Source: Pararhizobium mangrovi
GTDB lineage: Bacteria; Pseudomonadota; Alphaproteobacteria; Rhizobiales; Rhizobiaceae
Length of the DNA: 64,000 nucleotides
Direction of reading: 5' to 3'
Assembly: GCF_006516965.1 (NCBI RefSeq)
Contig: NZ_VHLH01000021.1
Location: 1-64,000, forward strand
Shown: one piece after another, positions 1 to 64,000 of the stretch
How the letters are laid out: each line of letters starts with the position of its first letter
Numbering within the stretch: the stretch's first letter is position 1
Notes under the pieces: model-generated
Databases searched by the model: none
Told to the model about the DNA's origin: nothing
The model's input: only the letters and a program-made list of their open reading frames with translations
Program-made: the position numbers and the translations under genes

Positions 1-45
1 ACTAGCACCAAAAGTCGGAAAAAGCAGCCAACCGCCAGAACCCAT
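1..45 (-). CDS. Possible 5' end of a leftward gene (partial)
   Basis: An ATG on the minus strand at 45 opens a frame reading MGSGGWLLFPTFGAS that runs off the left edge without a stop. It lies about 30 bases downstream of a near-consensus sigma-70 promoter pointing the same way. Only 15 residues are visible, so no family can be named; the short hydrophobic stretch is compatible with a membrane or signal segment but proves nothing. Confidence 0.3.
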   Translation of the reverse strand, partial: MGSGGWLLFPTFGAS

Positions 46-78
46 ATGGACCCCGGCGCCGCCGCCGTCGATGAACGC

Positions 79-108
79 TGTATAGGATGGACAAACCGAT
101 CCTGTCAA
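79..108 (-). promoter_or_regulatory. Sigma-70-type promoter, leftward
   Basis: On the minus strand a perfect TTGACA (103-108) is followed after 18 bases by TATACA (79-84). This is close to the housekeeping promoter consensus and would start transcription around 70, leading into the partial frame at 45. It is read from sequence only. Confidence 0.5.
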
Positions 109-294
109 CGAACCGTCATGAAGTTTTTCGAAAAATCTGCGAACCCGATCGCGTCGCCGGCGAAACGTCCCTTGAGGTCGGTGCCGGATCAGCGCGTGCA
201 CGTATCTGCTCCGAATGGTGCGCCGTCATGCCAGCGGGGATCGGCCGGCAGTATGGCCAACTCGCCAATCCGGCCCCATCTCATCTAGGATGAA

Positions 295-858
295 ATGGAT
301 CGATTCGCGGATCCCGGTTATCCGCGCTTCCTGAGACACGAACGAGATTTGACCGTGCCTGTTTCCCGGACCACCGCCCGATCGGCCTTCTTTCTCGCGC
401 GCCCGTTGCGTACGGCGCTCAACGGTGCGCAGGAAATCTTCGTCCTGCCGCCCCGTCTGCAGTTCGCGGCTTTATGCTGGCGACGCGCTGCACGTGAAGG
501 CACCTGCGAGATCTTGTTGATCACCAGCCGTGGCACCGGCCGCTGGGTCGTTCCGAAGGGATGGCCGATGAAGGGTGCCGAGGCTGCGGCGATCGCCGCG
601 ATGGAAGCCCATGAAGAAGCCGGCGTGCGCGGACGCGTCGAACAGGCGCCGCTCGGCACCTTCACGTACGCCAAGGAAATGCGTGGCGGCCTGAAGGTCG
701 GTTGCACGGTGCAGGTGCACGCGCTCGAAGTCGAAGGTCTCGACGAGGACTTTCGTGAAAGAGGGCAGCGCCGGCTTGCCTGGTTCTCGCCGGCCGAGGC
801 CGCCGAACGCGTCGACGAGCCGGGATTGAAGGCGATGCTCGGCGGTTTTCGCCGCTGA
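295..858 (+). CDS. NUDIX hydrolase
   Basis: A 187-residue NUDIX-fold protein, likely hydrolysing a nucleoside diphosphate linked to another moiety. The Nudix box is at about residues 88-112: KGWPMKG is followed by MEAHEEAGV, which keeps the metal-binding EExG core but has Met where the consensus Arg of REUxEE sits. The KGWPMKG form is typical of the short rhizobial relatives of diphosphoinositol polyphosphate phosphohydrolases. The start is supported by AGGA four bases upstream of ATG. It stands alone upstream of the phosphate transporter, with 160 bases between them. The substrate is not predictable. Confidence 0.85.
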   Translation: MDRFADPGYPRFLRHERDLTVPVSRTTARSAFFLARPLRTALNGAQEIFVLPPRLQFAALCWRRAAREGTCEILLITSRGTGRWVVPKGWPMKGAEAAAIAAMEAHEEAGVRGRVEQAPLGTFTYAKEMRGGLKVGCTVQVHALEVEGLDEDFRERGQRRLAWFSPAEAAERVDEPGLKAMLGGFRR

Positions 859-1018
859 TGCCGGACGAGGCGAAACCGCTTCAGGCTCGCCGAACTTGCA
901 CTGATCGATCATTCCCGCTATCCGCCCGCCGGGTTCGAGCATTGCCGCGACCCTTCGCGCACGGGAGAATCCGTGCCGCGCGGCCGTCCATGCCCGCCCC
1001 GCGAGGACCGTCGTCACA

Positions 1019-2527
1019 GTGAGCCAGTTTTCCTCCGAAACCCGCAAACCGACGCTCGACAAGGATCTCGACAAGTTCGCCTATGTCGAGGAAGCGACGA
1101 GTTTCGTCTCCCGTTCGCTGGTCGGACCGGGCATCGCGCTGATCTTCCTCTTCACCGTTGCCGTCTTCGTCGCCGTGATCTTCTCCGGGACGGACCGGAC
1201 GCTGCTCATCGCCACGGCCGCCGCGATCGGCGGCTACATGGCGCTGAACATCGGCGCCAACGACGTCGCCAACAATGTCGGCCCGGCAGTCGGCGCCAAC
1301 GCGCTTTCGATGGGCGGCGCGCTCGTCATGGCCGCGCTGTGCGAAAGCGCGGGCGCGCTTCTGGCCGGCGGCGACGTGGTCCAGACCATTTCCAATGGGA
1401 TCGTCGCACCGGCCTCGCTCGACGGAACGAGCATCTTCATTCAAGCGATGACCGCCGCGCTCGTTTCCTCCGCGCTCTGGGTCAACCTTGCGACCTATGT
1501 CGGCGCACCGGTCTCCACGACGCATTCCGTCGTCGGCGGGGTGCTCGGCGCAGGCGTCGCGGCGGCCGGGCTTTCGGCGGTCCATTGGGAGGTGGTGCTG
1601 GCGATCACTGCGAGCTGGATCGTCTCGCCGCTGATCGGCGGCGTCATCGCCGCAGCCTTCCTCGCCTTCATCAAGATCTTCATCATCTACCGCGACGACA
1701 AGATCGCCGCGGCGCGGCGATGGGTGCCGGTCCTGATCGCGGTGATGGCCGGCGCGTTTGCGAGCTACCTCGCCTACAAGGGTCTCGGCCACCTCTTCCA
1801 CCTCGGACCGGCCGACGCGACCGTTACCGGGCTCGTCGTTGGGCTCGCCGCTTGGCTGGTCTACAATCCGCTCATCCGCCGGCAGTCGCGCAACCTCGAA
1901 AACCGCAACCAGTCGCTGCGCAAGCTCTTCACCGTGCCGCTCGTCGTTTCCGCGGCCTTCCTTTCCTTCGCCCATGGCGCAAACGACGTCGCCAACGCCG
2001 TCGGCCCCCTGGCGGCGATCGTCGGCGCGGCCGAGGCCGGTTCCGTCGGTACGGCGATCACGATCCCGATCTGGGTCATGGTCGTCGGCGCCTTCGGCAT
2101 CTCGCTCGGGCTGACGCTCTTCGGCCCCCGGCTGATCCGCATGGTCGGTCGCCAGATCACCCGGCTCAATCCAATGCGCGCTTTCTGCGTGGCGCTCTCG
2201 GCGGCGTTGACGGTCATCGTCGCCTCCTGGCTCGGCCTGCCGGTCAGTTCCACGCACATCGCCCTCGGCGGCGTCTTCGGCGTCGGGCTCTTTCGCGAAT
2301 GGTACACCGCACGCTCGCCCCGTCGCATGGCGTATGTCCGGCGCAACGAGACACGCCGGGCGAAGGCCGCCCCCGGACCGCACGCCCGGGAAGAGCAGCG
2401 CCGGCGCAAGCTCGTGCGCCGCTCGCACTTCATGCGGATCGTCGCCGCATGGATCTTCACGGTGCCGGCTGCCGCCCTTCTCGCCGCGGGCGTCTTCTTC
2501 GCCCTCACCCCCTTCTTCGCCCTGTGA
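1019..2527 (+). CDS. pit: Inorganic phosphate transporter, PiT family
   Basis: A 502-residue inner-membrane phosphate permease. The two diagnostic PiT repeats are visible: [15 protein letters not shown] near residue 80 and [15 protein letters not shown] near residue 320, each in a run of hydrophobic helices. The family takes up phosphate as a metal-phosphate complex with protons or sodium. The start is a GTG at 1019, placing MSQFSSE at the N-terminus; the leading 40 residues are cytoplasmic and charged. A basic linker (about residues 435-475) separates the last helices. No DUF47 regulator (often paired with PiT) is adjacent. rsmE follows after 28 bases and may be co-transcribed. Confidence 0.92.
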
Positions 2528-2555
2528 GCGATCTGCGAGATCCGGAATCTGCCTG

Positions 2556-3293
2556 ATGCGCGCGAATTTTCGAATGCATCGCCTGTTCGTCGAGGCGCGC
2601 CTTCATGCCGGCGGCGAAGTGACGGCCTCCAAGGAACAGGCGAACCATCTCGCAAACGTGCTTCGCCTTGCCGACCAGGCGGAAATTCTCGTCTTCAACG
2701 GTATCGACGGCGAATGGAAAGCCCGCCTTTCCTTCCCGACGAAGAAGCGGCTCGTCCTGACCATGACGGACCGGGCCCGGTCGCAGCCCCCCGCCCCCGA
2801 TCTCGTCTACTGCTTCGCGCCGCTGAAGGTCGGCCGGCTGGACTACATGGTCCAGAAGGCCGTGGAGATGGGTGCCGGCATCCTGCAGCCCGTCTTCACG
2901 CACCATACCCAGCTTCATCGCGTGAAGGTCGAGCGCCTGCAGGCGAACGCGGTCGAGGCGGCGCAGCAATGCGGCGTCCTCGCCGTGCCGGCCGTCCGCG
3001 AGCCGGTGAAGCTGAAGCCGCTGCTCGACGCATGGCCATCCGATCGGACGCTGATCTTCTGCGACGAGGGTGCCCGGACCCAAAATCCGCTCGATACCTT
3101 GAAACGGCTCGACGGGGCGCGATTTGCCCTTCTAGTCGGCCCCGAAGGGGGCTTTTCCGAAGAGGAGCGCACGCTCTTGTCCGCCCATGCCAACGTCATG
3201 CCGATCCCGCTCGGACCGCGCATCCTGCGTGCCGATACCGCTGCCGTCGCCGCAATGGCGGTATTGCAGGCGACGATCGGCGACTGGCATTGA
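2556..3293 (+). CDS. rsmE: 16S rRNA m3U1498 methyltransferase RsmE
   Basis: A 245-residue SPOUT-class methyltransferase that methylates N3 of U1498 in 16S rRNA. The N-terminal PUA-like part ([16 protein letters not shown]) and the C-terminal knot motifs [13 protein letters not shown] and [16 protein letters not shown] are all clear; the last forms the SAM-binding trefoil knot. I chose ATG 2556 because homologues in the order commonly begin MRANYRMQRLFV; ATG 2574 is the alternative. It lies just after the phosphate transporter and 164 bases before gshA, an order often seen in rhizobia (rsmE-gshA). Confidence 0.93.
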
Positions 3294-3457
3294 TGCGGCC
3301 GGACGGGGCCGCCGGATGGCGAGGCCAGGCTGGAGCGGCAGACCGGGGGTGCTTGCACGTGACACGTCGTTCAACAGAATTCTTCTTGCACTCGCGGGCC
3401 GTTCGCGGCAGGCAGGACGCCTTTCGCCGCGCGCCGAAAAGGGGCGAGTAAGATCGC

Positions 3458-4831
3458 ATGGCCCGAGACACGACTGACGATACGCCGATCACGTCCACGC
3501 AGGAACTGATCGCCCACATCGCCGACGGCTGCAAGCCGCCGGAAGATTTCCGCATCGGCACCGAGCACGAGAAGTTCGTCTTCTTCACCGCCGACAACAC
3601 GCCGGTCCCCTACGAGGGAGAACGCTCCATCTCCGCGCTGTTGCGCGGCATGGAGTCGAGGCTCGGTTGGGAGCCGATCGTCGACGCGGGCAACATCATC
3701 GGCCTTGTCGAGCCGACGGGACAGGGCGCGATCTCGCTGGAACCGGGCGGCCAGTTCGAGCTTTCGGGCGCGCCGCTCGAAACGATCCACCAGACCTGTC
3801 GCGAATCGAACGCCCATCTGGCGCAGGTGCGCGAGATCGCCGAGCCGATGGGCATCGGCTTCCTCGGCCTCGGCGGATCGCCGACCTGGACGCGCGCCGA
3901 GATGCCGCGCATGCCGAAATCGCGCTACGACATCATGACGAACTACATGCCCAAGGTCGGCACCAAGGGCATCGACATGATGTACCGGACATGCACGATC
4001 CAGACCAATCTGGACTTTTCCAGCGAAGCGGACATGCGCCGGAAGATGCAGGTGGCGCTCAAGCTGCAACCGGTCGCCACCGCTCTTTTCGCCAATTCGC
4101 CCTTCACCGAAGGCGAGCCGAACGGCTTTCTCTCGTGGCGCGGCGACATCTGGCGCGACGTCGACAATCGGCGCAGCGGCCTCCTGCCGTTCGCCTTCGA
4201 AGCCGATTTCGGGTTTTCGGACTATGTCGAATGGGCGCTCGACGTGCCGATGTACTTCATCCTGCGCGAAGGCGAATACCGCGATTGCACCGACGTGACG
4301 TTCCGCCAGTTCATGGATGGCGCGCTCGAAGGCGATGTCCCGGACGCCCGGCCCACCATGGGCGACTGGACGAACCATCTTTCGACGCTGTTCCCCGACG
4401 TTCGCCTCAAGCGCTTCCTCGAGATGCGCGGGGCCGATGGCGGGCCGTGGCGCAATATCTGCGCGCTGCCGGCGTTCTGGGTCGGGTTGCTTTACGACGA
4501 AGGCGCGCTCGGCGCCGCCGAAACCCTGACGGAGCGCTGGCGTTACGCCGACGTCGAGACGCTGCGCAATGCCGTTCCCAAACAGGGGCTCGACGCGACG
4601 ATCGACGGGAGAACCCTCCACAAAATCGTACGAGACGTGCTCGAGATCTCGCGGGGCGGCCTCGTCGCGCGCGAACGCCTCAATGCGGAAGGGTTCGACG
4701 AATCGCATTTCCTTGCGCCGCTCGAAGAAATCGCCGCCAGGGGCCAGACCTACGCCGGAAGCATGCTCGCACTCTATGAAGGGCGCTGGAACCACTCGGT
4801 CGAGCCCGTCTATTCGGAATTCGCGTACTGA
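3458..4831 (+). CDS. gshA: Glutamate-cysteine ligase
   Basis: A 457-residue cytoplasmic ligase catalysing the ATP-dependent first step of glutathione synthesis. It belongs to the plant/alphaproteobacterial GCS class (GCS2 fold), not the E. coli class: FRIGTEHEKFVF near residue 30, LEPGGQFELSGAP near residue 90, and the TCTIQTNLDFSSEADMRRK segment near residue 175 are typical. Length matches that class. It has its own 164-base upstream gap after rsmE and is followed by two strong hairpins (4984-5008, 5035-5075), so it probably ends its own transcript. Confidence 0.95.
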   Translation: MARDTTDDTPITSTQELIAHIADGCKPPEDFRIGTEHEKFVFFTADNTPVPYEGERSISALLRGMESRLGWEPIVDAGNIIGLVEPTGQGAISLEPGGQFELSGAPLETIHQTCRESNAHLAQVREIAEPMGIGFLGLGGSPTWTRAEMPRMPKSRYDIMTNYMPKVGTKGIDMMYRTCTIQTNLDFSSEADMRRKMQVALKLQPVATALFANSPFTEGEPNGFLSWRGDIWRDVDNRRSGLLPFAFEADFGFSDYVEWALDVPMYFILREGEYRDCTDVTFRQFMDGALEGDVPDARPTMGDWTNHLSTLFPDVRLKRFLEMRGADGGPWRNICALPAFWVGLLYDEGALGAAETLTERWRYADVETLRNAVPKQGLDATIDGRTLHKIVRDVLEISRGGLVARERLNAEGFDESHFLAPLEEIAARGQTYAGSMLALYEGRWNHSVEPVYSEFAY

Positions 4832-4983
4832 AGGTCTGAAACCCGCGATGTGCGGCTGTCGGCGCCGGATGTAATCGTCCGAATGCGTCGGGAAGGACAA
4901 GGTCTCGCGATGGCTTGTCGCGAACCTTCCGAGGTCGGGATTGGCCACCCGGAAACCGTACGCGAGCATTTCCGCTTCATCGA

Positions 4984-5008
4984 GATCACCCCGTCGAACC
5001 GGGTGATC
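4984..5008. other. 8-bp perfect inverted repeat downstream of gshA
   Basis: GATCACCC at 4984-4991 pairs with GGGTGATC at 5001-5008 around a 9-base loop. It has no T-tract, so it may be an RNA-stability hairpin or a weak terminator. It sits in the 324-base gap 4832-5155, where I see no gene. Confidence 0.5.
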
Positions 5009-5034
5009 GTTCGGCAATGTACGGCAAAAGAGAC

Positions 5035-5075
5035 AAGACACGCGGGATCCCGGTAGAGGGGATCGCGCGTGTCTT
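5035..5075. terminator. Long hairpin between convergent gshA and secreted-protein gene
   Basis: AAGACACGCG (5035-5044) pairs with CGCGTGTCTT (5066-5075), and inside it GATCCC pairs with GGGATC, giving a nearly uninterrupted stem around GGTAGA. Flanking A and T bases make it usable from both strands, as expected between two convergent genes. Calling it a terminator is inference from structure and position. Confidence 0.65.
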
Positions 5076-5155
5076 CATGCTCTGCTGCGATCGCTGTTCG
5101 ATCGGCTTCGATCGCAGGATCGTCGTGCGCTTTTTCGGACCGAACCGGGAATACG

Positions 5156-5467
5156 CTAGTTGGAGTTGCCGCTCGAGGAGCCGCCGTTCGACGTTCCGCC
5201 GCTATTGCCACCCGAGGAAGTGCCGCCGGTATTGCCGGTGCTCGCACCGCCGTTTGTATCGCCGCCGCTTTCACCGCTCGACGCATTGTTGGAGCTGTTG
5301 CCCTTGGACGCTTCGCCGCCATTGCTGTTGCACAGCGTGCTGTTCGCGTCGCAGTTCTGGGCATCCGAACCGGTCGTATTCTGCTGCGTATTGCTTTGGG
5401 CATAAGCGCCAGCGCACGAGCCGGCGAGCAGAGAAGCCGCAAAGGCTGCCTTCATGATGGTACGCAT
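5156..5467 (-). CDS. Small secreted Asn/Gly/Ser-rich protein
   Basis: A 103-residue protein of unknown function. MRTIMKAAFAASLLAGSCAGAYAQS is a clear Sec signal peptide with cleavage after AYA. The mature part is low complexity: it begins with Gln, Asn, Asp and two Cys (DAQNCDANSTLCNSN), then becomes almost pure Gly, Ser, Asn and Thr in loose repeats of GGxSxGN type. The two cysteines 9 residues apart could form a disulfide. I chose the second in-frame ATG (5467) because GGAG lies 6 bases upstream; ATG 5479 would add MENN. It is probably periplasmic or secreted. Confidence 0.7.
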   Translation of the reverse strand: MRTIMKAAFAASLLAGSCAGAYAQSNTQQNTTGSDAQNCDANSTLCNSNGGEASKGNSSNNASSGESGGDTNGGASTGNTGGTSSGGNSGGTSNGGSSSGNSN

Positions 5468-5634
5468 GTTATTCTCCACGATCCTTGGGAATTTCCGGAG
5501 CTGACCGACGTAAACAGTTCAGAAACTGCAAAAGTTCCGATGTCGGCACGATCAACTCTTTACCACGAAGGAAACGTATCTTTATTTTCAAGTCATCGTG
5601 ATACGAGGACTTGATGCCCTGCGGATCTCGTCTT

Positions 5635-6675
5635 TTATACGATGCGACAAGCCCGTAGCAGTTTAAGAAGTCGCGGCAGGGACGGGTGCCGATTCATCGC
5701 ACAGTAAGTCGGCCTGCGTTTGCCGCCATAGCTTTCCTTGTGGCGGGCGAGCGATCGGCTCGGATAGATCCACCGGTTCGTCAGCCCGTTGGTATAGACG
5801 AACCGGAAGGCCCGACGCGTCAGCCAGTCATGGGTGAATTCGCGATCCTCGATCTTGTGGAAGGGCATGATGCCGAGGTGGAATTCGAGCGCCCCCTCCT
5901 CGGAGAACCGTTCGATCGCGCGGCGGACCATCAGATAGGCCGAAAGCGGGTCTGCCTCGGGCAGCCAGCGCCGCGTCGCCGACAGATAGCCGAGAACCCG
6001 GCCGTCGCGATAGATCGGGTCGAAGAAGGCGAAGGCGATCGGCTGGTCATGATCGTCGAGGACGAAGAACTTGCGCACGCCCGGTTCGTCTTCGAGGACG
6101 ACGGGACGCACGAGGAAGCCGAGCTCGTGACGCGCCGTCGTACGCGTTTCCCGCCAGGCCCGCGAGATCGCTTCGACGCGAACGGGATCGATGTCGTCGA
6201 GACGGGCTTCGACGACGCGCTGGCCGGCCCGTTCGGCGCGGTTGACCGCCGTGCGGAAGCTTCTGCGTTTCGTGCCCGCGAAGCTGTAGCCGGACATGTC
6301 GATCACGCTTTCGACGCCGAGCGCGTTCACGGTAAAGCCGCGCGCGACGAGCAGTTCGGCCATCGCGCGGGAAATCTGCCAGAACGTGACGTCCCCACAG
6401 TGCGCGACGAAGGCGTCGACGAGTTCGCCCCATCGCTCGCGCGGGGCAAGCGGATCGGCGAGCACGAAGGCGGTCCGCCCGACCATGCGGTAGGCGAGGA
6501 TGCCGTCACGGTCGCCGAAATACGAAAGTCCCGGCTGGCAGGCGACGGAGAAGGCGAGCGCGAAATCGCCATGGGCGCGCAGAAGCGCCAGCCTTTCGTC
6601 GAGCGATACGCCGGCTTCGGTTCCGGGCTCGCGCTTTTGACCAAGAAAGAAGAGACGGGTGTCCATGGCGCCCAT
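5635..6675 (-). CDS. DUF2156 protein (MprF C-terminal-like acyltransferase)
   Basis: A 346-residue soluble protein matching the C-terminal, GNAT-like half of phosphatidylglycerol lysyltransferase MprF, but without MprF's membrane flippase half. Signs of the family are GLSYFGDRDGILAYRMVGRTAFVLADPL near residue 50, the basic FAGTKRRSFRTAVNRAERAG near residue 133, and the C-terminal HKESYGGKRRPTYCA. Members may transfer aminoacyl groups from tRNA to lipids or other acceptors, but free-standing ones are mostly uncharacterised. Start ATG 6675 has no obvious ribosome site; ATG 6666 is an equal alternative. It is monocistronic. Confidence 0.75.
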   Translation of the reverse strand: MGAMDTRLFFLGQKREPGTEAGVSLDERLALLRAHGDFALAFSVACQPGLSYFGDRDGILAYRMVGRTAFVLADPLAPRERWGELVDAFVAHCGDVTFWQISRAMAELLVARGFTVNALGVESVIDMSGYSFAGTKRRSFRTAVNRAERAGQRVVEARLDDIDPVRVEAISRAWRETRTTARHELGFLVRPVVLEDEPGVRKFFVLDDHDQPIAFAFFDPIYRDGRVLGYLSATRRWLPEADPLSAYLMVRRAIERFSEEGALEFHLGIMPFHKIEDREFTHDWLTRRAFRFVYTNGLTNRWIYPSRSLARHKESYGGKRRPTYCAMNRHPSLPRLLKLLRACRIV

Positions 6676-6862
6676 GCATCGGAGCGTACAATTCTGAAAG
6701 CGCGTGCCGTTGCCCGTCCGCCGCGTCGCACGAAAGGACGGGCCATGCCGGCGCGCGGTGCCGATCTACGCCCCGCGCGCGGGGAGCACAAGCCTTTCGC
6801 CCGCGAGCAAACAGCACGGAGCAAAGCCGGTAGCGAACGAAGGGCTTGTCGGGAATCGAAAG

Positions 6863-6895
6863 GCCCGGCAGTCGTTGTAAAACGAACTGCCGGGC
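6863..6895 (-). terminator. Rho-independent terminator after the DUF1127 gene
   Basis: GCCCGGCAGT pairs with ACTGCCGGGC, extended by CGTT/AACG with one bulged A, and is followed on the minus strand by CTTTCG. It is 78 bases past the stop of the leftward DUF1127 gene. The rest of the gap 6676-6972 shows no gene. Confidence 0.6.
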
Positions 6896-6972
6896 AGGTG
6901 GACGAGCGTGAGCGCCGCCCGTCGGGAACCCCTTCGGCGCCCGCTACCCGAACGGTGCGGACGCGGCATTCT

Positions 6973-7251
6973 TCAGGCTCGGCGAATGCGCACGCGCCGC
7001 CGGCGTGCAGCCTCGACGAGATGATCGGAAGGGTCGCCGAGCGGCCCCATGGCGAGCGCGGCCCTCAGATCGTCGCGCCTGAGGCCGATATCGGCGAGTT
7101 CGTGGTCATCGAACGTTTCGAGCCGGCGCACGGACCGTCGGTTTCGCCGGGCACGCAGGATCGATGCGACGTCCGAACGCAGCGAACGCCAGCCTTCGCT
7201 CGCGCGCAGAAATACGGAAAGGGTCGATGAATGCCTGCCGAAAACGCTCAT
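6973..7251 (-). CDS. DUF1127 protein
   Basis: A 92-residue basic protein ending in a DUF1127 domain: LETFDDHELADIGLRRDDL at about residues 45-63 is the family signature. Longer DUF1127 proteins of this kind occur singly or in multiple copies in Hyphomicrobiales; in some they affect RNA turnover and phosphate or carbon metabolism. I start it at ATG 7251 (MSVFGRHSS), which has AGGT eight bases upstream. It is divergent from the LysR gene at 7392, so that regulator may control it, which is inference from position. Confidence 0.75.
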   Translation of the reverse strand: MSVFGRHSSTLSVFLRASEGWRSLRSDVASILRARRNRRSVRRLETFDDHELADIGLRRDDLRAALAMGPLGDPSDHLVEAARRRRVRIRRA

Positions 7252-7391
7252 GGGTCTACCTCGCCTCGACGAAACTGCGGTGTATCCCTGCGGTCGGAAA
7301 CCGCACACCTGCTTCGTGGCCCATGAATGCCCGTTCGCCATTGATCGGTCCAACGAATGTTTCTAATATCGGCCATCAAACAGAATGATGG

Positions 7392-8342
7392 ATGAAACCG
7401 ATGTCCGCGCCGCTCGATCTCGACCAGCTTCGAACCTTCATCGCCATCATCGAGTGCGGCAGCTTTACCCGTGCGGCCGAAGAGGTCGGGCGCACGCAGT
7501 CGGCCGTCTCCATGCAGATGCGGCGGCTGGAGGAACGCATCGCCCGTCCGCTTTTCACGAAGAACGGGCGCGGCAATCGGCTGACCGAGGACGGCGAACG
7601 ACTTCTCGACCATGCACGCAAGCTGATCCGGCTCAGCAACGAGACGATCGCCGCCTTCGATGCGGAAAGCCTGACGGGCATGGTGCGCATCGGTGTGCCG
7701 GACGACTATGCCGAGCGCTACATGCCGGACATCATCGCCCGCTTCGCCAAGACCAACCCGCATGTCGAGCTCTTCATCGTATGCGAATCGTCGCGGGACC
7801 TCGCCGCCAGGATCGAGCGCAACGAGCTCGACATCGCCGTCGTGACCCATAATCCGCGCAGCCGTCCCTCTTCCCGCGTGATCCGCACCGAACCGCTCTA
7901 CTGGGTCGGCTCGCTCAACCACCACGCCCACGAGGAGACGCCGGTTTCGCTCGCCGTCGGCCGGCACGACTGCACCTGGCGCCGCCTCGCCTGCTCGGCG
8001 CTCGATTCGGTCGGCCGCGCCTATCGGATCCCCTTCACGAGCTGGTCGTCCACGGTCGTCGCCTCCGCCGTGCTCGCGGGGCTCGCCGTCTCGCTGCTTC
8101 CCGAATCGGCGCTTCGCCCCGGCATGCGGGTGCTTTCCGCCGCGGACGGATTTCCGTCGCTCGCGCCCGTCCAGATCGGCATGATGCGCCGGCCGGGCGC
8201 CCCTGCGGAGCTGATCGACGCACTCGGCGAACACATCGTCGCAAGCCTCGACGACCTCGCCGATCCGCGCCTTTCTAGCGAGCCCGGCACACTGCAGCGC
8301 GCCTCCCGGTCGCGCGCGGGACACCTGCCGGCGACCTGGTAG
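7392..8342 (+). CDS. LysR family transcriptional regulator
   Basis: A 316-residue LysR regulator. The N-terminal winged helix is clear at residues 8-66 (LDLDQLRTFIAIIECGSFTRAAEEVGRTQSAVSMQMRRLEE, given here in part), followed by a periplasmic-binding-protein-like effector domain (VRIGVPDDYAERYMPDI). ATG 7401 (MSAPLDLDQ) is an alternative start. It is divergent from the DUF1127 gene, with about 140 bases between them; LysR proteins usually regulate the divergent gene and themselves. The effector is unknown. Confidence 0.85.
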   Translation: MKPMSAPLDLDQLRTFIAIIECGSFTRAAEEVGRTQSAVSMQMRRLEERIARPLFTKNGRGNRLTEDGERLLDHARKLIRLSNETIAAFDAESLTGMVRIGVPDDYAERYMPDIIARFAKTNPHVELFIVCESSRDLAARIERNELDIAVVTHNPRSRPSSRVIRTEPLYWVGSLNHHAHEETPVSLAVGRHDCTWRRLACSALDSVGRAYRIPFTSWSSTVVASAVLAGLAVSLLPESALRPGMRVLSAADGFPSLAPVQIGMMRRPGAPAELIDALGEHIVASLDDLADPRLSSEPGTLQRASRSRAGHLPATW

Positions 8343-8468
8343 GGCGGCGGCGTGAAACCTGCCGGTCGGCCGGGCGTTTGCCCTTCGCCGCCGCGCCGCG
8401 GGCCTTTACCGGAAACCGCCGGTCGAGCGTCGCCGTCGCGGTGAAACGCTCGAACCCGGAGACGACGG

Positions 8469-9926
8469 ATGGCACAGGAAAAGAAGACGACGAAGGCGAG
8501 GGCGGAAGGGTCGGACGGCAAGAGCGGCAAGAAGGCGGCAGCCGACAAGTCGACGCCGCCGCCGGTGAGCAAGATGGGCGACCGGGTGGAGGCCTATGCT
8601 CGCCTCGCCACGCAGTTTCGCACCGAAGCGGCCGTCATGCTGCCGAAGACGCTGACCGGCCAGGGACGCCGGGAACACGTGCGCGCATGCATTCTCGAAG
8701 ACCATGCCGACCGCATCGACACGCATGCCGAGGGCACGACCGCCAAGTTCGATAAGCTCGCCAAGTCGCTGTTTTCCTTTTTCCGCGGAACGGCACTGCT
8801 CTTCTATCGCGACATGGCGGGCAGCGACGCGCGCATGCCCACCGTGCTGCTTCTCGGCGACGTGCATCCGGAAAATTTCGGCGTGATGCCGAACCGGGAC
8901 AACGTGCCGATCTTCTCGGTCAACGATTTCGACGAGGTGAGCTACGGTCCGTTCAGCTGGGACATCAAGCGCGGCGCGGTCGGCTTCATGATCGCGGCAA
9001 AGGAGGAAGGCGGTTTCAAGAAGAAGAAGCGCCGCAAGATCGCCAAGCATTTCGTGAGCGGCTACATTGCCGGCATGACGCGCTATGCGCAGCAATCCGA
9101 CGAGATCGACGACGTCTATCGGCTCGACAACAGTCCGAAGATCATCTCCTCCCTCATCAAGAGCGCGATGAAAGATCGCTCGAAGTGGCTCGACAAGCGC
9201 TACGCCAACGAGACGCGCGAAGGCTTTCGCGTCAGCGACGAACTGACGCCGATCTCGAGCCGGCGCGACGAGTTTCAGAAGCTGATCGAGGAGCTGGTCG
9301 CGAAGAAGGGCATCGAGACCGGCGGACGCTTCGGTGATTTGCGGGTGAAGGACGTGGCAATCCGGCACGGGCAGGGCACGGCTTCGCTCGGGCTTTCGCG
9401 CTACTACGTGCTGATCGAGGGAGCGCTCGGCGACGGTACCGACGATGCGATCATCGAGTTCAAACGCGCCCGCCGCAGCGCGCTTTATGGCCTCGTGCCC
9501 GACAACGGGTTCGGTACGGAGGGCCGCGGTGAACGCATTGCGCATGGTCAAGCCGTCCACCTGACGGACGGCGACCAGTTCTACGGCAATGTCGATATCG
9601 ACGGCATGAGCTTCATGACCCGCGAGCGTGCTCCGTTCCGCGACGACATCGACCTCGACGACCTTTCCTACGACGAGTTCAAGAACTACGCCGAAGCCTG
9701 CGGCCGCGCGCTCGCCCAGGCGCACGCGCGCTCCGACGAGGCCGGCCGGATCGACTACGACATCGAGCCGAGCATTCTCGACGCCATGACCCCGCGCGGC
9801 CTCTTCATCGACGACATGGTCCGGTTCGCCGAGGAAACGAGCGACCGGCTGGAACGCGACCACGAATCTTTCCGGCGCGACCACAAGCTCGGGGCCTTCG
9901 AGACCGTGCAGCAGGATTACCGCTGA
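8469..9926 (+). CDS. DUF2252 family protein
   Basis: A 485-residue protein of the DUF2252 family, which has a protein-kinase-like (aminoglycoside phosphotransferase-like) core. The signature LLLGDVHPENFGVMP near residue 135 resembles the kinase catalytic-loop HxDxxxxN pattern, and FSVNDFDEVSYGPFSWDIKR near residue 155 resembles the metal-binding DFG-like loop. The first 30 residues are Lys/Ala-rich and probably disordered. No biochemical role is established that I can state. It is monocistronic and ends in a strong terminator shared with katA. Confidence 0.8.
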   Translation: MAQEKKTTKARAEGSDGKSGKKAAADKSTPPPVSKMGDRVEAYARLATQFRTEAAVMLPKTLTGQGRREHVRACILEDHADRIDTHAEGTTAKFDKLAKSLFSFFRGTALLFYRDMAGSDARMPTVLLLGDVHPENFGVMPNRDNVPIFSVNDFDEVSYGPFSWDIKRGAVGFMIAAKEEGGFKKKKRRKIAKHFVSGYIAGMTRYAQQSDEIDDVYRLDNSPKIISSLIKSAMKDRSKWLDKRYANETREGFRVSDELTPISSRRDEFQKLIEELVAKKGIETGGRFGDLRVKDVAIRHGQGTASLGLSRYYVLIEGALGDGTDDAIIEFKRARRSALYGLVPDNGFGTEGRGERIAHGQAVHLTDGDQFYGNVDIDGMSFMTRERAPFRDDIDLDDLSYDEFKNYAEACGRALAQAHARSDEAGRIDYDIEPSILDAMTPRGLFIDDMVRFAEETSDRLERDHESFRRDHKLGAFETVQQDYR

Positions 9927-9959
9927 CGCCGACAGACGGCTATCGATCGCAGCAACGAA

Positions 9960-9993
9960 AAAGGGCCGGCGATCCGCAGATCACCGGCCCTTT
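9960..9993. terminator. Bidirectional terminator between DUF2252 gene and katA
   Basis: AAAGGGCCGG (9960-9969) pairs perfectly with CCGGCCCTTT (9984-9993), and inside it GAT pairs with ATC around a CCGCAG loop. A and T tracts flank it on both sides. It lies between two convergent genes, so it can serve both. Confidence 0.85.
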
Positions 9994-10046
9994 CCTCATC
10001 TCGGCGTATGGGAACCGGCCGCCGGCCGATCCCCGTCATGTGCTTG

Positions 10047-11564
10047 CTATTCGGCCGCTTCCTGCGGTGTCGATTCGGAAACCGGCTGCGCGTTGGGCTT
10101 GTAGCCGCCCTCCGCCTTCACCTTTTCCCAAGCCCGACGCACGCCCGCCTCGTAGTCGGGATGCACCTTCTTGAACTCGGAGAGCTGACGCTCGCAGATC
10201 TCTTCCGGCACGCCCGGCCAGGTGCCGGCGACGTTCGCGAACAGGCGCTCCTTTTCGTCATCCTCGAGAACCTTCTCGAAGAGCGTACGAACCTGGCTGT
10301 AGTCGTCGTGGCCGTTGCGGTGATCGTAGCGATCGGCATTGCCGTCGATCTTGAGCGGCGGCTCCTTCTGGCCCGGATTGTCGGTCGGTCCGTCGAAGGA
10401 ATTCGGCTCGTAATAGGCGTTCGGCGTACCGGTGGCGACACCGCCATAGACGTTCATCTCGCCGTCCATGTGGTAGTGATGGACCGGGCACTTCGGCCGG
10501 TTGACCGGGATCTGCTCGTAATGCGTGCCGAGGCGATAGCGGTGCGCGTCGGCATAGGAGAAGATGCGGGCCTGCAGCATCTTGTCCGGCGACCAGGAGA
10601 TGCCCGGAACGACGTTCGATGGCGAGAACGCGGCGTTCTCGACCTCGGCGAAGTAGTTCTCCGGGTTCCGGTTCAGCTCCATGGTGCCGACGTCGATCGG
10701 CGGGAACTGGTCGTGCGGCCAGACCTTCGTCAGGTCGAACGGGTTGAAGTCGCACTTCTCCGCCTCTTCCTCGGCCATGACCTGGATCTGGAACTTCCAG
10801 CGCGGGAATTCGCCGCCGTCGATCGCGTTGAAGAGCGCTTCCTGGTAGCTTTCGCGCGTCTTGCCGACGAGTTCCTCGGCCTCGGCGTTGGTATGATGCT
10901 TGTGACCCTGTTGCGTCTTGAAGTGGAACTTGACCCAGTAGCGCTCGCCGGCGTCGTTCCACAGCGAGAAGGTGTGCGAGCTGTAGCCGTTCATGTGCAT
11001 CGGCGAGATCGGCAGGCCGCGATCCGACATCAGGATCGTCACCTGATGCAGGCTCTCCGGCGAAAGCGACCAGAAGTCCCACATCGCCGTCGGCGAACGC
11101 ATGTGCGTCTTGGGATGGCGCTTCTGCGTGTGGATGAAGTCCGGGAACTTGTACGGGTCACGCACGAAGAAGACCGGCGTGTTGTTGCCGACCATGTCCC
11201 AGTTGCCTTCCTCGGTGTAGAACTTCAAGGAGAAGCCGCGCACGTCGCGCTCGGCATCGGCGGCACCCGCCTCGCCGGCCACCGTGGAGAAGCGGGCGAG
11301 CATCGGCGTCTCGGCGCCGGGCTGCAGGCACTTCGCCTTGGTGTACTTGGAAATGTCGCCCGTGATCTTGAGCGTGCCGTGCGCGCCCCAGCCCTTGGCG
11401 TGGACCGTACGCTCGGGAATGCGCTCGCGGTTCTGGTGCGCCAGCTTCTCGATGAGCTGGTAGTCCTGAAGCAGGAGCGGACCGCGCTCGCCGGCGGACA
11501 GCGAATCCTGGTTCGAGACCCAGGGCGCACCGGCGGATGTGGTGAGTTTCGGTTTATCGGCCAT
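10047..11564 (-). CDS. katA: Monofunctional heme catalase
   Basis: A 505-residue small-subunit (clade 3 type) catalase that dismutates hydrogen peroxide. The active-site His55 ([10 protein letters not shown]) and Asn128 ([13 protein letters not shown]) are present, and the proximal heme segment [14 protein letters not shown] carries the expected Arg and Tyr. A near-perfect ribosome site GGAGGTGAT precedes the ATG. It is divergent from oxyR with a 121-base intergenic region holding an OxyR-type dyad, so peroxide induction through OxyR is very likely. It ends at a strong terminator shared with the DUF2252 gene. Confidence 0.95.
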
Positions 11565-11669
11565 GGGATCACCTCCATGCTTGGTCGAGCGAAAGGGTTT
11601 AGAATTCTTCTAAGACGAGCATATGGCACGCCGGCCGATAGTTTCCAATTGAAAATGTCCGCCCTTATG

Positions 11670-11684
11670 ATAGCAATTTCCTAT
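11670..11684. promoter_or_regulatory. OxyR-type operator in katA-oxyR intergenic region
   Basis: ATAG-N7-CTAT (11670-11684) lies inside the larger perfect dyad TGATAG...CTATCA and ends one base before the oxyR start codon. This is exactly the OxyR half-site consensus. A weaker ATAG half-site occurs at 11638-11641, 32 bases (three helical turns) away. Position over the oxyR start suggests autoregulation; the upstream half-site is placed to act on katA. Functional meaning is inferred. Confidence 0.7.
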
Positions 11685-11685
11685 C

Positions 11686-12612
11686 ATGCTCACGCTCCGG
11701 CAAATGCGCTATTTCGATGCGCTGGCGACCACCTTGAATTTTCGCAGGGCTGCGGAAGCGGTTCATGTGAGTCAACCCGCCCTTTCGGCGCAGATCCACG
11801 AGCTTGAACGTCATTTCGGTGCCAAGCTCGTTTCCCGCAGCCGCGGCGCGAGCGAACTGACGGCCGAAGGCGCGCGCGTCCTGCCGCGCATTCGCGCGAT
11901 CCTCGGCGAAATCGACGCCCTCGAGGCGAGCGTCGGCCCGTCCGCGGCACACGACCGGACGGTGCGCCTCGGCATGATCCCGACGGTAGCGCCCTATCTC
12001 GTCGCGACCCTTCTGCCCCGGTTGCGCGGGGATGAAGGCGCTGCGGCCGTCGAACTCAAGGAAAGCGTGACGGCGAACCTGCTCACCGACCTTCGCGGCG
12101 GCCGGCTCGATGCGGCGATCGTCGCCTTGCCGATCGAGGATGCGAGCATTGCCGTTCGACCCCTCGTGGAAGACCGCTTCGTGCTCGCAGGTGCTGCGAA
12201 CCTGCGGGCCGGTCTCGCCCCGCCGGTCCGACAGGAAGCGATCGACCCCGGTGAACTCCTGCTTCTCGAAGAAGGCCACTGCCTGCGCGACCAGGCGCTT
12301 TCGGTCTGCTCGCTTGCCGACGACCGCCGCCTCGTCGGCTACGGCGCGACCTCAATGTCGACCCTCGTGCAGATGGTTGCGCATGGCATGGGGCTGACGC
12401 TCCTGCCGGAAATCGCGGTCGCGGCCGAAGGATCCCGGCACGCGCTCGCCATGGTGCGCTTCGCCGATCCGCAGCCGGCGCGCACGCTGGCGCTCGCCTG
12501 GCGGCGGGGCTCGCATGGCGGCCCGTTCGAGGCGCTGGCCGAAACGATCGCCGAAAGCGCGCGAAGCGTGATCGCCGACGGCGCGGAATGGATCAGGCCG
12601 CAAGAAGCCTGA
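11686..12612 (+). CDS. oxyR: Hydrogen peroxide sensor regulator OxyR
   Basis: A 308-residue LysR-type regulator. The helix-turn-helix is at residues 3-60 (NFRRAAEAVHVSQPALSAQI). The redox cysteines are at C199 and C208 in GHCLRDQALSVC, the same numbers and spacing as in E. coli OxyR, so it should form the peroxide-induced disulfide. It is divergent from katA, its usual target. Its 3' end overlaps the 3' end of the convergent MAPEG gene by 20 bases. Confidence 0.95.
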   Translation: MLTLRQMRYFDALATTLNFRRAAEAVHVSQPALSAQIHELERHFGAKLVSRSRGASELTAEGARVLPRIRAILGEIDALEASVGPSAAHDRTVRLGMIPTVAPYLVATLLPRLRGDEGAAAVELKESVTANLLTDLRGGRLDAAIVALPIEDASIAVRPLVEDRFVLAGAANLRAGLAPPVRQEAIDPGELLLLEEGHCLRDQALSVCSLADDRRLVGYGATSMSTLVQMVAHGMGLTLLPEIAVAAEGSRHALAMVRFADPQPARTLALAWRRGSHGGPFEALAETIAESARSVIADGAEWIRPQEA

Positions 12613-13012
12613 GTGCGAGCCATATCCACATGGCACCGACGACGAAAAAGCCGAAGATGAAGACCGGGCGACGAATGCGAAGATCGTTCGACGTCACGTG
12701 CACATAGGCGTGCACGACGCGCGAAGCGACGAAAACCCACGCGAGCACGACCGCCACGAGCCCCGCACCATGGGTGATGTAGAGGCTCAAGCAGACGACG
12801 TAAAAGAGGACCGGCAGCTCGAACTGGTTCGAGAGGTTGCGGATCGCGGTCGCACTCGAGGCAGGCTCGACATTCGGGACGAGATAGTCCTTCGCCTGCG
12901 TCTCGCCGTTGCGGATCGCGGCCATACGCCGGTTCGAGCCGATCAGATAGATCACGTAGATCAGCGCCGTCTGGGCGATCATCGGCCAGAAGGTCATCGT
13001 CGTCGCGCTCAT
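12593..13012 (-). CDS. MAPEG family membrane protein
   Basis: A 139-residue integral membrane protein with four predicted helices, of the MAPEG superfamily (membrane-associated proteins in eicosanoid and glutathione metabolism). The helix 1-2 motif (SNRRMAAIRNGE, then VEPASSATAIRNLSNQFELPVLFY) is characteristic, with RNLSNQFELP matching the conserved glutathione-site loop. I start it at ATG 13012 (MSATTMTF), as longer frames add only unlikely residues. It lies 84 bases downstream of guaB on the same strand and overlaps the oxyR end tail to tail. Enzymatic activity is unproven for most bacterial members. Confidence 0.85.
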   Translation of the reverse strand: MSATTMTFWPMIAQTALIYVIYLIGSNRRMAAIRNGETQAKDYLVPNVEPASSATAIRNLSNQFELPVLFYVVCLSLYITHGAGLVAVVLAWVFVASRVVHAYVHVTSNDLRIRRPVFIFGFFVVGAMWIWLALRLLAA

Positions 13013-13096
13013 GGCGGCGTCATCCCCGATGCCTGTCGTCGAAAGCGCCGCCCCGGCATTTACGGGGCGGCGGTGCAAACCGGACGGCCAGGGGCG

Positions 13097-14584
<1,488 letters not shown>

Positions 14585-14710
14585 GGCCAACCCTTTTCCA
14601 CAAAACGGTAAAGACGTGCCTCGGACGCAAGCGCCCGGGGTTGGCACGGGCTGGTACCACGCCTCTTCGAGAAAGGAAACGGGCGCAGCGCCGATGGGTG
14701 CCACGCCCCA

Positions 14711-14813
14711 GAGCATTTCCAGCCAAAGCGGGATCGCTTTGGCGTCGGATAATGCGACAAAGCAAAGAGCTGGGGCATTTCCGGTGAACCAGAACTCACC
14801 GGAAATCCTCTAG
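14711..14813. repeat. REP-like mosaic palindromic repeat
   Basis: This gap between guaB and the next gene holds nested palindromes: CCAAAGCG GGAT CGCTTTGG (14723-14742), bracketed by GCATT (14713) and AATGC (14751), then TTTCCGGTGA (14778-14787) paired with TCACCGGAAA (14796-14805). The GAGCATTTCC and AAAGAGC blocks resemble the dispersed intergenic mosaic repeats common in rhizobia. Only one copy is in this window, so its repeat status rests on resemblance. Confidence 0.55.
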
Positions 14814-14863
14814 CCGTCGTCACCAGAAATCTTCGAAGGCCCCGAGGCGATCCGCCGAATGGT

Positions 14864-15835
14864 TCAGCCGGCGAGCTGGTAGGTTTCAGGCACGAAGTAG
14901 TAGCCCTCGTCGCGCTTTTCGGCATAGCCGAGCGAGGGGAACGGCATGTGGTAGCCGAGGAACGGCACCCGTTCCTTGGCGATCATGTCGAAGACGCGCT
15001 TGCGCGTCGCCGTCGCCTGCCCGTGATCCATGTCGTAGGCGACCAGCCATTCCGGCCGCTGCAGCGAAAAGACGAAATGGTTCGCCGTATCACCCGTCAT
15101 GACCAGGCTGCGATCGCCCGATTCGATGCGGAAGATCATGTGGCCGGGCGTGTGCCCGAAGGCGTTCATGGCCCTGACGCCGCTTGCCACCGTATCGCCG
15201 TCGCCGACATAGGAGAACTTGTCCTTCAGTGGCACGACGAGCTCCTCCACCATCTGGTGGTTGCCTTCCGCCTTCGTGCCCTTCAGCGCGTCGTCGGTCC
15301 AGAAATCGTATTCCTTGCGGCTGCTGACGTAGCGCGCATTGGCGAAGGTCGGGGCACCGTCTTCCATCAGCCCGCCGATGTGGTCGCCGTGGAAATGGGT
15401 AAGCACGACCATCGAGACATCTTCCGGCTTGTAGCCCGACGCCTTCAGCGCTGCGAGCATTCTGCCCGTGCCGTTCTCGCGTCCGCGCGCTCCGTTTCCG
15501 GTATCGAAGAGAATGAGTTCCTCGCCGGTATTCAGAAGCGCCGGCGCATAGCTCGAGCGCATGCTGTCGGCCGGCAGGAAATTCGCCCGTGCCAGATCGG
15601 CGATCGTCTTCTTGTCCTGCTCGGTGCCGAAGATCGAACCCGGATCGGAAGCCGTGCGATGTCCGTCCGAAAGCGCCGTGAGCTCGAACTCGCCGATGTG
15701 GAACCGGCGAAAGTCGGCCGATCGGTCGGGCTGCATCGCGGGCGCCGCAGCGCGTGCGGGCACGATCGCGGGCATGGCAAGCGCACCCACCGTGGTTCCG
15801 GCGATGGCGAAGAGGCTGCGTCTCGAAACGGGCAT
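14864..15835 (-). CDS. Secreted metallo-beta-lactamase-fold hydrolase
   Basis: A 323-residue exported protein. MPVSRRSLFAIAGTT followed by a hydrophobic stretch and ARAAA is a Tat-type signal. The MBL metal motif is THFHGDHIGG near residue 140, with further ligands in GHTPGHM and TGDTANH. This architecture fits periplasmic lactonase- or quorum-quenching-like MBL proteins, but the substrate is unknown. GGAG lies upstream of ATG 15835. It is monocistronic, between guaB and rlmE, all leftward. Confidence 0.85.
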   Translation of the reverse strand: MPVSRRSLFAIAGTTVGALAMPAIVPARAAAPAMQPDRSADFRRFHIGEFELTALSDGHRTASDPGSIFGTEQDKKTIADLARANFLPADSMRSSYAPALLNTGEELILFDTGNGARGRENGTGRMLAALKASGYKPEDVSMVVLTHFHGDHIGGLMEDGAPTFANARYVSSRKEYDFWTDDALKGTKAEGNHQMVEELVVPLKDKFSYVGDGDTVASGVRAMNAFGHTPGHMIFRIESGDRSLVMTGDTANHFVFSLQRPEWLVAYDMDHGQATATRKRVFDMIAKERVPFLGYHMPFPSLGYAEKRDEGYYFVPETYQLAG

Positions 15836-15987
15836 GAAGGCGTCTCCCTGTTCGACTTCGAATGAGCATGCGCTTCGACAGGTGGGGTCGTTTGTGGACC
15901 GGACAATTCGCCGCAGCCGAAATGACACGAATGTGATCGCGGGACGTGCGCGTCACGGTCGCGTCTATGGCCGGCGGCGAACGCCCT

Positions 15988-16701
15988 TCAGGACGTCTCC
16001 CGCTCGAGCGCGTCGCGGCCGCGGAAATCCTTGGCGAGCACGTACATCTCGACCGATTCCGACCGCGAAGCCGGCGGTTTGACGTGCACCACGGATCGAA
16101 AGCAGCGCTTGAGCAGCATGAGGAGATCCCGTTCCGCCCCGCCCTGAAACGTCTTGGCGAGGAAATGGCCGCCGGGCGTCAGCACCTCGATCGCGAACCA
16201 TGCTGCCGTCTCGCAGAGGAAGGCGGTGCGCAAATGGTCGGTCTGGCGGTGGCCGGTCGTCGGGGCGGCAAGGTCGGAGATGACGAGGTCCGGCGCGCCC
16301 CCGCACGCTTCGAGGAGTGCCGCCGGCGCGGTCTCGTCCAGAAAATCCATCTGGAGGACGACGACGCCCGCCAACGGGTTCATCTCGAGGAAGTCGATGG
16401 CCGCGACGCGCGGCGCTTCGTCGGTGGAACCGGTCACGTCCGCTGCGATCTGCGACCAGCTTCCGGGCGCCGCACCCAGATCGACGATACGCCGGGCCCC
16501 CTTCAGGATGTCATGCCGTTCGTCGATCTCCAGAAGCTTGTAGGCCGCGCGCGAGCGATAGCCGTCCGCTTGGGCCCGCTGAACGTAGGGATCGTTGATA
16601 TGGCGATGAAGCCAGTGACGCGAGGAAGCCTTGCGCCGGCCCTTGCGCACCTTCTGGCCGAGCTTGCGGCCGCTTGCGGAGGACCCCGTCGGTCGGGCCA
16701 T
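15988..16701 (-). CDS. rlmE: 23S rRNA 2'-O-methyltransferase RlmE
   Basis: A 237-residue methyltransferase for Um2552 of 23S rRNA (FtsJ/RrmJ). The SAM site [12 protein letters not shown] is at residues 73-84 and the K-D-K-E catalytic tetrad fits K55, D143, K183 and E218. The N-terminal 30 residues are basic ([16 protein letters not shown]), as usual in alphaproteobacterial RlmE, and likely bind rRNA. Its ATG at 16701 overlaps the ppx stop (TGATG), implying translational coupling. Confidence 0.94.
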
Positions 16702-18326
16702 CAGTTCCCGCCGCGGCGCGCGCCGCCCCTTCTGCCGCCGCGCCGTCCACGTCGCCATACGCCGTCCGCCGCCATCATTTCCGTCAGCAACCCTTCACGC
16801 AGACCGCGATCGGCGACGCGCATGCGTTCGGCCGGCCAGCGCCTCCGGATCGCCTCGAGAATGGCGCAGCCGGCAAGCACGAGGTCGGCCCGGTCGGCGC
16901 CGATACACGGATTGGCCGAGCGCTGGTCGAAATCCCACGAAAGCAGCCGCGCGATCATGCAGTCGACGTTCTCGCTCGTCAGCCAGAGTCCGTCGACGCG
17001 GCGACGGTCGTAGCGCGGAAGGTCGAGATGCACGCCCGCAAGCGTCGTCACCGTGCCGGAGGTGCCGAGCAGATGGAACCCGCCATCGTCGTCTTCGGCG
17101 CCCGGACACTCGAAACCGGCCAGCATGCCGGCGACGTCGGCAACCATCGCCTCGAAGATCTCGGGCGTCACCTCGCGCCCGCCGTGGCGCTCGGAAAGCG
17201 TCACGACGCCGACCGGCAGCGACGTCCAGGCGTGGATATGCCGCGCGAGGCGGCCGGGCCGTTCGCTCGCCGGACGGATGAGCGCGATCTCCGAAGAACC
17301 GCCGCCGATGTCGAAGAGGACGACCGAACGCGTGTCCGGCTCGACCAGCGATGAACATCCCGAAACGGCAAGCCGCGCTTCCGTTTCCCGGTCGACGACC
17401 TCGAGCGCGAGGCCTGCCTCCGCTTCGACGCGCGCCAGGAATTCCGGCCCGTTGACCGCCGAGCGGCACGCTTCCGTTGCGATCAGGCGCTGGCTGCGGA
17501 TCGAGCGCGAGGCGATGCGCCCGGCGCACACCTTCAACGCCTCGACGGCACGGTCCATCGCGCATTCCGAAAGCCGACCGCTGCCGATCAGGCCTTCGCC
17601 GAGCCTGACGATGCGCGAGAAGGAATCGACGACGCGGAACTGCCCGGGCCGCGTCGGCTGCGCAACGAGCAGGCGGCAATTGTTCGTGCCGAGATCGAGC
17701 GCCGCGTAGAGAGGATTGTCGCGATGGCCCCAGGGTCCGCGGCCCCGTTCGCCGGACCTTGCGGCCCGATCCCCGCCCGAACGCTTGGGCGAACCGGCCA
17801 ACGGCACATCGCCCGCGCAGTCCCTTCCGGTGGCCGAGCGCGCGGCTTCGCTTCCAGACGCCCCTTCCTCCGCACAGACCGCCGCTTTGTCTCTGGAGGC
17901 AGCGCGATGCGCAGGCTTCGCGCCCTTCACGCCCGCAAGCGGCCTGCCCTGCGGCTGGCGGCACCCCTTCGCGGAGTTTCGTCCGGCAGCACCGCTGGAT
18001 CCGGCGTTGCAGTCTTCGTCGGACGGGGCCTGCGAGCGATCGTTCGCGCCGGAAGGCTTGCCGCGTGCCCGCGCCCGCCTGGATCGGCGCCGCCGGCGCT
18101 TTCGGTTGTTTGAATGATCTTCGCCGGATGTTTCGGAGGAACCGGAGGCAGGCTCGCCACCCGCCGCGGCGTCCGCATCGGCGCGCGACCGTCCGTCGGC
18201 CATGTTCGCCGACGTACCTTCGCCTTTTTCCGCCTCCATAGGATGGTGCGGTCTTGGCGATGCGGGCGCCATTGCCGGTGGCGCCCCGAATTGTGACGGC
18301 TCCTCACCGCGATCGGGGTTGGTCAC
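16701..18326 (-). CDS. ppx: Exopolyphosphatase/GppA-type phosphatase with long N-terminal extension
   Basis: A 541-residue protein whose Ppx/GppA actin-like phosphatase domain begins near residue 205 ([17 protein letters not shown]) and includes [16 protein letters not shown] and [14 protein letters not shown]. It should hydrolyse polyphosphate or pppGpp. The first 200 residues are low complexity, rich in Ala, Ser, Gly and charge, with a strongly basic tract [16 protein letters not shown] at about 75-90. A shorter start inside the extension cannot be excluded, but the open frame has coding-like continuity to 18326. It is translationally coupled to rlmE. Confidence 0.85.
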
Positions 18327-18572
18327 TTCGATAGCCCATCAGGCGCCGCGCAAAATCACCGGGAATGCAGCTGGCGCTCTCGATATGTCGTCGCCCGGAC
18401 GGTAGCAGCCACGCCGCCTTTCACCAAATTCTTTTTCCGCGCCCCTTGACCGGGCGCTCCACGCGCCGGGCCGAAAAAACTCTCGATCCCCGATTTGCAT
18501 CCCAACCGCCTTTTGATTATAAGGCCCCCGTCGCCGCCAAACGGCGACCCCGCGGCAACCATGCGCCGCGAT

Positions 18573-18646
18573 TGGGGAATAGGTTAACGGTAGACCCACG
18601 GACTCTGACTCCGTTAGTCCTGGTTCGAATCCAGGTTCCCCAGCCA
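18573..18646 (+). tRNA. tRNA-Gln (CUG anticodon)
   Basis: A 74-base tRNA with CCA encoded. The acceptor stem TGGGGAA pairs with TTCCCCA, starting with U as is typical of glutamine tRNAs, then discriminator G and CCA. The anticodon arm ACGGA-CTCTGAC-TCCGT puts CTG at positions 34-36, reading CAG codons. The T-arm has GTTCGAATC. Structure was folded by eye. Confidence 0.93.
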
Positions 18647-19016
18647 ACTTTCCCGAAAGCTCCTGATTTCGCGCCGTTTCGACCAGTCGATCGTTCGCTG
18701 GTACTGTCTTGCCTCACCGGGCTGGCCCAATCCGGTCAGGGTGCAGCAGGGAAAAGACACGACGGATTTCGATTTGGCGAACGAAGTTCAGGGGGGAAGG
18801 CGTGAGCCACAAGAGTGCTTGGTCCCGTCCCCCGAGTAACTAAGCTGCCTTTTATGCGGATAATTGCTCGCGCAGCGTCTTCTCCGCGCAATCACGGATG
18901 CCGTGCGCGAGCGATCATGTTCAAGACCCCATCGGGGACGAGACCGAAGTTTCGGCGCACCTCGCGGCCGCAGTTATCGTCCGGCTCCGCGCTGTCGGCT
19001 CCGCAACTCGCATGGA
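18647..19016. other. Gap without a recognisable gene
   Basis: 370 bases lie between the tRNA-Gln and the end of the beta-galactosidase gene. The only item I see is a 13-codon frame at 18802-18843 (GTG start, ending TAA) preceded by an unusually strong purine tract AGGGGGGAAGG. It matches no family I know. There is no clear terminator. Confidence 0.4.
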
Positions 19017-20975
19017 TCAGCGCGTGCCCTCGAGGATCGCGACGCCGCTTGGGGCGAGGTCCGCACTGCCGAGAATGGCCGTGCCGCCGAGGCCGAGCGT
19101 CGTCAGGTCGAAGCGCTCGTTGCCGTAATTGACGGCGAAGACGAGACGTCCGCGCCGGCGCAGCCGCACGCCGTCCGGCAGGTCGACGGTCGAAAGCCCG
19201 GCCCGTTCGGCCATCGCCTTGACCGTCGCTTCGAGAAGCGCTTCGTCGCCCCAGCCGGCCATGTAGACGAGGTTGCCCTGGCGCACGAGCGCCGGCTCGC
19301 CGTCGGCGCTTGCGAGTTCGGTCTCGGCCTTCGGGCCGACCTCGACGAACTCGCGCCAGAAGCGGAAGGCACCTGCGCCCGTCGGCACCGGCACGTCGCC
19401 GCGCAGGCTTTCGACGCGGGCGACCTTCATGTCGAGCATGTCGGCGGGAAGGTCGGGCGGCAGGCTTTCAGGGATGGCGAAGTCCTTCGTCTTGGCGCCG
19501 CTTCGCGGCCCGAGGAGCACCTCGCCTTCGAAGGCGGCGAGTGCCTGCGTCAGGTTCTCCGTAAAGGCGAAGAGCGCCGGGACCGCGACGAGGCCGTAGC
19601 CGGAAAGATCGCTGACCGAAGCCGGCACGATATCGATCGAAAGGCCGAGCCGGCGCATGGCGCAATAGGTGTCGAAGACGACCCGGAAATAGTCGAATTC
19701 CGCGCCCTGATCCTCGATCTCCCACGCCCAGGAGGACGGATAGTCGAAGACGATGGCCGCGGCGGACTGCCCGCTCTCTGCGCCTATGTCGAGCACGGCG
19801 ATCTCCTCGGCGACCTTCTTCGCCTCCGGAAAGGCCGGGGCCTCTCCCGAATCCGGACGAAGCAGGCCGGCATGCATCTGCTCCTGTGCGAACGGCGCCT
19901 GCCGCCAACGGAAATAGCTGACAACCTCGGCCCCGTGGGCGAAGGCTTCCCAGGTCCAAAGCCGCACCTGGCCTTCGCGTGGCGTCGGGTTGTGCGAGGC
20001 CCAGTTCACCGGTCCGGGCTGCTGCTCCATGATCCACCAGCGCCCGTTCGAGGTCGCGCGGTAGATATCGTGGTGGAACGCCTGAAAATCGGGATCGCCG
20101 GCGCGCATGAAGCGGCGCTTCCATTCGTCGTCGCGGTCGGAACGGTCGTCGAGGAAACCGAGCGGGTAGGCGTCCCAGCTCGTCACGTCGATGTCGGCAC
20201 CGACGTCGAAATGGTCGAAGGTCGTCGTGCGCCCCATGAAGTTGTGGATGACATCGCGCCCCGGCGAATGCTTGCGGATGATGTCGGCCTGCAGCCGGTT
20301 GAAGCTCACCACCTGATCGGAGGCAAAACGGCGGAAATCCATGCGTGCCGGCGGGTTGGCGTCGGCGATCGTGGCGATCGGCAGCTCGATCCGATCGAAA
20401 TCGTCGACTTCCATCGACCAGAAGACGTTGCCCCATGCCGTGTTGAGCGCGTCGATGGTGCCGTACTTCTCCTTCAGCCACGCGCGGTAGGCGGCAAGGG
20501 CGACGGGCGAATAGGAAAGTGCCGTGCCGTGGCAGTCGTATTCGTTGTCCGTCTGCCAGGCGGCGATGCCCGGATGGTTTCCGAAGCGCTCGGCGAGCGC
20601 CGTGACGATGCGCGCGCACTCCTCGCGGTAGCCTTCGTGCGAAAAGTCGTAGTGCCGGCGCGAGCCGAAGGCACGGCGATGACCGTTCTCGTCGACGGGC
20701 AGCATGTCCGGCATCTCGTCGACGAGCCATTTAGGCGGCGTCGCCGTCGGCGTGCCGAGCACGACTTTCAGCCCCTCGCCATGGAGCGTGTCGATCGACC
20801 GTTCGAGCCAGTCGAAACGCAGATCGCCGCGTTTCGGCTCGAGCCGGGACCAGGCGAACTCGCCGATGCGAACGAAGCTCAGGCCCAGATCCTTCATGCG
20901 CCGGGCGTCTTCGGCCCAGATCGATTCCGGCCAGTGTTCGGGATAGTAGCAAACGCCGAGGGCAGGTGCGGACAT
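19017..20975 (-). CDS. Beta-galactosidase, GH42
   Basis: A 652-residue glycoside hydrolase family 42 enzyme releasing terminal beta-galactose. The start LGVCYYPEHWPES is diagnostic, the acid/base Glu145 is in TDNEYDCHG and the nucleophile Glu317 is in WIMEQQPGPVNW; the trimerisation and C-terminal beta domains follow. No signal peptide, so it acts on imported oligosaccharides. GGAGAT precedes ATG 20975. It is the last gene of the galactoside operon, 105 bases beyond dgoA. Confidence 0.93.
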   Translation of the reverse strand: MSAPALGVCYYPEHWPESIWAEDARRMKDLGLSFVRIGEFAWSRLEPKRGDLRFDWLERSIDTLHGEGLKVVLGTPTATPPKWLVDEMPDMLPVDENGHRRAFGSRRHYDFSHEGYREECARIVTALAERFGNHPGIAAWQTDNEYDCHGTALSYSPVALAAYRAWLKEKYGTIDALNTAWGNVFWSMEVDDFDRIELPIATIADANPPARMDFRRFASDQVVSFNRLQADIIRKHSPGRDVIHNFMGRTTTFDHFDVGADIDVTSWDAYPLGFLDDRSDRDDEWKRRFMRAGDPDFQAFHHDIYRATSNGRWWIMEQQPGPVNWASHNPTPREGQVRLWTWEAFAHGAEVVSYFRWRQAPFAQEQMHAGLLRPDSGEAPAFPEAKKVAEEIAVLDIGAESGQSAAAIVFDYPSSWAWEIEDQGAEFDYFRVVFDTYCAMRRLGLSIDIVPASVSDLSGYGLVAVPALFAFTENLTQALAAFEGEVLLGPRSGAKTKDFAIPESLPPDLPADMLDMKVARVESLRGDVPVPTGAGAFRFWREFVEVGPKAETELASADGEPALVRQGNLVYMAGWGDEALLEATVKAMAERAGLSTVDLPDGVRLRRRGRLVFAVNYGNERFDLTTLGLGGTAILGSADLAPSGVAILEGTR

Positions 20976-21080
20976 GCGGGCGATCTCCTAGGAAGCTATT
21001 GGTGTGGCAGCCGGCGGCGCGTCGAGGCATCGCCGGCTGCCGAAAAGGAACTGCGTGATGGTCCGACGGATGAAGCGGCT

Positions 21081-21719
21081 TCAGGCTGCTTCGGCGAACA
21101 CGTCGTCATAGGCGGCGACGGCCGTTCGGGCGCGCCGGCCGATCTCGGCGGCGTCCATCCCCGGCTTGTAGAGGCTGGAACCGAGGCCGAAGGTGCGGAT
21201 TCCGACGGCGGCGTAATCGGCGAAGTTCTTCTCCGAAACACCGCCGACCGCACCAACGGGTACATCCTTCGGCAGGACGGCCATCATCGCGCCGATGCCG
21301 GCGGGACCGAGAACGCTCGCCGGGAAGAACTTCAGCGCCGAGGCGCCGGCATCGAGCGCGACGAAGGCCTCGCTCGGCGTCATCACGCCGGGCATGGTCA
21401 CCATCGAGAACGCAGCCGCGCGCGCGATGACCGCCGGTGCAGCGTTCGGCGCGACGAGCAACCGGCCGCCGGCATCGTTCAGCCGATCGACCGATCCCGT
21501 GTCGAGCACCGTTCCCGCGCCGATCAGGCAGCCTTCCGGCGCGCGCTTCGCCGCCATTTCGATGGAACGGAACGGCTCGGGCGAATTCAGCGGGATTTCC
21601 ATCGCGGTGAAGCCAGCCTCGACGAGTTCGTCGATCGCCGCCTCGACCTCGTCGGGACGGATGCCGCGCAGGATGGCGACGAGCGAGCGCCGCATTTCGG
21701 GCCAGGCGATCCGGTTCAT
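21081..21719 (-). CDS. dgoA: 2-dehydro-3-deoxy-6-phosphogalactonate aldolase
   Basis: A 212-residue class I KDPG/KDPGal aldolase cleaving 2-keto-3-deoxy-6-phosphogalactonate to pyruvate and glyceraldehyde 3-phosphate. The Schiff-base Lys130 (ASALKFFPAS) and catalytic Glu41 (AMEIPLNSP) are in place. The PLNSP motif favours the galactonate over the gluconate aldolase. Its ATG overlaps the dgoK stop by 4 bases (ATGA), and with dgoK it makes the galactonate assignment firm. Confidence 0.93.
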   Translation of the reverse strand: MNRIAWPEMRRSLVAILRGIRPDEVEAAIDELVEAGFTAMEIPLNSPEPFRSIEMAAKRAPEGCLIGAGTVLDTGSVDRLNDAGGRLLVAPNAAPAVIARAAAFSMVTMPGVMTPSEAFVALDAGASALKFFPASVLGPAGIGAMMAVLPKDVPVGAVGGVSEKNFADYAAVGIRTFGLGSSLYKPGMDAAEIGRRARTAVAAYDDVFAEAA

Positions 21720-22663
21720 GAGTGCGCTCCTTCCGTGACGGCAGGGTGGATCGCGGCGGCGGCACGGGCGAGGCCGGCACGCACCGCCTCGTCGGCATCG
21801 ACGCTCGTATGCGTCACGCCGAGCGTATCGAGGGCACGTTTGTAGAGGGCGCCGAGGCCACCGGAAGCGAGCAGGCGGATCGCCGCGCCGTCGCGCTCGG
21901 CAGGCAGGCTTCCCGCGAGTTCGGCGCCGATCAGATATCCCGAAAGCCGCGCCCTAGCGACGGTCGCCTCCTCGCCGAAGAGCAGGCTCGAACCGCGCAG
22001 CGCGAAGAAGAAGCGCATGAGAAGCGCCGGCTCGTCATGGGCGGCAAGCACCGCCTTCGCGAAGGCCGGCGCATCGGCATCGACGTCCATCGCGTCGCCG
22101 AGCGTCTGCGCCAGGATCGATTCGCGCACCATCAGTGCGTAGACCTCGCCGGTCATGAAGGTGGAAAAGCCGGTGACCGTGCCGTCACGCAGGCGCACCC
22201 ATTTCGAATGCGTACCCGGCATGCAGTAGAGCACGTCGCCCGTCCCGTCGTCCTCACGCGTCATGGCCCCGAGAAGCTGCGTCTCCTCGCCACGCATGAC
22301 GTCGGCGGTCTGCCGGTCGCGCTGGGCGAGGCCGGGGAGAATATGCACCGGCCGGTCGATGCCATCGATGCGGACGGCGTTCCCGGCGATGGCGTCAAGG
22401 CGGGTCGGCACGTCGAGATAGCGCGCTTCCTGCCAGCCCTGGCGCGAACCGGCCATGCCGCACACGACCGCCGGCAGGGCAGGGTCCGCGCCGAGTGCCT
22501 CGAGATGGGTTTCCAATACACGCGCGAAGCCGCGCTCGGCGGCGGTCCGCAGGCCTTCGTCGCTGCGCCGCTCGGCGAGCACGTCGCCCGCCGCATCGAG
22601 GAGCCAGACCCGAAAGGTCGACGTGCCCCAGTCGACGGCGGCGAAGGACGGCGTGCCGCTCAT
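21716..22663 (-). CDS. dgoK: 2-dehydro-3-deoxygalactonokinase
   Basis: A 315-residue ATP-dependent kinase phosphorylating 2-keto-3-deoxygalactonate. It starts AAVDWGTSTFRVWLLD, the phosphate-1 motif of the DgoK family, and carries CGMAGSRQGW, YCMPGTHSKWV and LASGGLGALY as further family motifs. I start it at ATG 22663, which overlaps the upstream SDR stop by 4 bases; the longer open frame upstream is an artefact of high GC. Confidence 0.93.
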   Translation of the reverse strand: MSGTPSFAAVDWGTSTFRVWLLDAAGDVLAERRSDEGLRTAAERGFARVLETHLEALGADPALPAVVCGMAGSRQGWQEARYLDVPTRLDAIAGNAVRIDGIDRPVHILPGLAQRDRQTADVMRGEETQLLGAMTREDDGTGDVLYCMPGTHSKWVRLRDGTVTGFSTFMTGEVYALMVRESILAQTLGDAMDVDADAPAFAKAVLAAHDEPALLMRFFFALRGSSLLFGEEATVARARLSGYLIGAELAGSLPAERDGAAIRLLASGGLGALYKRALDTLGVTHTSVDADEAVRAGLARAAAAIHPAVTEGAHS

Positions 22664-23427
22664 TGCGTCCCTCCGTCGGCGACCAGCACTTGCGCCGTGA
22701 CGCCGCGCGCCGCGCTCGAAGCGAGAAAGAGGCACGGGCCGACCATATCCGCCGGTTCGAGCGGTCGCGGCAGGCACTGCCGATCCAGCATTTCCGAAAG
22801 CGCTTCTTCGGTGACCCAGAGTTCCTTCTGGCGCTCGGTCATCACCCAGCCGGGCGCCACGGCGTTGACGCGGATGCCGAACGGTCCGAGTTCGCCGGCA
22901 AGACCCTTCGTCAACCCGACGACGCCGCCCTTCGCCGTCGTGTAGGAGGGCATGCCACCCTGGTTCAGCATGTAGGAGATCGAGGAGAAATTGACGATCG
23001 AGCCTTCTCCGGCCGCCTTCATGCCGGGCACCACGGCCTGAACGAGGAAGAAATGATGGCGCAAATTCGTCGCCTGATTGTCGTCCCAGTATTCCTCGGT
23101 GACGTCCTCGATGCGGTGACGATCGTCGCGCGCGGCGTTGTTGACGAGGACCGTCACCGGCCCGTTCAGTTCGGCCGCTTCGGCAGCGGCCGCGCGCAAG
23201 GCCGCGATGTCGCGAAGATCCGCTTTTATGAAGCGCGGTGCGTGGCGCGCTCCGTCGGAAAGGCGTTCGCAAAGCGCTTCGCTCGGCTCGACGGCACGGT
23301 CGATGAAGGCGACGCGCGCGCCCTGGGCGACGAAACCTTCCGTCAGCGCCGCGCCGATGCCCGACCCGCCTCCGCTGATCAGCACGGAACGATCCTGTAG
23401 ATCGGGATGAATGGCGGCAGGCTGCAT
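22660..23427 (-). CDS. SDR family dehydrogenase (probable galactose/aldose 1-dehydrogenase)
   Basis: A 255-residue classical short-chain dehydrogenase. The cofactor motif SGGGSGIG is at residues 18-25, with VLVNNAARDD, and the catalytic Ser-Tyr-Lys in SSISYMLNQGGMPSYTTAKG. By operon context with two galactosidases, DgoK and DgoA it should oxidise D-galactose to galactonolactone, opening the De Ley-Doudoroff route; this specificity is inferred. ATG 23427 overlaps the alpha-galactosidase stop (TGATG), and its own stop overlaps dgoK. Confidence 0.85.
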   Translation of the reverse strand: MQPAAIHPDLQDRSVLISGGGSGIGAALTEGFVAQGARVAFIDRAVEPSEALCERLSDGARHAPRFIKADLRDIAALRAAAAEAAELNGPVTVLVNNAARDDRHRIEDVTEEYWDDNQATNLRHHFFLVQAVVPGMKAAGEGSIVNFSSISYMLNQGGMPSYTTAKGGVVGLTKGLAGELGPFGIRVNAVAPGWVMTERQKELWVTEEALSEMLDRQCLPRPLEPADMVGPCLFLASSAARGVTAQVLVADGGTQ

Positions 23428-25610
23428 CAAGACTGATTCCCTTCCAGGCGTTCGCCCGTGACGATCCACATGCGGTCCGGAAATGCGAGCGGCAGGACGA
23501 GGCCGACCCGCATGAGTGCGGAACCGGAAAGAACGAGCCCGTCGTCACCGACGAGCGGCGAAGCGAAGGAACGGGTGGGGGGCACCGTCATTTCGTCCCG
23601 GTTCCACAGATGAACGCGGTAGAGCGCTTCGGGTTCGAGGCCGGCGAGCTTCAGGGGCGAAGCCGTCTCGTTCGGCTCCGCGGCGAGCATGCCGCAGAAG
23701 AGGAGAAAGCGCGAAGCGTCTGCGTCGACGCTCATATGGGCGCGGACATGATCGCGCGCCGGCTCGAGACGGAACTGCCGCGCGGCATGCAGAAAGTCGC
23801 GATTTTCCTTGTAGAAGCGCGTGTAGCGCGTGAGCGTCGCGGCTTCCTCTCCGTCGAGCTCGCGCAGGTCCATCTCGAAGCCCATATGACCCGAAAGCGC
23901 GACGCCGGCACGAAACGCCATCGGTAGAACGCGTCCGGACGTGTGGCAATGACGCGGGCCGACATGGCTGCCGACGATCTCCGGCGGCAGGAACAGCATC
24001 GCTTCGTGCTGCATCCGCCAGCGCTCGTGCGCGTCGTTGGAATCGGACAGCCAGACACGCTGCGTGTGGCGCAGGATGCCGTAGTCGATGCGTCCGCCAC
24101 CCGACGCACAGCTTTCGATCTCGACCGACGGATGGGCTTCCGCCAGCCGTTCGAACAAAGCGTAGAGCGCGTCCGTCTGGCGGACCAGCAGCGGCATGCC
24201 GGCACGATCGACGGCAAGCGTCAGATCGCGGTTCATGTCCCATTTCAGGTAGTCGATGCTGTGCTCCGACAGCAGCGCGTCGAGACGTTCGAAGAGGTAA
24301 TCGACGACCTTCGGGTTGGTCAGGTCGAGCACGTGCTGGCCTCGCCCCTCGATCTGGACGCGACCTTCCGAGGCGATCAGCCAGTCGGGATGGGCACGAG
24401 CGAGCGCGCTTTCGAGATTGACCATCTCCGGCTCGACCCACAGGCCGAAATTCATGCCGAGCGCTTCGACGTGGTCGATCAGCGGGTCGAGGCCGTCGGG
24501 ATATTTGCGCCGGTCGACGGTCCAGTCGCCGAGGCTCGTCGTATCGTCGTTGCGGCTCTGCCCGGCGCTGCCGAACCAGCCGTCGTCGAGGACGAAGCGC
24601 TCGGCACCGAGGGCCGCCGCGCGCTCGGCCAGGTCCTTGAGCGTCGCCACGTCGTGGTCGAAATAGACCGCTTCCCAGCAATTGTAGTGGACCGGGCGCG
24701 GACGTTGCGGCTGCGGCCAGCGCAGCACGGCTTCGCGCACATGGCGCTGCAGGGTATGCGAAAGCCCGTTCAGCCCCGTGTCGGAATGGGCGAGGCAGAT
24801 CCGCTGCGACGAAAGCGTCTCGCCGGGCGAAAGGCGCGTGCCTTCGCAAAGTCCGGCCTGAAGCTGCCGCCGCCCGTCGGCCAGTTCCTCGACGAGAATG
24901 CGATGGCAGCCGGAAAACGCAAAAATCAGCGCGTGCGCGCTGCCGGAATGCTCGCCGGTTCCGCGATCGGGCACGACGAGGCCCGGAAAATGGTCCTGCC
25001 CCGTACGCCCGCGCCGGCTTTCGCGGAGATGCACACCGCGCTGGATCGGCACCCGGCTTAGAGCGAACTCACGCGTCCAGCGGCCGGCGAACTCGAGAAG
25101 ATGGGACGCGGTTTCGGGCAACGGCAGCACCGGCGCGGCGAGCCAGTCGACATGGATGTCGCGCGTCCCCCGATTGACGAGTTCGGCTTCGCCTTCGATG
25201 ACGCCGCCATCCACCGCAATGGCGAACGTGGCTCGGTAGGTCAGACCGTACTTTTCATCGAAGGCTTCGACGACCAACGCGTCGGATCGCGCCACTGCCG
25301 ACTCGGCCAATACGAACTGCGTAAGCAGCGGCCGACCTTCCGTGTCTCGCGCGTCGATGCCCGTTTGGCCCTGGAAGCCCCGACCCTCTTCGGGACAGAC
25401 GGAAAGCGAGCCGATCTGATCGAGGACGCCGTTCGTCAGCGGCCGGCGGCCGGCTCGCGCAAGGGCACCTAGATCCTCGTTGACTGCAATGAGCGCACCC
25501 CAGTGGATCACCTCGGGCAGCCCGTCGTCGTAGGAGGCGAGCACCAGCGTCTGGCAGGCGCTGTCGAGGCGCCAGGTTCGCGTGACCTTCGGTTCGCTCT
25601 GCGTGGTCAA
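23427..25610 (-). CDS. Alpha-galactosidase, GH36
   Basis: A 727-residue glycoside hydrolase family 36 enzyme removing terminal alpha-galactose from melibiose- and raffinose-type sugars. The nucleophile is D458 (YLKWDMNRD) and the acid/base D523 (VWLSDSNDA), with ESCASGGGR between. Length and the N-terminal beta-supersandwich fit the bacterial tetrameric class; there is no signal peptide. The start is a TTG at 25610, 4 bases after the upstream permease stop, preceded by AAGGG. It is in the middle of the galactoside operon. Confidence 0.93.
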   Translation of the reverse strand: MTTQSEPKVTRTWRLDSACQTLVLASYDDGLPEVIHWGALIAVNEDLGALARAGRRPLTNGVLDQIGSLSVCPEEGRGFQGQTGIDARDTEGRPLLTQFVLAESAVARSDALVVEAFDEKYGLTYRATFAIAVDGGVIEGEAELVNRGTRDIHVDWLAAPVLPLPETASHLLEFAGRWTREFALSRVPIQRGVHLRESRRGRTGQDHFPGLVVPDRGTGEHSGSAHALIFAFSGCHRILVEELADGRRQLQAGLCEGTRLSPGETLSSQRICLAHSDTGLNGLSHTLQRHVREAVLRWPQPQRPRPVHYNCWEAVYFDHDVATLKDLAERAAALGAERFVLDDGWFGSAGQSRNDDTTSLGDWTVDRRKYPDGLDPLIDHVEALGMNFGLWVEPEMVNLESALARAHPDWLIASEGRVQIEGRGQHVLDLTNPKVVDYLFERLDALLSEHSIDYLKWDMNRDLTLAVDRAGMPLLVRQTDALYALFERLAEAHPSVEIESCASGGGRIDYGILRHTQRVWLSDSNDAHERWRMQHEAMLFLPPEIVGSHVGPRHCHTSGRVLPMAFRAGVALSGHMGFEMDLRELDGEEAATLTRYTRFYKENRDFLHAARQFRLEPARDHVRAHMSVDADASRFLLFCGMLAAEPNETASPLKLAGLEPEALYRVHLWNRDEMTVPPTRSFASPLVGDDGLVLSGSALMRVGLVLPLAFPDRMWIVTGERLEGNQS

Positions 25611-25614
25611 GCGA

Positions 25615-26463
25615 TCAGCCCTTCGTCGCGCCGAGCGTGAGGCCGGCGATGAAGTGGCGCTGCATCAGGAAGAACATGGCGACCGGCGGCAGGGCGGCGA
25701 CGATGGCACCGGCCGAGACGAGCTGCCACGACGCCACCCATTGGCCGTTCAACGTGTAGAGCCCCGCCGTCACCGGCTGCGCACCGGCACCCTGCGTCAG
25801 CACAAGCGCCCAGAAATAGTCGTTCCACACGAAGGTGAAGACGAGGACCGAAAGGGCGGCGATCGCCGGGCGCATGAGCGGCAGCACGATGTGCCAGAAG
25901 ATGCGGAATTCCGAAACGCCCTCGACCCGTGCCGATTCCAGAAGCTCGAAGGGAAGCGCCTTGATGAAATTGCGCATGAAGAGCGTACAGAAGCCCGTCT
26001 GGAACGCGACGTGGAAGAGCACGAGCCCTGTCACCGTGTCGTAAAGCCCGAGCTTCAGCGTCAGGTCGCGCACCGGCACCATGAGGATCTGAAAGGGCAC
26101 GAAATTGCCGGCGACGAAGATGAAGAAGACGAGAAGGTTCGTGCGGAAGCGATAGGTCGCGAGCGCGAAGCCCGTCAGGCAGGAAAGCGCCACCGCCCCG
26201 ATCACCGCCGGCACGGTAATGCGCAGCGAGTTGAAGAGGTACTGCGCCATCGGCGACTGGCGGAAGACGTCGAGATAGTTCGACAACGCGATCTGGCTCG
26301 GCACGCCGAAATAGTTGCCGTTGGCAAGGTCGCTCGCCGGGCGGATCGAAGTGATCGCGATGCCGATCAGCGGCAGGAGCCAGATGATCAGCGAGACGGG
26401 AAGCGCCACCTGGTAGAGCGCACGTCCACCGGTGCCGGCGCGTTCGATCGGACGTGGAAACAT
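25615..26463 (-). CDS. Sugar ABC transporter permease (MalG type)
   Basis: A 282-residue inner-membrane permease of a CUT1 carbohydrate importer. It has about six helices and the EAA loop ELLESARVEGVSEFRIFWHIVLP near residue 175, which contacts the ATPase. GGGAGGG precedes the ATG, and the gap to the upstream permease is 4 bases. Together with the neighbouring permease, binding protein and the ATPase at 29830 it likely imports alpha/beta-galactosides. Confidence 0.92.
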   Translation of the reverse strand: MFPRPIERAGTGGRALYQVALPVSLIIWLLPLIGIAITSIRPASDLANGNYFGVPSQIALSNYLDVFRQSPMAQYLFNSLRITVPAVIGAVALSCLTGFALATYRFRTNLLVFFIFVAGNFVPFQILMVPVRDLTLKLGLYDTVTGLVLFHVAFQTGFCTLFMRNFIKALPFELLESARVEGVSEFRIFWHIVLPLMRPAIAALSVLVFTFVWNDYFWALVLTQGAGAQPVTAGLYTLNGQWVASWQLVSAGAIVAALPPVAMFFLMQRHFIAGLTLGATKG

Positions 26464-26467
26464 TGCC

Positions 26468-27409
26468 TCAGCCCTCCCGTTCCGTGATCACCATGCGCCA
26501 GATGAAGCCGGTGATGAAAAGCATCATGATCAGGAAGAGGACGACGGCGATCGCCGCGCCGTATCCCATGCGGTAGCCGTATTCCGAAAGCGCCTGCTCG
26601 TACATGTAGAAGGAGAGAACCCGGCTCGTGCCGTAAGGCCCGCCATCGGTCATGATCGAGACGAGGTCGAAGGAGCGCAGCGCGCCGATGACCGTCACGA
26701 CCATGGCGATGAAGGTCGCCGGGCGAAGCTGCGGCAAGATCACGTACCACAGCATCCGCCAGCCCTTGGCGTTGTCGAGCCTGCCTGCCTCGACCTGCTC
26801 GGGCGAGACGTTGTTGAGCCCCGTCAGGTAGAGGATCATGCAGTAGGCGATCTGCGGCCAGAGCCCGGCGGCGATGATGCCGTAGGTCACGAACCGCGCA
26901 TCGGCGAGCACCGCGATCTTGCCGAGACCGAGCGCATCGGTGATCTGCGGAAAGAGCCCGATATTCGGCGCGTAGAACCACGAGAAGATGAGGCCGACGA
27001 CCACCTGGCTGATGACGAAAGGAAAGAAGAAGAGCGACTTGTAGACGCGGATGCCGATGACGTTCTGGTTCAGGAAGATCGCGATCATCAGGCCGGCCGG
27101 GATCGCGAGCAGGTAGAGAACGAGCCACAGGACGTTGTTCCACAGCGAAGTGTAGAACGCCGGATCGCCGAGAAGCTCGGTATAATTGCTGAGCCCGATC
27201 CACGTCATCTCGCTCAGCCCGTCCCATTGGTAGAACGAGATCCAGATCGATTCGAAGATCGGAAGGATGACGTAGACCAGGAACATCAGCGCGCCGGGCG
27301 CCAGGAAGAGGGCCGGCGCGAGCCTGCGCTGGTTGCGCTTCCAGAACGGCATGCGCCGCTGCTCGAGATTGGCCGCGGTGGCCGAGGCAGAGGCTGCGGC
27401 GGTGCTCAT
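26468..27409 (-). CDS. Sugar ABC transporter permease (MalF type)
   Basis: A 313-residue permease partner of the MalG-type protein. It has a hydrophobic first helix (LAPALFLAPGALMFLVYVILP) and an EAA loop EQVEAGRLDNAKGWRMLWYVILP near residue 210. I use ATG 27409 rather than 27415 because GGAGG sits 6 bases upstream of the former and directly abuts the latter. It is followed closely by the second permease and preceded by the binding-protein gene after about 86 bases. Confidence 0.92.
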   Translation of the reverse strand: MSTAAASASATAANLEQRRMPFWKRNQRRLAPALFLAPGALMFLVYVILPIFESIWISFYQWDGLSEMTWIGLSNYTELLGDPAFYTSLWNNVLWLVLYLLAIPAGLMIAIFLNQNVIGIRVYKSLFFFPFVISQVVVGLIFSWFYAPNIGLFPQITDALGLGKIAVLADARFVTYGIIAAGLWPQIAYCMILYLTGLNNVSPEQVEAGRLDNAKGWRMLWYVILPQLRPATFIAMVVTVIGALRSFDLVSIMTDGGPYGTSRVLSFYMYEQALSEYGYRMGYGAAIAVVLFLIMMLFITGFIWRMVITEREG

Positions 27410-27495
27410 CGTCATCCTCCCAAAAGTCGATCAGGCCGGAAATCGATCACGAACGCCCGCCGGCGGTCGGCCGGCGGGCGAAGAGAGGCGAACGC

Positions 27496-28734
27496 CTAGT
27501 TCGAGTAGACCCGCTTGCGCACGCTTTCGAGGCGCTGGAGGATCTGGTCGATCTGGTCCGGCTGCGCCATGAACTGCTGGAAACCTTCCATGCCGGCCTT
27601 CGCCATCTGCGCCGGTGCGTCGCGATCGTAGAACTGCGACAGGTTCGAAGCGCTCGAAAGCATCTTCGCCCCCTGCTGCAGCAGCGGGTCGTCGGCGATC
27701 TTCGACTGGCTGTTGACCGGAAGCTGGCCGAGAATGTCGTTCATCTTGGCCTGAGTCTCGGGCTTTGCAATGAACGCCATGAACTTCCTGGCGTCCTCCT
27801 TGTTGCTGGCGTTCGCGGCCATCGCCACCATCTCGGTCGGCGCGTCCTCGGCCCGCGGCACGTCCTTGTTGATCGTCGGGAAGGAGACGAAGCCGACCTT
27901 GCTTTCGTCGAGCCCGGCGTTCTTCATGACGTCGACGGCGAAATTGCCCATTAGATACATCGCCGCCTTGCCCTGCACGAAGAGCGGCACGGCGTCCTGC
28001 CAGTCGAGGGCGGCTGCGTTCTTGGTGAAGTAGCCGGGCTTCACGAGCTGCGCCCAGTTCTCGAAGACCTTCTTCACGCGCTCGTCGGTGTAGGGAACCT
28101 CGCCCTGCGTCAGCTTCATATGGAAGGCGTAGCCGTTGGTGCGCAGGTCCAGGTAGTCGAACCAGCCGGCCGCGGGCCAGAGCGCCTTCGTGCCGATGGC
28201 GAAGGGCGTGATGCCGGCATCGCTCAGCTTCTTGCAGTCGGCGAGCAGATCGTCCCACGTCTTCGGCGGCTCGATGCCTTGCTTCTCGAAGATGTCCTTC
28301 CGGTAGTAGATCGCCCACGGATAGTAGCTGTAGGGGATCGCCCACTGCTTGCCGTTGGCGCTGACGGCGGACTTCGCCGACTTGAGCTGCGAATCGAGAT
28401 CGTTCTCGCTCCACAGATCCGAAATGTCGGCGAACAGGTGCGCGTCCACGAAGGGAAGCATCCGGTTGCCGGAGTACCAGGTCACCACATCGGGTGCATC
28501 GGCGGTGAGGAAGTTGCGGATCGCGCTCTTGAAGCCTTCGTGATCGAAGACGTTCCACTTCACCTTCACGTCCGGATTGGCCTTCTGGAAAGCGTCGATC
28601 GCGTATTTGAACGCGCCCTTCGGGCCTGGATCGGACGTATCCGTGTTGATGGTGATCGTGCCGGCAAGCGCCGACGTCGTCATCAGCGCTGCTGCAGCAG
28701 CACCGAGCATCATGGTCTTTACGGAAAATCGCAT
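27496..28734 (-). CDS. Sugar ABC transporter substrate-binding protein
   Basis: A 412-residue periplasmic CUT1 binding protein. [25 protein letters not shown] is a Sec signal peptide; the mature protein has the bilobal family pattern ([31 protein letters not shown]). GGAGGAG lies upstream of ATG 28734. First gene of the leftward galactoside operon, it should define transporter specificity, most probably for galactosyl oligosaccharides given the two galactosidases. Its promoter region is shared with the divergent IclR regulator. Confidence 0.92.
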
Positions 28735-28807
28735 GGAATAACTCCTCCTCCGGGATCGATAGTCTTGCGAGACGGGCCCGAACGCCGGGCCTTTCGCATT
28801 CAATCAT

Positions 28808-28826
28808 CGTTCCGATATTTGGAACG
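28808..28826. promoter_or_regulatory. Perfect palindrome, probable IclR operator
   Basis: CGTTCC-GATATTT-GGAACG (28808-28826) is a perfect 6-bp inverted repeat with a 7-base spacer, in the shared region between the sugar-binding-protein gene and the divergent IclR gene. IclR dimers bind such dyads. The assignment to this IclR is inference from position. Confidence 0.65.
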
Positions 28827-28945
28827 TTATTTGACTATACAGAACTATTTGCCTAAGCTATGCTCGCTGTCAAGGACAATTGGCGGAACGACGCCAGCTT
28901 GCGGCGAAGGCCGCGATTGCGAGAAGAACGAAGGAAACGCCATCG

Positions 28946-29752
28946 ATGGAGGCGGAACGGACGAGGCCACGCCCATCCGGGTCGGCGAACGGCACAGGCA
29001 CGCTCGGCAAGGCGATCGACGTGCTCGAACTCGTCGCCGAGACGGACGAGCCGATCCGCTTCACCGAGATCCTGCGCCGCTGCGACCAGCCGCGCGGCAC
29101 GCTGCATCGCCAGCTCAGCAACCTCGTCGAGGAGGGGCTTCTGGTCGTCAATCGCGACCATTCCTATTCGCTCGGCGTCCGCCTCCTGAAATTCGCTTCC
29201 AAGGCCTGGGCGAACAACGAGTTCCGCGTGATCGCCGAGCCGCATCTGCGCCGCCTGCACGAGCTGACCGGCGAGACCGTGCACATGGGCGTGCTTCGCG
29301 GGCTGGAAGTCATCTATCTCGACAAGGTCGAAAGCCGGCAGGCCGTGCGCATGTACTCGCAGATCGGCAACGCCTCCCCGGTGTTTTGCACCGGCGTCGG
29401 CAAGGCCGCCCTCTCCTGCCTTTCGAAGGAGACGGTCGAGGAGATGTTGCCGCGCATCGCGTTTCGTCGCTTCACCGAACACACGCTGGTCGATCCAGCG
29501 ACCTTCGCGAAGGCGATCGACCGGGCACGCAGCGAAGGCGTCGCCTACGATCGCGAGGAACACGAGATCGGCATCCGCTGCGTCGCCGCCCCGATCCACA
29601 CGGCGGATCGAAGCTTCGTCGCCGGCATCTCGGTGACGGCGCCGGCCTATCGCGCCGGCGAGGAAACGATTGCCGGCTGGGTCGATCTCGTGCGCGAGGC
29701 GGCCGCCGCGATCATGGACGACATGCGCAACCGCCTCGGCCCCCGGGTCTGA
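28946..29752 (+). CDS. IclR family transcriptional regulator of the galactoside operon
   Basis: A 268-residue IclR regulator: N-terminal winged helix near residues 15-75 ([21 protein letters not shown]) and C-terminal GAF-like effector domain ([46 protein letters not shown]). ATG 28946 follows AAGGAAA; an upstream TTG at 28880 is a weaker alternative. It is divergent from the galactoside operon and directly upstream of its transport ATPase, so it very likely regulates both. The inducer is unknown, perhaps galactose or a pathway acid. Confidence 0.9.
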
Positions 29753-29829
29753 AGTCGGCGCGCATCGAGACAAACGCCGGCGCCGAGACGCCGAAACAAC
29801 GTGACCCGATCCTGGGAGGAGTTCGAAGA

Positions 29830-30912
29830 ATGGCCGGTCTGGAACTGAGCAAAGTCCGAAAGTCCTTCGGCGCGGCGGAAGTCATCCACGGCGTCGACCT
29901 GACGATCGACGAGGGCGAATTCGTCGTCTTCGTCGGCCCGTCGGGCTGCGGCAAGTCCACGCTTTTGCGCATGGTGGCCGGGCTCGAACAGACCTCCAGC
30001 GGCCAGATCCACATCGGCGGAACCGACGTGACGCGCTACGAGCCGGCCGAGCGCGGCATCGCCATGGTCTTCCAGTCCTACGCGCTCTACCCGCATATGA
30101 GCGTCGCCGAGAACATGGGTTTCGGCCTGAAGATGACCGGCTACAAGAAGGACGATGTCGACCGGCGCGTGAAGAAGGCCGCGGAGATCCTGCATCTGGA
30201 ACCCCTGCTCGATCGCAAGCCGAAGGCGCTTTCGGGCGGCCAGCGCCAGCGGGTGGCGATCGGGCGAGCGATCGTTCGCGAACCGCAGGTCTTTCTCTTC
30301 GACGAGCCGCTTTCCAACCTCGACGCCGAATTGCGCGTGCAGATGCGCCTCGAGATCGCCAAGCTGCACAAGGAACTGGACGTGACGATGATCTACGTCA
30401 CCCACGACCAGGTCGAGGCGATGACGCTGGCCGACAAGATCGTGGTGCTGCACGACGGGCGCATCGAACAGGCCGGCACGCCGCTCCACCTCTACGACGA
30501 CCCCGACAACATGTTCGTCGCCGGCTTTCTCGGTTCGCCGCGCATCAATTTCCTCGAAGCCGTCGTCAAGCGCTCGGAAGGCGACCGTCTGGTCGTCGCA
30601 CTTCCGGCCTTCGACGACATCGAGGCGCCGCTGCCGATCGCCGAGAGCCATCCGCAGGAAGGCCGCACGCTGCGGCTTGGCATCCGGCCCGAGCATCTCT
30701 CGCCCGACGGTTCGGTCCGCTTCTCCGCGAAGGTCGACGTCGTGGAAAACCTCGGCGGCGTTTCCTTCGCCTATGCGAATTCGCATTGGGAGGATCCGTT
30801 CGTCATCGAGATGAAGACGCGGCGGGCGAGCGAAGGCGAGACGCTGCAAACGGGTTTCGATCCGGAAAAGGCGTTGCTCTTCGACCCGCAAAGCGAACTG
30901 CGCATCCGTTAG
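29830..30912 (+). CDS. Sugar ABC transporter ATP-binding protein (UgpC/MalK type)
   Basis: A 360-residue CUT1 ATPase. Walker [10 protein letters not shown] at residues 37-45, ABC signature [10 protein letters not shown], Walker [16 protein letters not shown] and the H-loop THDQ are intact, and a C-terminal TOBE region follows (LGIRPEHL). GGAGGAG precedes ATG 29830. It is 77 bases after the IclR gene and is the only ATPase near the two permeases at 25615-27409, so it should power them. UgpC-type ATPases can serve several permease sets. Confidence 0.94.
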
Positions 30913-31010
30913 ATGCGCATTCCCTTCGCCCCGTCGACCGCAGGGACGTCCACATGCGCTCGCCGCAGGCAAACGGGGCGGCAATATCGGGCAATCGAAG
31001 GATCGACGAG

Positions 31011-31127
31011 ATGAAGACATGCCGCATTGCACGCACCGGCGTTGAGGTCACCAGGGTCGCTTTCGGCTGTGCTCGGAAAGCCGATAGGCGACACGATGAA
31101 GACGCACTCCTTTCGAGTTCGTGCTGA
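31011..31127 (+). pseudogene. Aldo/keto reductase N-terminal relic
   Basis: The frame at 31011 begins MKTCRIARTGVEVTRVAFGC, which mirrors the start of the intact AKR at 32081 (MKTNRIGRTDIEVTDVSFGG). Past codon 20 similarity continues at DNA level only in another frame (TCGGAAA), and the open frame stops at 31127. It is a truncated, frameshifted relic of an AKR paralogue on the opposite strand to the intact copy. Confidence 0.6.
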
Positions 31128-31136
31128 TCTTACTTC

Positions 31137-32081
31137 TTAATCTTGCGCCGAATGCTTCGCCAACGCATCGAGATTGCGTTGAAGGGTTTTGGACTTTGCC
31201 GTTCCCAGGAGAAGCGAACTCGTCGCCTTATGCCGCTTGGCAAACAGTAATGCGGCGGTTGCAAGTGTCATTCCCTGTTCTTCCGCGCGCGTTTGAAGGT
31301 CCCTGACCTGATCCATGATCTCCGGCGATGCCCGGCCGTAGTCATAAGTCGCATCCGGCACGGGACCCGTTGCCAGAATACCGGAATTGAAGATGCCGCC
31401 CAGTACCAGGCTGGTTTCGGCCGCCAGACACCGGGGGACCAGTTCAACCTCGGCGGAACGGTCGAGAAGTGTGAGCCTTCCGGCCAGCAGGATCACGTCG
31501 ATCGGGCCATGGTCCATGACGTCGAGGCAGACCTGGCATTCGTTCACGCCCAGACCGAAGGCGCCGATGCGACCGGCCGCCTTCAATTGCGTCAGGCGAT
31601 CGTAGCCGGACGAAAGGAATGCCTCCATATGCCCGTCGTTGTGGTCGCCATGGGTGTATCGCCCCAGATCATGGACGTAGACGATGTCGACGTGATCCAG
31701 GCCGAGGCGTTCCAGGCTTTGCTCCAGGCTCGCTTCGATCCCGTCCCCGGAATAGTCGTAGACGACATCGTTCTGCAGCGGCTTCACGTAGCCGTCGGCC
31801 TGTTCGATCGGGTGATCGGACGGGCTGAGCAGACGACCGACCTTCGTGGACAGGCGATATCCACTTCGTCCGGCGAGAAAATGTCCGAGACGCTGTTCGG
31901 ACCGACCGCGTCCGTAATGCGGCGCCGTATCGAAATAGCGGATGCCGGCATCCCACGCGGTCTGCAGAACTGCGTGAGCGTCGTCGTCGTCCACCTCGCG
32001 GTAGAGATTTCCGATGCTCGCACCACCGAATGAGACGTCGGTGACCTCGATATCGGTACGTCCGATGCGGTTCGTCTTCAT
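31137..32081 (-). CDS. Aldo/keto reductase (aldose 1-dehydrogenase-like)
   Basis: A 314-residue AKR of the D-threo-aldose 1-dehydrogenase/L-fucose dehydrogenase-like subgroup. The catalytic set is visible: D and Y in YFDTAPHYGRGRSEQ, K in LSTKVGRLL, H in DIVYVHDLG. It lacks a signal peptide and is cytoplasmic. By context (lactonase-type amidohydrolase and UxaA dehydratase nearby) it may oxidise L-fucose or a similar sugar to its lactone. ATG 32081 is chosen as homologues begin MKTNRIGRT. It is 245 bases downstream of the GntR gene on the same strand; that gap holds nothing obvious. Confidence 0.85.
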   Translation of the reverse strand: MKTNRIGRTDIEVTDVSFGGASIGNLYREVDDDDAHAVLQTAWDAGIRYFDTAPHYGRGRSEQRLGHFLAGRSGYRLSTKVGRLLSPSDHPIEQADGYVKPLQNDVVYDYSGDGIEASLEQSLERLGLDHVDIVYVHDLGRYTHGDHNDGHMEAFLSSGYDRLTQLKAAGRIGAFGLGVNECQVCLDVMDHGPIDVILLAGRLTLLDRSAEVELVPRCLAAETSLVLGGIFNSGILATGPVPDATYDYGRASPEIMDQVRDLQTRAEEQGMTLATAALLFAKRHKATSSLLLGTAKSKTLQRNLDALAKHSAQD

Positions 32082-32326
32082 TTCTGCCTCCCCCATCAAG
32101 CTGCAGGCGCACGTCGCCCCGAACGCTTTCCGTTCGGCCGGAAGCGTACCCATTGAAGGCGCCGGTGTACTCCGGCTCCGACGTCGGCCTGCCGGCACGC
32201 CACGGCGACCTCGTGATCGCCCTATGTTTTTTCGATATTATAAACCGCCGGACGTGACCAGCGGCAATGGAGGTTCCGGCACCGGACAGACTGCGAACGA
32301 GCCTGGTTCAGGCGCCGGAGAGGCAG

Positions 32327-33217
32327 TCAATACGGCTTGAGAGAAGCTAGAAGCGTACGTCGCGCCGTTGTCAGATGGGTGCAGGCGCAGTGACGGATGC
32401 GCTCGGCATCGCGGCTTCTCAACGCTTCGATGTAGGCGAGATGCTCCCGGATGGCGGCTTCGTTTCGTTGCCGCTCGGAATGTCTGTTCCACTGATAGTG
32501 ATAGTGGAAGACAAGCGATATGACCTCCTGAAACTCGCGTACGAAACGGTTCCCGGTGATGTCGGTGATGAGAGTATGGAACCGGTCGTCCAGAACGGAA
32601 AAGTCCCGGTAAGCATCCTCGATATGGGCAAGCAGGGCTCGATGGTCCGCCTCCAGTCGGTCGAGTTCGAGCCAGACGGCATGATCCTCGGGCAACTCGG
32701 CGAACCGCACGGCAGCGTCGAGTTCGATCATCGTTCGGAACTGCGAGAGTTCGATCGCATAGTCGGAGGTGAACCCGCGAAGCCGCCAGCCACCTCGACC
32801 GGTATGGTCGACGAGACCGAAACGACCGAGGCGAGCGAGAAAGCTCGTGACGACGAGCGGCGTGACGGAGAAACGCCGCGCCAGTTCGCTGACGTTCAGT
32901 TTTGCGCCGGGAGCCAGGCCGCGATGCAACGTCCACTCCAGGAACGGTCGTTCGAAGCGCTCGCTGTCGCTCGTTAACTCGCCGTCGGGAAACCGGTCCG
33001 AACGACGCGGATTGCGCACGACGCGCTTTTCGCGGCCGTTCCACTCGATGACACCACGTTCGTCGAGTTCCGCTAGAACGCTGCGAACGACCGTTCGGCT
33101 GACGCCGAGCCGATCGGCGAGGGCATGTTCGGATACGAGGACGCGCTCCTTCTCGGACCCGATCAGTTCGAGAAGAGCGTTGTAGGCATTCTTGAAACGA
33201 GTGTTCTTGCGCGCCAT
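32327..33217 (-). CDS. GntR-type regulator with two winged helices and an FCD domain
   Basis: A 296-residue regulator. A first GntR-like winged helix spans about residues 10-68 (LVSEHALADRLGVSRTVVRSVL), a second about 88-150 (LNVSELARRFSVTPLVVTSFL), and then a helical FCD effector domain (IELSQFRTMIELDAAVRF, DDRFHTLITDITGNRFV). The tandem arrangement is unusual, as most FadR-family proteins carry one. It is divergent from the broken sugar transporter at 33344 and upstream of the AKR, and probably controls this sugar-acid locus. Confidence 0.85.
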   Translation of the reverse strand: MARKNTRFKNAYNALLELIGSEKERVLVSEHALADRLGVSRTVVRSVLAELDERGVIEWNGREKRVVRNPRRSDRFPDGELTSDSERFERPFLEWTLHRGLAPGAKLNVSELARRFSVTPLVVTSFLARLGRFGLVDHTGRGGWRLRGFTSDYAIELSQFRTMIELDAAVRFAELPEDHAVWLELDRLEADHRALLAHIEDAYRDFSVLDDRFHTLITDITGNRFVREFQEVISLVFHYHYQWNRHSERQRNEAAIREHLAYIEALRSRDAERIRHCACTHLTTARRTLLASLKPY

Positions 33218-33343
33218 GACTTTCGTACAGTTCTGACAACCACCCGATTATGAACAGCAAAATTCGAATTGTACAGAAATAATTAAAAACCGTTGACGTT
33301 GGTTCGGGTACGATATCCTATGTCGTTGGGAGGATGAGCGAGC

Positions 33344-33757
33344 ATGAGCACCATCGGCGAAACACCGAAGCGAGGCTTCGAACCGGCCGATGTTCTGTCC
33401 GGCCTGAAGCGACGCGGCGACATGCTCCAGCGCATCTCCGCGCTCGCGACGCTGGTGCTCCTGATCATCGCCTTTTCGTTCATGAACGACGCGTTCTTCT
33501 CGATGCGCAACGGCATGAGCGTACTTTTGCAGACTGCCGTCATCGGCCCGCTCGGCATCGGCGTCACCGTCGTCATCTCCCTCGTCTGCCACGACATGCA
33601 CGACGTCTTCCGACTGTGCGACCGGGTCATGGTGATGAACAATAGCCGCAGTGTCGGCGAACATGCCATCGACTAGGTCACCAAGGACGATGTCCTCAGC
33701 CTCATCATGAAGGGCGAAACGCGCGGCGGCCGGCAGCCGCGCAACGCGGCCGCCTGA
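33344..33757 (+). pseudogene. Fused remnant of sugar ABC permease and ATPase (RbsC-RbsA type)
   Basis: The first 75 codons read as the N-terminus of an RbsC-type permease (RISALATLVLLIIAFSFMND, then LQTAVIGPLGIGVTVVI). Codons 77 onward read as the C-terminus of an RbsA-type ATPase (CHDMHDVFRLCDRVMVM). A TAG at 33674 interrupts it, and the same frame continues as VTKDDVLSLIMKGETRGG to a TGA at 33755. So most of the permease and the N-terminal 85 percent or so of the ATPase are missing, and an internal stop is present. It cannot make a working transporter. Confidence 0.85.
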
Positions 33758-33778
33758 ACGAAAGACGGAAAACGAACG

Positions 33779-33859
33779 ATGACGGAAACGATGCAGGCCC
33801 TCGTCTGCGGCGAACCCGGTACCCTCAGGCTCGAAGACCGTGCCCTGCGGACGCATTGA
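33779..33859 (+). pseudogene. Alcohol dehydrogenase N-terminal relic
   Basis: A 26-codon frame beginning MTETMQALVCGEPGTLRLED is the typical N-terminus of a zinc-dependent medium-chain alcohol dehydrogenase (MQALVCxxPGxL), but it ends at TGA 33857 and the lactonase gene begins 24 bases later. The catalytic and Rossmann parts are absent. It is best read as the 5' stub left by a deletion. Confidence 0.65.
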
Positions 33860-33882
33860 AGCCGTGGTGTAGAGGAAAATCG

Positions 33883-34725
33883 GTGCGTATCGACAGCCAC
33901 CAGCATTTCTGGACCTATTCTAAAAACGCCGACGATTTCGGCTGGATCGACGACCGGATGGAAGCGCTCAAGCGCGACTTTGGACCCGGCGATCTCTCAC
34001 CGGAGCTCGCGGCAGCGGGTTTCGACGGCTGCGTTGCGGTTCAGGCGCGCGAAACGCCGGCCGAAACCGATTTCCTGCTGACGATCGCCGACCGGCATGC
34101 CTTCGTTCGCGGCGTCGTCGGCTGGCTCGATCTGCGCGCGCCCGAAATCGAGGCGGACCTCGAACGCTACAGCGAGGCAAGGCGCCTCGTCGGCCTGCGC
34201 ATGCCGGTGCACGACTATCTGGACCCCGACTTCGCGAACGCAAAACCGCACGCGCGCGGCGTCGGCCTGTTGCGTCGGTACGGGCTGACCTACGATCTGC
34301 TGGTGCGTCCCGCGCAGCTTCCGGCGGCGAGCGCCCTTGCCCGGCGCTTCCCCGACCAGCCCTTCGTCCTCGACCATATCGCCAAACCCAACCTTACCGT
34401 TCAGCGCGACGACGCGTGGTTCGACCGGATCGGCGCGCTGGCCGCCTGCGACAACGTCTTCTGCAAGCTTTCTGGCATGGTGACGGAAGCCGACTGGGCC
34501 GATCCGCATTCGGCCCCCTTTACGGCTTATCTCGACCATGTGCTCGAACTGTTCGGCCCGAAGAGACTGATGATCGGTTCCGACTGGCCGGTCTGCACGC
34601 TCGCCGCGCCCTATCGCAGCGTGATCGGCATCGTCGAGCGCTGGGCAAAGGATCGGCTGAGCGACGACGAACGAACCGGCCTTTTCGGCGAGACGGCGTT
34701 TTCCTTCTACGGACTGGACCGATGA
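33883..34725 (+). CDS. Amidohydrolase family lactonase (L-fuconolactonase-like)
   Basis: A 280-residue TIM-barrel amidohydrolase of the COG3618 type. The start VRIDSHQHFW carries the first metal HxH pair, VLDHIAKP and the C-terminal MIGSDWPVC carry further ligands. Characterised relatives hydrolyse L-fuconolactone, rhamnonolactone or similar sugar lactones. I place the start at GTG 33883 with AGAGGAAA upstream, because the longer frame begins inside the alcohol dehydrogenase relic. Its stop overlaps the UxaA start by 4 bases (ATGA), so the two are coupled. Confidence 0.88.
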   Translation: MRIDSHQHFWTYSKNADDFGWIDDRMEALKRDFGPGDLSPELAAAGFDGCVAVQARETPAETDFLLTIADRHAFVRGVVGWLDLRAPEIEADLERYSEARRLVGLRMPVHDYLDPDFANAKPHARGVGLLRRYGLTYDLLVRPAQLPAASALARRFPDQPFVLDHIAKPNLTVQRDDAWFDRIGALAACDNVFCKLSGMVTEADWADPHSAPFTAYLDHVLELFGPKRLMIGSDWPVCTLAAPYRSVIGIVERWAKDRLSDDERTGLFGETAFSFYGLDR

Positions 34726-36239
34726 ACCACATGGATACTCTCGCAGCAGCACCATCCGCGCTCAAGCTCGGCGATGCCGACAATGTCGCGGTCGCCGTCA
34801 GGGCGCTTGGCGCCGGCGAACACATTCTCGGCGTAACGCTCGCCAGCGACGTCCCCGCCGGTCATAAATTCGCGCTGAAACGCGTGGCGACCGGCGATCC
34901 GGTCGTCAAGTACGGTCAGGTCATGGCCGCTGCAACGACCGAAATCGAGCCCGGCTCGCATGTCCACGTCCACAACTGCGCCATGGCGGATCTGCGCAAC
35001 GGCCATGCGGCCGCCGGCGCCTCGCTACCCGACATGCCGGTGCGCACGACGTTCGAAGGCTTCGCCCGGCCCAACGGGCGCATCGGCACGCGCAACTACA
35101 TCGCCGTGATGGCTTCGGTGAACTGTTCGACGACGGTCTGCCACGCGATCGCCGCGGCGGCGAACGCGACGCTTCTGCCGCGCTTTCCCGGCATCGACGG
35201 CTTCGTACCGCTGGTACACGACCAGGGATGCGGCATGGCGAATGCGGGAGAGGGGTTCGAAACCCTGGTCCGCACCCTGAAAGGCTACCGCGACCATCCG
35301 AACTTCGGCGGCGTTCTCATCATCGGCCTCGGCTGCGAGGTCAATCAGATCACGCTCTACAGGCCGACGGAATGGACGCGCGAGCGCTTCCAGACCTTCA
35401 ACATCCAGGAAGTCGGCGGCTCGCGATCGGCGGTGGACCGGGCGCTTGAGCTTCTCGAACCGATCGCTGTTGCGGCGAACCGGGACGAGCGTACGATCCT
35501 GCCCGTTTCCGGCCTGGTTCTCGGCATGCAATGCGGCGGATCGGACGGCTTTTCCGGGGTGTCGGCCAATCCCGCGCTCGGGGTCGCATCCGACATGCTG
35601 GTCGCGGCCGGCGGCACGTCCATCCTGTCCGAAACGCCGGAAATCTACGGCGCCGAACACCTCCTGATCGCGCGTTCCGACGCCGATACCGGTGCGCGCA
35701 TCGCCTCGATGATCGAGTGGTGGCGGGACTACGCAGCACGCAACGGTGCGACCCTCGACAACAACCCCTCGCCCGGCAACAAGAAGGGCGGGCTGACGAC
35801 GATCCTGGAGAAATCGCTTGGTGCTGTCGCCAAGGGGGGTCTGTCGCCCGTTGCAGGCGCTTATGCCTATGGTGAGCGAATAGATCGGACCGGCTTCGTC
35901 TACATGGACAGTCCCGGATACGACCCGGTCGCAGCGACCGGCCAGATTGCCTCCGGTGCCAACATCATGGCGTTCACCACCGGTCGTGGATCATGCTTCG
36001 GCGCCAAGCCGACGCCGAGCCTCAAGCTCGCCTCGAACAGCGCGCTCTTTCGTTCGATGCCCGAAGATATGGACATCGACTGCGGTGCCATCCTCGAAGG
36101 GCATGCCGGAATCGAAGAGGTCGGCGAGACGATCTACGACGCACTCCTCGACATGGCTTCGGGCAAGAGAACGTCATCGGAAGAATTCGGCTATGGCGAC
36201 AACGAATTCGTACCGTGGAAAATCGGCGCGACCCTGTAA
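34722..36239 (+). CDS. UxaA-family dehydratase (altronate dehydratase-like)
   Basis: A 505-residue protein with an N-terminal SAF-like domain (residues 1-95, LGAGEHILGVTLASDVPAGH, HVHNCAM) and a C-terminal galactarate dehydratase/altronate hydrolase domain (FARPNGRIGTRNYIAV, LGCEVNQI, VLGMQCGGSDGFSG, PSPGNKKGGLTTILEKSLGA, TTGRGSCFGAKPTPSLKL). It should dehydrate a sugar acid to a 2-keto-3-deoxy acid. The pairing with a COG3618 lactonase parallels the L-fucose island of Campylobacter, so L-fuconate is a plausible substrate; altronate is the alternative. No matching aldolase is in view. Confidence 0.88.
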   Translation: MNHMDTLAAAPSALKLGDADNVAVAVRALGAGEHILGVTLASDVPAGHKFALKRVATGDPVVKYGQVMAAATTEIEPGSHVHVHNCAMADLRNGHAAAGASLPDMPVRTTFEGFARPNGRIGTRNYIAVMASVNCSTTVCHAIAAAANATLLPRFPGIDGFVPLVHDQGCGMANAGEGFETLVRTLKGYRDHPNFGGVLIIGLGCEVNQITLYRPTEWTRERFQTFNIQEVGGSRSAVDRALELLEPIAVAANRDERTILPVSGLVLGMQCGGSDGFSGVSANPALGVASDMLVAAGGTSILSETPEIYGAEHLLIARSDADTGARIASMIEWWRDYAARNGATLDNNPSPGNKKGGLTTILEKSLGAVAKGGLSPVAGAYAYGERIDRTGFVYMDSPGYDPVAATGQIASGANIMAFTTGRGSCFGAKPTPSLKLASNSALFRSMPEDMDIDCGAILEGHAGIEEVGETIYDALLDMASGKRTSSEEFGYGDNEFVPWKIGATL

Positions 36240-36574
36240 TGCGAACAGGAGATTGTTGACTGGAGCGCTTTGCGGCCTGACGGGATCGGGTCCGGCACTC
36301 CATCTTTCTGTTTTGCGCATCATCTGCGACGCCGAATTGAATGCGTCTGGTCGGAAAATGCTTTGAACACACCGCCACCGATGGTCGTCCCGCGCGCATC
36401 ATGTACAGCGATCATTCTACACGTGGTTGCGTGACCGGCCGGTCTTCCGGACCGCTGCATCGCGCCATGCGCCTTTTCGGATGTTCATGAAATTTCGCTT
36501 TGATGCGCCTCTAATACGGTGCAATCGTATCGCTGGGCGGCTTGCACCCGGACGATGGGACGAGGCGTGATTTC
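36240..36574. other. Gap without a recognisable gene
   Basis: 335 bases between the UxaA-family gene and the metallophosphoesterase. I see no coding frame, strong hairpin or tRNA. It probably holds the promoter of the downstream gene. Confidence 0.4.
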
Positions 36575-37723
36575 ATGGGCGATACCGAAAGGCTGCGCAA
36601 AGGTGAATTCCCTCGCCGGACCGTGCTCAAGGCGACCGCTTCCCTGGCGTTGTTGCCGCTTGCGACGAGGCCGGGCAATGCGGCGTCCAGGAAGAGCACC
36701 ACATTCGTCTTCACCTGCGATGTCCATGCCTGCCTGATGCATAGCGGCCTCGCACCCGAATGCGCGGCCGAGGGCAAGACGGATGCGAACCTGCTCCGCC
36801 ACGTGCACGCGATCAACGCCCTTCCCGACTATGCATGGCCGAGTGAAATCCACGGAAGGGCAACGGGCCTCGTCAGCGCCGGAAAGGCGATCGGCAAACC
36901 GCGCGGCGTCGTCGTCGGAGGGGACATGACGGATGACGGCGGCGGACAGGTCGCCGTTCCCGGCGAAGGAACGCAGCTCCAGCAATTCTCCCACCGCTAC
37001 GCACAAGGCACCGGCGAGGACCAGATCCATTTTCCCGTCTATGTCGGTCTCGGCAATCACGATCTCGACCAGAACGGCCCGCCCAACAATCCCGACTGGT
37101 ACCGCCGCGAGCTTCGCGACTACGTCAAGCTGAACCATCGGCCTTCCGTCTTCTTCAAGCCCGCCCTGCCGGCCTCCGACTACGACGACGATTCAGACGA
37201 CTATGCGTGGGATTGGGGCACGTTGCATCTGGTTCAGGGCGAGCGCTTCTTCGGCGACACATCCGAGGGCGCGATCAACGGGCTGCCCTGGTTGAAACAG
37301 AATCTCGCCGCCCGCGCGGCGCACGGCCGGCCGGTAGTGGTGTTTCAACACTATGGCTGGGATCCCTTCTCGACGCTGGAATGGGATCCCGCACGCGACA
37401 TCTTCGATGACACGGGACCGGGTCCCGCGCGGTGGTGGAGCAGGGCGCAACGCAAGGCGCTCCTCAATGCGCTGACCGGCTACAACGTCATCGGTATCTT
37501 TCACGGACACGAGCACGTGACGCCGATGATCTATAATGTCGAGGGATACGACGTCTTCAAACCGAAGGCCGCCTTCCTCGGCGGTTTCGCACTCGTGCGC
37601 GTCGGCGGCAACTTCATGGACGTCGTCCTCGCCGAGGCGAGAGACGGTGGCGAGATCGAGTTCACGAACGCCTTCTCCAAACCGCTCCGGGCGTTTCGAG
37701 GAAGGTCGGCACAACGCATCTGA
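36575..37723 (+). CDS. Exported calcineurin-like metallophosphoesterase
   Basis: A 382-residue exported phosphoesterase. FPRRTVLKATASLALLPLATRPGNA is a Tat-like signal (twin Arg, hydrophobic core, AxA-type end). The two-metal motifs follow in order: CDVHA near 55, GGDMTDDG near 125, GLGNHDLDQNG near 165, a His in FQHYGWD near 265 and GIFHGHEHV near 320. Its substrate is not predictable. ATG 36575 gives a normal signal peptide, while the upstream TTG at 36542 adds a charged lead. It is monocistronic. Confidence 0.88.
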   Translation: MGDTERLRKGEFPRRTVLKATASLALLPLATRPGNAASRKSTTFVFTCDVHACLMHSGLAPECAAEGKTDANLLRHVHAINALPDYAWPSEIHGRATGLVSAGKAIGKPRGVVVGGDMTDDGGGQVAVPGEGTQLQQFSHRYAQGTGEDQIHFPVYVGLGNHDLDQNGPPNNPDWYRRELRDYVKLNHRPSVFFKPALPASDYDDDSDDYAWDWGTLHLVQGERFFGDTSEGAINGLPWLKQNLAARAAHGRPVVVFQHYGWDPFSTLEWDPARDIFDDTGPGPARWWSRAQRKALLNALTGYNVIGIFHGHEHVTPMIYNVEGYDVFKPKAAFLGGFALVRVGGNFMDVVLAEARDGGEIEFTNAFSKPLRAFRGRSAQRI

Positions 37724-37868
37724 AAACCCCGCCAGGGAACGACGTTCTTGCAGGCCAGCGTTACACCGCCTGCGAACAGGCTGAGGTCGTCGGCGAAAAC
37801 GCATCTATTCGATGCCGACGGAAATGCCGTGCGCCGATAACGGGACGGATGGCGCGTGCGTGAACGCT

Positions 37869-38477
37869 TCACCATACCGGCGGTGTCGTGATCCAGATCA
37901 CTCGTGTTTCGACCTCTCCTTCATTGGCAAACCGATGGGACAGCGTGCTCTCGAAGGTGAAGGCGTCTCCCGCCGAGAGGCTGTACCGCCGGCCGTCGAC
38001 CTCCAGCATCAATGCCCCCTGCAGCACCACGCCGCATTCTTCACCGTCATGGGTATAGGGTTCCTCTCCGGATCCGCCGCCGGGAGAAAGCGCGATCTCC
38101 ATGACCTGCAGCGCACCGTCATCCCGGGCGTTCAGGAATTCCTTCACCATCCCCTTGCTGCCGAAGTCCACCCGCCGGCGGCGGCCTGCACGGACGATTC
38201 GATCCGTTTCGGGCTGCCCCTCGTCATTGCCGAACAGAGCGTGAACCGGCACCCCGATCACGTCGCAGATGGCCCTCAGGGAGCGTACGGACGGGGAGGA
38301 AATGCCGCGCTCGATCTGGCTTAGCCCGCCGACCGAAAGGCTCGCACGCGCCGCCACGCACTTCAGCGACAGCCCTTGAGCCTGTCGAGCGCGACGCACC
38401 GCACGACCCAATGCCTCATCGTCCTCGCGTGCGCTGTCGGCCGCAGCGCTTGCGCTTGACGCCAAGGGCATCTCCAT
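37869..38477 (-). CDS. XRE-cupin transcriptional regulator
   Basis: A 202-residue regulator with an N-terminal XRE helix-turn-helix (LGRAVRRARQAQGLSLKCVA, LSVGGLSQIERGISSPSVRSL) and a C-terminal cupin (GGGSGEEPYTHDGEECGVVL, SLSAGDAFTFESTLSHRFAN). This PuuR-like architecture is usual for regulators of amine and amino-acid catabolism. It is divergent from the amino-acid ABC transporter at 38708 and the FAD oxidoreductase, with a perfect dyad at 38644, so these are its probable targets. Confidence 0.9.
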   Translation of the reverse strand: MEMPLASSASAAADSAREDDEALGRAVRRARQAQGLSLKCVAARASLSVGGLSQIERGISSPSVRSLRAICDVIGVPVHALFGNDEGQPETDRIVRAGRRRRVDFGSKGMVKEFLNARDDGALQVMEIALSPGGGSGEEPYTHDGEECGVVLQGALMLEVDGRRYSLSAGDAFTFESTLSHRFANEGEVETRVIWITTPPVW

Positions 38478-38643
38478 CCCGATCTCGCTTTCAAGTACAT
38501 GAACTTTCTCCGAATGTAGATCGAGGCGATGAAAATCTCAAGCAAGGGAACGATGTTCACTACCGGACTATCTGGCTTCTTTCGATTTTCGTATCGGATA
38601 AAAGCGCTGCCGTTTTTCATTGCAGTGATGATCAGTTTCACTA

Positions 38644-38657
38644 TGATGAAATCATCA
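38644..38657. promoter_or_regulatory. Dyad operator upstream of the amino-acid ABC operon
   Basis: TGATGA-AA-TCATCA (38644-38657) is a perfect 6-bp dyad 50 bases before the binding-protein start and in the divergent region with the XRE-cupin gene. XRE regulators bind short dyads like this. Function is inferred. Confidence 0.55.
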
Positions 38658-38707
38658 AACCATCAGTCCCGGCTGCCCGATGGCCGGCATAAGGAAAGGG
38701 GAACGCA

Positions 38708-39454
38708 ATGATTTCCAAAGCATTTGCAACGGCGCTCGTCGCCCTGGCCGTCGCACTCTCCGTCCCGGCAAGGGCCGCAGACACGGTCAAGGTTGGTATC
38801 ACCACCACCGGCGTACCCTTCACCTTCATCGACACGTCGAGCCAGAAGCCGGTCGGAGCCATGGTCGATCTCGCCGCTGCCATCGCGAAGGACAACGGCA
38901 TGACGCCGGACTTCAAGATCACCGCCTTTTCCGCACTGATCCCGTCATTGAAGACCGGCAAGATCGACATGATTTCGGCCGGCATGTTCGACACGGCAAA
39001 ACGCGAAAAGATCGTCGATTTCAGCGAGCCGGTCTACAGCTACGGCGAAGCCATGTTCGTGTCGGCAGACGACGAGCAGAACTACACGCTGGACGACCTG
39101 AAGGGTGCGACCGTCGGTGCGCAGGTCGGCACAACCTTCGCCGATGCCCTGCGCGAGCGTGGAACGTTCGGCCAGGTGAAACTCTACGATTCCATCGTCG
39201 ACATCATGCGCGACGTGAAGCTCGGACGCATCAAAGCCGGCTTCGGCGACAAGCCGATCGTGGCTTATCAGATCAAGCAGAAGCCCGCCCTCGGCGTGCG
39301 TCTCGTAAAGGGTTACGAGCCGATGCGCAGCGGCAAGGTCGCGCTCGCCGTGTCCAAGGACAATCCCGAACTCCTCAAGAAGGTCAATGCCTCGATCGAG
39401 AAGCTCGAGAAGAGCGGAGAACTCGCGAAGATCTTCGCCAAGTACGGCCTCTGA
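38708..39454 (+). CDS. Polar amino-acid ABC transporter substrate-binding protein
   Basis: A 248-residue periplasmic binding protein of the polar amino-acid (family 3) type. MISKAFATALVALAVALSVPARAAD is a Sec signal peptide; VKVGITTTGVPFTFID, GKIDMISAGMFDTAKREKIVDFSEP and VGAQVGTTFAD are family motifs. AAGGGGA precedes the ATG. It heads an operon with one permease, an ATPase and an FAD oxidoreductase, which suggests uptake of an amine or amino acid then oxidised by the latter. Confidence 0.92.
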   Translation: MISKAFATALVALAVALSVPARAADTVKVGITTTGVPFTFIDTSSQKPVGAMVDLAAAIAKDNGMTPDFKITAFSALIPSLKTGKIDMISAGMFDTAKREKIVDFSEPVYSYGEAMFVSADDEQNYTLDDLKGATVGAQVGTTFADALRERGTFGQVKLYDSIVDIMRDVKLGRIKAGFGDKPIVAYQIKQKPALGVRLVKGYEPMRSGKVALAVSKDNPELLKKVNASIEKLEKSGELAKIFAKYGL

Positions 39455-39526
39455 GCGCCTTTACGCCATCGGCGACGGCCGGCTGCCGGCCGTCGTTCAA
39501 CGGACTTCGAGCGGGATGAGCATGGC

Positions 39527-40183
39527 ATGGACAGCCTGGTTTCGCGTGCCGAGAGCTATTGGCCCATACTGGTAAGCGGGCTGTGGCTGACGATCGCCGT
39601 GACGGTCGCCGCCCTCGTGCTTTCCACCGTGCTCGGCCTCGTCTGGGCGATGCTGCGCACCTCCGGCGTGCCGGCGCTGGCGAGGCCGACACGGGTGATC
39701 GTGGAGTTCCTGCGCGGCATTCCGATCCTGGTCGTGCTGTTCTACATCTACTTCGTCATGCCGGAGATCGGCATCGACCTGACCGCCTTCCAGGCTGGGG
39801 TCATCGGGCTCGGCCTCACCTATTCGTGCTATATCGGCGAGACGTTCCGCGCCGGTATCGAGGCGGTGGATCCCGGCCAGATCGAGGCCGCCAAGTCCAT
39901 CGGCATGCGCCGCGGCCTCACCATGCGCCGGGTCATTCTCCCGCAGGCCTTCAGGATCGTTCTGCCGCCTTACGGCAACAACCTCGTCATGCTCCTGAAG
40001 GATTCCTCGCAGGTTTCCGTCATATCCGTCGCCGAACTGACCATGCAGGGCAAGATGCTGGCCTCCTCGACGTTCGACAACATCACCGTGTTCACCATGG
40101 TCGCGCTGCTTTATCTGTGCCTGACCATCCCGCTCAATCTGTGCATGAGTTATCTCGAAGCCAATTTCGGGAGAGCGCGGTGA
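39527..40183 (+). CDS. Amino-acid ABC transporter permease
   Basis: A 218-residue His/Glu/Gln/Arg/opine-family permease, with [23 protein letters not shown] as first helix, the [10 protein letters not shown] segment and the EAA-like [22 protein letters not shown] near residue 125. A single permease gene suggests it works as a homodimer. Its stop overlaps the ATPase start (GTGA). Confidence 0.93.
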
Positions 40184-40914
40184 TCCGTTTCGAGCAGATG
40201 CGAAAGTCCTTCGGCACGCACGCGGTGCTAAGGGGCATCGATGCCGAAGTGAACCGCGGCGAAGTCGTCTGCCTGATCGGACCCTCCGGCTCCGGCAAGT
40301 CGACGATGCTTCGGTGTATCAACGGGCTCGAGCCCTACCAAGGTGGCCGGGTGATGATCGGCGACACGCTGGTGGATGCGTCCCGGCCGACGATCCATGA
40401 CATCCGCACGCGGGTCTCGATGGTCTTCCAGCGCTTCAACCTCTTTCCCAATCGCACAGCGCTCGAAAACGTCATGGAAGGACCGATCTACGTCCTGAAG
40501 GAAAAGCCGGCCGACGTGCGCGAGCGCGCATCGGCCCTGCTTCGCCGCGTCGGTCTCGAGGAAAAGATGCAGGCCTATCCGGCCTCGCTTTCGGGCGGGC
40601 AGCAGCAGCGCGTGGCCATCGCCCGCGCGCTCGCCATGCGCCCGGAAGCGATCCTCTTCGATGAACCGACTTCCGCGCTGGATCCGGAAATGGTCGGCGA
40701 GGTTCTTTCCGTGATGCAGGGTCTCGCCGAGGAGGAGGACATGACGATGCTCGTCGTCACACATGAAATCCAGTTCGCCCGCGAGGTCGCCAGCCGCGTG
40801 CTCTTCCTCGATGACGGTTTGATCGCCGAGGAAGGGCCGGCACGTGAGCTGCTGCAGCATCCGAAGAACGAGCGCACGCAGGATTTCCTGCGCCGCGTCA
40901 CCCATCCGGTCTAG
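40180..40914 (+). CDS. Amino-acid ABC transporter ATP-binding protein
   Basis: A 244-residue ATPase of the GlnQ/HisP type. Walker [10 protein letters not shown] near residue 33, Q-loop [10 protein letters not shown], signature [16 protein letters not shown], Walker [15 protein letters not shown] and H-loop VTHE are all intact. It starts with GTG at 40180 overlapping the permease stop, giving [12 protein letters not shown], as usual in the family. The FAD oxidoreductase begins 3 bases after its stop. Confidence 0.94.
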
Positions 40915-40917
40915 ACG

Positions 40918-42186
40918 ATGGCGGAAAAAGCCCCCCTCACGTCGCTCTGGGCGGAAACGGCGACGCCGGCCTTCGAAGCCTCGCGGCTTGTGGGTGACCA
41001 TGAAGCCGATGTCGCCGTGGTCGGTGGCGGTTTTACCGGCCTGACGACGGCACTGGCACTTGCCGAAGGTGGAGCATCCGTCGTTCTTCTGGAAGCCGAG
41101 CGGATCGGCTTCGGCGCCAGCGGACGGAATGGCGGGCAGGTGATACCGGGCCTCAAACACGATCCCGATGCGATCGACGCGGCGTTCGGCGAAGAGACGA
41201 CCGACTTCGTCGGACGGACGGCCGACACCGTCTTCGAGCTGATCGAACGGCATGGCATCGACTGCGCTCCCGTGCGCAGGGGATGGATCCAGGGCACGAT
41301 CAAGAATGTCCATCTCGCGAAGCTTCGAACGCGGATGGAGGAATGGCAGCGCCGTGGCGTCGCCGCGCGCTGGCTCGATGCCGCCGCGATCGAGAAGGCG
41401 ACGGGCAGCCCAACGTTCGTCGCCGGCTGGCACGACCCGCGGGCGGGAACGATCCAGCCGCTGAGCTATGCACACGGTCTCGCCCGTGCGGCGGAGGCAG
41501 CGGGCGCGAGACTGCACGCTGAAAGTCGCGTTACGGACCTTCGCCGAAACGGCTCGCGCTGGACGCTTCGCTGCGCGAAGGGAAGCGTTCGCGCCGAGAG
41601 CGTCGTCCTCGCGACGAACGGCTACACGGATGGGCTGTGGCCCAAACTGAAGGCGACCGCGCTACCGGCCAACAGCTTCCAGATCGCGACTGCGCCCTTG
41701 AGCGCGGAGGAACTGGAGCGTGTGCTGCCGGAAGGATGCCCCGTCTCCGAGACGCGCCGGATCGGCAATTATTTCCGCTTCGGCCCCGGCAATCGTCTGC
41801 TCATGGGCGGGCGCGGCAGTTTCCGCGATCCACGCACGTCGACCGACTTCAAGCGCATCGTCGGCGCATTGCACCACTTCTTCCCCGACCTGCGGGGCAA
41901 GAAGATCGACCATCACTGGTGGGGTCGCGTGGCGATGACCGCCGACTCACTCCCACACATTCATCGCCCGGCCCCCGGGCTGATCATGGCCCTCGGTTTC
42001 AACGGTCGCGGTGTCGCCCTTTCGAGCGCGCTCGGCACGGCGATCGGCAAGCATCTGCTCGACGAGGCCCATCCCCTGCCGCTCGCCACTTCGCCGATCC
42101 GGCCCTTGCCGGTCCACGCGCTTCATCGCTGGTACGGCACTGGCGCCATTACATATTACCGGCTTCGCGATGCGCTCGACCGCTGA
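40918..42186 (+). CDS. FAD-dependent amine/amino-acid oxidoreductase (PuuB/DAO type)
   Basis: A 422-residue flavoprotein of the D-amino-acid oxidase family. The dinucleotide fold VAVVGGGFTGLTTALALAEGG is at about residues 31-51, followed by the GASGRNGGQ motif of the gamma-glutamylputrescine oxidase/glycine oxidase-like group; the C-terminus has GFNGRGVALSSALG. It likely oxidises the substrate imported by the adjacent ABC transporter. With an XRE-cupin regulator this resembles Puu-like systems, but no glutamylpolyamine synthetase is nearby. Confidence 0.88.
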   Translation: MAEKAPLTSLWAETATPAFEASRLVGDHEADVAVVGGGFTGLTTALALAEGGASVVLLEAERIGFGASGRNGGQVIPGLKHDPDAIDAAFGEETTDFVGRTADTVFELIERHGIDCAPVRRGWIQGTIKNVHLAKLRTRMEEWQRRGVAARWLDAAAIEKATGSPTFVAGWHDPRAGTIQPLSYAHGLARAAEAAGARLHAESRVTDLRRNGSRWTLRCAKGSVRAESVVLATNGYTDGLWPKLKATALPANSFQIATAPLSAEELERVLPEGCPVSETRRIGNYFRFGPGNRLLMGGRGSFRDPRTSTDFKRIVGALHHFFPDLRGKKIDHHWWGRVAMTADSLPHIHRPAPGLIMALGFNGRGVALSSALGTAIGKHLLDEAHPLPLATSPIRPLPVHALHRWYGTGAITYYRLRDALDR

Positions 42187-42408
42187 CATGTGAGGGAGTA
42201 CGGACACCATCTCGTCATCGAAAGACGCTCGTTTTCAAGATGGTAAGTCGGTGATGAAGCCTGGCGAACTCACAAACGGCGTCGCTAGCGAGATCCCGGA
42301 CAAACCGGAACTGATCATCGGAGCGATCGGCTTCGTTGACTTGAACTTATGCGTCAGCACGGTACGGATGTGGAACGCATACCGAATCATCTCTCAGGGA
42401 GGAGAGCC

Positions 42409-43404
42409 ATGTTCAGAGGTCTTGTCGTAGCCGGTGCCCTTTTCGGCACTGTTCTCGCCTCGCACGCACAAACTTTAAGGTTCGCCGATCTTCACGCCCC
42501 GGACTCGCCAACTGGCAAGGGCGCCACGAAGTTTGCCGAATTGGTCAAGAAATACTCGGACGGTGATCTGACCGTGCGTGTCTATCCGTCCGGCCAGCTT
42601 GGCGACGCCAAGAACCTGACGAATTCGGTCAAGACCGGCGCCCTCGACATGGCGATAGGCACTTTTCCGCTGCTGGCGGACATCGTTCCGGAATACAATG
42701 TATATAACGCTGGCTATTTCTTCGACTCTTGGTCGAATTTAAAGATGATCGTCGAGGGAGAGAATTTCGGAAAGAAGTGGAACAAACAGCTTTTGGATAA
42801 AAGCGGTATCGAGATGATGGCTGCTAGTTATTACGGGGCCCGCGATCTCACCACGAAGGGCTTTCCTGTCAAAAAGCCTGCGGACCTGAACGGCAAGAAG
42901 ATCCGCGCCGTACCCAACTCTATGTCGCTCGCCGTAGACACGGGGCTTGGCGGCAAACCCACGCCGGTCGCGTTTCCCGACCTTTTTCAGGCGCTAAGCC
43001 AAGGCGTCGTAGACGCACAGGAAAACCCTCTTCCCACGATCGAATCGGAGAAATTCTACGAGGTCCAAGATCATTTGATGCTGACGCAGCATCAATTGAT
43101 CGTCCTGCCGTGGATCGCCAACGCGCAACGCCTGAAGCGACTTTCCGACAAGAACAGGAAGGCCGTTTTGAAAGCAGCGCAGGAAGCTGCTCAGTGGACC
43201 TCGCAACGCACGGCAGAGGTCGAAAAGAACCTCTCGAAAAAGCTGGCTGATCAGGGTATGACGGTCGTTGACGAGAGTGACGGACTGGATCTCGAGGCCT
43301 TCAAGAAATCGGTTCGCGCCGAAGTTAAGAAGCGTTTTGAGGGCAAGGTTTGGCCCTCTGGTTTATCGGAAAAGGTGCTCGAGGCTTCGAAACAGGCACA
43401 ATGA
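42409..43404 (+). CDS. dctP: TRAP transporter substrate-binding protein DctP
   Basis: A 331-residue periplasmic DctP-family protein. MFRGLVVAGALFGTVLASHAQ is the signal peptide; LRFADLHAPDSPTGKGATKFAEL and KKIRAVPNSMSLAVDTGLGGKPTPVAFPDLFQALSQGVVDAQENP (part shown) carry the family arginine and pocket residues. GGGAGGAG precedes ATG 42409. Codon use is more AT-rich than its neighbours. It forms an operon with dctQ and dctM; the ligand, usually an organic acid, is unknown. Confidence 0.92.
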   Translation: MFRGLVVAGALFGTVLASHAQTLRFADLHAPDSPTGKGATKFAELVKKYSDGDLTVRVYPSGQLGDAKNLTNSVKTGALDMAIGTFPLLADIVPEYNVYNAGYFFDSWSNLKMIVEGENFGKKWNKQLLDKSGIEMMAASYYGARDLTTKGFPVKKPADLNGKKIRAVPNSMSLAVDTGLGGKPTPVAFPDLFQALSQGVVDAQENPLPTIESEKFYEVQDHLMLTQHQLIVLPWIANAQRLKRLSDKNRKAVLKAAQEAAQWTSQRTAEVEKNLSKKLADQGMTVVDESDGLDLEAFKKSVRAEVKKRFEGKVWPSGLSEKVLEASKQAQ

Positions 43405-43408
43405 TCCG

Positions 43409-43900
43409 ATGACTTCCGAACCGGAAGTTTCGACGAGCTGGGGTTGGCGGCGGTTGATCGCCGATCCCGAGCTCGTGATCGCTGCCTTCATCCTGATGGC
43501 GATTGTCTTTATCTCCTGCCTTCAGGTGTGCATGCGCTACCTGTTCAACGCACCGCTCGACTGGACGCAAGAGGTCAGCGGCATCCTTGTCGTCTGGATG
43601 ACTTTCATCGCCTCCATCGGCCTGATGCGCCACAACGTCCATACGCGAGTGGAATTGTTCGAGGAGATGATCGAAAACAAAAGGGCGGTGCAGTTGCTCG
43701 CAATCGCTATCGATCTCCTTGTGCTGCTGTTCCTGATTTCCATTGTTTACAGCGGCTGGCTCCTCATGGGGCAGGTCGCCGGCCAGAAGACGGCGGCCCT
43801 CCGTTTGCCCGTGGGACTGGAAGTCGTCGTTGTGCCGGCCAGCGCTGCGGTGATGACGTTCATGGTTCTCGTTCGCATCATTCGCCGCGTCCTCCTATGA
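43409..43900 (+). CDS. dctQ: TRAP transporter small permease DctQ
   Basis: A 163-residue four-helix membrane subunit. The pattern VFISCLQVCMRYLFNAPLDWTQEVSGILVVWMTFIASIG (part of the family core) with a conserved W and E is diagnostic. It starts at ATG 43409, 4 bases after the dctP stop, and the dctM start follows after 13 bases. It links the binding protein and the large permease. Confidence 0.9.
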   Translation: MTSEPEVSTSWGWRRLIADPELVIAAFILMAIVFISCLQVCMRYLFNAPLDWTQEVSGILVVWMTFIASIGLMRHNVHTRVELFEEMIENKRAVQLLAIAIDLLVLLFLISIVYSGWLLMGQVAGQKTAALRLPVGLEVVVVPASAAVMTFMVLVRIIRRVLL

Positions 43901-43913
43901 CGAAAGCGCGCTG

Positions 43914-45206
43914 ATGGATTTTGATCTCTTTCTCGTAGGCCTGATTGCCATCAGCCTCATCGTCATCATGCTGGGAATGCCGGTGGCATTCGCACTTGGT
44001 GCTTGTTCAGTGGGTTATCTGCTCTACGAGGGTTTCCCGATTACTCAGGCTGCGCAGGAACTCGCCTTTTCGATCGGAAAGTTCACGATCCTGGCAATTC
44101 CGCTCTTCATGCTTGCCGGTCAGATCATGAACGCCGCCAAGATTACCGACCGCATCTTCGATTTCGCCGTGAAGGTCGTCGGACGGGTTCCTGGCGGTCT
44201 CGGCCACGTCAATATTCTGACGAGCCTCGTGTTCGCCGGCATGTCCGGCTCGCTGCTTGCGGACGTCGCGAGCCTCGGCCCCATCCAGGTCCGCTCGATG
44301 AAACGCCATGGCTACAGCGAGGATTTCGCAGTCGGCGTGACCCTCGCATCCTCTTCGATCGGGCCCATACTGCCTCCGAGCATTCCGCTCGTGATGTTCG
44401 GCATCATCGCGCAAGTCTCGATCACCCAACTCTTCCTGGGTGGCGTCGTACCTGCCTTCCTTATTGCGCTTTGCCTGATGATCTATGTCTATATCGTGGG
44501 ACGACGCCGTGGTTACGTCGTTCGGCAGACCTATAGCTGGGGAGATCTCGGCTGGTCTCTTCTGGTAGCACTTCCGCCGATGCTGACGCCGGTAATCATC
44601 GTCGGCGGCATGACGCTTGGAATCTTCAGCCCAACGGAAGGCGCGACGGTCGCCGTCCTTTACGCGTTGCTTCTCGGGGCTCTCGTTTACCGTGATCTGA
44701 CGCTCGGTGCGATCATCCAAACGTTCATCGAGGTCGTTTCGGCATCCTCGAAGCTGCTATTGATCATCGCCAACGCGATCCTCTTCGGCTGGGTGCTCAC
44801 CGTCGGCAACATTCCTCAGGCAACTGCCGGCTTCATCTCCACGACCTTTGATTCTTCGGCGATGTTCATCCTGCTGACGCTCGTCGCCCTCCTAATTCTC
44901 GGCGCCATCATAGAAAACGCGATTCTGCTTCTTATCCTCGCGCCCATGCTGGTCCAGGTCGCTTCGAGCAATTACGGGATCGACCCGGTGCATCTCGGGG
45001 TCACTATGGTTTTCGCGATCATGATCGGCCAGTATACGCCCCCACTGGGCCTCTCCCTATTCCTCATGCGCGATCTTACAGGCATCTCTTTCGGAAGGAT
45101 CGTTCGGGCAGTCCTGCCGTTCCTGATCCCGTTGATCGCCGCACTCTTCATCATGGCCTACGTCCCGATTTTGGTTACGGGATTGCCGACCGCTTTCGGC
45201 TATTGA
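43914..45206 (+). CDS. dctM: TRAP transporter large permease DctM
   Basis: A 430-residue membrane protein with about twelve helices of the DctM family. Family motifs are LAIPLFMLAGQIMN near residue 60, GMSGSLLADVASLGPIQV near 110, SSSIGPILPPSIPLV near 145 and the C-terminal IGQYTPPLGLSLF. It catalyses sodium-coupled uptake of the DctP-delivered ligand. The 90 bases after it separate it from the convergent Rieske gene; no terminator hairpin is obvious there. Confidence 0.94.
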   Translation: MDFDLFLVGLIAISLIVIMLGMPVAFALGACSVGYLLYEGFPITQAAQELAFSIGKFTILAIPLFMLAGQIMNAAKITDRIFDFAVKVVGRVPGGLGHVNILTSLVFAGMSGSLLADVASLGPIQVRSMKRHGYSEDFAVGVTLASSSIGPILPPSIPLVMFGIIAQVSITQLFLGGVVPAFLIALCLMIYVYIVGRRRGYVVRQTYSWGDLGWSLLVALPPMLTPVIIVGGMTLGIFSPTEGATVAVLYALLLGALVYRDLTLGAIIQTFIEVVSASSKLLLIIANAILFGWVLTVGNIPQATAGFISTTFDSSAMFILLTLVALLILGAIIENAILLLILAPMLVQVASSNYGIDPVHLGVTMVFAIMIGQYTPPLGLSLFLMRDLTGISFGRIVRAVLPFLIPLIAALFIMAYVPILVTGLPTAFGY

Positions 45207-45296
45207 ATGACCGGATGGGCCCTAACGCAAAGGCGAAAGCGAACAAACGACGAGATCGCCGCGGAATTGTCAGCGTTTGCGGCAGAGTGAACGATT

Positions 45297-46496
45297 TCAG
45301 CCTTCGGCCAGCATCTCGGCGTTGATGCGGGCCATGTCGGCTTCTTCGGGGCGTTCGTCCACATTCAGGACCGGCATCGCGGCGCGCAGATGGTCGTGAT
45401 GGGTGCGTACGCCGTATTCGAGGTCGGATAGGTAGAAGCCCTGAAAGGCTTTCGATTCCATGGCCTCGTTCGACCATTTGGTGAGCTGGATGTCCTCTTC
45501 CATGGTCTCGCGGTCGATGCGCGCAGCGAGATAGCGGGCGAGGTGCTGCTGCCGGGTCTCGTCGGCGTAGCGGTAGGCGCGGCCGCGAAGCAGCGTCCTG
45601 CCGGTCGAAAGCGGTACTTCCTGGTAGTATTGCGCACCTTCCGGCGTCACCGAGATGACGGCGTTCGGGAAGAGGCCGTAATAGATCCACGCCTTCCTGA
45701 GATCGCCGGGCAGATGTGTCGGTTCCGGAGCGAGGTTGACGTAGTTGCGCACGCTCCAGCGGCGGCCGGCATGCGGATTGTACGTCGCGTAGGAGCGGCA
45801 GATACCGTCGACGAAGGGCTCGTCGTAATAGGTGGAGCCGTAGAGGTCCTGCAGCGCCGGATGGGCCATCGCGACGTGGTAGCCCTCGTTGTCGACGTCG
45901 CGCACGGACTTCCAGTTGACCTCGGAAATCTCCGACCAGCCCTCGTCGGCCGAAACCATGTTCTCCGTGTCGTAATGCGAAATCTCGTCGGCGAACGGCT
46001 TCATGACCGTCGCGACGTCCGGTTGCGGACCCGGCCGGAAGCGAATGAAGACGAACCCCATCCAGGTTTCCAGTTCGAGCGGCATCAGCGCGAACTCGTC
46101 CTTGTCCATCTCGGGGAAAGAACGGGGCCTCGCCGCACCGCGCAGCGATCCGTCGAAGTTATAGACCCAGCCATGGAACGGGCAGATCAGCGCGTTCTTG
46201 CAATGCCCCTCATTGTCGGCGACGAGACGCCCGCCGCGGTGACGACAGATATTGTGGAAGGCACGCAGTTCGCCGTCGGCGCCGCGCACGATCAGTGCGC
46301 GTTCGCCGACCGCATCGAAGGCGAGATAGTCGCCGGGCTCGGGAACGTCGGCGACGTGCCCGGCGATCTGCCAGTGATTGCGAAAGAGGTATTCCTTCTC
46401 GATCTCCAGGAACGCCTCGCTGTGATAGCTCCATGCCGGCAGACCCCTGCGGTCCCAGTCGTTCGGAATGGTCAGATCGCGCTGATGGGTGTTCAC
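45297..46496 (-). CDS. Rieske non-heme iron oxygenase, alpha subunit
   Basis: A 399-residue ring-hydroxylating-type oxygenase. With the GTG 46496 start the Rieske cluster ligands are C84, H86, C105, H108 (CRHRGGRLV, CPFHGW) and the catalytic iron histidines are H207 and H212 in DNEGYHVAMAHP. Relatives include N-demethylases and monooxygenases of betaine-like compounds (GbcA, stachydrine demethylase). I prefer GTG 46496 with GGAGAGGG upstream over ATG 46535, because the latter lies inside an operator dyad. No reductase partner is visible in the window. It is divergent from the pot operon. Confidence 0.88.
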   Translation of the reverse strand: MNTHQRDLTIPNDWDRRGLPAWSYHSEAFLEIEKEYLFRNHWQIAGHVADVPEPGDYLAFDAVGERALIVRGADGELRAFHNICRHRGGRLVADNEGHCKNALICPFHGWVYNFDGSLRGAARPRSFPEMDKDEFALMPLELETWMGFVFIRFRPGPQPDVATVMKPFADEISHYDTENMVSADEGWSEISEVNWKSVRDVDNEGYHVAMAHPALQDLYGSTYYDEPFVDGICRSYATYNPHAGRRWSVRNYVNLAPEPTHLPGDLRKAWIYYGLFPNAVISVTPEGAQYYQEVPLSTGRTLLRGRAYRYADETRQQHLARYLAARIDRETMEEDIQLTKWSNEAMESKAFQGFYLSDLEYGVRTHHDHLRAAMPVLNVDERPEEADMARINAEMLAEG

Positions 46497-46520
46497 GGCG
46501 CCCTCTCCGGGATCGGTTCG

Positions 46521-46539
46521 TTGCTGAATGTTCATTCAA
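46521..46539. promoter_or_regulatory. BetI-like dyad upstream of Rieske gene and pot operon
   Basis: TTGCTGAATGTTCATTCAA contains the core TGAATGTTCA. Its reverse complement matches the site at 56852-56870 in 17 of 19 bases. The core resembles the TGAACGTTCA dyad of BetI-type TetR regulators, and a BetI-like gene lies at 57749. It is 24 bases upstream of the GTG of the Rieske gene. Confidence 0.7.
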
Positions 46540-46757
46540 TACAAGCATAATCACGCTTTTCTCGCAAGCGGTTATGCGATTACGTAGGGTATCGGCCGTT
46601 GCTTGCGCTCATGCATGGGCTACTAACCGGCGGGGGCAGACGACGAGGTTTTCCGCCGGTTTCGCGACGGGCCTCTTGCAAAGTCCCGTTGCGGATGACC
46701 CAATACACCGCAACGCAACAAAAGCGGGAACGCCATGAGATCGTTTGGACGGTGCCG

Positions 46758-47939
46758 ATGAGGGAGCGCTCGCCGGAACGAAATCCGCAGGAGAATTCGC
46801 AGTGTACCCGAACGCATGACGCGGCGATCGATATCCGTCGCGTTCGAAAGAGCTTCGGTACGGGGGCCAACGCCTTCGTCGCGCTGAAAGAGGTCTCCGC
46901 CGCGATAAGGCGGGGCGAATTCTTCACGCTGCTTGGGCCGTCCGGCTGCGGAAAGACGACGCTCCTGCGGCTGATCGCCGGCTTCGACCAGCCGACGTCC
47001 GGCGACATCCTCCTCGACGGCGAGGACATCTCGCAGCTTGCGCCGTTTCACCGTCCGGTCAACACGGTGTTCCAGAACTACGCGCTCTTTCCGCACATGA
47101 GCGTCGCGCAGAACATCGGCTTCGGCCTGAAGATGCAGGGCAAGTCGAAGGCGGAGATCGACGACCGGGTCGACGCGATGCTGACGCTCGTGCAGATGCA
47201 GGCGCTCAAGTCCCGCCGCACGGGCGAAATCTCCGGCGGCCAGCAGCAGCGCGTCGCGCTTGCCCGTGCGCTCGCCCCCGCGCCCAAGCTCCTCCTCCTC
47301 GACGAACCGCTCTCCGCCCTCGACCTCAAATTGCGCAAGGAAATGCAGATCGAACTGAAGCGGCTGCAGAACGAGACCGGCATCACCTTCGTCTTCGTCA
47401 CGCACGACCAGGAAGAAGCCCTGACAATGTCGGACCGGATCGCCGTCATGGATCACGGAAGCATCCTGCAGATCGGCACGCCGCGCGAGATCTACGACCA
47501 CCCCAAGCGTCGCTTCGTCGCCGATTTCATCGGCGACATCAACTTTATCGAGGCGACGGCGGTGACGGACGGCGGGCAAGCCGGCGCACGCATTCCCGGG
47601 CACGGGTTCGTCAGGCTCGAAGACGACAGGACGCTTGCCGACGGCGAGACGATGACGCTTGCGATCCGCCCGGAACGGGTCGAGATCGTGCCGTCGAAAG
47701 CCCTCGACCATATTGACGGCCCAAGGAACGAGGCGACGAACGAACTGACGGGTAAGCTCGTGAACGTCGTCTATCACGGCACCGACACCATCTACCATTT
47801 CACCCTCGCCGACGGCACGGTGATGCGGGCGCGTACGCAGAACAATCGCGGCTTCGCACCGCGCTTTTCGGTCGGCGACGCCATCGGCTGGCGTGTCGAT
47901 CCCTCCGCCATCTCGATCGTCGAGGACGCGGCGGCATGA
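46758..47939 (+). CDS. potA: Polyamine-type ABC transporter ATP-binding protein
   Basis: A 393-residue PotA-type ATPase. Walker A GPSGCGKTT near residue 61, signature [15 protein letters not shown], Walker B LLLLDEPLSALDLKL and H-loop THDQEE are intact, with a C-terminal TOBE domain (LAIRPERVEIV). The start is uncertain: ATG 46758 (MRERSPERN) gives the usual length, while ATG 46695 adds 21 residues; neither has a strong ribosome site. It heads potABCD, divergent from the Rieske gene across the BetI-like dyad. Confidence 0.9.
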   Translation: MRERSPERNPQENSQCTRTHDAAIDIRRVRKSFGTGANAFVALKEVSAAIRRGEFFTLLGPSGCGKTTLLRLIAGFDQPTSGDILLDGEDISQLAPFHRPVNTVFQNYALFPHMSVAQNIGFGLKMQGKSKAEIDDRVDAMLTLVQMQALKSRRTGEISGGQQQRVALARALAPAPKLLLLDEPLSALDLKLRKEMQIELKRLQNETGITFVFVTHDQEEALTMSDRIAVMDHGSILQIGTPREIYDHPKRRFVADFIGDINFIEATAVTDGGQAGARIPGHGFVRLEDDRTLADGETMTLAIRPERVEIVPSKALDHIDGPRNEATNELTGKLVNVVYHGTDTIYHFTLADGTVMRARTQNNRGFAPRFSVGDAIGWRVDPSAISIVEDAAA

Positions 47940-48832
47940 GCGGACGTTCCCAACGCGCGACATCGCGGGTGCTGCTCATCGGCCCCGCTTTCGTCGTCAT
48001 CGTCGTGCTGATGGTGGTGCCGCTCGCGCTGATGGCGTGGATCTCCATCCAGGAACGCGACTATGCCGGCGGCGTCGTATGGGGAAGCCTGACGCCGGAC
48101 GCCTATGTCCGCTTCCTCTTCGAGCGCAATCTCGACGACACGGTATCGCTGAGCTTCGACTATCTGCGCATCATCGCGCGCTCCTTCTGGCTTTCGGCGA
48201 TGACGACGGCCATCTCGCTCGCGATCGGCTTTCCGACCGCCTTCTTTATGGCGACCCGGCCGAGACGCTGGCGCGGGGTCCTCGTCTTCATGGTGACGCT
48301 GCCGTTCTGGACGAACCTTCTGGTGCGCAACTATTCGTGGATCCTCATCCTGCGCGACCACGGCACGATCAACGGCCTGCTTGAATGGCTGGGCGTCATC
48401 TCGCAGCCGCTGCCGCTGCTCAACAATCAGTTCGCCGTCGCCGTCGGCCTGACCTATTCGTTCCTGCCCTTCATGGTGCTGCCGATCTATACGAGCCTCG
48501 AAAAGCTCGACCTCAGCCTGGTGGAAGCGGCCTTCGACCTTTACGCAGGACGGTGGCGCGCGCTCAGGCACGTGGTGCTGCCGCTTTCGCTGCCGGGCAT
48601 CGTCGCGGGATCGGCGCTCGTCTTCATGCCGTGCCTCGGGTCGTACGTGACGCCCGAACTGCTCGGCGGCGGCAAGACGCTGATGATCGGCAACCTGATC
48701 GGCATGCAGTTCGGCTCGGCGCGGAACTGGCCCTTCGGCGCGGCCCTCGGCATGCTGCTTCTCGCCATCCTCCTGATCGGGCTCGCGATCTACGCGCTGC
48801 GAAAGCCCTCGGGCGAGGAGGCATCGGCATGA
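47936..48832 (+). CDS. potB: Polyamine-type ABC transporter permease I
   Basis: A 298-residue PotB-type permease. The first helix (VLLIGPAFVVIVVLMVVPLALM), the FWTNLLVRNYSW segment and the EAA loop EAAFDLYAGRWRALRHVVLPLSLPG near residue 195 are typical. It overlaps the potA stop by 4 bases and the potC start by 4 bases. The cargo may be a quaternary amine rather than a polyamine, given the catabolic neighbours. Confidence 0.93.
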   Translation: MSGRSQRATSRVLLIGPAFVVIVVLMVVPLALMAWISIQERDYAGGVVWGSLTPDAYVRFLFERNLDDTVSLSFDYLRIIARSFWLSAMTTAISLAIGFPTAFFMATRPRRWRGVLVFMVTLPFWTNLLVRNYSWILILRDHGTINGLLEWLGVISQPLPLLNNQFAVAVGLTYSFLPFMVLPIYTSLEKLDLSLVEAAFDLYAGRWRALRHVVLPLSLPGIVAGSALVFMPCLGSYVTPELLGGGKTLMIGNLIGMQFGSARNWPFGAALGMLLLAILLIGLAIYALRKPSGEEASA

Positions 48833-49632
48833 GGCGCACGAAAGCCTCCGGCGACGCGAAGCACTGGCCGGGCCTCGCCTTCGGCGCGGTCGTATTCTTC
48901 GCCTATGTCTACCTGCCGATCCTCATCCTCGTGGCGCTTTCCTTCAACGAGAACCGCACGGTCACCATGTGGACGGGCTTTTCCCTGAAATGGTACGCCG
49001 AGGCGCTCGCCAACCAGGCGATGCTGAACGCCGCCTGGAACTCGCTCGTCATCGCCTCGGTCGCCGCCGTCTGTTCGACCTTTCTGGCAACGCTGTGCGC
49101 CGTCCGCATGGCGCGCGACACCTTCGCCGGCAAGACGGCGGTGAACGCGCTCGTCGCCCTGCCGCTCGCCGTACCGGAGATCGTGCCGGCGGTTGCGACG
49201 CTGATGTTCTTCGCCACGCTCGGCGTCACCTTCGGCCTCGGCACGGTCATCGTGGCGCACACCGTCTTCTGCCTGCCGTTCGCCTATCTGCCGATCCGCG
49301 CCAGGCTCGAGGGCATGGATGCGCGGTTGCCGGAAGCGGCCGCCGATCTCTACGCCAATCCGCGTCGCGCCTTCTTCCACGTGACGCTGCCGCTTCTCAT
49401 GCCCGGCATTCTTTCGGGGCTCGTTCTCGCGTTCATCATTTCGCTCGACGACTTCATCACCACCTTCTTCGTCGGCGGGGCGGGCTCGACCACCCTTCCC
49501 CTTTACATCTTCGGTCTGGTGCGCATCGGCGTGACACCGCAGGTCAATGCCATATCATCGCTGATGCTCGTGCTTTCGCTCGCCCTCGTCTCGCTCTCGC
49601 TGTTCCTCAGCCGTTCGAGGGACGGGAACTGA
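48829..49632 (+). CDS. potC: Polyamine-type ABC transporter permease II
   Basis: A 267-residue PotC-type permease with the family start YVYLPILILVALSFNENRTVTMW, the loop EAAADLYANPRRAFFHVTLPLLMPG near residue 170 and the ISLDDFITTFFVGGAG motif. It starts at ATG 48829, overlapping the potB stop. The binding-protein gene follows after 56 bases. Confidence 0.93.
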   Translation: MRRTKASGDAKHWPGLAFGAVVFFAYVYLPILILVALSFNENRTVTMWTGFSLKWYAEALANQAMLNAAWNSLVIASVAAVCSTFLATLCAVRMARDTFAGKTAVNALVALPLAVPEIVPAVATLMFFATLGVTFGLGTVIVAHTVFCLPFAYLPIRARLEGMDARLPEAAADLYANPRRAFFHVTLPLLMPGILSGLVLAFIISLDDFITTFFVGGAGSTTLPLYIFGLVRIGVTPQVNAISSLMLVLSLALVSLSLFLSRSRDGN

Positions 49633-49688
49633 CGGGTACGCCGGCAAGGGAAAATCACATTCAAGGAAACTTCCAGAGGAGAAACCGG

Positions 49689-50756
49689 ATGAACCCATCG
49701 ATCTCGAAACTGACGTCGAGCCTTTGCATCGCCTCCGCGACGGTGATGGCGCTCGGCCTTTCGGCCGGTGCCGCACGCGCCGACGGCGAACTGCACCTCT
49801 ACAACTGGTCGAACTACTTCCCGCCCGAACTCATGAAGAAGTTCGAGAAGGAAACCGGCACGAAGGTGACGATCGACAACTACGCTTCCGAGGAGGACCT
49901 GCTCGCCAAGCTGCAGGCCGGCGGTGGCGGCTACGACATCGTCTTCCCGACGCCGACGACGCTCGGCACGATGATCAAGAAGGGGCTCGTCGCCAAGATC
50001 GAGGTCAACCAGATGACAAACTTCGGCAACATCCTGCCGAAGTTCAAATCCGTTTCGGGTGACGAGAACCGGGACTATTCGGCACCCTATATGTGGGGCA
50101 CGACGGGCTTCACCTACGATCCGTCGAAGGTCCCCGACGGCAAGATGGCGCAAAGCTGGAAGGGATTGCTGGAACCCGACGATTCCCTGAAGGGCAAGAT
50201 CGGCATGCTCGACGACATGGCCGACGTCTGGAACGCGGCCGCCTACTATCTCGGCATCGACAAGTGCACCGAGGATCCGGCAAAGGCGCAGAAGATCCTC
50301 GATCTCCTGCAGAAACAGAAGCCCTTCGTAAAGGTCTATTCGAACGACGGCACCATCGACCGCATGATCGCCGGCGAAGTGGCGATGCACATGCAGTGGA
50401 ACGGCGCGGCGCACCGCGTGAAGGAAAAGAAGCCGGACGACGTCTACGTCTATCCCAAGGAGGGCGTGACCTTCTGGACCGACCTGATGGTCGTTCCCGC
50501 CAACGCGCCCGACATGGAAAACGCCAAGACGTTCATCAACTGGATGATGAAGCCGGAAAACGCCGCGATCGCATCGAACTACACGGGCTATTCCAACACC
50601 ATCAAGGGCTCCAATGCGTACCTCAAGCCGGAACTGAAGGACGATCCCGCCGTCAACGCGCCGGAGGACGTGCAGGATCGCCTGCGCGCGTTCAAGGAAT
50701 GCTCGCCGAAGTCCAAGGATCTGCGCGAGCGGGTCTGGACCAAGCTGAAGTCCTGA
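49689..50756 (+). CDS. potD: PotD/PotF-type substrate-binding protein
   Basis: A 355-residue periplasmic binding protein. Residues 1-32 are a Sec signal ending in AARAD; ELHLYNWSNYFPPELMKKFEKETG is the PotD-family start, and WGTTGFTYDPSKV and MHMQWNGAAHRVKEKKPDDV are further motifs. In PotD proteins acidic and Trp residues clamp polyamines; the cargo here is unproven. GAGGAGAAA precedes ATG 49689. It ends potABCD. Confidence 0.93.
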   Translation: MNPSISKLTSSLCIASATVMALGLSAGAARADGELHLYNWSNYFPPELMKKFEKETGTKVTIDNYASEEDLLAKLQAGGGGYDIVFPTPTTLGTMIKKGLVAKIEVNQMTNFGNILPKFKSVSGDENRDYSAPYMWGTTGFTYDPSKVPDGKMAQSWKGLLEPDDSLKGKIGMLDDMADVWNAAAYYLGIDKCTEDPAKAQKILDLLQKQKPFVKVYSNDGTIDRMIAGEVAMHMQWNGAAHRVKEKKPDDVYVYPKEGVTFWTDLMVVPANAPDMENAKTFINWMMKPENAAIASNYTGYSNTIKGSNAYLKPELKDDPAVNAPEDVQDRLRAFKECSPKSKDLRERVWTKLKS

Positions 50757-50802
50757 TCCGCCGCCGGCACGCCACCTCCGCGCTTGGGCGGCGCGGGGGT
50801 TC

Positions 50803-50843
50803 ACGTCCGATCGCCTGCGCGGTATGCGGGGTCGATCGGACGT
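50803..50843. other. 11-bp inverted repeat between potD and the C45 gene
   Basis: ACGTCCGATCG (50803-50813) pairs perfectly with CGATCGGACGT (50833-50843) around a 19-base loop. No T-run follows. It may limit readthrough from the pot operon, stabilise its 3' end, or be an operator for the downstream gene. Confidence 0.45.
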
Positions 50844-50889
50844 CGAACGGCAGAATTCGGGCATGGCGGGCAATGAGACGAGGTCCTGA

Positions 50890-52017
50890 ATGACGCGAAC
50901 CTATCGCTCGCAAGAAACCGATCCTAACGCACGGGGACGCACGTTCGGCTCCGTCCATGCCGAGGAAATCGGCAGAACGGTCGCGCGCTATTGCGGCATC
51001 TTCGATACGCTCGCGGGCGGCTCGTACGATATCGCAGCGGATGGCGATGCCGCCCTCAAAGCGACGCTCGGCTTCGCGCCTCATCTCCACGCGGAGATGC
51101 TGGGGCTCGCGGAGGGCACGGGGCTCGATCCGGCGGAAATCGGGGCGATCAACGCACGCACCGAGATCCTTGCGAAGCTCAGAACCGCGCGTCGCGGCGA
51201 ATGCTCCGCCGCCATCGTGCTGCCGTCCAAAGACATGCTGGACGATGATTTCCCGAATGGCGATCTACCGCCGGTCGCCGTGCAGACCTGGGACTGGTAC
51301 TGGCGGCTCGCCGACAACTGGCTCGTCTGGGAAATTCCGCTCGAGGACGGCACGACGACGAAGACGATGACCGAGTTCGGCATTGTCGGCAAGGTCGGGC
51401 TGAACACGCGCGGCCTCGGCGCGCTCTTCACCATCCTCCGTCATGCGGCCGACGGCGCACGCATCGGCCTGCCGGTGCACGTGGCGGCACGTGCGGCACT
51501 CGATCTCGGCCGCGACGTCGCCGATGCCGCCCGCCTGCTCGCCTCGGCCGACGTTTCGGCATCGAGTTCCATCAATCTGGTCGGCTACGAAGCCGGCACT
51601 GCAGCGGCGATTTCCGTCGAACTCCATCCGGGCGGTCCGAGCTTCGTCATGCCGGACGCCAACGGCCGGCTGGTGCACACCAACCATTTTCTGGCGCCCG
51701 GACCGGCCGCGTTCGATACCGAGCCGAGGATTGCGCCCGACACGCTGATCCGGCGCGACGTGATCCAAAGGCGGATTCGCGCGGATTGCACGACGCCGGA
51801 AGCCGTCCTCACCGCGATGAATTCACACCTCGGAACGACGGCGGCGATCTGCTGCCATCACGACCCGCAAGATCCGTTGGAAGAGCAGTTCGAAACGATT
51901 GCGACGGTCGTTCTCGACGTTGCCGCCGGCACGCTCCACGCCCATCGCGGAGGACCGTGTTCCATGCCGGTCGGTCTCTCGGACGTCGCCGACGAGGCGG
52001 AGGCGATTTCCGCCTGA
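50890..52017 (+). CDS. C45-family acyltransferase/amidase (AAT-type Ntn hydrolase)
   Basis: A 375-residue protein of the acyl-CoA:6-aminopenicillanic acid acyltransferase-like (peptidase C45) family. These are Ntn hydrolases made as precursors that cut themselves to expose a catalytic Cys; the candidate is C105 in TARRGECSAAIV, preceded by the NARTEI motif. Further family parts are GIVGKVGLNTRGLG and LVHTNHFLAP. It would hydrolyse or form an amide bond, so the imported compound may be an amide conjugate. It lies 133 bases after potD, same strand, and convergent with the 84-residue gene. GAGG precedes ATG 50890. Confidence 0.85.
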   Translation: MTRTYRSQETDPNARGRTFGSVHAEEIGRTVARYCGIFDTLAGGSYDIAADGDAALKATLGFAPHLHAEMLGLAEGTGLDPAEIGAINARTEILAKLRTARRGECSAAIVLPSKDMLDDDFPNGDLPPVAVQTWDWYWRLADNWLVWEIPLEDGTTTKTMTEFGIVGKVGLNTRGLGALFTILRHAADGARIGLPVHVAARAALDLGRDVADAARLLASADVSASSSINLVGYEAGTAAAISVELHPGGPSFVMPDANGRLVHTNHFLAPGPAAFDTEPRIAPDTLIRRDVIQRRIRADCTTPEAVLTAMNSHLGTTAAICCHHDPQDPLEEQFETIATVVLDVAAGTLHAHRGGPCSMPVGLSDVADEAEAISA

Positions 52018-52033
52018 TCCGCTTTACGTGCGA

Positions 52034-52288
52034 TCAGTCGTCGCTCTCGATCTTCTCGAGCCAGTCCCGGCCGATCCCGCTCGTACGCAGGATCGCGAGC
52101 GGATCCTCGCCGTCGAGCCGCGAGCAGATCCTGTAGATTTCCAGCACGTCCGAGTCCATCTCTCCGCAATTGTAGAGATAGACTGCGGCCGCGTAACGGG
52201 TGCGCCCGGACCAGTCCACGCCGAGCGGTGTGCGCACGAGGTCGAAATTGCGGCGGAGCTCCGCCTGCGTCTCGTCGGCGTTCGACAT
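52034..52288 (-). CDS. Small conserved-looking protein of unknown function (84 aa)
   Basis: An acidic 84-residue protein that I do not recognise. It has no signal peptide or membrane segment; it has two cysteines (YNCGEMDSD, YRICSRLDGED) 14 residues apart and probably folds into helices. Its ATG is 3 bases after the stop of the GcvT-like gene, so it is the last member of that four-gene operon and may be a small subunit or assembly partner of the demethylase. The compact spacing and clean reading frame argue it is real. Confidence 0.65.
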   Translation of the reverse strand: MSNADETQAELRRNFDLVRTPLGVDWSGRTRYAAAVYLYNCGEMDSDVLEIYRICSRLDGEDPLAILRTSGIGRDWLEKIESDD

Positions 52289-52291
52289 CGC

Positions 52292-53530
52292 TCAGAACCC
52301 GCCCGGCGGCGTCGCGCGGCGCCGGTCGAGCTTGAGGAAGGGCCGCTCGACGATGCGCGCGCGCTTCATCAGCTTGACGTATCGCAGCTCGTGCAGCGCG
52401 TAGATCTCGACCCACAGATCGTCCGTCACCGTATCCCCGTACGGCCGTTGCAGGCTGGCGATCGCGATGTTGCGCTTGAGCATGGGCGACCAGATCGCCG
52501 CCGTGACGATGCCCGCCTCGCGCTTCTTGCGATGGTAGACGATCGCGTGTTCGGCCGGCACGTTGCCTTCGATCTCAAGACCGACGAGCACGTGCCGGTT
52601 GGCACCCTTCGCCCGTGCCGCTTCGATGGCGCGGCGGCCGTTGAAGCGCTCCTTCTTCATGTCGACCAGCCAGCCGAGGCCGATCTCGTCCGGCATGCGC
52701 GCGCGATCTGCGCGAAGGGCCGCGTCGACGGTGACGAAATCCACGTTGGCGATGAGGAAACCGGCTTCGATGCGTGCGCGGTCGAGGGCGCCGAAGCCGA
52801 TCGCGTTCAATCCGTGAAGGCGTCCTGCCTCCCACAACCGATCCCACAGGGAAAGCGCGTCGCCGGCATCGACGAAGAGCTCGTAGCCGAGGTCGCCGGT
52901 AAAGCCCGTCCGCGAGATCGTCACCCGACCGCCTTCGTGCGCGAATTCGGCGATGCCGAACGGTTTCAGCGATCCGATCTCGCCGAAGCCCGCCGCCTGA
53001 AGGACCGCGAACGACGTCGGCCCCTGAAGCGCCAGGCCGGCGATCGCTTCGGTCTCCTCCTCGATCGCGACGTCGAACCCGATCGCCCCGTCGAGGAGCC
53101 ATGGCAGGTGCCGCTCCTGGCAGCAGAGCCGGAACCGCGTCTCGCTCAACCGGAAAAGCGTGCCGTCGTCGATCACTTCGCCGGCGTCGTCGCACCATGC
53201 GGTGTACTGCACGCGAAGCGGCTTGAGGCGCGTCACGTCGCGCAGCGTCAGCCGGTCGCAGAAGGCTTCGGCGTCCGGCCCCTCGATGCGGTACTTGACC
53301 ATCGGCGAGAGGTCGAAAAGCGCCGCCTGGCTGCGGATGGCGAAGTACTCGAGCTCCTCGTCCCAGAGCGAATGGGCGGAGAGATAGCCCGACCAGTCGT
53401 ACCACGCATGGGTATGCATCAGCGCGGCTATGCGCGGATGGAAGGGCGTTTCGAGGCGGAGCGGTCCGCTCTTGCCGAAGACGTCGCTCACCGGTGCCGT
53501 GTTCGTCTCGACGGTGTTTCGTGCCATCAT
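52292..53530 (-). CDS. GcvT-like aminomethyltransferase/demethylase
   Basis: A 412-residue GcvT fold protein: N-terminal YKYRIEGPDAEAFCDRLTLRDV-like segment near residue 75, SRTGFTGDLGYELFVD near residue 205, and a C-terminal GcvT barrel domain (VDMKKERFNGRRAIEAA). The family moves one-carbon units to tetrahydrofolate, as in glycine cleavage, DMSP demethylation and the folate domains of dimethylglycine and sarcosine dehydrogenases. It is not gcvT of the glycine system, as no gcvH or gcvP is near. It overlaps the FAD gene upstream by 4 bases, suggesting a role in removing a methyl group. Confidence 0.85.
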   Translation of the reverse strand: MMARNTVETNTAPVSDVFGKSGPLRLETPFHPRIAALMHTHAWYDWSGYLSAHSLWDEELEYFAIRSQAALFDLSPMVKYRIEGPDAEAFCDRLTLRDVTRLKPLRVQYTAWCDDAGEVIDDGTLFRLSETRFRLCCQERHLPWLLDGAIGFDVAIEEETEAIAGLALQGPTSFAVLQAAGFGEIGSLKPFGIAEFAHEGGRVTISRTGFTGDLGYELFVDAGDALSLWDRLWEAGRLHGLNAIGFGALDRARIEAGFLIANVDFVTVDAALRADRARMPDEIGLGWLVDMKKERFNGRRAIEAARAKGANRHVLVGLEIEGNVPAEHAIVYHRKKREAGIVTAAIWSPMLKRNIAIASLQRPYGDTVTDDLWVEIYALHELRYVKLMKRARIVERPFLKLDRRRATPPGGF

Positions 53531-55104
53531 CGTTTCTCCGCCGCGAGGATATGGCGCACGGCATTCATCGCCGGCCTGCCGGAGATCCCGCCGCCCGGAT
53601 GCGAGCCGGCACCGGCAAGGTAGAGCCCGTCGATCGGCGTGTCGTAGCCGGACATGCCCGAGACCGGCCGCGAGAACAGCATCTGGTCGGCCTGCAGTTC
53701 GCCGTGGTGCCAGTGCCCGCCGGGCATCCGGTAGCGTGCCTCGATATCGGCCGGCGTCAGCAGTTCGCTCCGAAGGATGCTTTCGCGAAGACCCGGCGCA
53801 TGGGCTTCGAGCCGACCGAGCACGGCCTCCAGGAATTTCGGCTTGCCGGTTTCCCAGCCCTCTTTCAAGTCGTAGGGCGCGTATTGGACGACGGCGGAAA
53901 GGACGCACGCGCCGTCCGGCGCAAGGCTCGGATCGTGGAGGCTCGGCAGCACGATCTCCATCACCGGTTCGCGCGAGAATTCACCGTATTTCGCCGGATT
54001 GAAGGCGCGTTCGACATCGTCGCTCGACCGCGCGATCACCAAACGGCCTGAAAGTGCGTCTTCGTCGACACCGGTGAAGGTCGGCGGACGATCGAGCGCC
54101 AGATCGAGCTTGGCGACGTCGCCCTTCATGCGAATATGGGTAAGCTTGCGCACGAGGCCGATATCGAGCGCGCGCGCACCGACGAGATCGAGCATCGTCG
54201 TTCGCGGGTTCATCGCCGAGACGATCGTCAGCGCGCGCAGCGTCTCGCCGCCTTCGAGGACGACACCGACGGCTCGTCCCGCCTCGACGAGAATGCGCCC
54301 GACGCCGGCTTTCGTCCTGAGCGTCGCACCGGCGCGCTCGGCTGCACTTGCGAGCGATGCGACGACCGCACCCATGCCACCCTTCGGAACGGTCTGTGCG
54401 CCCGGCTTCGCCTCGATTTCGCCGGCGAGCCGGTAATAGAGGCCGAGCAGCGAGGTCGGCGAGCGCGGACCGAGATGGCTGCCGAGCGTGGCGTCGAAGG
54501 CGAGCAGCCCCTTCAGCCGATCATCGTCGAGGCATTCGTCGGCGACATCGGCGACGTTCATCAGCACCATGCGCAGGAACGCACGCATTTCGTCCTTGCC
54601 GAGACGCTTCAGCGAAAGGGCGGCACCACCGAGCACCCCCTTTTCGCCGAGCGTCAGCGTGTCGAGCTGCGGTGGCCGGCGAGCGAGGAACGGCTTCAGA
54701 ACGCCCGCTTGCAGCATGAGACGCCGGCGCAGTTCCGTCCATGCCCGGCCCTCTGCTTCGCCAAGACCCGTGACCGTCTTCCCATACGCTCCATGCAGGA
54801 TCAGCGGATCGCCCTTGCCGAGCGCGACCGTCGGCATCGGCGCGCCGCCGAGCTCAAGGCCGTGGCTTTCCAGGTCGAGCGTCCGGATCAGTTCGGCGTC
54901 GAGCCGATTGAGGACGTGGGCGAGCGAGGACGTGCGGAACTTCGGCGCAAGCTGGCGCGCGCGGGCCCCACCGCCGACCTCGTCGTCCGCTTCCAGCACG
55001 CAGACGCGCCGGCCGGACTTTGCCAGAAGTGCTGCGGCGGCAAGACCGTTATGGCCGCCTCCGACGACGATTACGTCCCAATTGCCGGTATCAGAGGACC
55101 TCAT
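53527..55104 (-). CDS. PYROXD2-like FAD oxidoreductase (second of pair)
   Basis: A 525-residue flavoprotein of the phytoene-desaturase/PYROXD2 type. The FAD site DVIVVGGGHNGLAAAALLAKSGRRVCVLEADDEVGGGA (core shown) opens the protein, and GLYLAGAGSHPGGGISGRPAMNA closes it. It likely oxidises a C-N bond in the pathway. It overlaps the upstream paralogue by 14 bases and the GcvT-like gene by 4 bases, so all three are translationally coupled. Substrate unproven. Confidence 0.87.
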   Translation of the reverse strand: MRSSDTGNWDVIVVGGGHNGLAAAALLAKSGRRVCVLEADDEVGGGARARQLAPKFRTSSLAHVLNRLDAELIRTLDLESHGLELGGAPMPTVALGKGDPLILHGAYGKTVTGLGEAEGRAWTELRRRLMLQAGVLKPFLARRPPQLDTLTLGEKGVLGGAALSLKRLGKDEMRAFLRMVLMNVADVADECLDDDRLKGLLAFDATLGSHLGPRSPTSLLGLYYRLAGEIEAKPGAQTVPKGGMGAVVASLASAAERAGATLRTKAGVGRILVEAGRAVGVVLEGGETLRALTIVSAMNPRTTMLDLVGARALDIGLVRKLTHIRMKGDVAKLDLALDRPPTFTGVDEDALSGRLVIARSSDDVERAFNPAKYGEFSREPVMEIVLPSLHDPSLAPDGACVLSAVVQYAPYDLKEGWETGKPKFLEAVLGRLEAHAPGLRESILRSELLTPADIEARYRMPGGHWHHGELQADQMLFSRPVSGMSGYDTPIDGLYLAGAGSHPGGGISGRPAMNAVRHILAAEKR

Positions 55105-56710
55105 GGGCGGGACTCATCTGCTTGTTGGGCCGCTTGGCATCGCGCAAGATTTCCGCCGCGGCGTTGCGCCCTGGTGCACCCATGACGCCGCCACCGGGAT
55201 GCGTCGACGATCCGCAGATGTAGAGGCCCCCGATCGGCGAGCGATACTGGGCGTAGCCCGGCACCGGACGGTTGAAGAGCAACTGATCGAAGGTCAGTTC
55301 GCCCTGGAAGATGTTGCCTTCCGTCAGCCCGACCTCGTCCTCCAGTTCGCGTGGCGTGCGCACCTCCATGTGGACGATGCGTTCGCGAAAGCCCGGCGAA
55401 TAGTCGGCGATCTGGGAAATCACCGTGTCGGCGAACGCATCGCGGTCGGCGCTCGTCCAGTCCCGCCCTTCCACCTTGGGCGGGCAATACTGGACGAAAC
55501 AGCTCATGAAGTGCTTGCCGGGCGGCGCCATCGTCGGGTCGAGCGTCGTCGGGATCACCATGTCGAGGATCGGATCGGCCGACCAGCGCCCGGCCTTCCA
55601 GTCGTCGTAGCCGCGCTCCATGCGCTCGATCGAATCCGTGAAGTGCATGTCGCCGCGAACGCAGGGCGAGTTCGGCGGAAGGGCCGGAAATTCCGGCATG
55701 GAATCGAGCGCGATGTTGAGCTTGCCCGACGATCCGCGCATCTTGAACCGCTCGACGTCGCGCACGAACGGATCCGGCAGATCGGAGCGTTCGACGAGCT
55801 TCAGGAAGGTCCGCTTGACGTCGGCGTTCGAAACGACGCGGTCGGCGCGGATCTCCTCGCCGCCTGCGAGAACGACGCCCTTCGCGCCCTGCGTGTCGAC
55901 CAGCACCCTGTCGACTTCGGCTTCGGTGCGAATGGTGCCGCCGGACTCCCGAAAGGACTTCGCGAGCGCCTGCGTGACGGCGCCCATGCCGCCGCGTGCG
56001 AACCCCCACGCACCGACCGAGCCGTCGACTTCGCCCATGTAGTGGTGCAGGAGCACATAGGCCGTGCCCGGCGACATCGGGCCGAGCGCCGTGCCGATGA
56101 TGCCGGAGATCGCAAGATAGGATTTGACGACGTCGGACTCGAAGTATTCGTCGAGGAAGTCGGAGATCGACATCGTCCAGAACCGCATCGTCAGCGCCAT
56201 CTCCTCCGCGCTTAACCCGGCGAACTTGCGGCCGAGATAGAGGAGTTCGGAAACGTCGCGCGGGCGCAGGCGCGCCGGATCGGGCGCGGTGCGCATCAAC
56301 AGCGGCTGGATGAAGCGACACTGTCGCGTAACGTCGCGGGCGTAGCGTTCGTAGGCTTCGGCGTCGCGCTTGGAAAAACGGGCGAACGCACGGCGGTGGG
56401 CATGGTGGTCACGGTGGGCACCGAGATGGTCGCCGTCTTGCGTGAAGACGGCCCCGCCCTCGTAGGGGATGACCTGCAGCCCGTGACGCGGAAGCTCGAG
56501 ATCACGCATGATCTCCGGGCGGAAGAGGCTGCACACATAGGAACAGTTGGAATAGAGGAAGCCGTCCGTCAGTTCGCGGCTGACGGCAGCGCCGCCGATC
56601 CATTCGTTCTTTTCGACGACGAGCACGTCGAGCCCCGCGCGCTGCAGGTAGCACGCATTGACGAGGCCGTTGTGACCCGAGCCGATGACGACGGCATCCC
56701 ACTTCTTCAT
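55091..56710 (-). CDS. PYROXD2-like FAD oxidoreductase (first of pair)
   Basis: A 539-residue paralogue of the next gene. The N-terminal FAD fold DAVVIGSGHNGLVNACYLQRAG and the C-terminal GLYICGSSTHPGGGVMGAPGRNAA are diagnostic. Start ATG 56710 (MKKWDAV) is favoured by AGGA 6 bases upstream; ATG 56716 is possible. It heads the leftward operon FAD-FAD-GcvT-84 aa and is divergent from the methyltransferase gene across the BetI-like dyad at 56852. The two paralogues may form a heteromer, which is speculation. Confidence 0.87.
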   Translation of the reverse strand: MKKWDAVVIGSGHNGLVNACYLQRAGLDVLVVEKNEWIGGAAVSRELTDGFLYSNCSYVCSLFRPEIMRDLELPRHGLQVIPYEGGAVFTQDGDHLGAHRDHHAHRRAFARFSKRDAEAYERYARDVTRQCRFIQPLLMRTAPDPARLRPRDVSELLYLGRKFAGLSAEEMALTMRFWTMSISDFLDEYFESDVVKSYLAISGIIGTALGPMSPGTAYVLLHHYMGEVDGSVGAWGFARGGMGAVTQALAKSFRESGGTIRTEAEVDRVLVDTQGAKGVVLAGGEEIRADRVVSNADVKRTFLKLVERSDLPDPFVRDVERFKMRGSSGKLNIALDSMPEFPALPPNSPCVRGDMHFTDSIERMERGYDDWKAGRWSADPILDMVIPTTLDPTMAPPGKHFMSCFVQYCPPKVEGRDWTSADRDAFADTVISQIADYSPGFRERIVHMEVRTPRELEDEVGLTEGNIFQGELTFDQLLFNRPVPGYAQYRSPIGGLYICGSSTHPGGGVMGAPGRNAAAEILRDAKRPNKQMSPAHEVL

Positions 56711-56851
56711 CCGCATTCCTTCGTTACCGTGCCCTGCCCGTCGGCAATCGCAAGCTTCGCCACCCATCGAATGCCTCGACCGTCGGATAGCGGGAAAGCC
56801 CGACCTGGAACCCTAAGGCTGGCACGACCGGTTCCATTCTGTCCAGCCGTG

Positions 56852-56870
56852 TTGAATGAATGTTCAGCAA
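56852..56870. promoter_or_regulatory. BetI-like dyad between FAD and methyltransferase operons
   Basis: TTGAATGAATGTTCAGCAA has the core TGAATGTTCA and matches the reverse complement of the 46521 site in 17 of 19 bases. It sits in the divergent promoter region and is the only other close copy I found in the window. Confidence 0.7.
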
Positions 56871-56937
56871 GTGACCTTGTAATTCGCGTTTCATGCGGTA
56901 GGCTCGCGCTCATGAAACGAACTCTTCGGTCCTTCGC

Positions 56938-57756
56938 GTGAGCGTGCCTCCCGCACCCGAATACGACGATCTCGCCATTCGTTTTCTGGAAGCGCTCTGG
57001 GGAGAAGGCTACCTTTCGCCCGGCGGCCCTGAAGAGGTCGACCGCATTCTCGAAGGTCGCGCGCTCGAAGGCCGCACGGTCCTCGACATCGGCTGCGGCT
57101 CGGGCGGCATCACCCTCCATATCGCCGAGCGCTACGCGCCAGCGCGGATCGTCGGGTTCGATGTCGAACGACCGCCGATCGAGCGCGCCCGTCGCTACGC
57201 CGAAGAGCGCGGCCTCACCGAAACGGTCGAATTCGTCGAGGCACCGCCCGGTGCGCTTCCCTTCGCCGATGCCACCTTCGACGTCATCTTTTCCAAGGAC
57301 GCGCTCGTCCACGTCGCCGACAAGGAAGCCGTCTTCGCCGACATTTTCCGTATTCTGAAGCCGGGCGGGATCTTCGCCGCGAGCGACTGGCTGACCTCGC
57401 ATGACGGGCCGCCTTCCGACCGGATGAAGGCCTATCTCGAAGCCGAGGGCCTGAGCTTCGGCATGGCTTCGGCCGAGCGCTATCGGCGGGCGATGAAAAG
57501 GGCGGGATTTCGCGACATCGCGACCGTCGATCGCAACGCCTGGTATCGCGAACAGGCGCGTGCAGAACTCGAGCGTCTCAAAGGCCCGCTCTACGACAAG
57601 GCGGCCGCCGCCGTCGGCGAAGCCTATGTCGACAAGAACATCCGCACATGGACGGCGATGCTCGTCGTGCTTGACAGCGCAGAACACAGGCCTACCCACC
57701 TTCATGCGATCAAGCCGGCCGGAACGGATTCCGGGGAGAACCGGCCGGATGCTTGA
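56938..57756 (+). CDS. SAM-dependent methyltransferase
   Basis: A 272-residue class I methyltransferase. The SAM motif [17 protein letters not shown] is at about residues 48-64, with post motifs [13 protein letters not shown] and [14 protein letters not shown]. It resembles small-molecule N-methyltransferases of the phosphoethanolamine/glycine type more than nucleic acid enzymes. The start is GTG 56938; a 9-codon frame MKRTLRSFA (56911-56941) ends overlapping it (GTGA) and could be a coupling leader. First gene of an operon with the TetR regulator, binding protein and amine oxidase. Confidence 0.82.
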
Positions 57757-58474
57757 AACGGGGGAAGGCATGAAATCGGATCCGGCAGCAGCGCTGGCGC
57801 AGCCAGACAGGAAGGGCCGCAAGGCCTCGAAGGAGGTTCGCCGGCAGCAGCTCATCGACGCGACGATCGATTCGCTGGCGCGGCGCGGCTATTCCGAAAC
57901 CACGATGGCGAACGTCGCCGACGGGGCCGGCCTTTCGCGCGGCATCGTCAACTTCCACTTCGAAAGCAAGGACAAGCTGCTCGTCGCGACGCTGCAGCAC
58001 ATGGCCGAGGAATACGCCGCGCACTGGCGTTCGGCACTCGCGCGCGCGGGCGACGATGCGGCCGAGCAGCTCTTCGCGCTCGTCTCCGCCGATTTCGACC
58101 GCGCGATCTGCAACCGGCGCAAGCTCGCCGCCTGGTGCGCCTTCTGGGGCGAGGCGAAGTCACGCCCGACATACCAGGCGCTGTGCGGCCAGCGCGACGA
58201 GGCTTACCAGAACCGCGTGGCCAAGCTCTGCACGGCACTGATCGAAGAAGGCGGCTATCGGCGCGATCCGGGCATGACGGCACTCGGCCTCGACGCCCTT
58301 CTCGAAGGGCTCTGGCTGCGGTTGATGCTCGCCAATGGCGAGCTGAAGCGGGAAACCGCACGCGATGCGGCGATCGCCTTCCTCAGGACGACATTCCCGG
58401 ATCATTTTTCGAACATCGACGGATCGCCGGTCCGTCGCGCTATCAACAACGAAAAAAAGGGAGCAGCACGATGA
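57749..58474 (+). CDS. TetR-family regulator, BetI-like
   Basis: A 241-residue repressor. The N-terminal helix-turn-helix is at about residues 28-75 ([40 protein letters not shown]), which strongly resembles BetI, and the C-terminal part has [16 protein letters not shown], also typical of BetI. BetI responds to choline. ATG 57749 overlaps the methyltransferase end by 8 bases; ATG 57770 (MKSDPA) is possible. It probably controls the two dyads at 46521 and 56852; no betA or betB is present. Confidence 0.87.
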
Positions 58475-59559
58475 GCATTTCGAGAACCTGGAAGGGCCTG
58501 GTCGCGACGGTCGCGGTCGGAGCCGTAGTGTCCATGTCGGCGGCGGCCTCCGCGAGGGCCGACGATTCCGACCTCACGGTCTTCGACTGGGCGGGCTACG
58601 AGGCACCGGAATTCCATCCGGCCTATGTCGAGAAATACGGCCATTCCCCGACCTTCGCCTTCTTCGCGGACGAGGACGAGGCCTTCGCCAAGCTGATGTC
58701 CGGCTTCAAGGCCGATATCGCCCACCCGTGCTCACAGAGCGTCGCCAAGTGGCGTGACGCGGGGCTTCTCCAGCCGATCGATCCGAAGCGGGTGAAGGGC
58801 TACGACGACATCATGCCCGGCTTCAAGGACATGAAGAACCTGATGACGGGTCCCGAGGGCAAGACCTGGTTCATCCCCTTCGACTGGGGCAATACCGCGC
58901 TCACCTATCGCACCGACAAGGTCGATGCCGCCGACGTCCAGTCGCTTCAGGCCTTCGCCGATCCGAAGTTCAAGGGGCGCGTGTCGATCGGCGACAACGT
59001 CGACGACGCCTATGCGCTCGCGAGCCTCGCCATCGGCCTGAAGGACTGGACCGGCATGACGGACGAGCAGTTCCAGAAGGCCTCGGACTTCCTGCGCAAG
59101 GTGCACAAGAACGTCCGCCTCTACTGGACCGACGGGACGGAACTCGCCCAGGCCATGGCCGGTGGCGAGGTCGATCTCGCATGGGCGTGGAACGAGACGG
59201 CGACCACGCTCAAGGCCGAAGACGTTCCGGTGACGATGAAGAAGGACACCAAGGAAGGCCTTTCGACCTGGGTCTGCGGCTATGTCCGGCTGAAGGACGC
59301 ACCGGGAAGCGAGCAGAAGGCCTACGACTACCTGAGCGCGGTCAACGATCCGAAGGTTTCCAAGTACCTCGTCACCGATTGGGGCTACGGCCACGGCAAC
59401 GCCGCCGGCATGAAGGCCATTTCCCAGAAGGAGCTCGAGGCAAGCGGGTATGGCGACATCGACAAGTTCGTTGGCAATACGCTGTTCCAGTCGCCGGTTT
59501 CGCCGGAACTGAAGCAGAAGATGATCGCCGAGTTCGAGAAGATCAAAGCCGGCTATTGA
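58471..59559 (+). CDS. PotD-type substrate-binding protein (second transporter)
   Basis: A 362-residue periplasmic binding protein, more divergent from PotD than the one at 49689. The signal peptide ends at about residue 34 (SARAD); DLTVFDWAGYEAPEFHPAYVEKYG opens the mature part and FIPFDWGNTALTYR follows. It starts at ATG 58471, overlapping the TetR stop by 4 bases, with GGGAG upstream. Its permeases and ATPase are probably the convergent set at 60914-63748. Confidence 0.9.
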   Translation: MSISRTWKGLVATVAVGAVVSMSAAASARADDSDLTVFDWAGYEAPEFHPAYVEKYGHSPTFAFFADEDEAFAKLMSGFKADIAHPCSQSVAKWRDAGLLQPIDPKRVKGYDDIMPGFKDMKNLMTGPEGKTWFIPFDWGNTALTYRTDKVDAADVQSLQAFADPKFKGRVSIGDNVDDAYALASLAIGLKDWTGMTDEQFQKASDFLRKVHKNVRLYWTDGTELAQAMAGGEVDLAWAWNETATTLKAEDVPVTMKKDTKEGLSTWVCGYVRLKDAPGSEQKAYDYLSAVNDPKVSKYLVTDWGYGHGNAAGMKAISQKELEASGYGDIDKFVGNTLFQSPVSPELKQKMIAEFEKIKAGY

Positions 59560-59627
59560 GCCGGCTCCCGTATCGCGGCGCCGACCAAGTGGCCGGCGCA
59601 CACTTCTTTCCGCGGGAGCGGACATCC

Positions 59628-60950
59628 ATGAACGAGAGCGTCGATGTCGTCGTCGTAGGCGCCGGCTTTACCGGGCTCGCCGCAGCATCGCGCCTTCGCG
59701 AGCTGGGCCTTTCCTGCCTCGTCCTCGAAGCGCGGGACCGCGTCGGCGGCCGCGTCGAGGCGTCACCGAACGGGCTCGGCGAAACGGTCGACACCGGTGG
59801 CCAGTTCCTGTGCGAGGACATGGCGAACGTGACGGCGCTCGCGAAACGCTTCGGCAAGACCCTCGTCGAAACGCCGACTGCCGGCCGCGTCCTCGTGCGC
59901 CCGCCGATGGACGGTGAAGCGACCGATCGCCTGCTCGCCGACGCACATGCCATGCGCGACCGCTTGAATACGTACGAGCCGGACGACGCGGCCATCGCCG
60001 GGATTACGGTCGCCGCATGGACCCACCGCCAGCCCGAAAGCCCGGATGCGCGTCGGGCCTTCAGGGCCATGATCGAAGGGCTCTGGTGCATCGAAGCCGA
60101 CCGGCTGCCGCTTTGGTATCTCGCAAGCAACGACCGCCGCATCACCAACGAGACATCGGAACTGCAATATTTCGTCGCCGGGACGATGCACGCGCTGGCC
60201 CGCGATCTCGCGAGCGAACTCGAAGCTTCGCTTCGCCTTCGATCGCCGGTGACGCGCGTTGCACGGTCATCGGACGGCGTCGACATCACAGCGATGGCGG
60301 AGAATAAGGAGCAACGCTTCCACGCACGCGCCGCACTCCTCGCCCTGCCACCGGCGACCGCCGCCGGGATCGACTTCGCCCCCGCCCTGCCCGAGCGTCT
60401 GATCCGCGCTCTTGCGGCCTGGCGGAGCGGCAAGGTGATCAAGATCCTGCTGCGCTACGAAAGCGCCTTCTGGCGCGCCGACGGCCATTCCGGCACGGTG
60501 ATGTGGCGCGAACCGTCGAGCCTCTACGTCTTCGAAACGAGCCCGTCGGCCGATCGGGCGATGCTGACAGTCTTTGCGGGCGGGCCGTTGGCGAAGGCTT
60601 GGCACGGGCTCGACGAACCGGCGCTTCGAAACGCACTGCTCGAACACCTCGCCGAGGCGCTTGGCGAGGCCGCGCGCAAGCCGCTCGACATGAAGATCCG
60701 CGACTGGACGGATGACGCGTTCAGCGGCGGGGCCTATTCCGACGTCGTCGTCGACATGGACGCGACGGATGCCGAGGAGACCCTGCGCGCAGGATTGCCG
60801 CCGCTGCACTTCGCGTCGTCGGAACTGTCGCCGTCCTATCCCGGATACATCGAGGGCGCGCTCGTCGCCGGGCGGAACGTGGCCGACGCGATCGCCGACA
60901 CACTGGACGCCGCTCAATCGCCCATCGCCACCAGCGCTTCCGGGTCGTAG
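59628..60950 (+). CDS. Flavin amine oxidase (MAO-like)
   Basis: A 440-residue FAD enzyme of the monoamine/polyamine oxidase family. VDVVVVGAGFTGLAAASRLRELG and LEARDRVGGRVEA form the FAD site, and the C-terminal YPGYIEGALVAGRNVADAI closes it. It should oxidise a primary or secondary amine to an imine or aldehyde. GGGAGCGG precedes ATG 59628. Its 3' end overlaps the convergent ATPase gene by 37 bases. It follows the binding protein in the TetR operon. Confidence 0.88.
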   Translation: MNESVDVVVVGAGFTGLAAASRLRELGLSCLVLEARDRVGGRVEASPNGLGETVDTGGQFLCEDMANVTALAKRFGKTLVETPTAGRVLVRPPMDGEATDRLLADAHAMRDRLNTYEPDDAAIAGITVAAWTHRQPESPDARRAFRAMIEGLWCIEADRLPLWYLASNDRRITNETSELQYFVAGTMHALARDLASELEASLRLRSPVTRVARSSDGVDITAMAENKEQRFHARAALLALPPATAAGIDFAPALPERLIRALAAWRSGKVIKILLRYESAFWRADGHSGTVMWREPSSLYVFETSPSADRAMLTVFAGGPLAKAWHGLDEPALRNALLEHLAEALGEAARKPLDMKIRDWTDDAFSGGAYSDVVVDMDATDAEETLRAGLPPLHFASSELSPSYPGYIEGALVAGRNVADAIADTLDAAQSPIATSASGS

Positions 60951-62020
60951 GCCAACCGGATCGGCGAACCGACAGGAATGTCGTCGGCTCCGAAATCGTT
61001 CGTCTCGATGACGGAGAGCGGCTGCTGAAGCCCCGGGATCTCGACGATCAGATGGGTGATCTCGCCGAAATAATGCCGGTCGACGACGGTGCCGGCGATC
61101 TCGTGTTCGCTCGTATCGTCGTCCCACAGGACGCGCAGGCGCTCGGGCCGGATGCCGAGCGTGGCCGACCGCCCCTTGACGACGAAGCCCGGCGGGCGCT
61201 CGGTCGTCACCCTTCCGAAACCGACCGTTTCGAGGCAGACCTCGGACCCGTCCTCGCCGACGATATCGGCGGCGATGAAGTTCATGCCGCCGAGGAAATC
61301 GGCGACCTGCCGGCTGACGGGCCGCTGGTAGATGTCCTTCGGCGCCGCGATCTGCGCGATCCTGCCATCGAACATCACGGCGATCCGGTCCGACATGGCG
61401 AGCGCCTCGTACTGGTCGTGCGTGACGAGGATGAAGGTGATGCCGACGGCCTTCTGCAGGTGGCGCAGTTCCACCTGCATCTGCTCGCGCAGCTTCTTGT
61501 CGAGCGCAGAGAGAGGTTCGTCCAAGAGAAGCACCTTCGGCCGCATGACGAGGGCGCGCGCGAGCGCCACGCGCTGGCGCTGCCCGCCGGAAAGTTCGTT
61601 GGCGCGCCGCTTGCCGAGATGGCCGAGTTGCACCTGGCCGAGCGCCTCCTCGACCCTTCGCTTTTCCTCGCCCCCGCCGAGCCGCAGACGCTTCAGCCCG
61701 TATGCGACGTTCTCCGCGACGTTCATGTGCGGGAAGATCGCGTAGCTCTGGAAGACCATGTTCGTCGGCCGCCGGTTCGCCGGAATGTCGGCCATCGCCT
61801 GTCCGCCGATCGCGATCGTTCCCTCCGTCGGCTGGTCGAAGCCGGCGAGCAGGCGCAAGAGCGTCGTCTTGCCGCAGCCCGACGGCCCGAGCAGCGAGAA
61901 GAATTCCCCTTCCCGGATCTTCGCCGAGACGGTGTCGAGCGCCGTGATCGGCCCGAAGCGCCGGGTGACGTTGGCGATGTCGATCATCGTTTCGCCGGAC
62001 GATCGTGGCGTTTCAGGCAA
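60914..62020 (-). CDS. Polyamine-type ABC transporter ATP-binding protein (second transporter)
   Basis: A 368-residue PotA-type ATPase. Walker A GPSGCGKTT, signature [16 protein letters not shown], Walker B VLLLDEPLSALDKKL and TOBE region LGIRPERLRVL are present. The start may be TTG 62020, which has GGAGG 5 bases upstream and overlaps the permease stop by 8 bases; ATG 61987 (MIDIANVTRRFG) is the conventional alternative. It is third in the leftward operon of permease, permease, ATPase. Confidence 0.9.
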   Translation of the reverse strand: MPETPRSSGETMIDIANVTRRFGPITALDTVSAKIREGEFFSLLGPSGCGKTTLLRLLAGFDQPTEGTIAIGGQAMADIPANRRPTNMVFQSYAIFPHMNVAENVAYGLKRLRLGGGEEKRRVEEALGQVQLGHLGKRRANELSGGQRQRVALARALVMRPKVLLLDEPLSALDKKLREQMQVELRHLQKAVGITFILVTHDQYEALAMSDRIAVMFDGRIAQIAAPKDIYQRPVSRQVADFLGGMNFIAADIVGEDGSEVCLETVGFGRVTTERPPGFVVKGRSATLGIRPERLRVLWDDDTSEHEIAGTVVDRHYFGEITHLIVEIPGLQQPLSVIETNDFGADDIPVGSPIRLAYDPEALVAMGD

Positions 62021-62834
62021 TCAGGCCTCCATCGGCATCGGTTCGGCGGGCAGCGCGGCGCCGCAGGATTTCGGCCACGGTCAACAGCACGAGCGAGGCG
62101 GCCAGCATCAGCGTGCCGAGCGCGAGGATCGCCGGCAGGCGCGAAGCGAAGCGCAACTGGCCCCAGATGTAGATCGGCAGCGTCGGATCCGACCCACTGA
62201 GGAAGAAGGCGACCATGAACTCGTCGAGCGAGATGGTGAAGGAAACGAGCAGGCTCGAGATGATCGCCGGCGCCATCATCGGCAGCGTCACGCGGCGCAG
62301 CGTGCCGAAGGCGGTCTCGCCGAGATCGAGCGAGGCCTCCTCGTAGGCGTTGTCAAACCCCTCGAAGCCGGAGATCAGAACGGTCATCGCGTAGGGCAGG
62401 CAGATGAGGACGTGGCCGAGGACGACCGTGACGAGCGAAAGCCCGAGACCCAGTTGCAGCATGACCAGGAGCAGCGAGACGGCGATGATGATTTCCGGCA
62501 GCACCAGCGGCGCCATGATGAGCGCGCTCATCGGCCTTTGCCCGGTAAAGCGGTAGCGCGTGATCGCGCGCGCCGCGCATATGCCGAGAACGGTCGCGAG
62601 TACGGCGGACGCGCAGCCGACGACGAGGCTGTTCCACGCCGCGCTCAGCATGACGTCGTTGCCGGCGAGGCTGTCGTACCACTTCGTCGTCAGCCCCTTG
62701 AGGGGAAAGACCGGCACGGCGGAATCGTTGACCGAGAAGATCGGCAGCAGGAGCACCGGCAGGTAGAGGAACCCGACATAGACGACGGCGTAGACGCCGA
62801 GCCAGCCTGCCATCGCCGTGCGCAGCATCCTCAT
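62013..62834 (-). CDS. Polyamine-type ABC transporter permease II (second transporter)
   Basis: A 273-residue PotC-type permease: GFLYLPVLLLPIFSVNDSAVPVFPL start, LILPE-like pattern APLVLPEIIIAVSLLL, EAA loop EEASLDLGETAFGTLRRVTLPMMAPA and FTISLDEFMVAFFLSG. ATG 62834 overlaps the upstream permease stop by 4 bases (ATGA). Confidence 0.92.
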   Translation of the reverse strand: MRMLRTAMAGWLGVYAVVYVGFLYLPVLLLPIFSVNDSAVPVFPLKGLTTKWYDSLAGNDVMLSAAWNSLVVGCASAVLATVLGICAARAITRYRFTGQRPMSALIMAPLVLPEIIIAVSLLLVMLQLGLGLSLVTVVLGHVLICLPYAMTVLISGFEGFDNAYEEASLDLGETAFGTLRRVTLPMMAPAIISSLLVSFTISLDEFMVAFFLSGSDPTLPIYIWGQLRFASRLPAILALGTLMLAASLVLLTVAEILRRRAARRTDADGGLIA

Positions 62835-63748
62835 CGCACCAACCGCACCAGACCGCGCAGAAGAAGGACACAGGCGCCGGCCATCAGCGACACGACGATC
62901 ATCGTCGTCACCGAAAGGGCGGCCCCGAGCGGCCAGTTCTGCGCGCGCCCGAACTGCGCCTCGATCGCGTTGGCGATCATCACGCCCTCGGTTCCGCCGA
63001 CGAGCTTGGGCGTGACGTAGTCGCCGACCGTCGGGATCATGACGATCAGGATGGCGCCGATGACGCCGGGCATGGAAAGCGGCAGCGTGATGCGCAGGAA
63101 CCGGCGCACGGCACCGTCTCCGAGATCCGTCGCGGCCTCGATCAGCGTGCGGTCCACCTTCTCCAGCGACACGAAGATCGGCAGCACCGCGAAGACCGCC
63201 CATGCGTGGATCAGCGTGATGATGACCGCATTGGTGCTGTAGAGCAGTTCGGAAACCGGCTGGCTCGTGATGCCGAGCCCCATCAGGGCCTCGTTGAGCA
63301 CGCCATTGTAGCCGAGGATCACCTTCCAGGCCATGACGCGCAACAGATAGCCCGTCCAGAACGGGATCGTGATGAGGAAGAGCCAGAGCGACTTCCGCTG
63401 CGCGCCGTAGAACGAGATGTAGTAGGCGATCGGATAGGCGAAGAGCGCCGTGGCGACGCTGACCGTCAGGGAGATGTAGAGCGAGCGCACGAGCAGGTCG
63501 CGATAGATCGGCTCGGTGAGCGCCGTCTTGTAGTTTTCGAGCGTGAACGTTCGATCGATGGTCAGATAGGTCTGCGTCCAGAAGCTGTGGACGACGACGA
63601 CGACGATCGGGGCGAGCAGGAAGATCAGCGTGTAGACGAATGTCGGGCTGATGAGCGCCAGACCCTTCGCCCTGTCCGAACGGAGGAGCGCGTGCCGGCC
63701 GCCCGATGGCGTCTCCGCCGCGACGGATGCCTCGCTCGCTGCCGTCAC
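62831..63748 (-). CDS. Polyamine-type ABC transporter permease I (second transporter)
   Basis: A 305-residue PotB-type permease: first helix LALISPTFVYTLIFLLAPIVVVVV, ITIPFWTGYLLRVMAWK, and EAA loop EAATDLGDGAVRRFLRITLPLSMPG. The start is uncertain. The open frame extends to 63952, but the extra residues are an Arg-rich lead unlike any permease; I use GTG 63748, which has GGGA upstream and gives the normal family length. It is the first gene of the leftward operon; 252 bases to the right show no gene. Confidence 0.85.
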   Translation of the reverse strand: MTAASEASVAAETPSGGRHALLRSDRAKGLALISPTFVYTLIFLLAPIVVVVVHSFWTQTYLTIDRTFTLENYKTALTEPIYRDLLVRSLYISLTVSVATALFAYPIAYYISFYGAQRKSLWLFLITIPFWTGYLLRVMAWKVILGYNGVLNEALMGLGITSQPVSELLYSTNAVIITLIHAWAVFAVLPIFVSLEKVDRTLIEAATDLGDGAVRRFLRITLPLSMPGVIGAILIVMIPTVGDYVTPKLVGGTEGVMIANAIEAQFGRAQNWPLGAALSVTTMIVVSLMAGACVLLLRGLVRLVR

Positions 63749-64000
63749 GATCGCCGCGTCCCGTTCGCAGATTGATCGGGACCTGCCCCGGCCCCCCTCG
63801 ATTGGCTCATGCGCTTTCCGTGATCGGCGGAACGCTTGCGCGTGCGCCATCGCGTTACGAACGTCCCTCTCCGGCGAGATATCGACTGGAACGCCGAACG
63901 GGCGTCGCGATGGTACGCCCGCCTTCGCTCTTCGAGAAGGCTGAACGTGCATGATGGTCGCAAAGACCCGTTGAAATCAAGCCCTGTCTCTGAGATATTG

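Follow-up and report, generated by a model that had tools for sequence, protein, structure and literature searches.

An ORF that begins at position 33344 of the window, by which we mean the whole 64,000-nt stretch of Pararhizobium mangrovi DNA analysed here, is an ordinary deletion-fusion pseudogene remnant in which the N-terminus of a permease is joined to the C-terminus of an ATPase. Very probably it is the scar that a deletion of about 2.4–2.6 kb left in a CUT2-type sugar importer operon, which encoded a permease, a binding protein, a single-domain ATPase and a dehydrogenase, in that order. The remnant is unable to make a transporter.

The ORF runs on the + strand from an ATG at 33344, is open for its first 110 codons, meets an in-frame TAG at 33674–33676, and can be read through in the same frame to a TGA at 33755–33757. 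The fused frame reads MSTIGETPKRG...LGIGVTVVIS-LVCHDMHDVF.... Its first 78 codons (33344–33577, +) correspond to the N-terminus of an RbsC-like permease of the BPD_transp_2 family, and the last ~60 codons (33575–33757, +) correspond to the C-terminal end of a sugar ABC ATPase of the single-domain type, starting shortly before the H-loop. When compared with the ORFs of six operons fetched from relatives, the permease half (residues 5–78 at the widest) was 57–67% identical to the three closest intact permeases, with a best E-value of 5e-22, and the ATPase half was 71–73% identical to the three closest intact ATPases, with a best E-value of 8e-26. In a search of the organism's own genome the ATPase remnant was aligned at 68% identity with one TAG. 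Because both halves match intact parents well, the fusion is not a chance resemblance, and the proposal of the initial annotation that a permease N-terminus had been joined to an ATPase C-terminus is upheld.

The 110-aa ORF contains no real Pfam domain, the only hit being RAD51D_N at an E-value of 0.076, below the cut-off of that model; this is expected, because the ORF consists of two fragments. BPD_transp_2 (PF02653), which scores 165 bits in an intact relative of the permease half (L033), found no match in the fused ORF, where residues 1–78 alone are left of the permease. PF00005, the domain in which the Walker A, signature and Walker B motifs of ABC ATPases lie, likewise had no match in the fused ORF up to the TAG, where the ATPase is left from just before the H-loop onward. 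A search of solved structures with the fused ORF returned weak ABC-ATPase matches (best E-value 0.027).

Intact versions of the parent operon were collected from relatives in two ways. A search with the permease half gave a match in 139 of 247 genomes, and six operons were fetched from it; 80 named loci came from a collection of genomes that was scanned with a divergent-regulator alignment. We counted an operon as intact when its permease and its ATPase were each at least 60% identical to the pair of L033, which yielded 21 operons from 86 loci after two duplicates had been dropped. The closest named intact operons are those of Aurantimonas sp. VKM B-3413 (L040, whose genes match L033 at 100%) and Jiella mangrovi (L039, with the same match figures as L034), and intact versions also occur in Ahrensia, Litoreibacter and others. 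All 21 intact operons contain a divergent regulator followed by permease, binding-protein and ATPase genes, and in 20 of them (the exception being L035) an alcohol dehydrogenase gene lies directly after the ATPase gene. In every one of the 21, the two halves of the fused frame are parts of two distinct genes, which keep the same order and strand. The parent operon thus had the permease gene before the ATPase gene, as had been proposed from the window, but the binding-protein gene that once lay between the two had been missed.

The halves of the remnant and their gene order derive from a CUT2-type sugar ABC importer operon; relative to an intact operon of this type, the remnant lacks the binding protein, and its permease and ATPase are reduced to ends. 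The RbsC label suits the permease half, of which the intact relative carries Pfam BPD_transp_2 and matches ribose-permease models. An RbsA-type ATPase, which had also been proposed, does not fit: RbsA has two nucleotide-binding domains and ~500 aa, whereas the intact parent-type ATPases in the six operons have one nucleotide-binding domain and 257–289 aa, and an intact relative of 257 aa matches residues 3–239 of the 501-aa RbsA model. We take the parent importer to have been of the FrcBCA-like single-ATPase form, and would label its ATPase FrcA-like. An intact relative of the lost binding protein is close to the structure 4wut, which is listed as a ribose-type binding protein and was reportedly solved with D-fucose. 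A 6-deoxyhexose or galactose-like sugar is a plausible former substrate.

To locate the joint we used a breakpoint likelihood over the 21 intact operons, which placed it at about 33570–33578. Calculated base by base, the likelihood put the first ATPase base best at 33574–33578, with 33570–33571 within 1.2 log units; with the three closest operons only, the two positions were tied. At the joint register (CATC, 33574–33577, +, placed by the breakpoint likelihood and by counts of shared strings in the 21 operons), the DNA common to permease and ATPase genes amounts to CATC in 5 operons (two of them among the three closest) and to ATC or ATT in another 8, whereas the remaining 8 share nothing. The 4 nt shared at the joint may therefore be accidental, given that nothing is shared in 8 of 21 operons. 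The intact operons also give the size of the loss. The distance between the two joint points is 2427–2553 nt (median 2456) in the 21 operons, and therefore about 2.4–2.6 kb was lost, a stretch that comprises the C-terminus of the permease, the whole of the binding-protein gene and the N-terminus of the ATPase.

We suggest that a single deletion joined permease codon ~78 to the last ~60 codons of the ATPase, most likely through illegitimate end-joining or slippage, with an identity of about 4 nt at most (CATC). The dehydrogenase would have been gutted by a further internal deletion of some 1 kb, in an order relative to the other changes that we can only suppose, and a nonsense codon would have arisen in the ATPase remnant. 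It is possible that several smaller deletions ended in the same join. Pseudogenes formed by short-homology (illegitimate) deletion are a known bacterial kind, and the remnant resembles them in its two gene ends, in the 0–4 nt shared at the joint, in its nonsense codon and in the decay of its flank. Measured against that kind, nothing is unusual here except the in-frame join, which is expected in one third of cases. Since one random join in three preserves the frame, the openness of the frame calls for no particular explanation, and the in-frame join is best taken as chance.

The joint lies at the end of the permease GVTVVI, and it had been proposed that the deletion arose by recombination at a GVTVVI-like stretch present in both the permease and the ATPase gene. 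We regard this as improbable. Alignment to the intact operons confirmed where the joint falls but not that the segment is common to both genes: the permease motif GMT[MVL]VI[IV]TGG is present in all 21 intact operons, whereas the ATPase motif before the H-loop is G[IV]GI[FL]L[VI][CS]HD in all 21 and never GVTVVI. The window reads GVTVVI-S-LVCHD, and therefore its GVTVVI is that of the permease, with the ATPase beginning at I or S. A longer DNA string shared by the two genes does exist, namely GGCATCGGCAT (11–12 nt in L036 and L038, with a variant in L035), but in the permease its start precedes the joint point by ~24 nt, in a different register. A join at GGCATCGGCAT would keep GIGIFL, which is not in the window, and therefore the longer repeat was not used. 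With the genus represented by this genome alone, the comparison is with relatives from outside it, and the ATPase of the direct parent could have differed at the joint.

Several observations bear on whether the fused frame might instead encode a new functional small membrane protein that arose by gene fusion and has been kept by selection. In favour, the fusion keeps the reading frame, and its first 110 codons are uninterrupted and lie behind a conserved promoter-like block. However, the frame has no Pfam domain, and it has no counterpart in the relatives examined, all of which lie outside the genus. Of the other fetched loci, 23 carry both halves on the same strand (the 21 operons plus the two duplicates), and none of these has the halves joined, the halves being 2425–2551 nt apart; joined halves occurred in three cases, all of them copies of the window itself. 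Nor was a fused gene seen among the permease matches listed, which lie in open frames of more than 300 aa except for the window's own and for G173:C270, a match that sits at a contig start. A conserved intact fused gene, which would have spoken against a deletion, was thus not seen among these relatives. The TAG lies inside the ATPase part, residues that are otherwise invariant are broken (including by L69P), and the next gene is wrecked. On this evidence we think a selected fusion protein very unlikely. That 2.5 kb was lost in the assembly rather than in the genome seems equally far-fetched: although the assembly is a draft of 70 contigs, two separate deletions and a nonsense codon lie side by side, the 0–4 nt shared at the joint in relatives is too little to collapse an assembly, and the missing parts were not found on any other contig.

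The initial annotation had advised looking for the missing part elsewhere in the genome, and we found no orthologue of the missing parts elsewhere in this genome (99.58% complete, a draft of 70 contigs). The best matches elsewhere were 31% identical for the binding protein, 46% for the permease, 43–44% for the ATPase and 31% for the dehydrogenase.

The deletion-fusion pseudogene is followed by what is left of the dehydrogenase gene. About 22 codons at 33779–33844 (+) correspond to the N-terminus of a zinc alcohol dehydrogenase, with 13 of 19 residues identical to the dehydrogenase directly after the ATPase in L034 (Jiella mangrovi). In another frame, 33849–33872 (+) encodes GRIEAVV*, probably what remains of this dehydrogenase's C-terminal end; it is similar to GLIKAVV, the C-terminal motif of intact dehydrogenases, and its match score was reached by 15 of 20000 shuffles and by 2 of 1488 tiles of the window. 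The dehydrogenases of L033 and L034 are 353 aa long, and by comparison the gene has probably undergone a second internal deletion of roughly 1 kb. A 16-nt direct repeat (33579–33594 and 33798–33813) pairs the codons for LVCHD of the ATPase with those for LVCGE of the dehydrogenase; we judged it to be a chance match. Elsewhere in the genome, a relative of the dehydrogenase (L143, G000:C22:7790-8692) contains an in-frame TAG and is perhaps another pseudogene.

Decay is also apparent at the level of single residues. Of the residues that do not vary among the 21 relatives, the window breaks 3 of 16 in the permease and 4 of 31 in the ATPase, including by L69P; in leave-one-out controls each relative breaks 0–2 of the invariant permease residues and 0–1 of those in the ATPase. 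These changes, together with the TAG at 33674, bear out the earlier reading of the later in-frame TAG as a sign of decay. In the adjacent regulator the count is 7 of 83 invariant residues, against 0–5 in its 21 controls. Since this is more than in any control, part of the divergence belongs to the lineage as a whole rather than to decay, and with 7 of 47 invariants broken in the remnant versus 7 of 83 in the regulator the test alone does not separate the two. The retained regulator (32327–33217) may be under relaxed constraint.

The genes on either side of the scar are open. The divergent regulator (32327–33217, −) is of the GntR/FCD family, is open over its full length with Pfam GntR and FCD domains, and is 54–61% identical to its counterparts next to the three closest intact operons. 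Between it and the permease start lies a putative promoter/operator block, GAAATAATTAAAAACC.TTGAC (33276–33297, +), to which we assign this role from its conservation: the block is nearly identical in the window and in three intact operons, whereas the leader after it differs. Downstream of the scar are an open fuconolactonase-like amidohydrolase gene (33883–34725, +; Pfam Amidohydro_2, E-value 3e-40), which matches the NCBIfam model FuconLaconase with an E-value of 6e-87 and a score of 292 bits that is below the cut-off of 400, and an open gene for a dehydratase of the UxaA/galactarate-dehydratase family (34722–36239, +; Pfam GD_AH_C, E-value 8e-96). The dehydratase is 51–58% identical to full-length matches in related clusters and scores 372 bits with the galactarate dehydratase model, below the cut-off of 731. 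On the far side of the regulator is an open gene for an aldo/keto reductase that resembles sugar 1-dehydrogenases (31137–32081, −; Pfam Aldo_ket_red); its best solved relatives are L-galactose dehydrogenases, and the same gene adjoins the regulator in many related loci.

Expression of the lactonase and dehydratase genes downstream may still depend on the promoter block. It is conceivable, though we hold it to be doubtful, that loss of the importer was accompanied by promoter capture: the deletions, together ~3.4 kb as estimated from relatives, would have put the regulated promoter of the importer beside the lactonase and dehydratase genes, and the pathway would have outlived its importer, with the sugar now made inside the cell or taken up via another transporter.

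A UxaA gene follows the dehydrogenase in 13 of the 21 intact operons; the three closest operons (L033–L035) have neither the lactonase nor UxaA in the stretch examined. Old membership of the lactonase in this operon is not supported: in none of the 21 does a lactonase match lie between dehydrogenase and dehydratase. Its closest relative (G065, 54% identity) adjoins a different importer and a 35% relative of the dehydrogenase. A single in-frame TGA interrupts each of the lactonase homologues of three relatives (G219:C24:43921-44751, G170:C16:756-1568 and G192:C49:6749-7573).

Directly beside the aldo/keto reductase lies a CUT1-type sugar importer cluster (25615–30912) that comprises a binding protein (27499–28803, −), two permeases, an IclR regulator (from 28880, +) and a UgpC/MalK-like ATPase (from 29818, +). 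We considered this cluster as a replacement importer and did not adopt it, as synteny gives no link to the lactonase: inspected by eye, tables of 247 genomes each contained 25 relatives with homologues of both the CUT1 binding protein and the lactonase, and among the matches listed none of the 25 has the two within 100 kb on one contig, the nearest being ~145 kb apart (G246). Many of the loci L055–L111 (Rhizobium, Ensifer, Shinella and others) pair this regulator and aldo/keto reductase with another importer, whose ATPase has two domains; UxaA is often present as well. As this type of regulator adjoins a different importer in many loci, the neighbourhood appears to have switched importer more than once.

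The importance of the remnant extends little beyond an example of decay and a lesson about motifs. As to the lesson, before calling a shared protein motif a recombination site, one should look for it in the actual orthologues. As to the decay, the locus is a clean example of how an operon falls apart, in which the ends of genes show the former content and intact relatives place the joint within a few bases.
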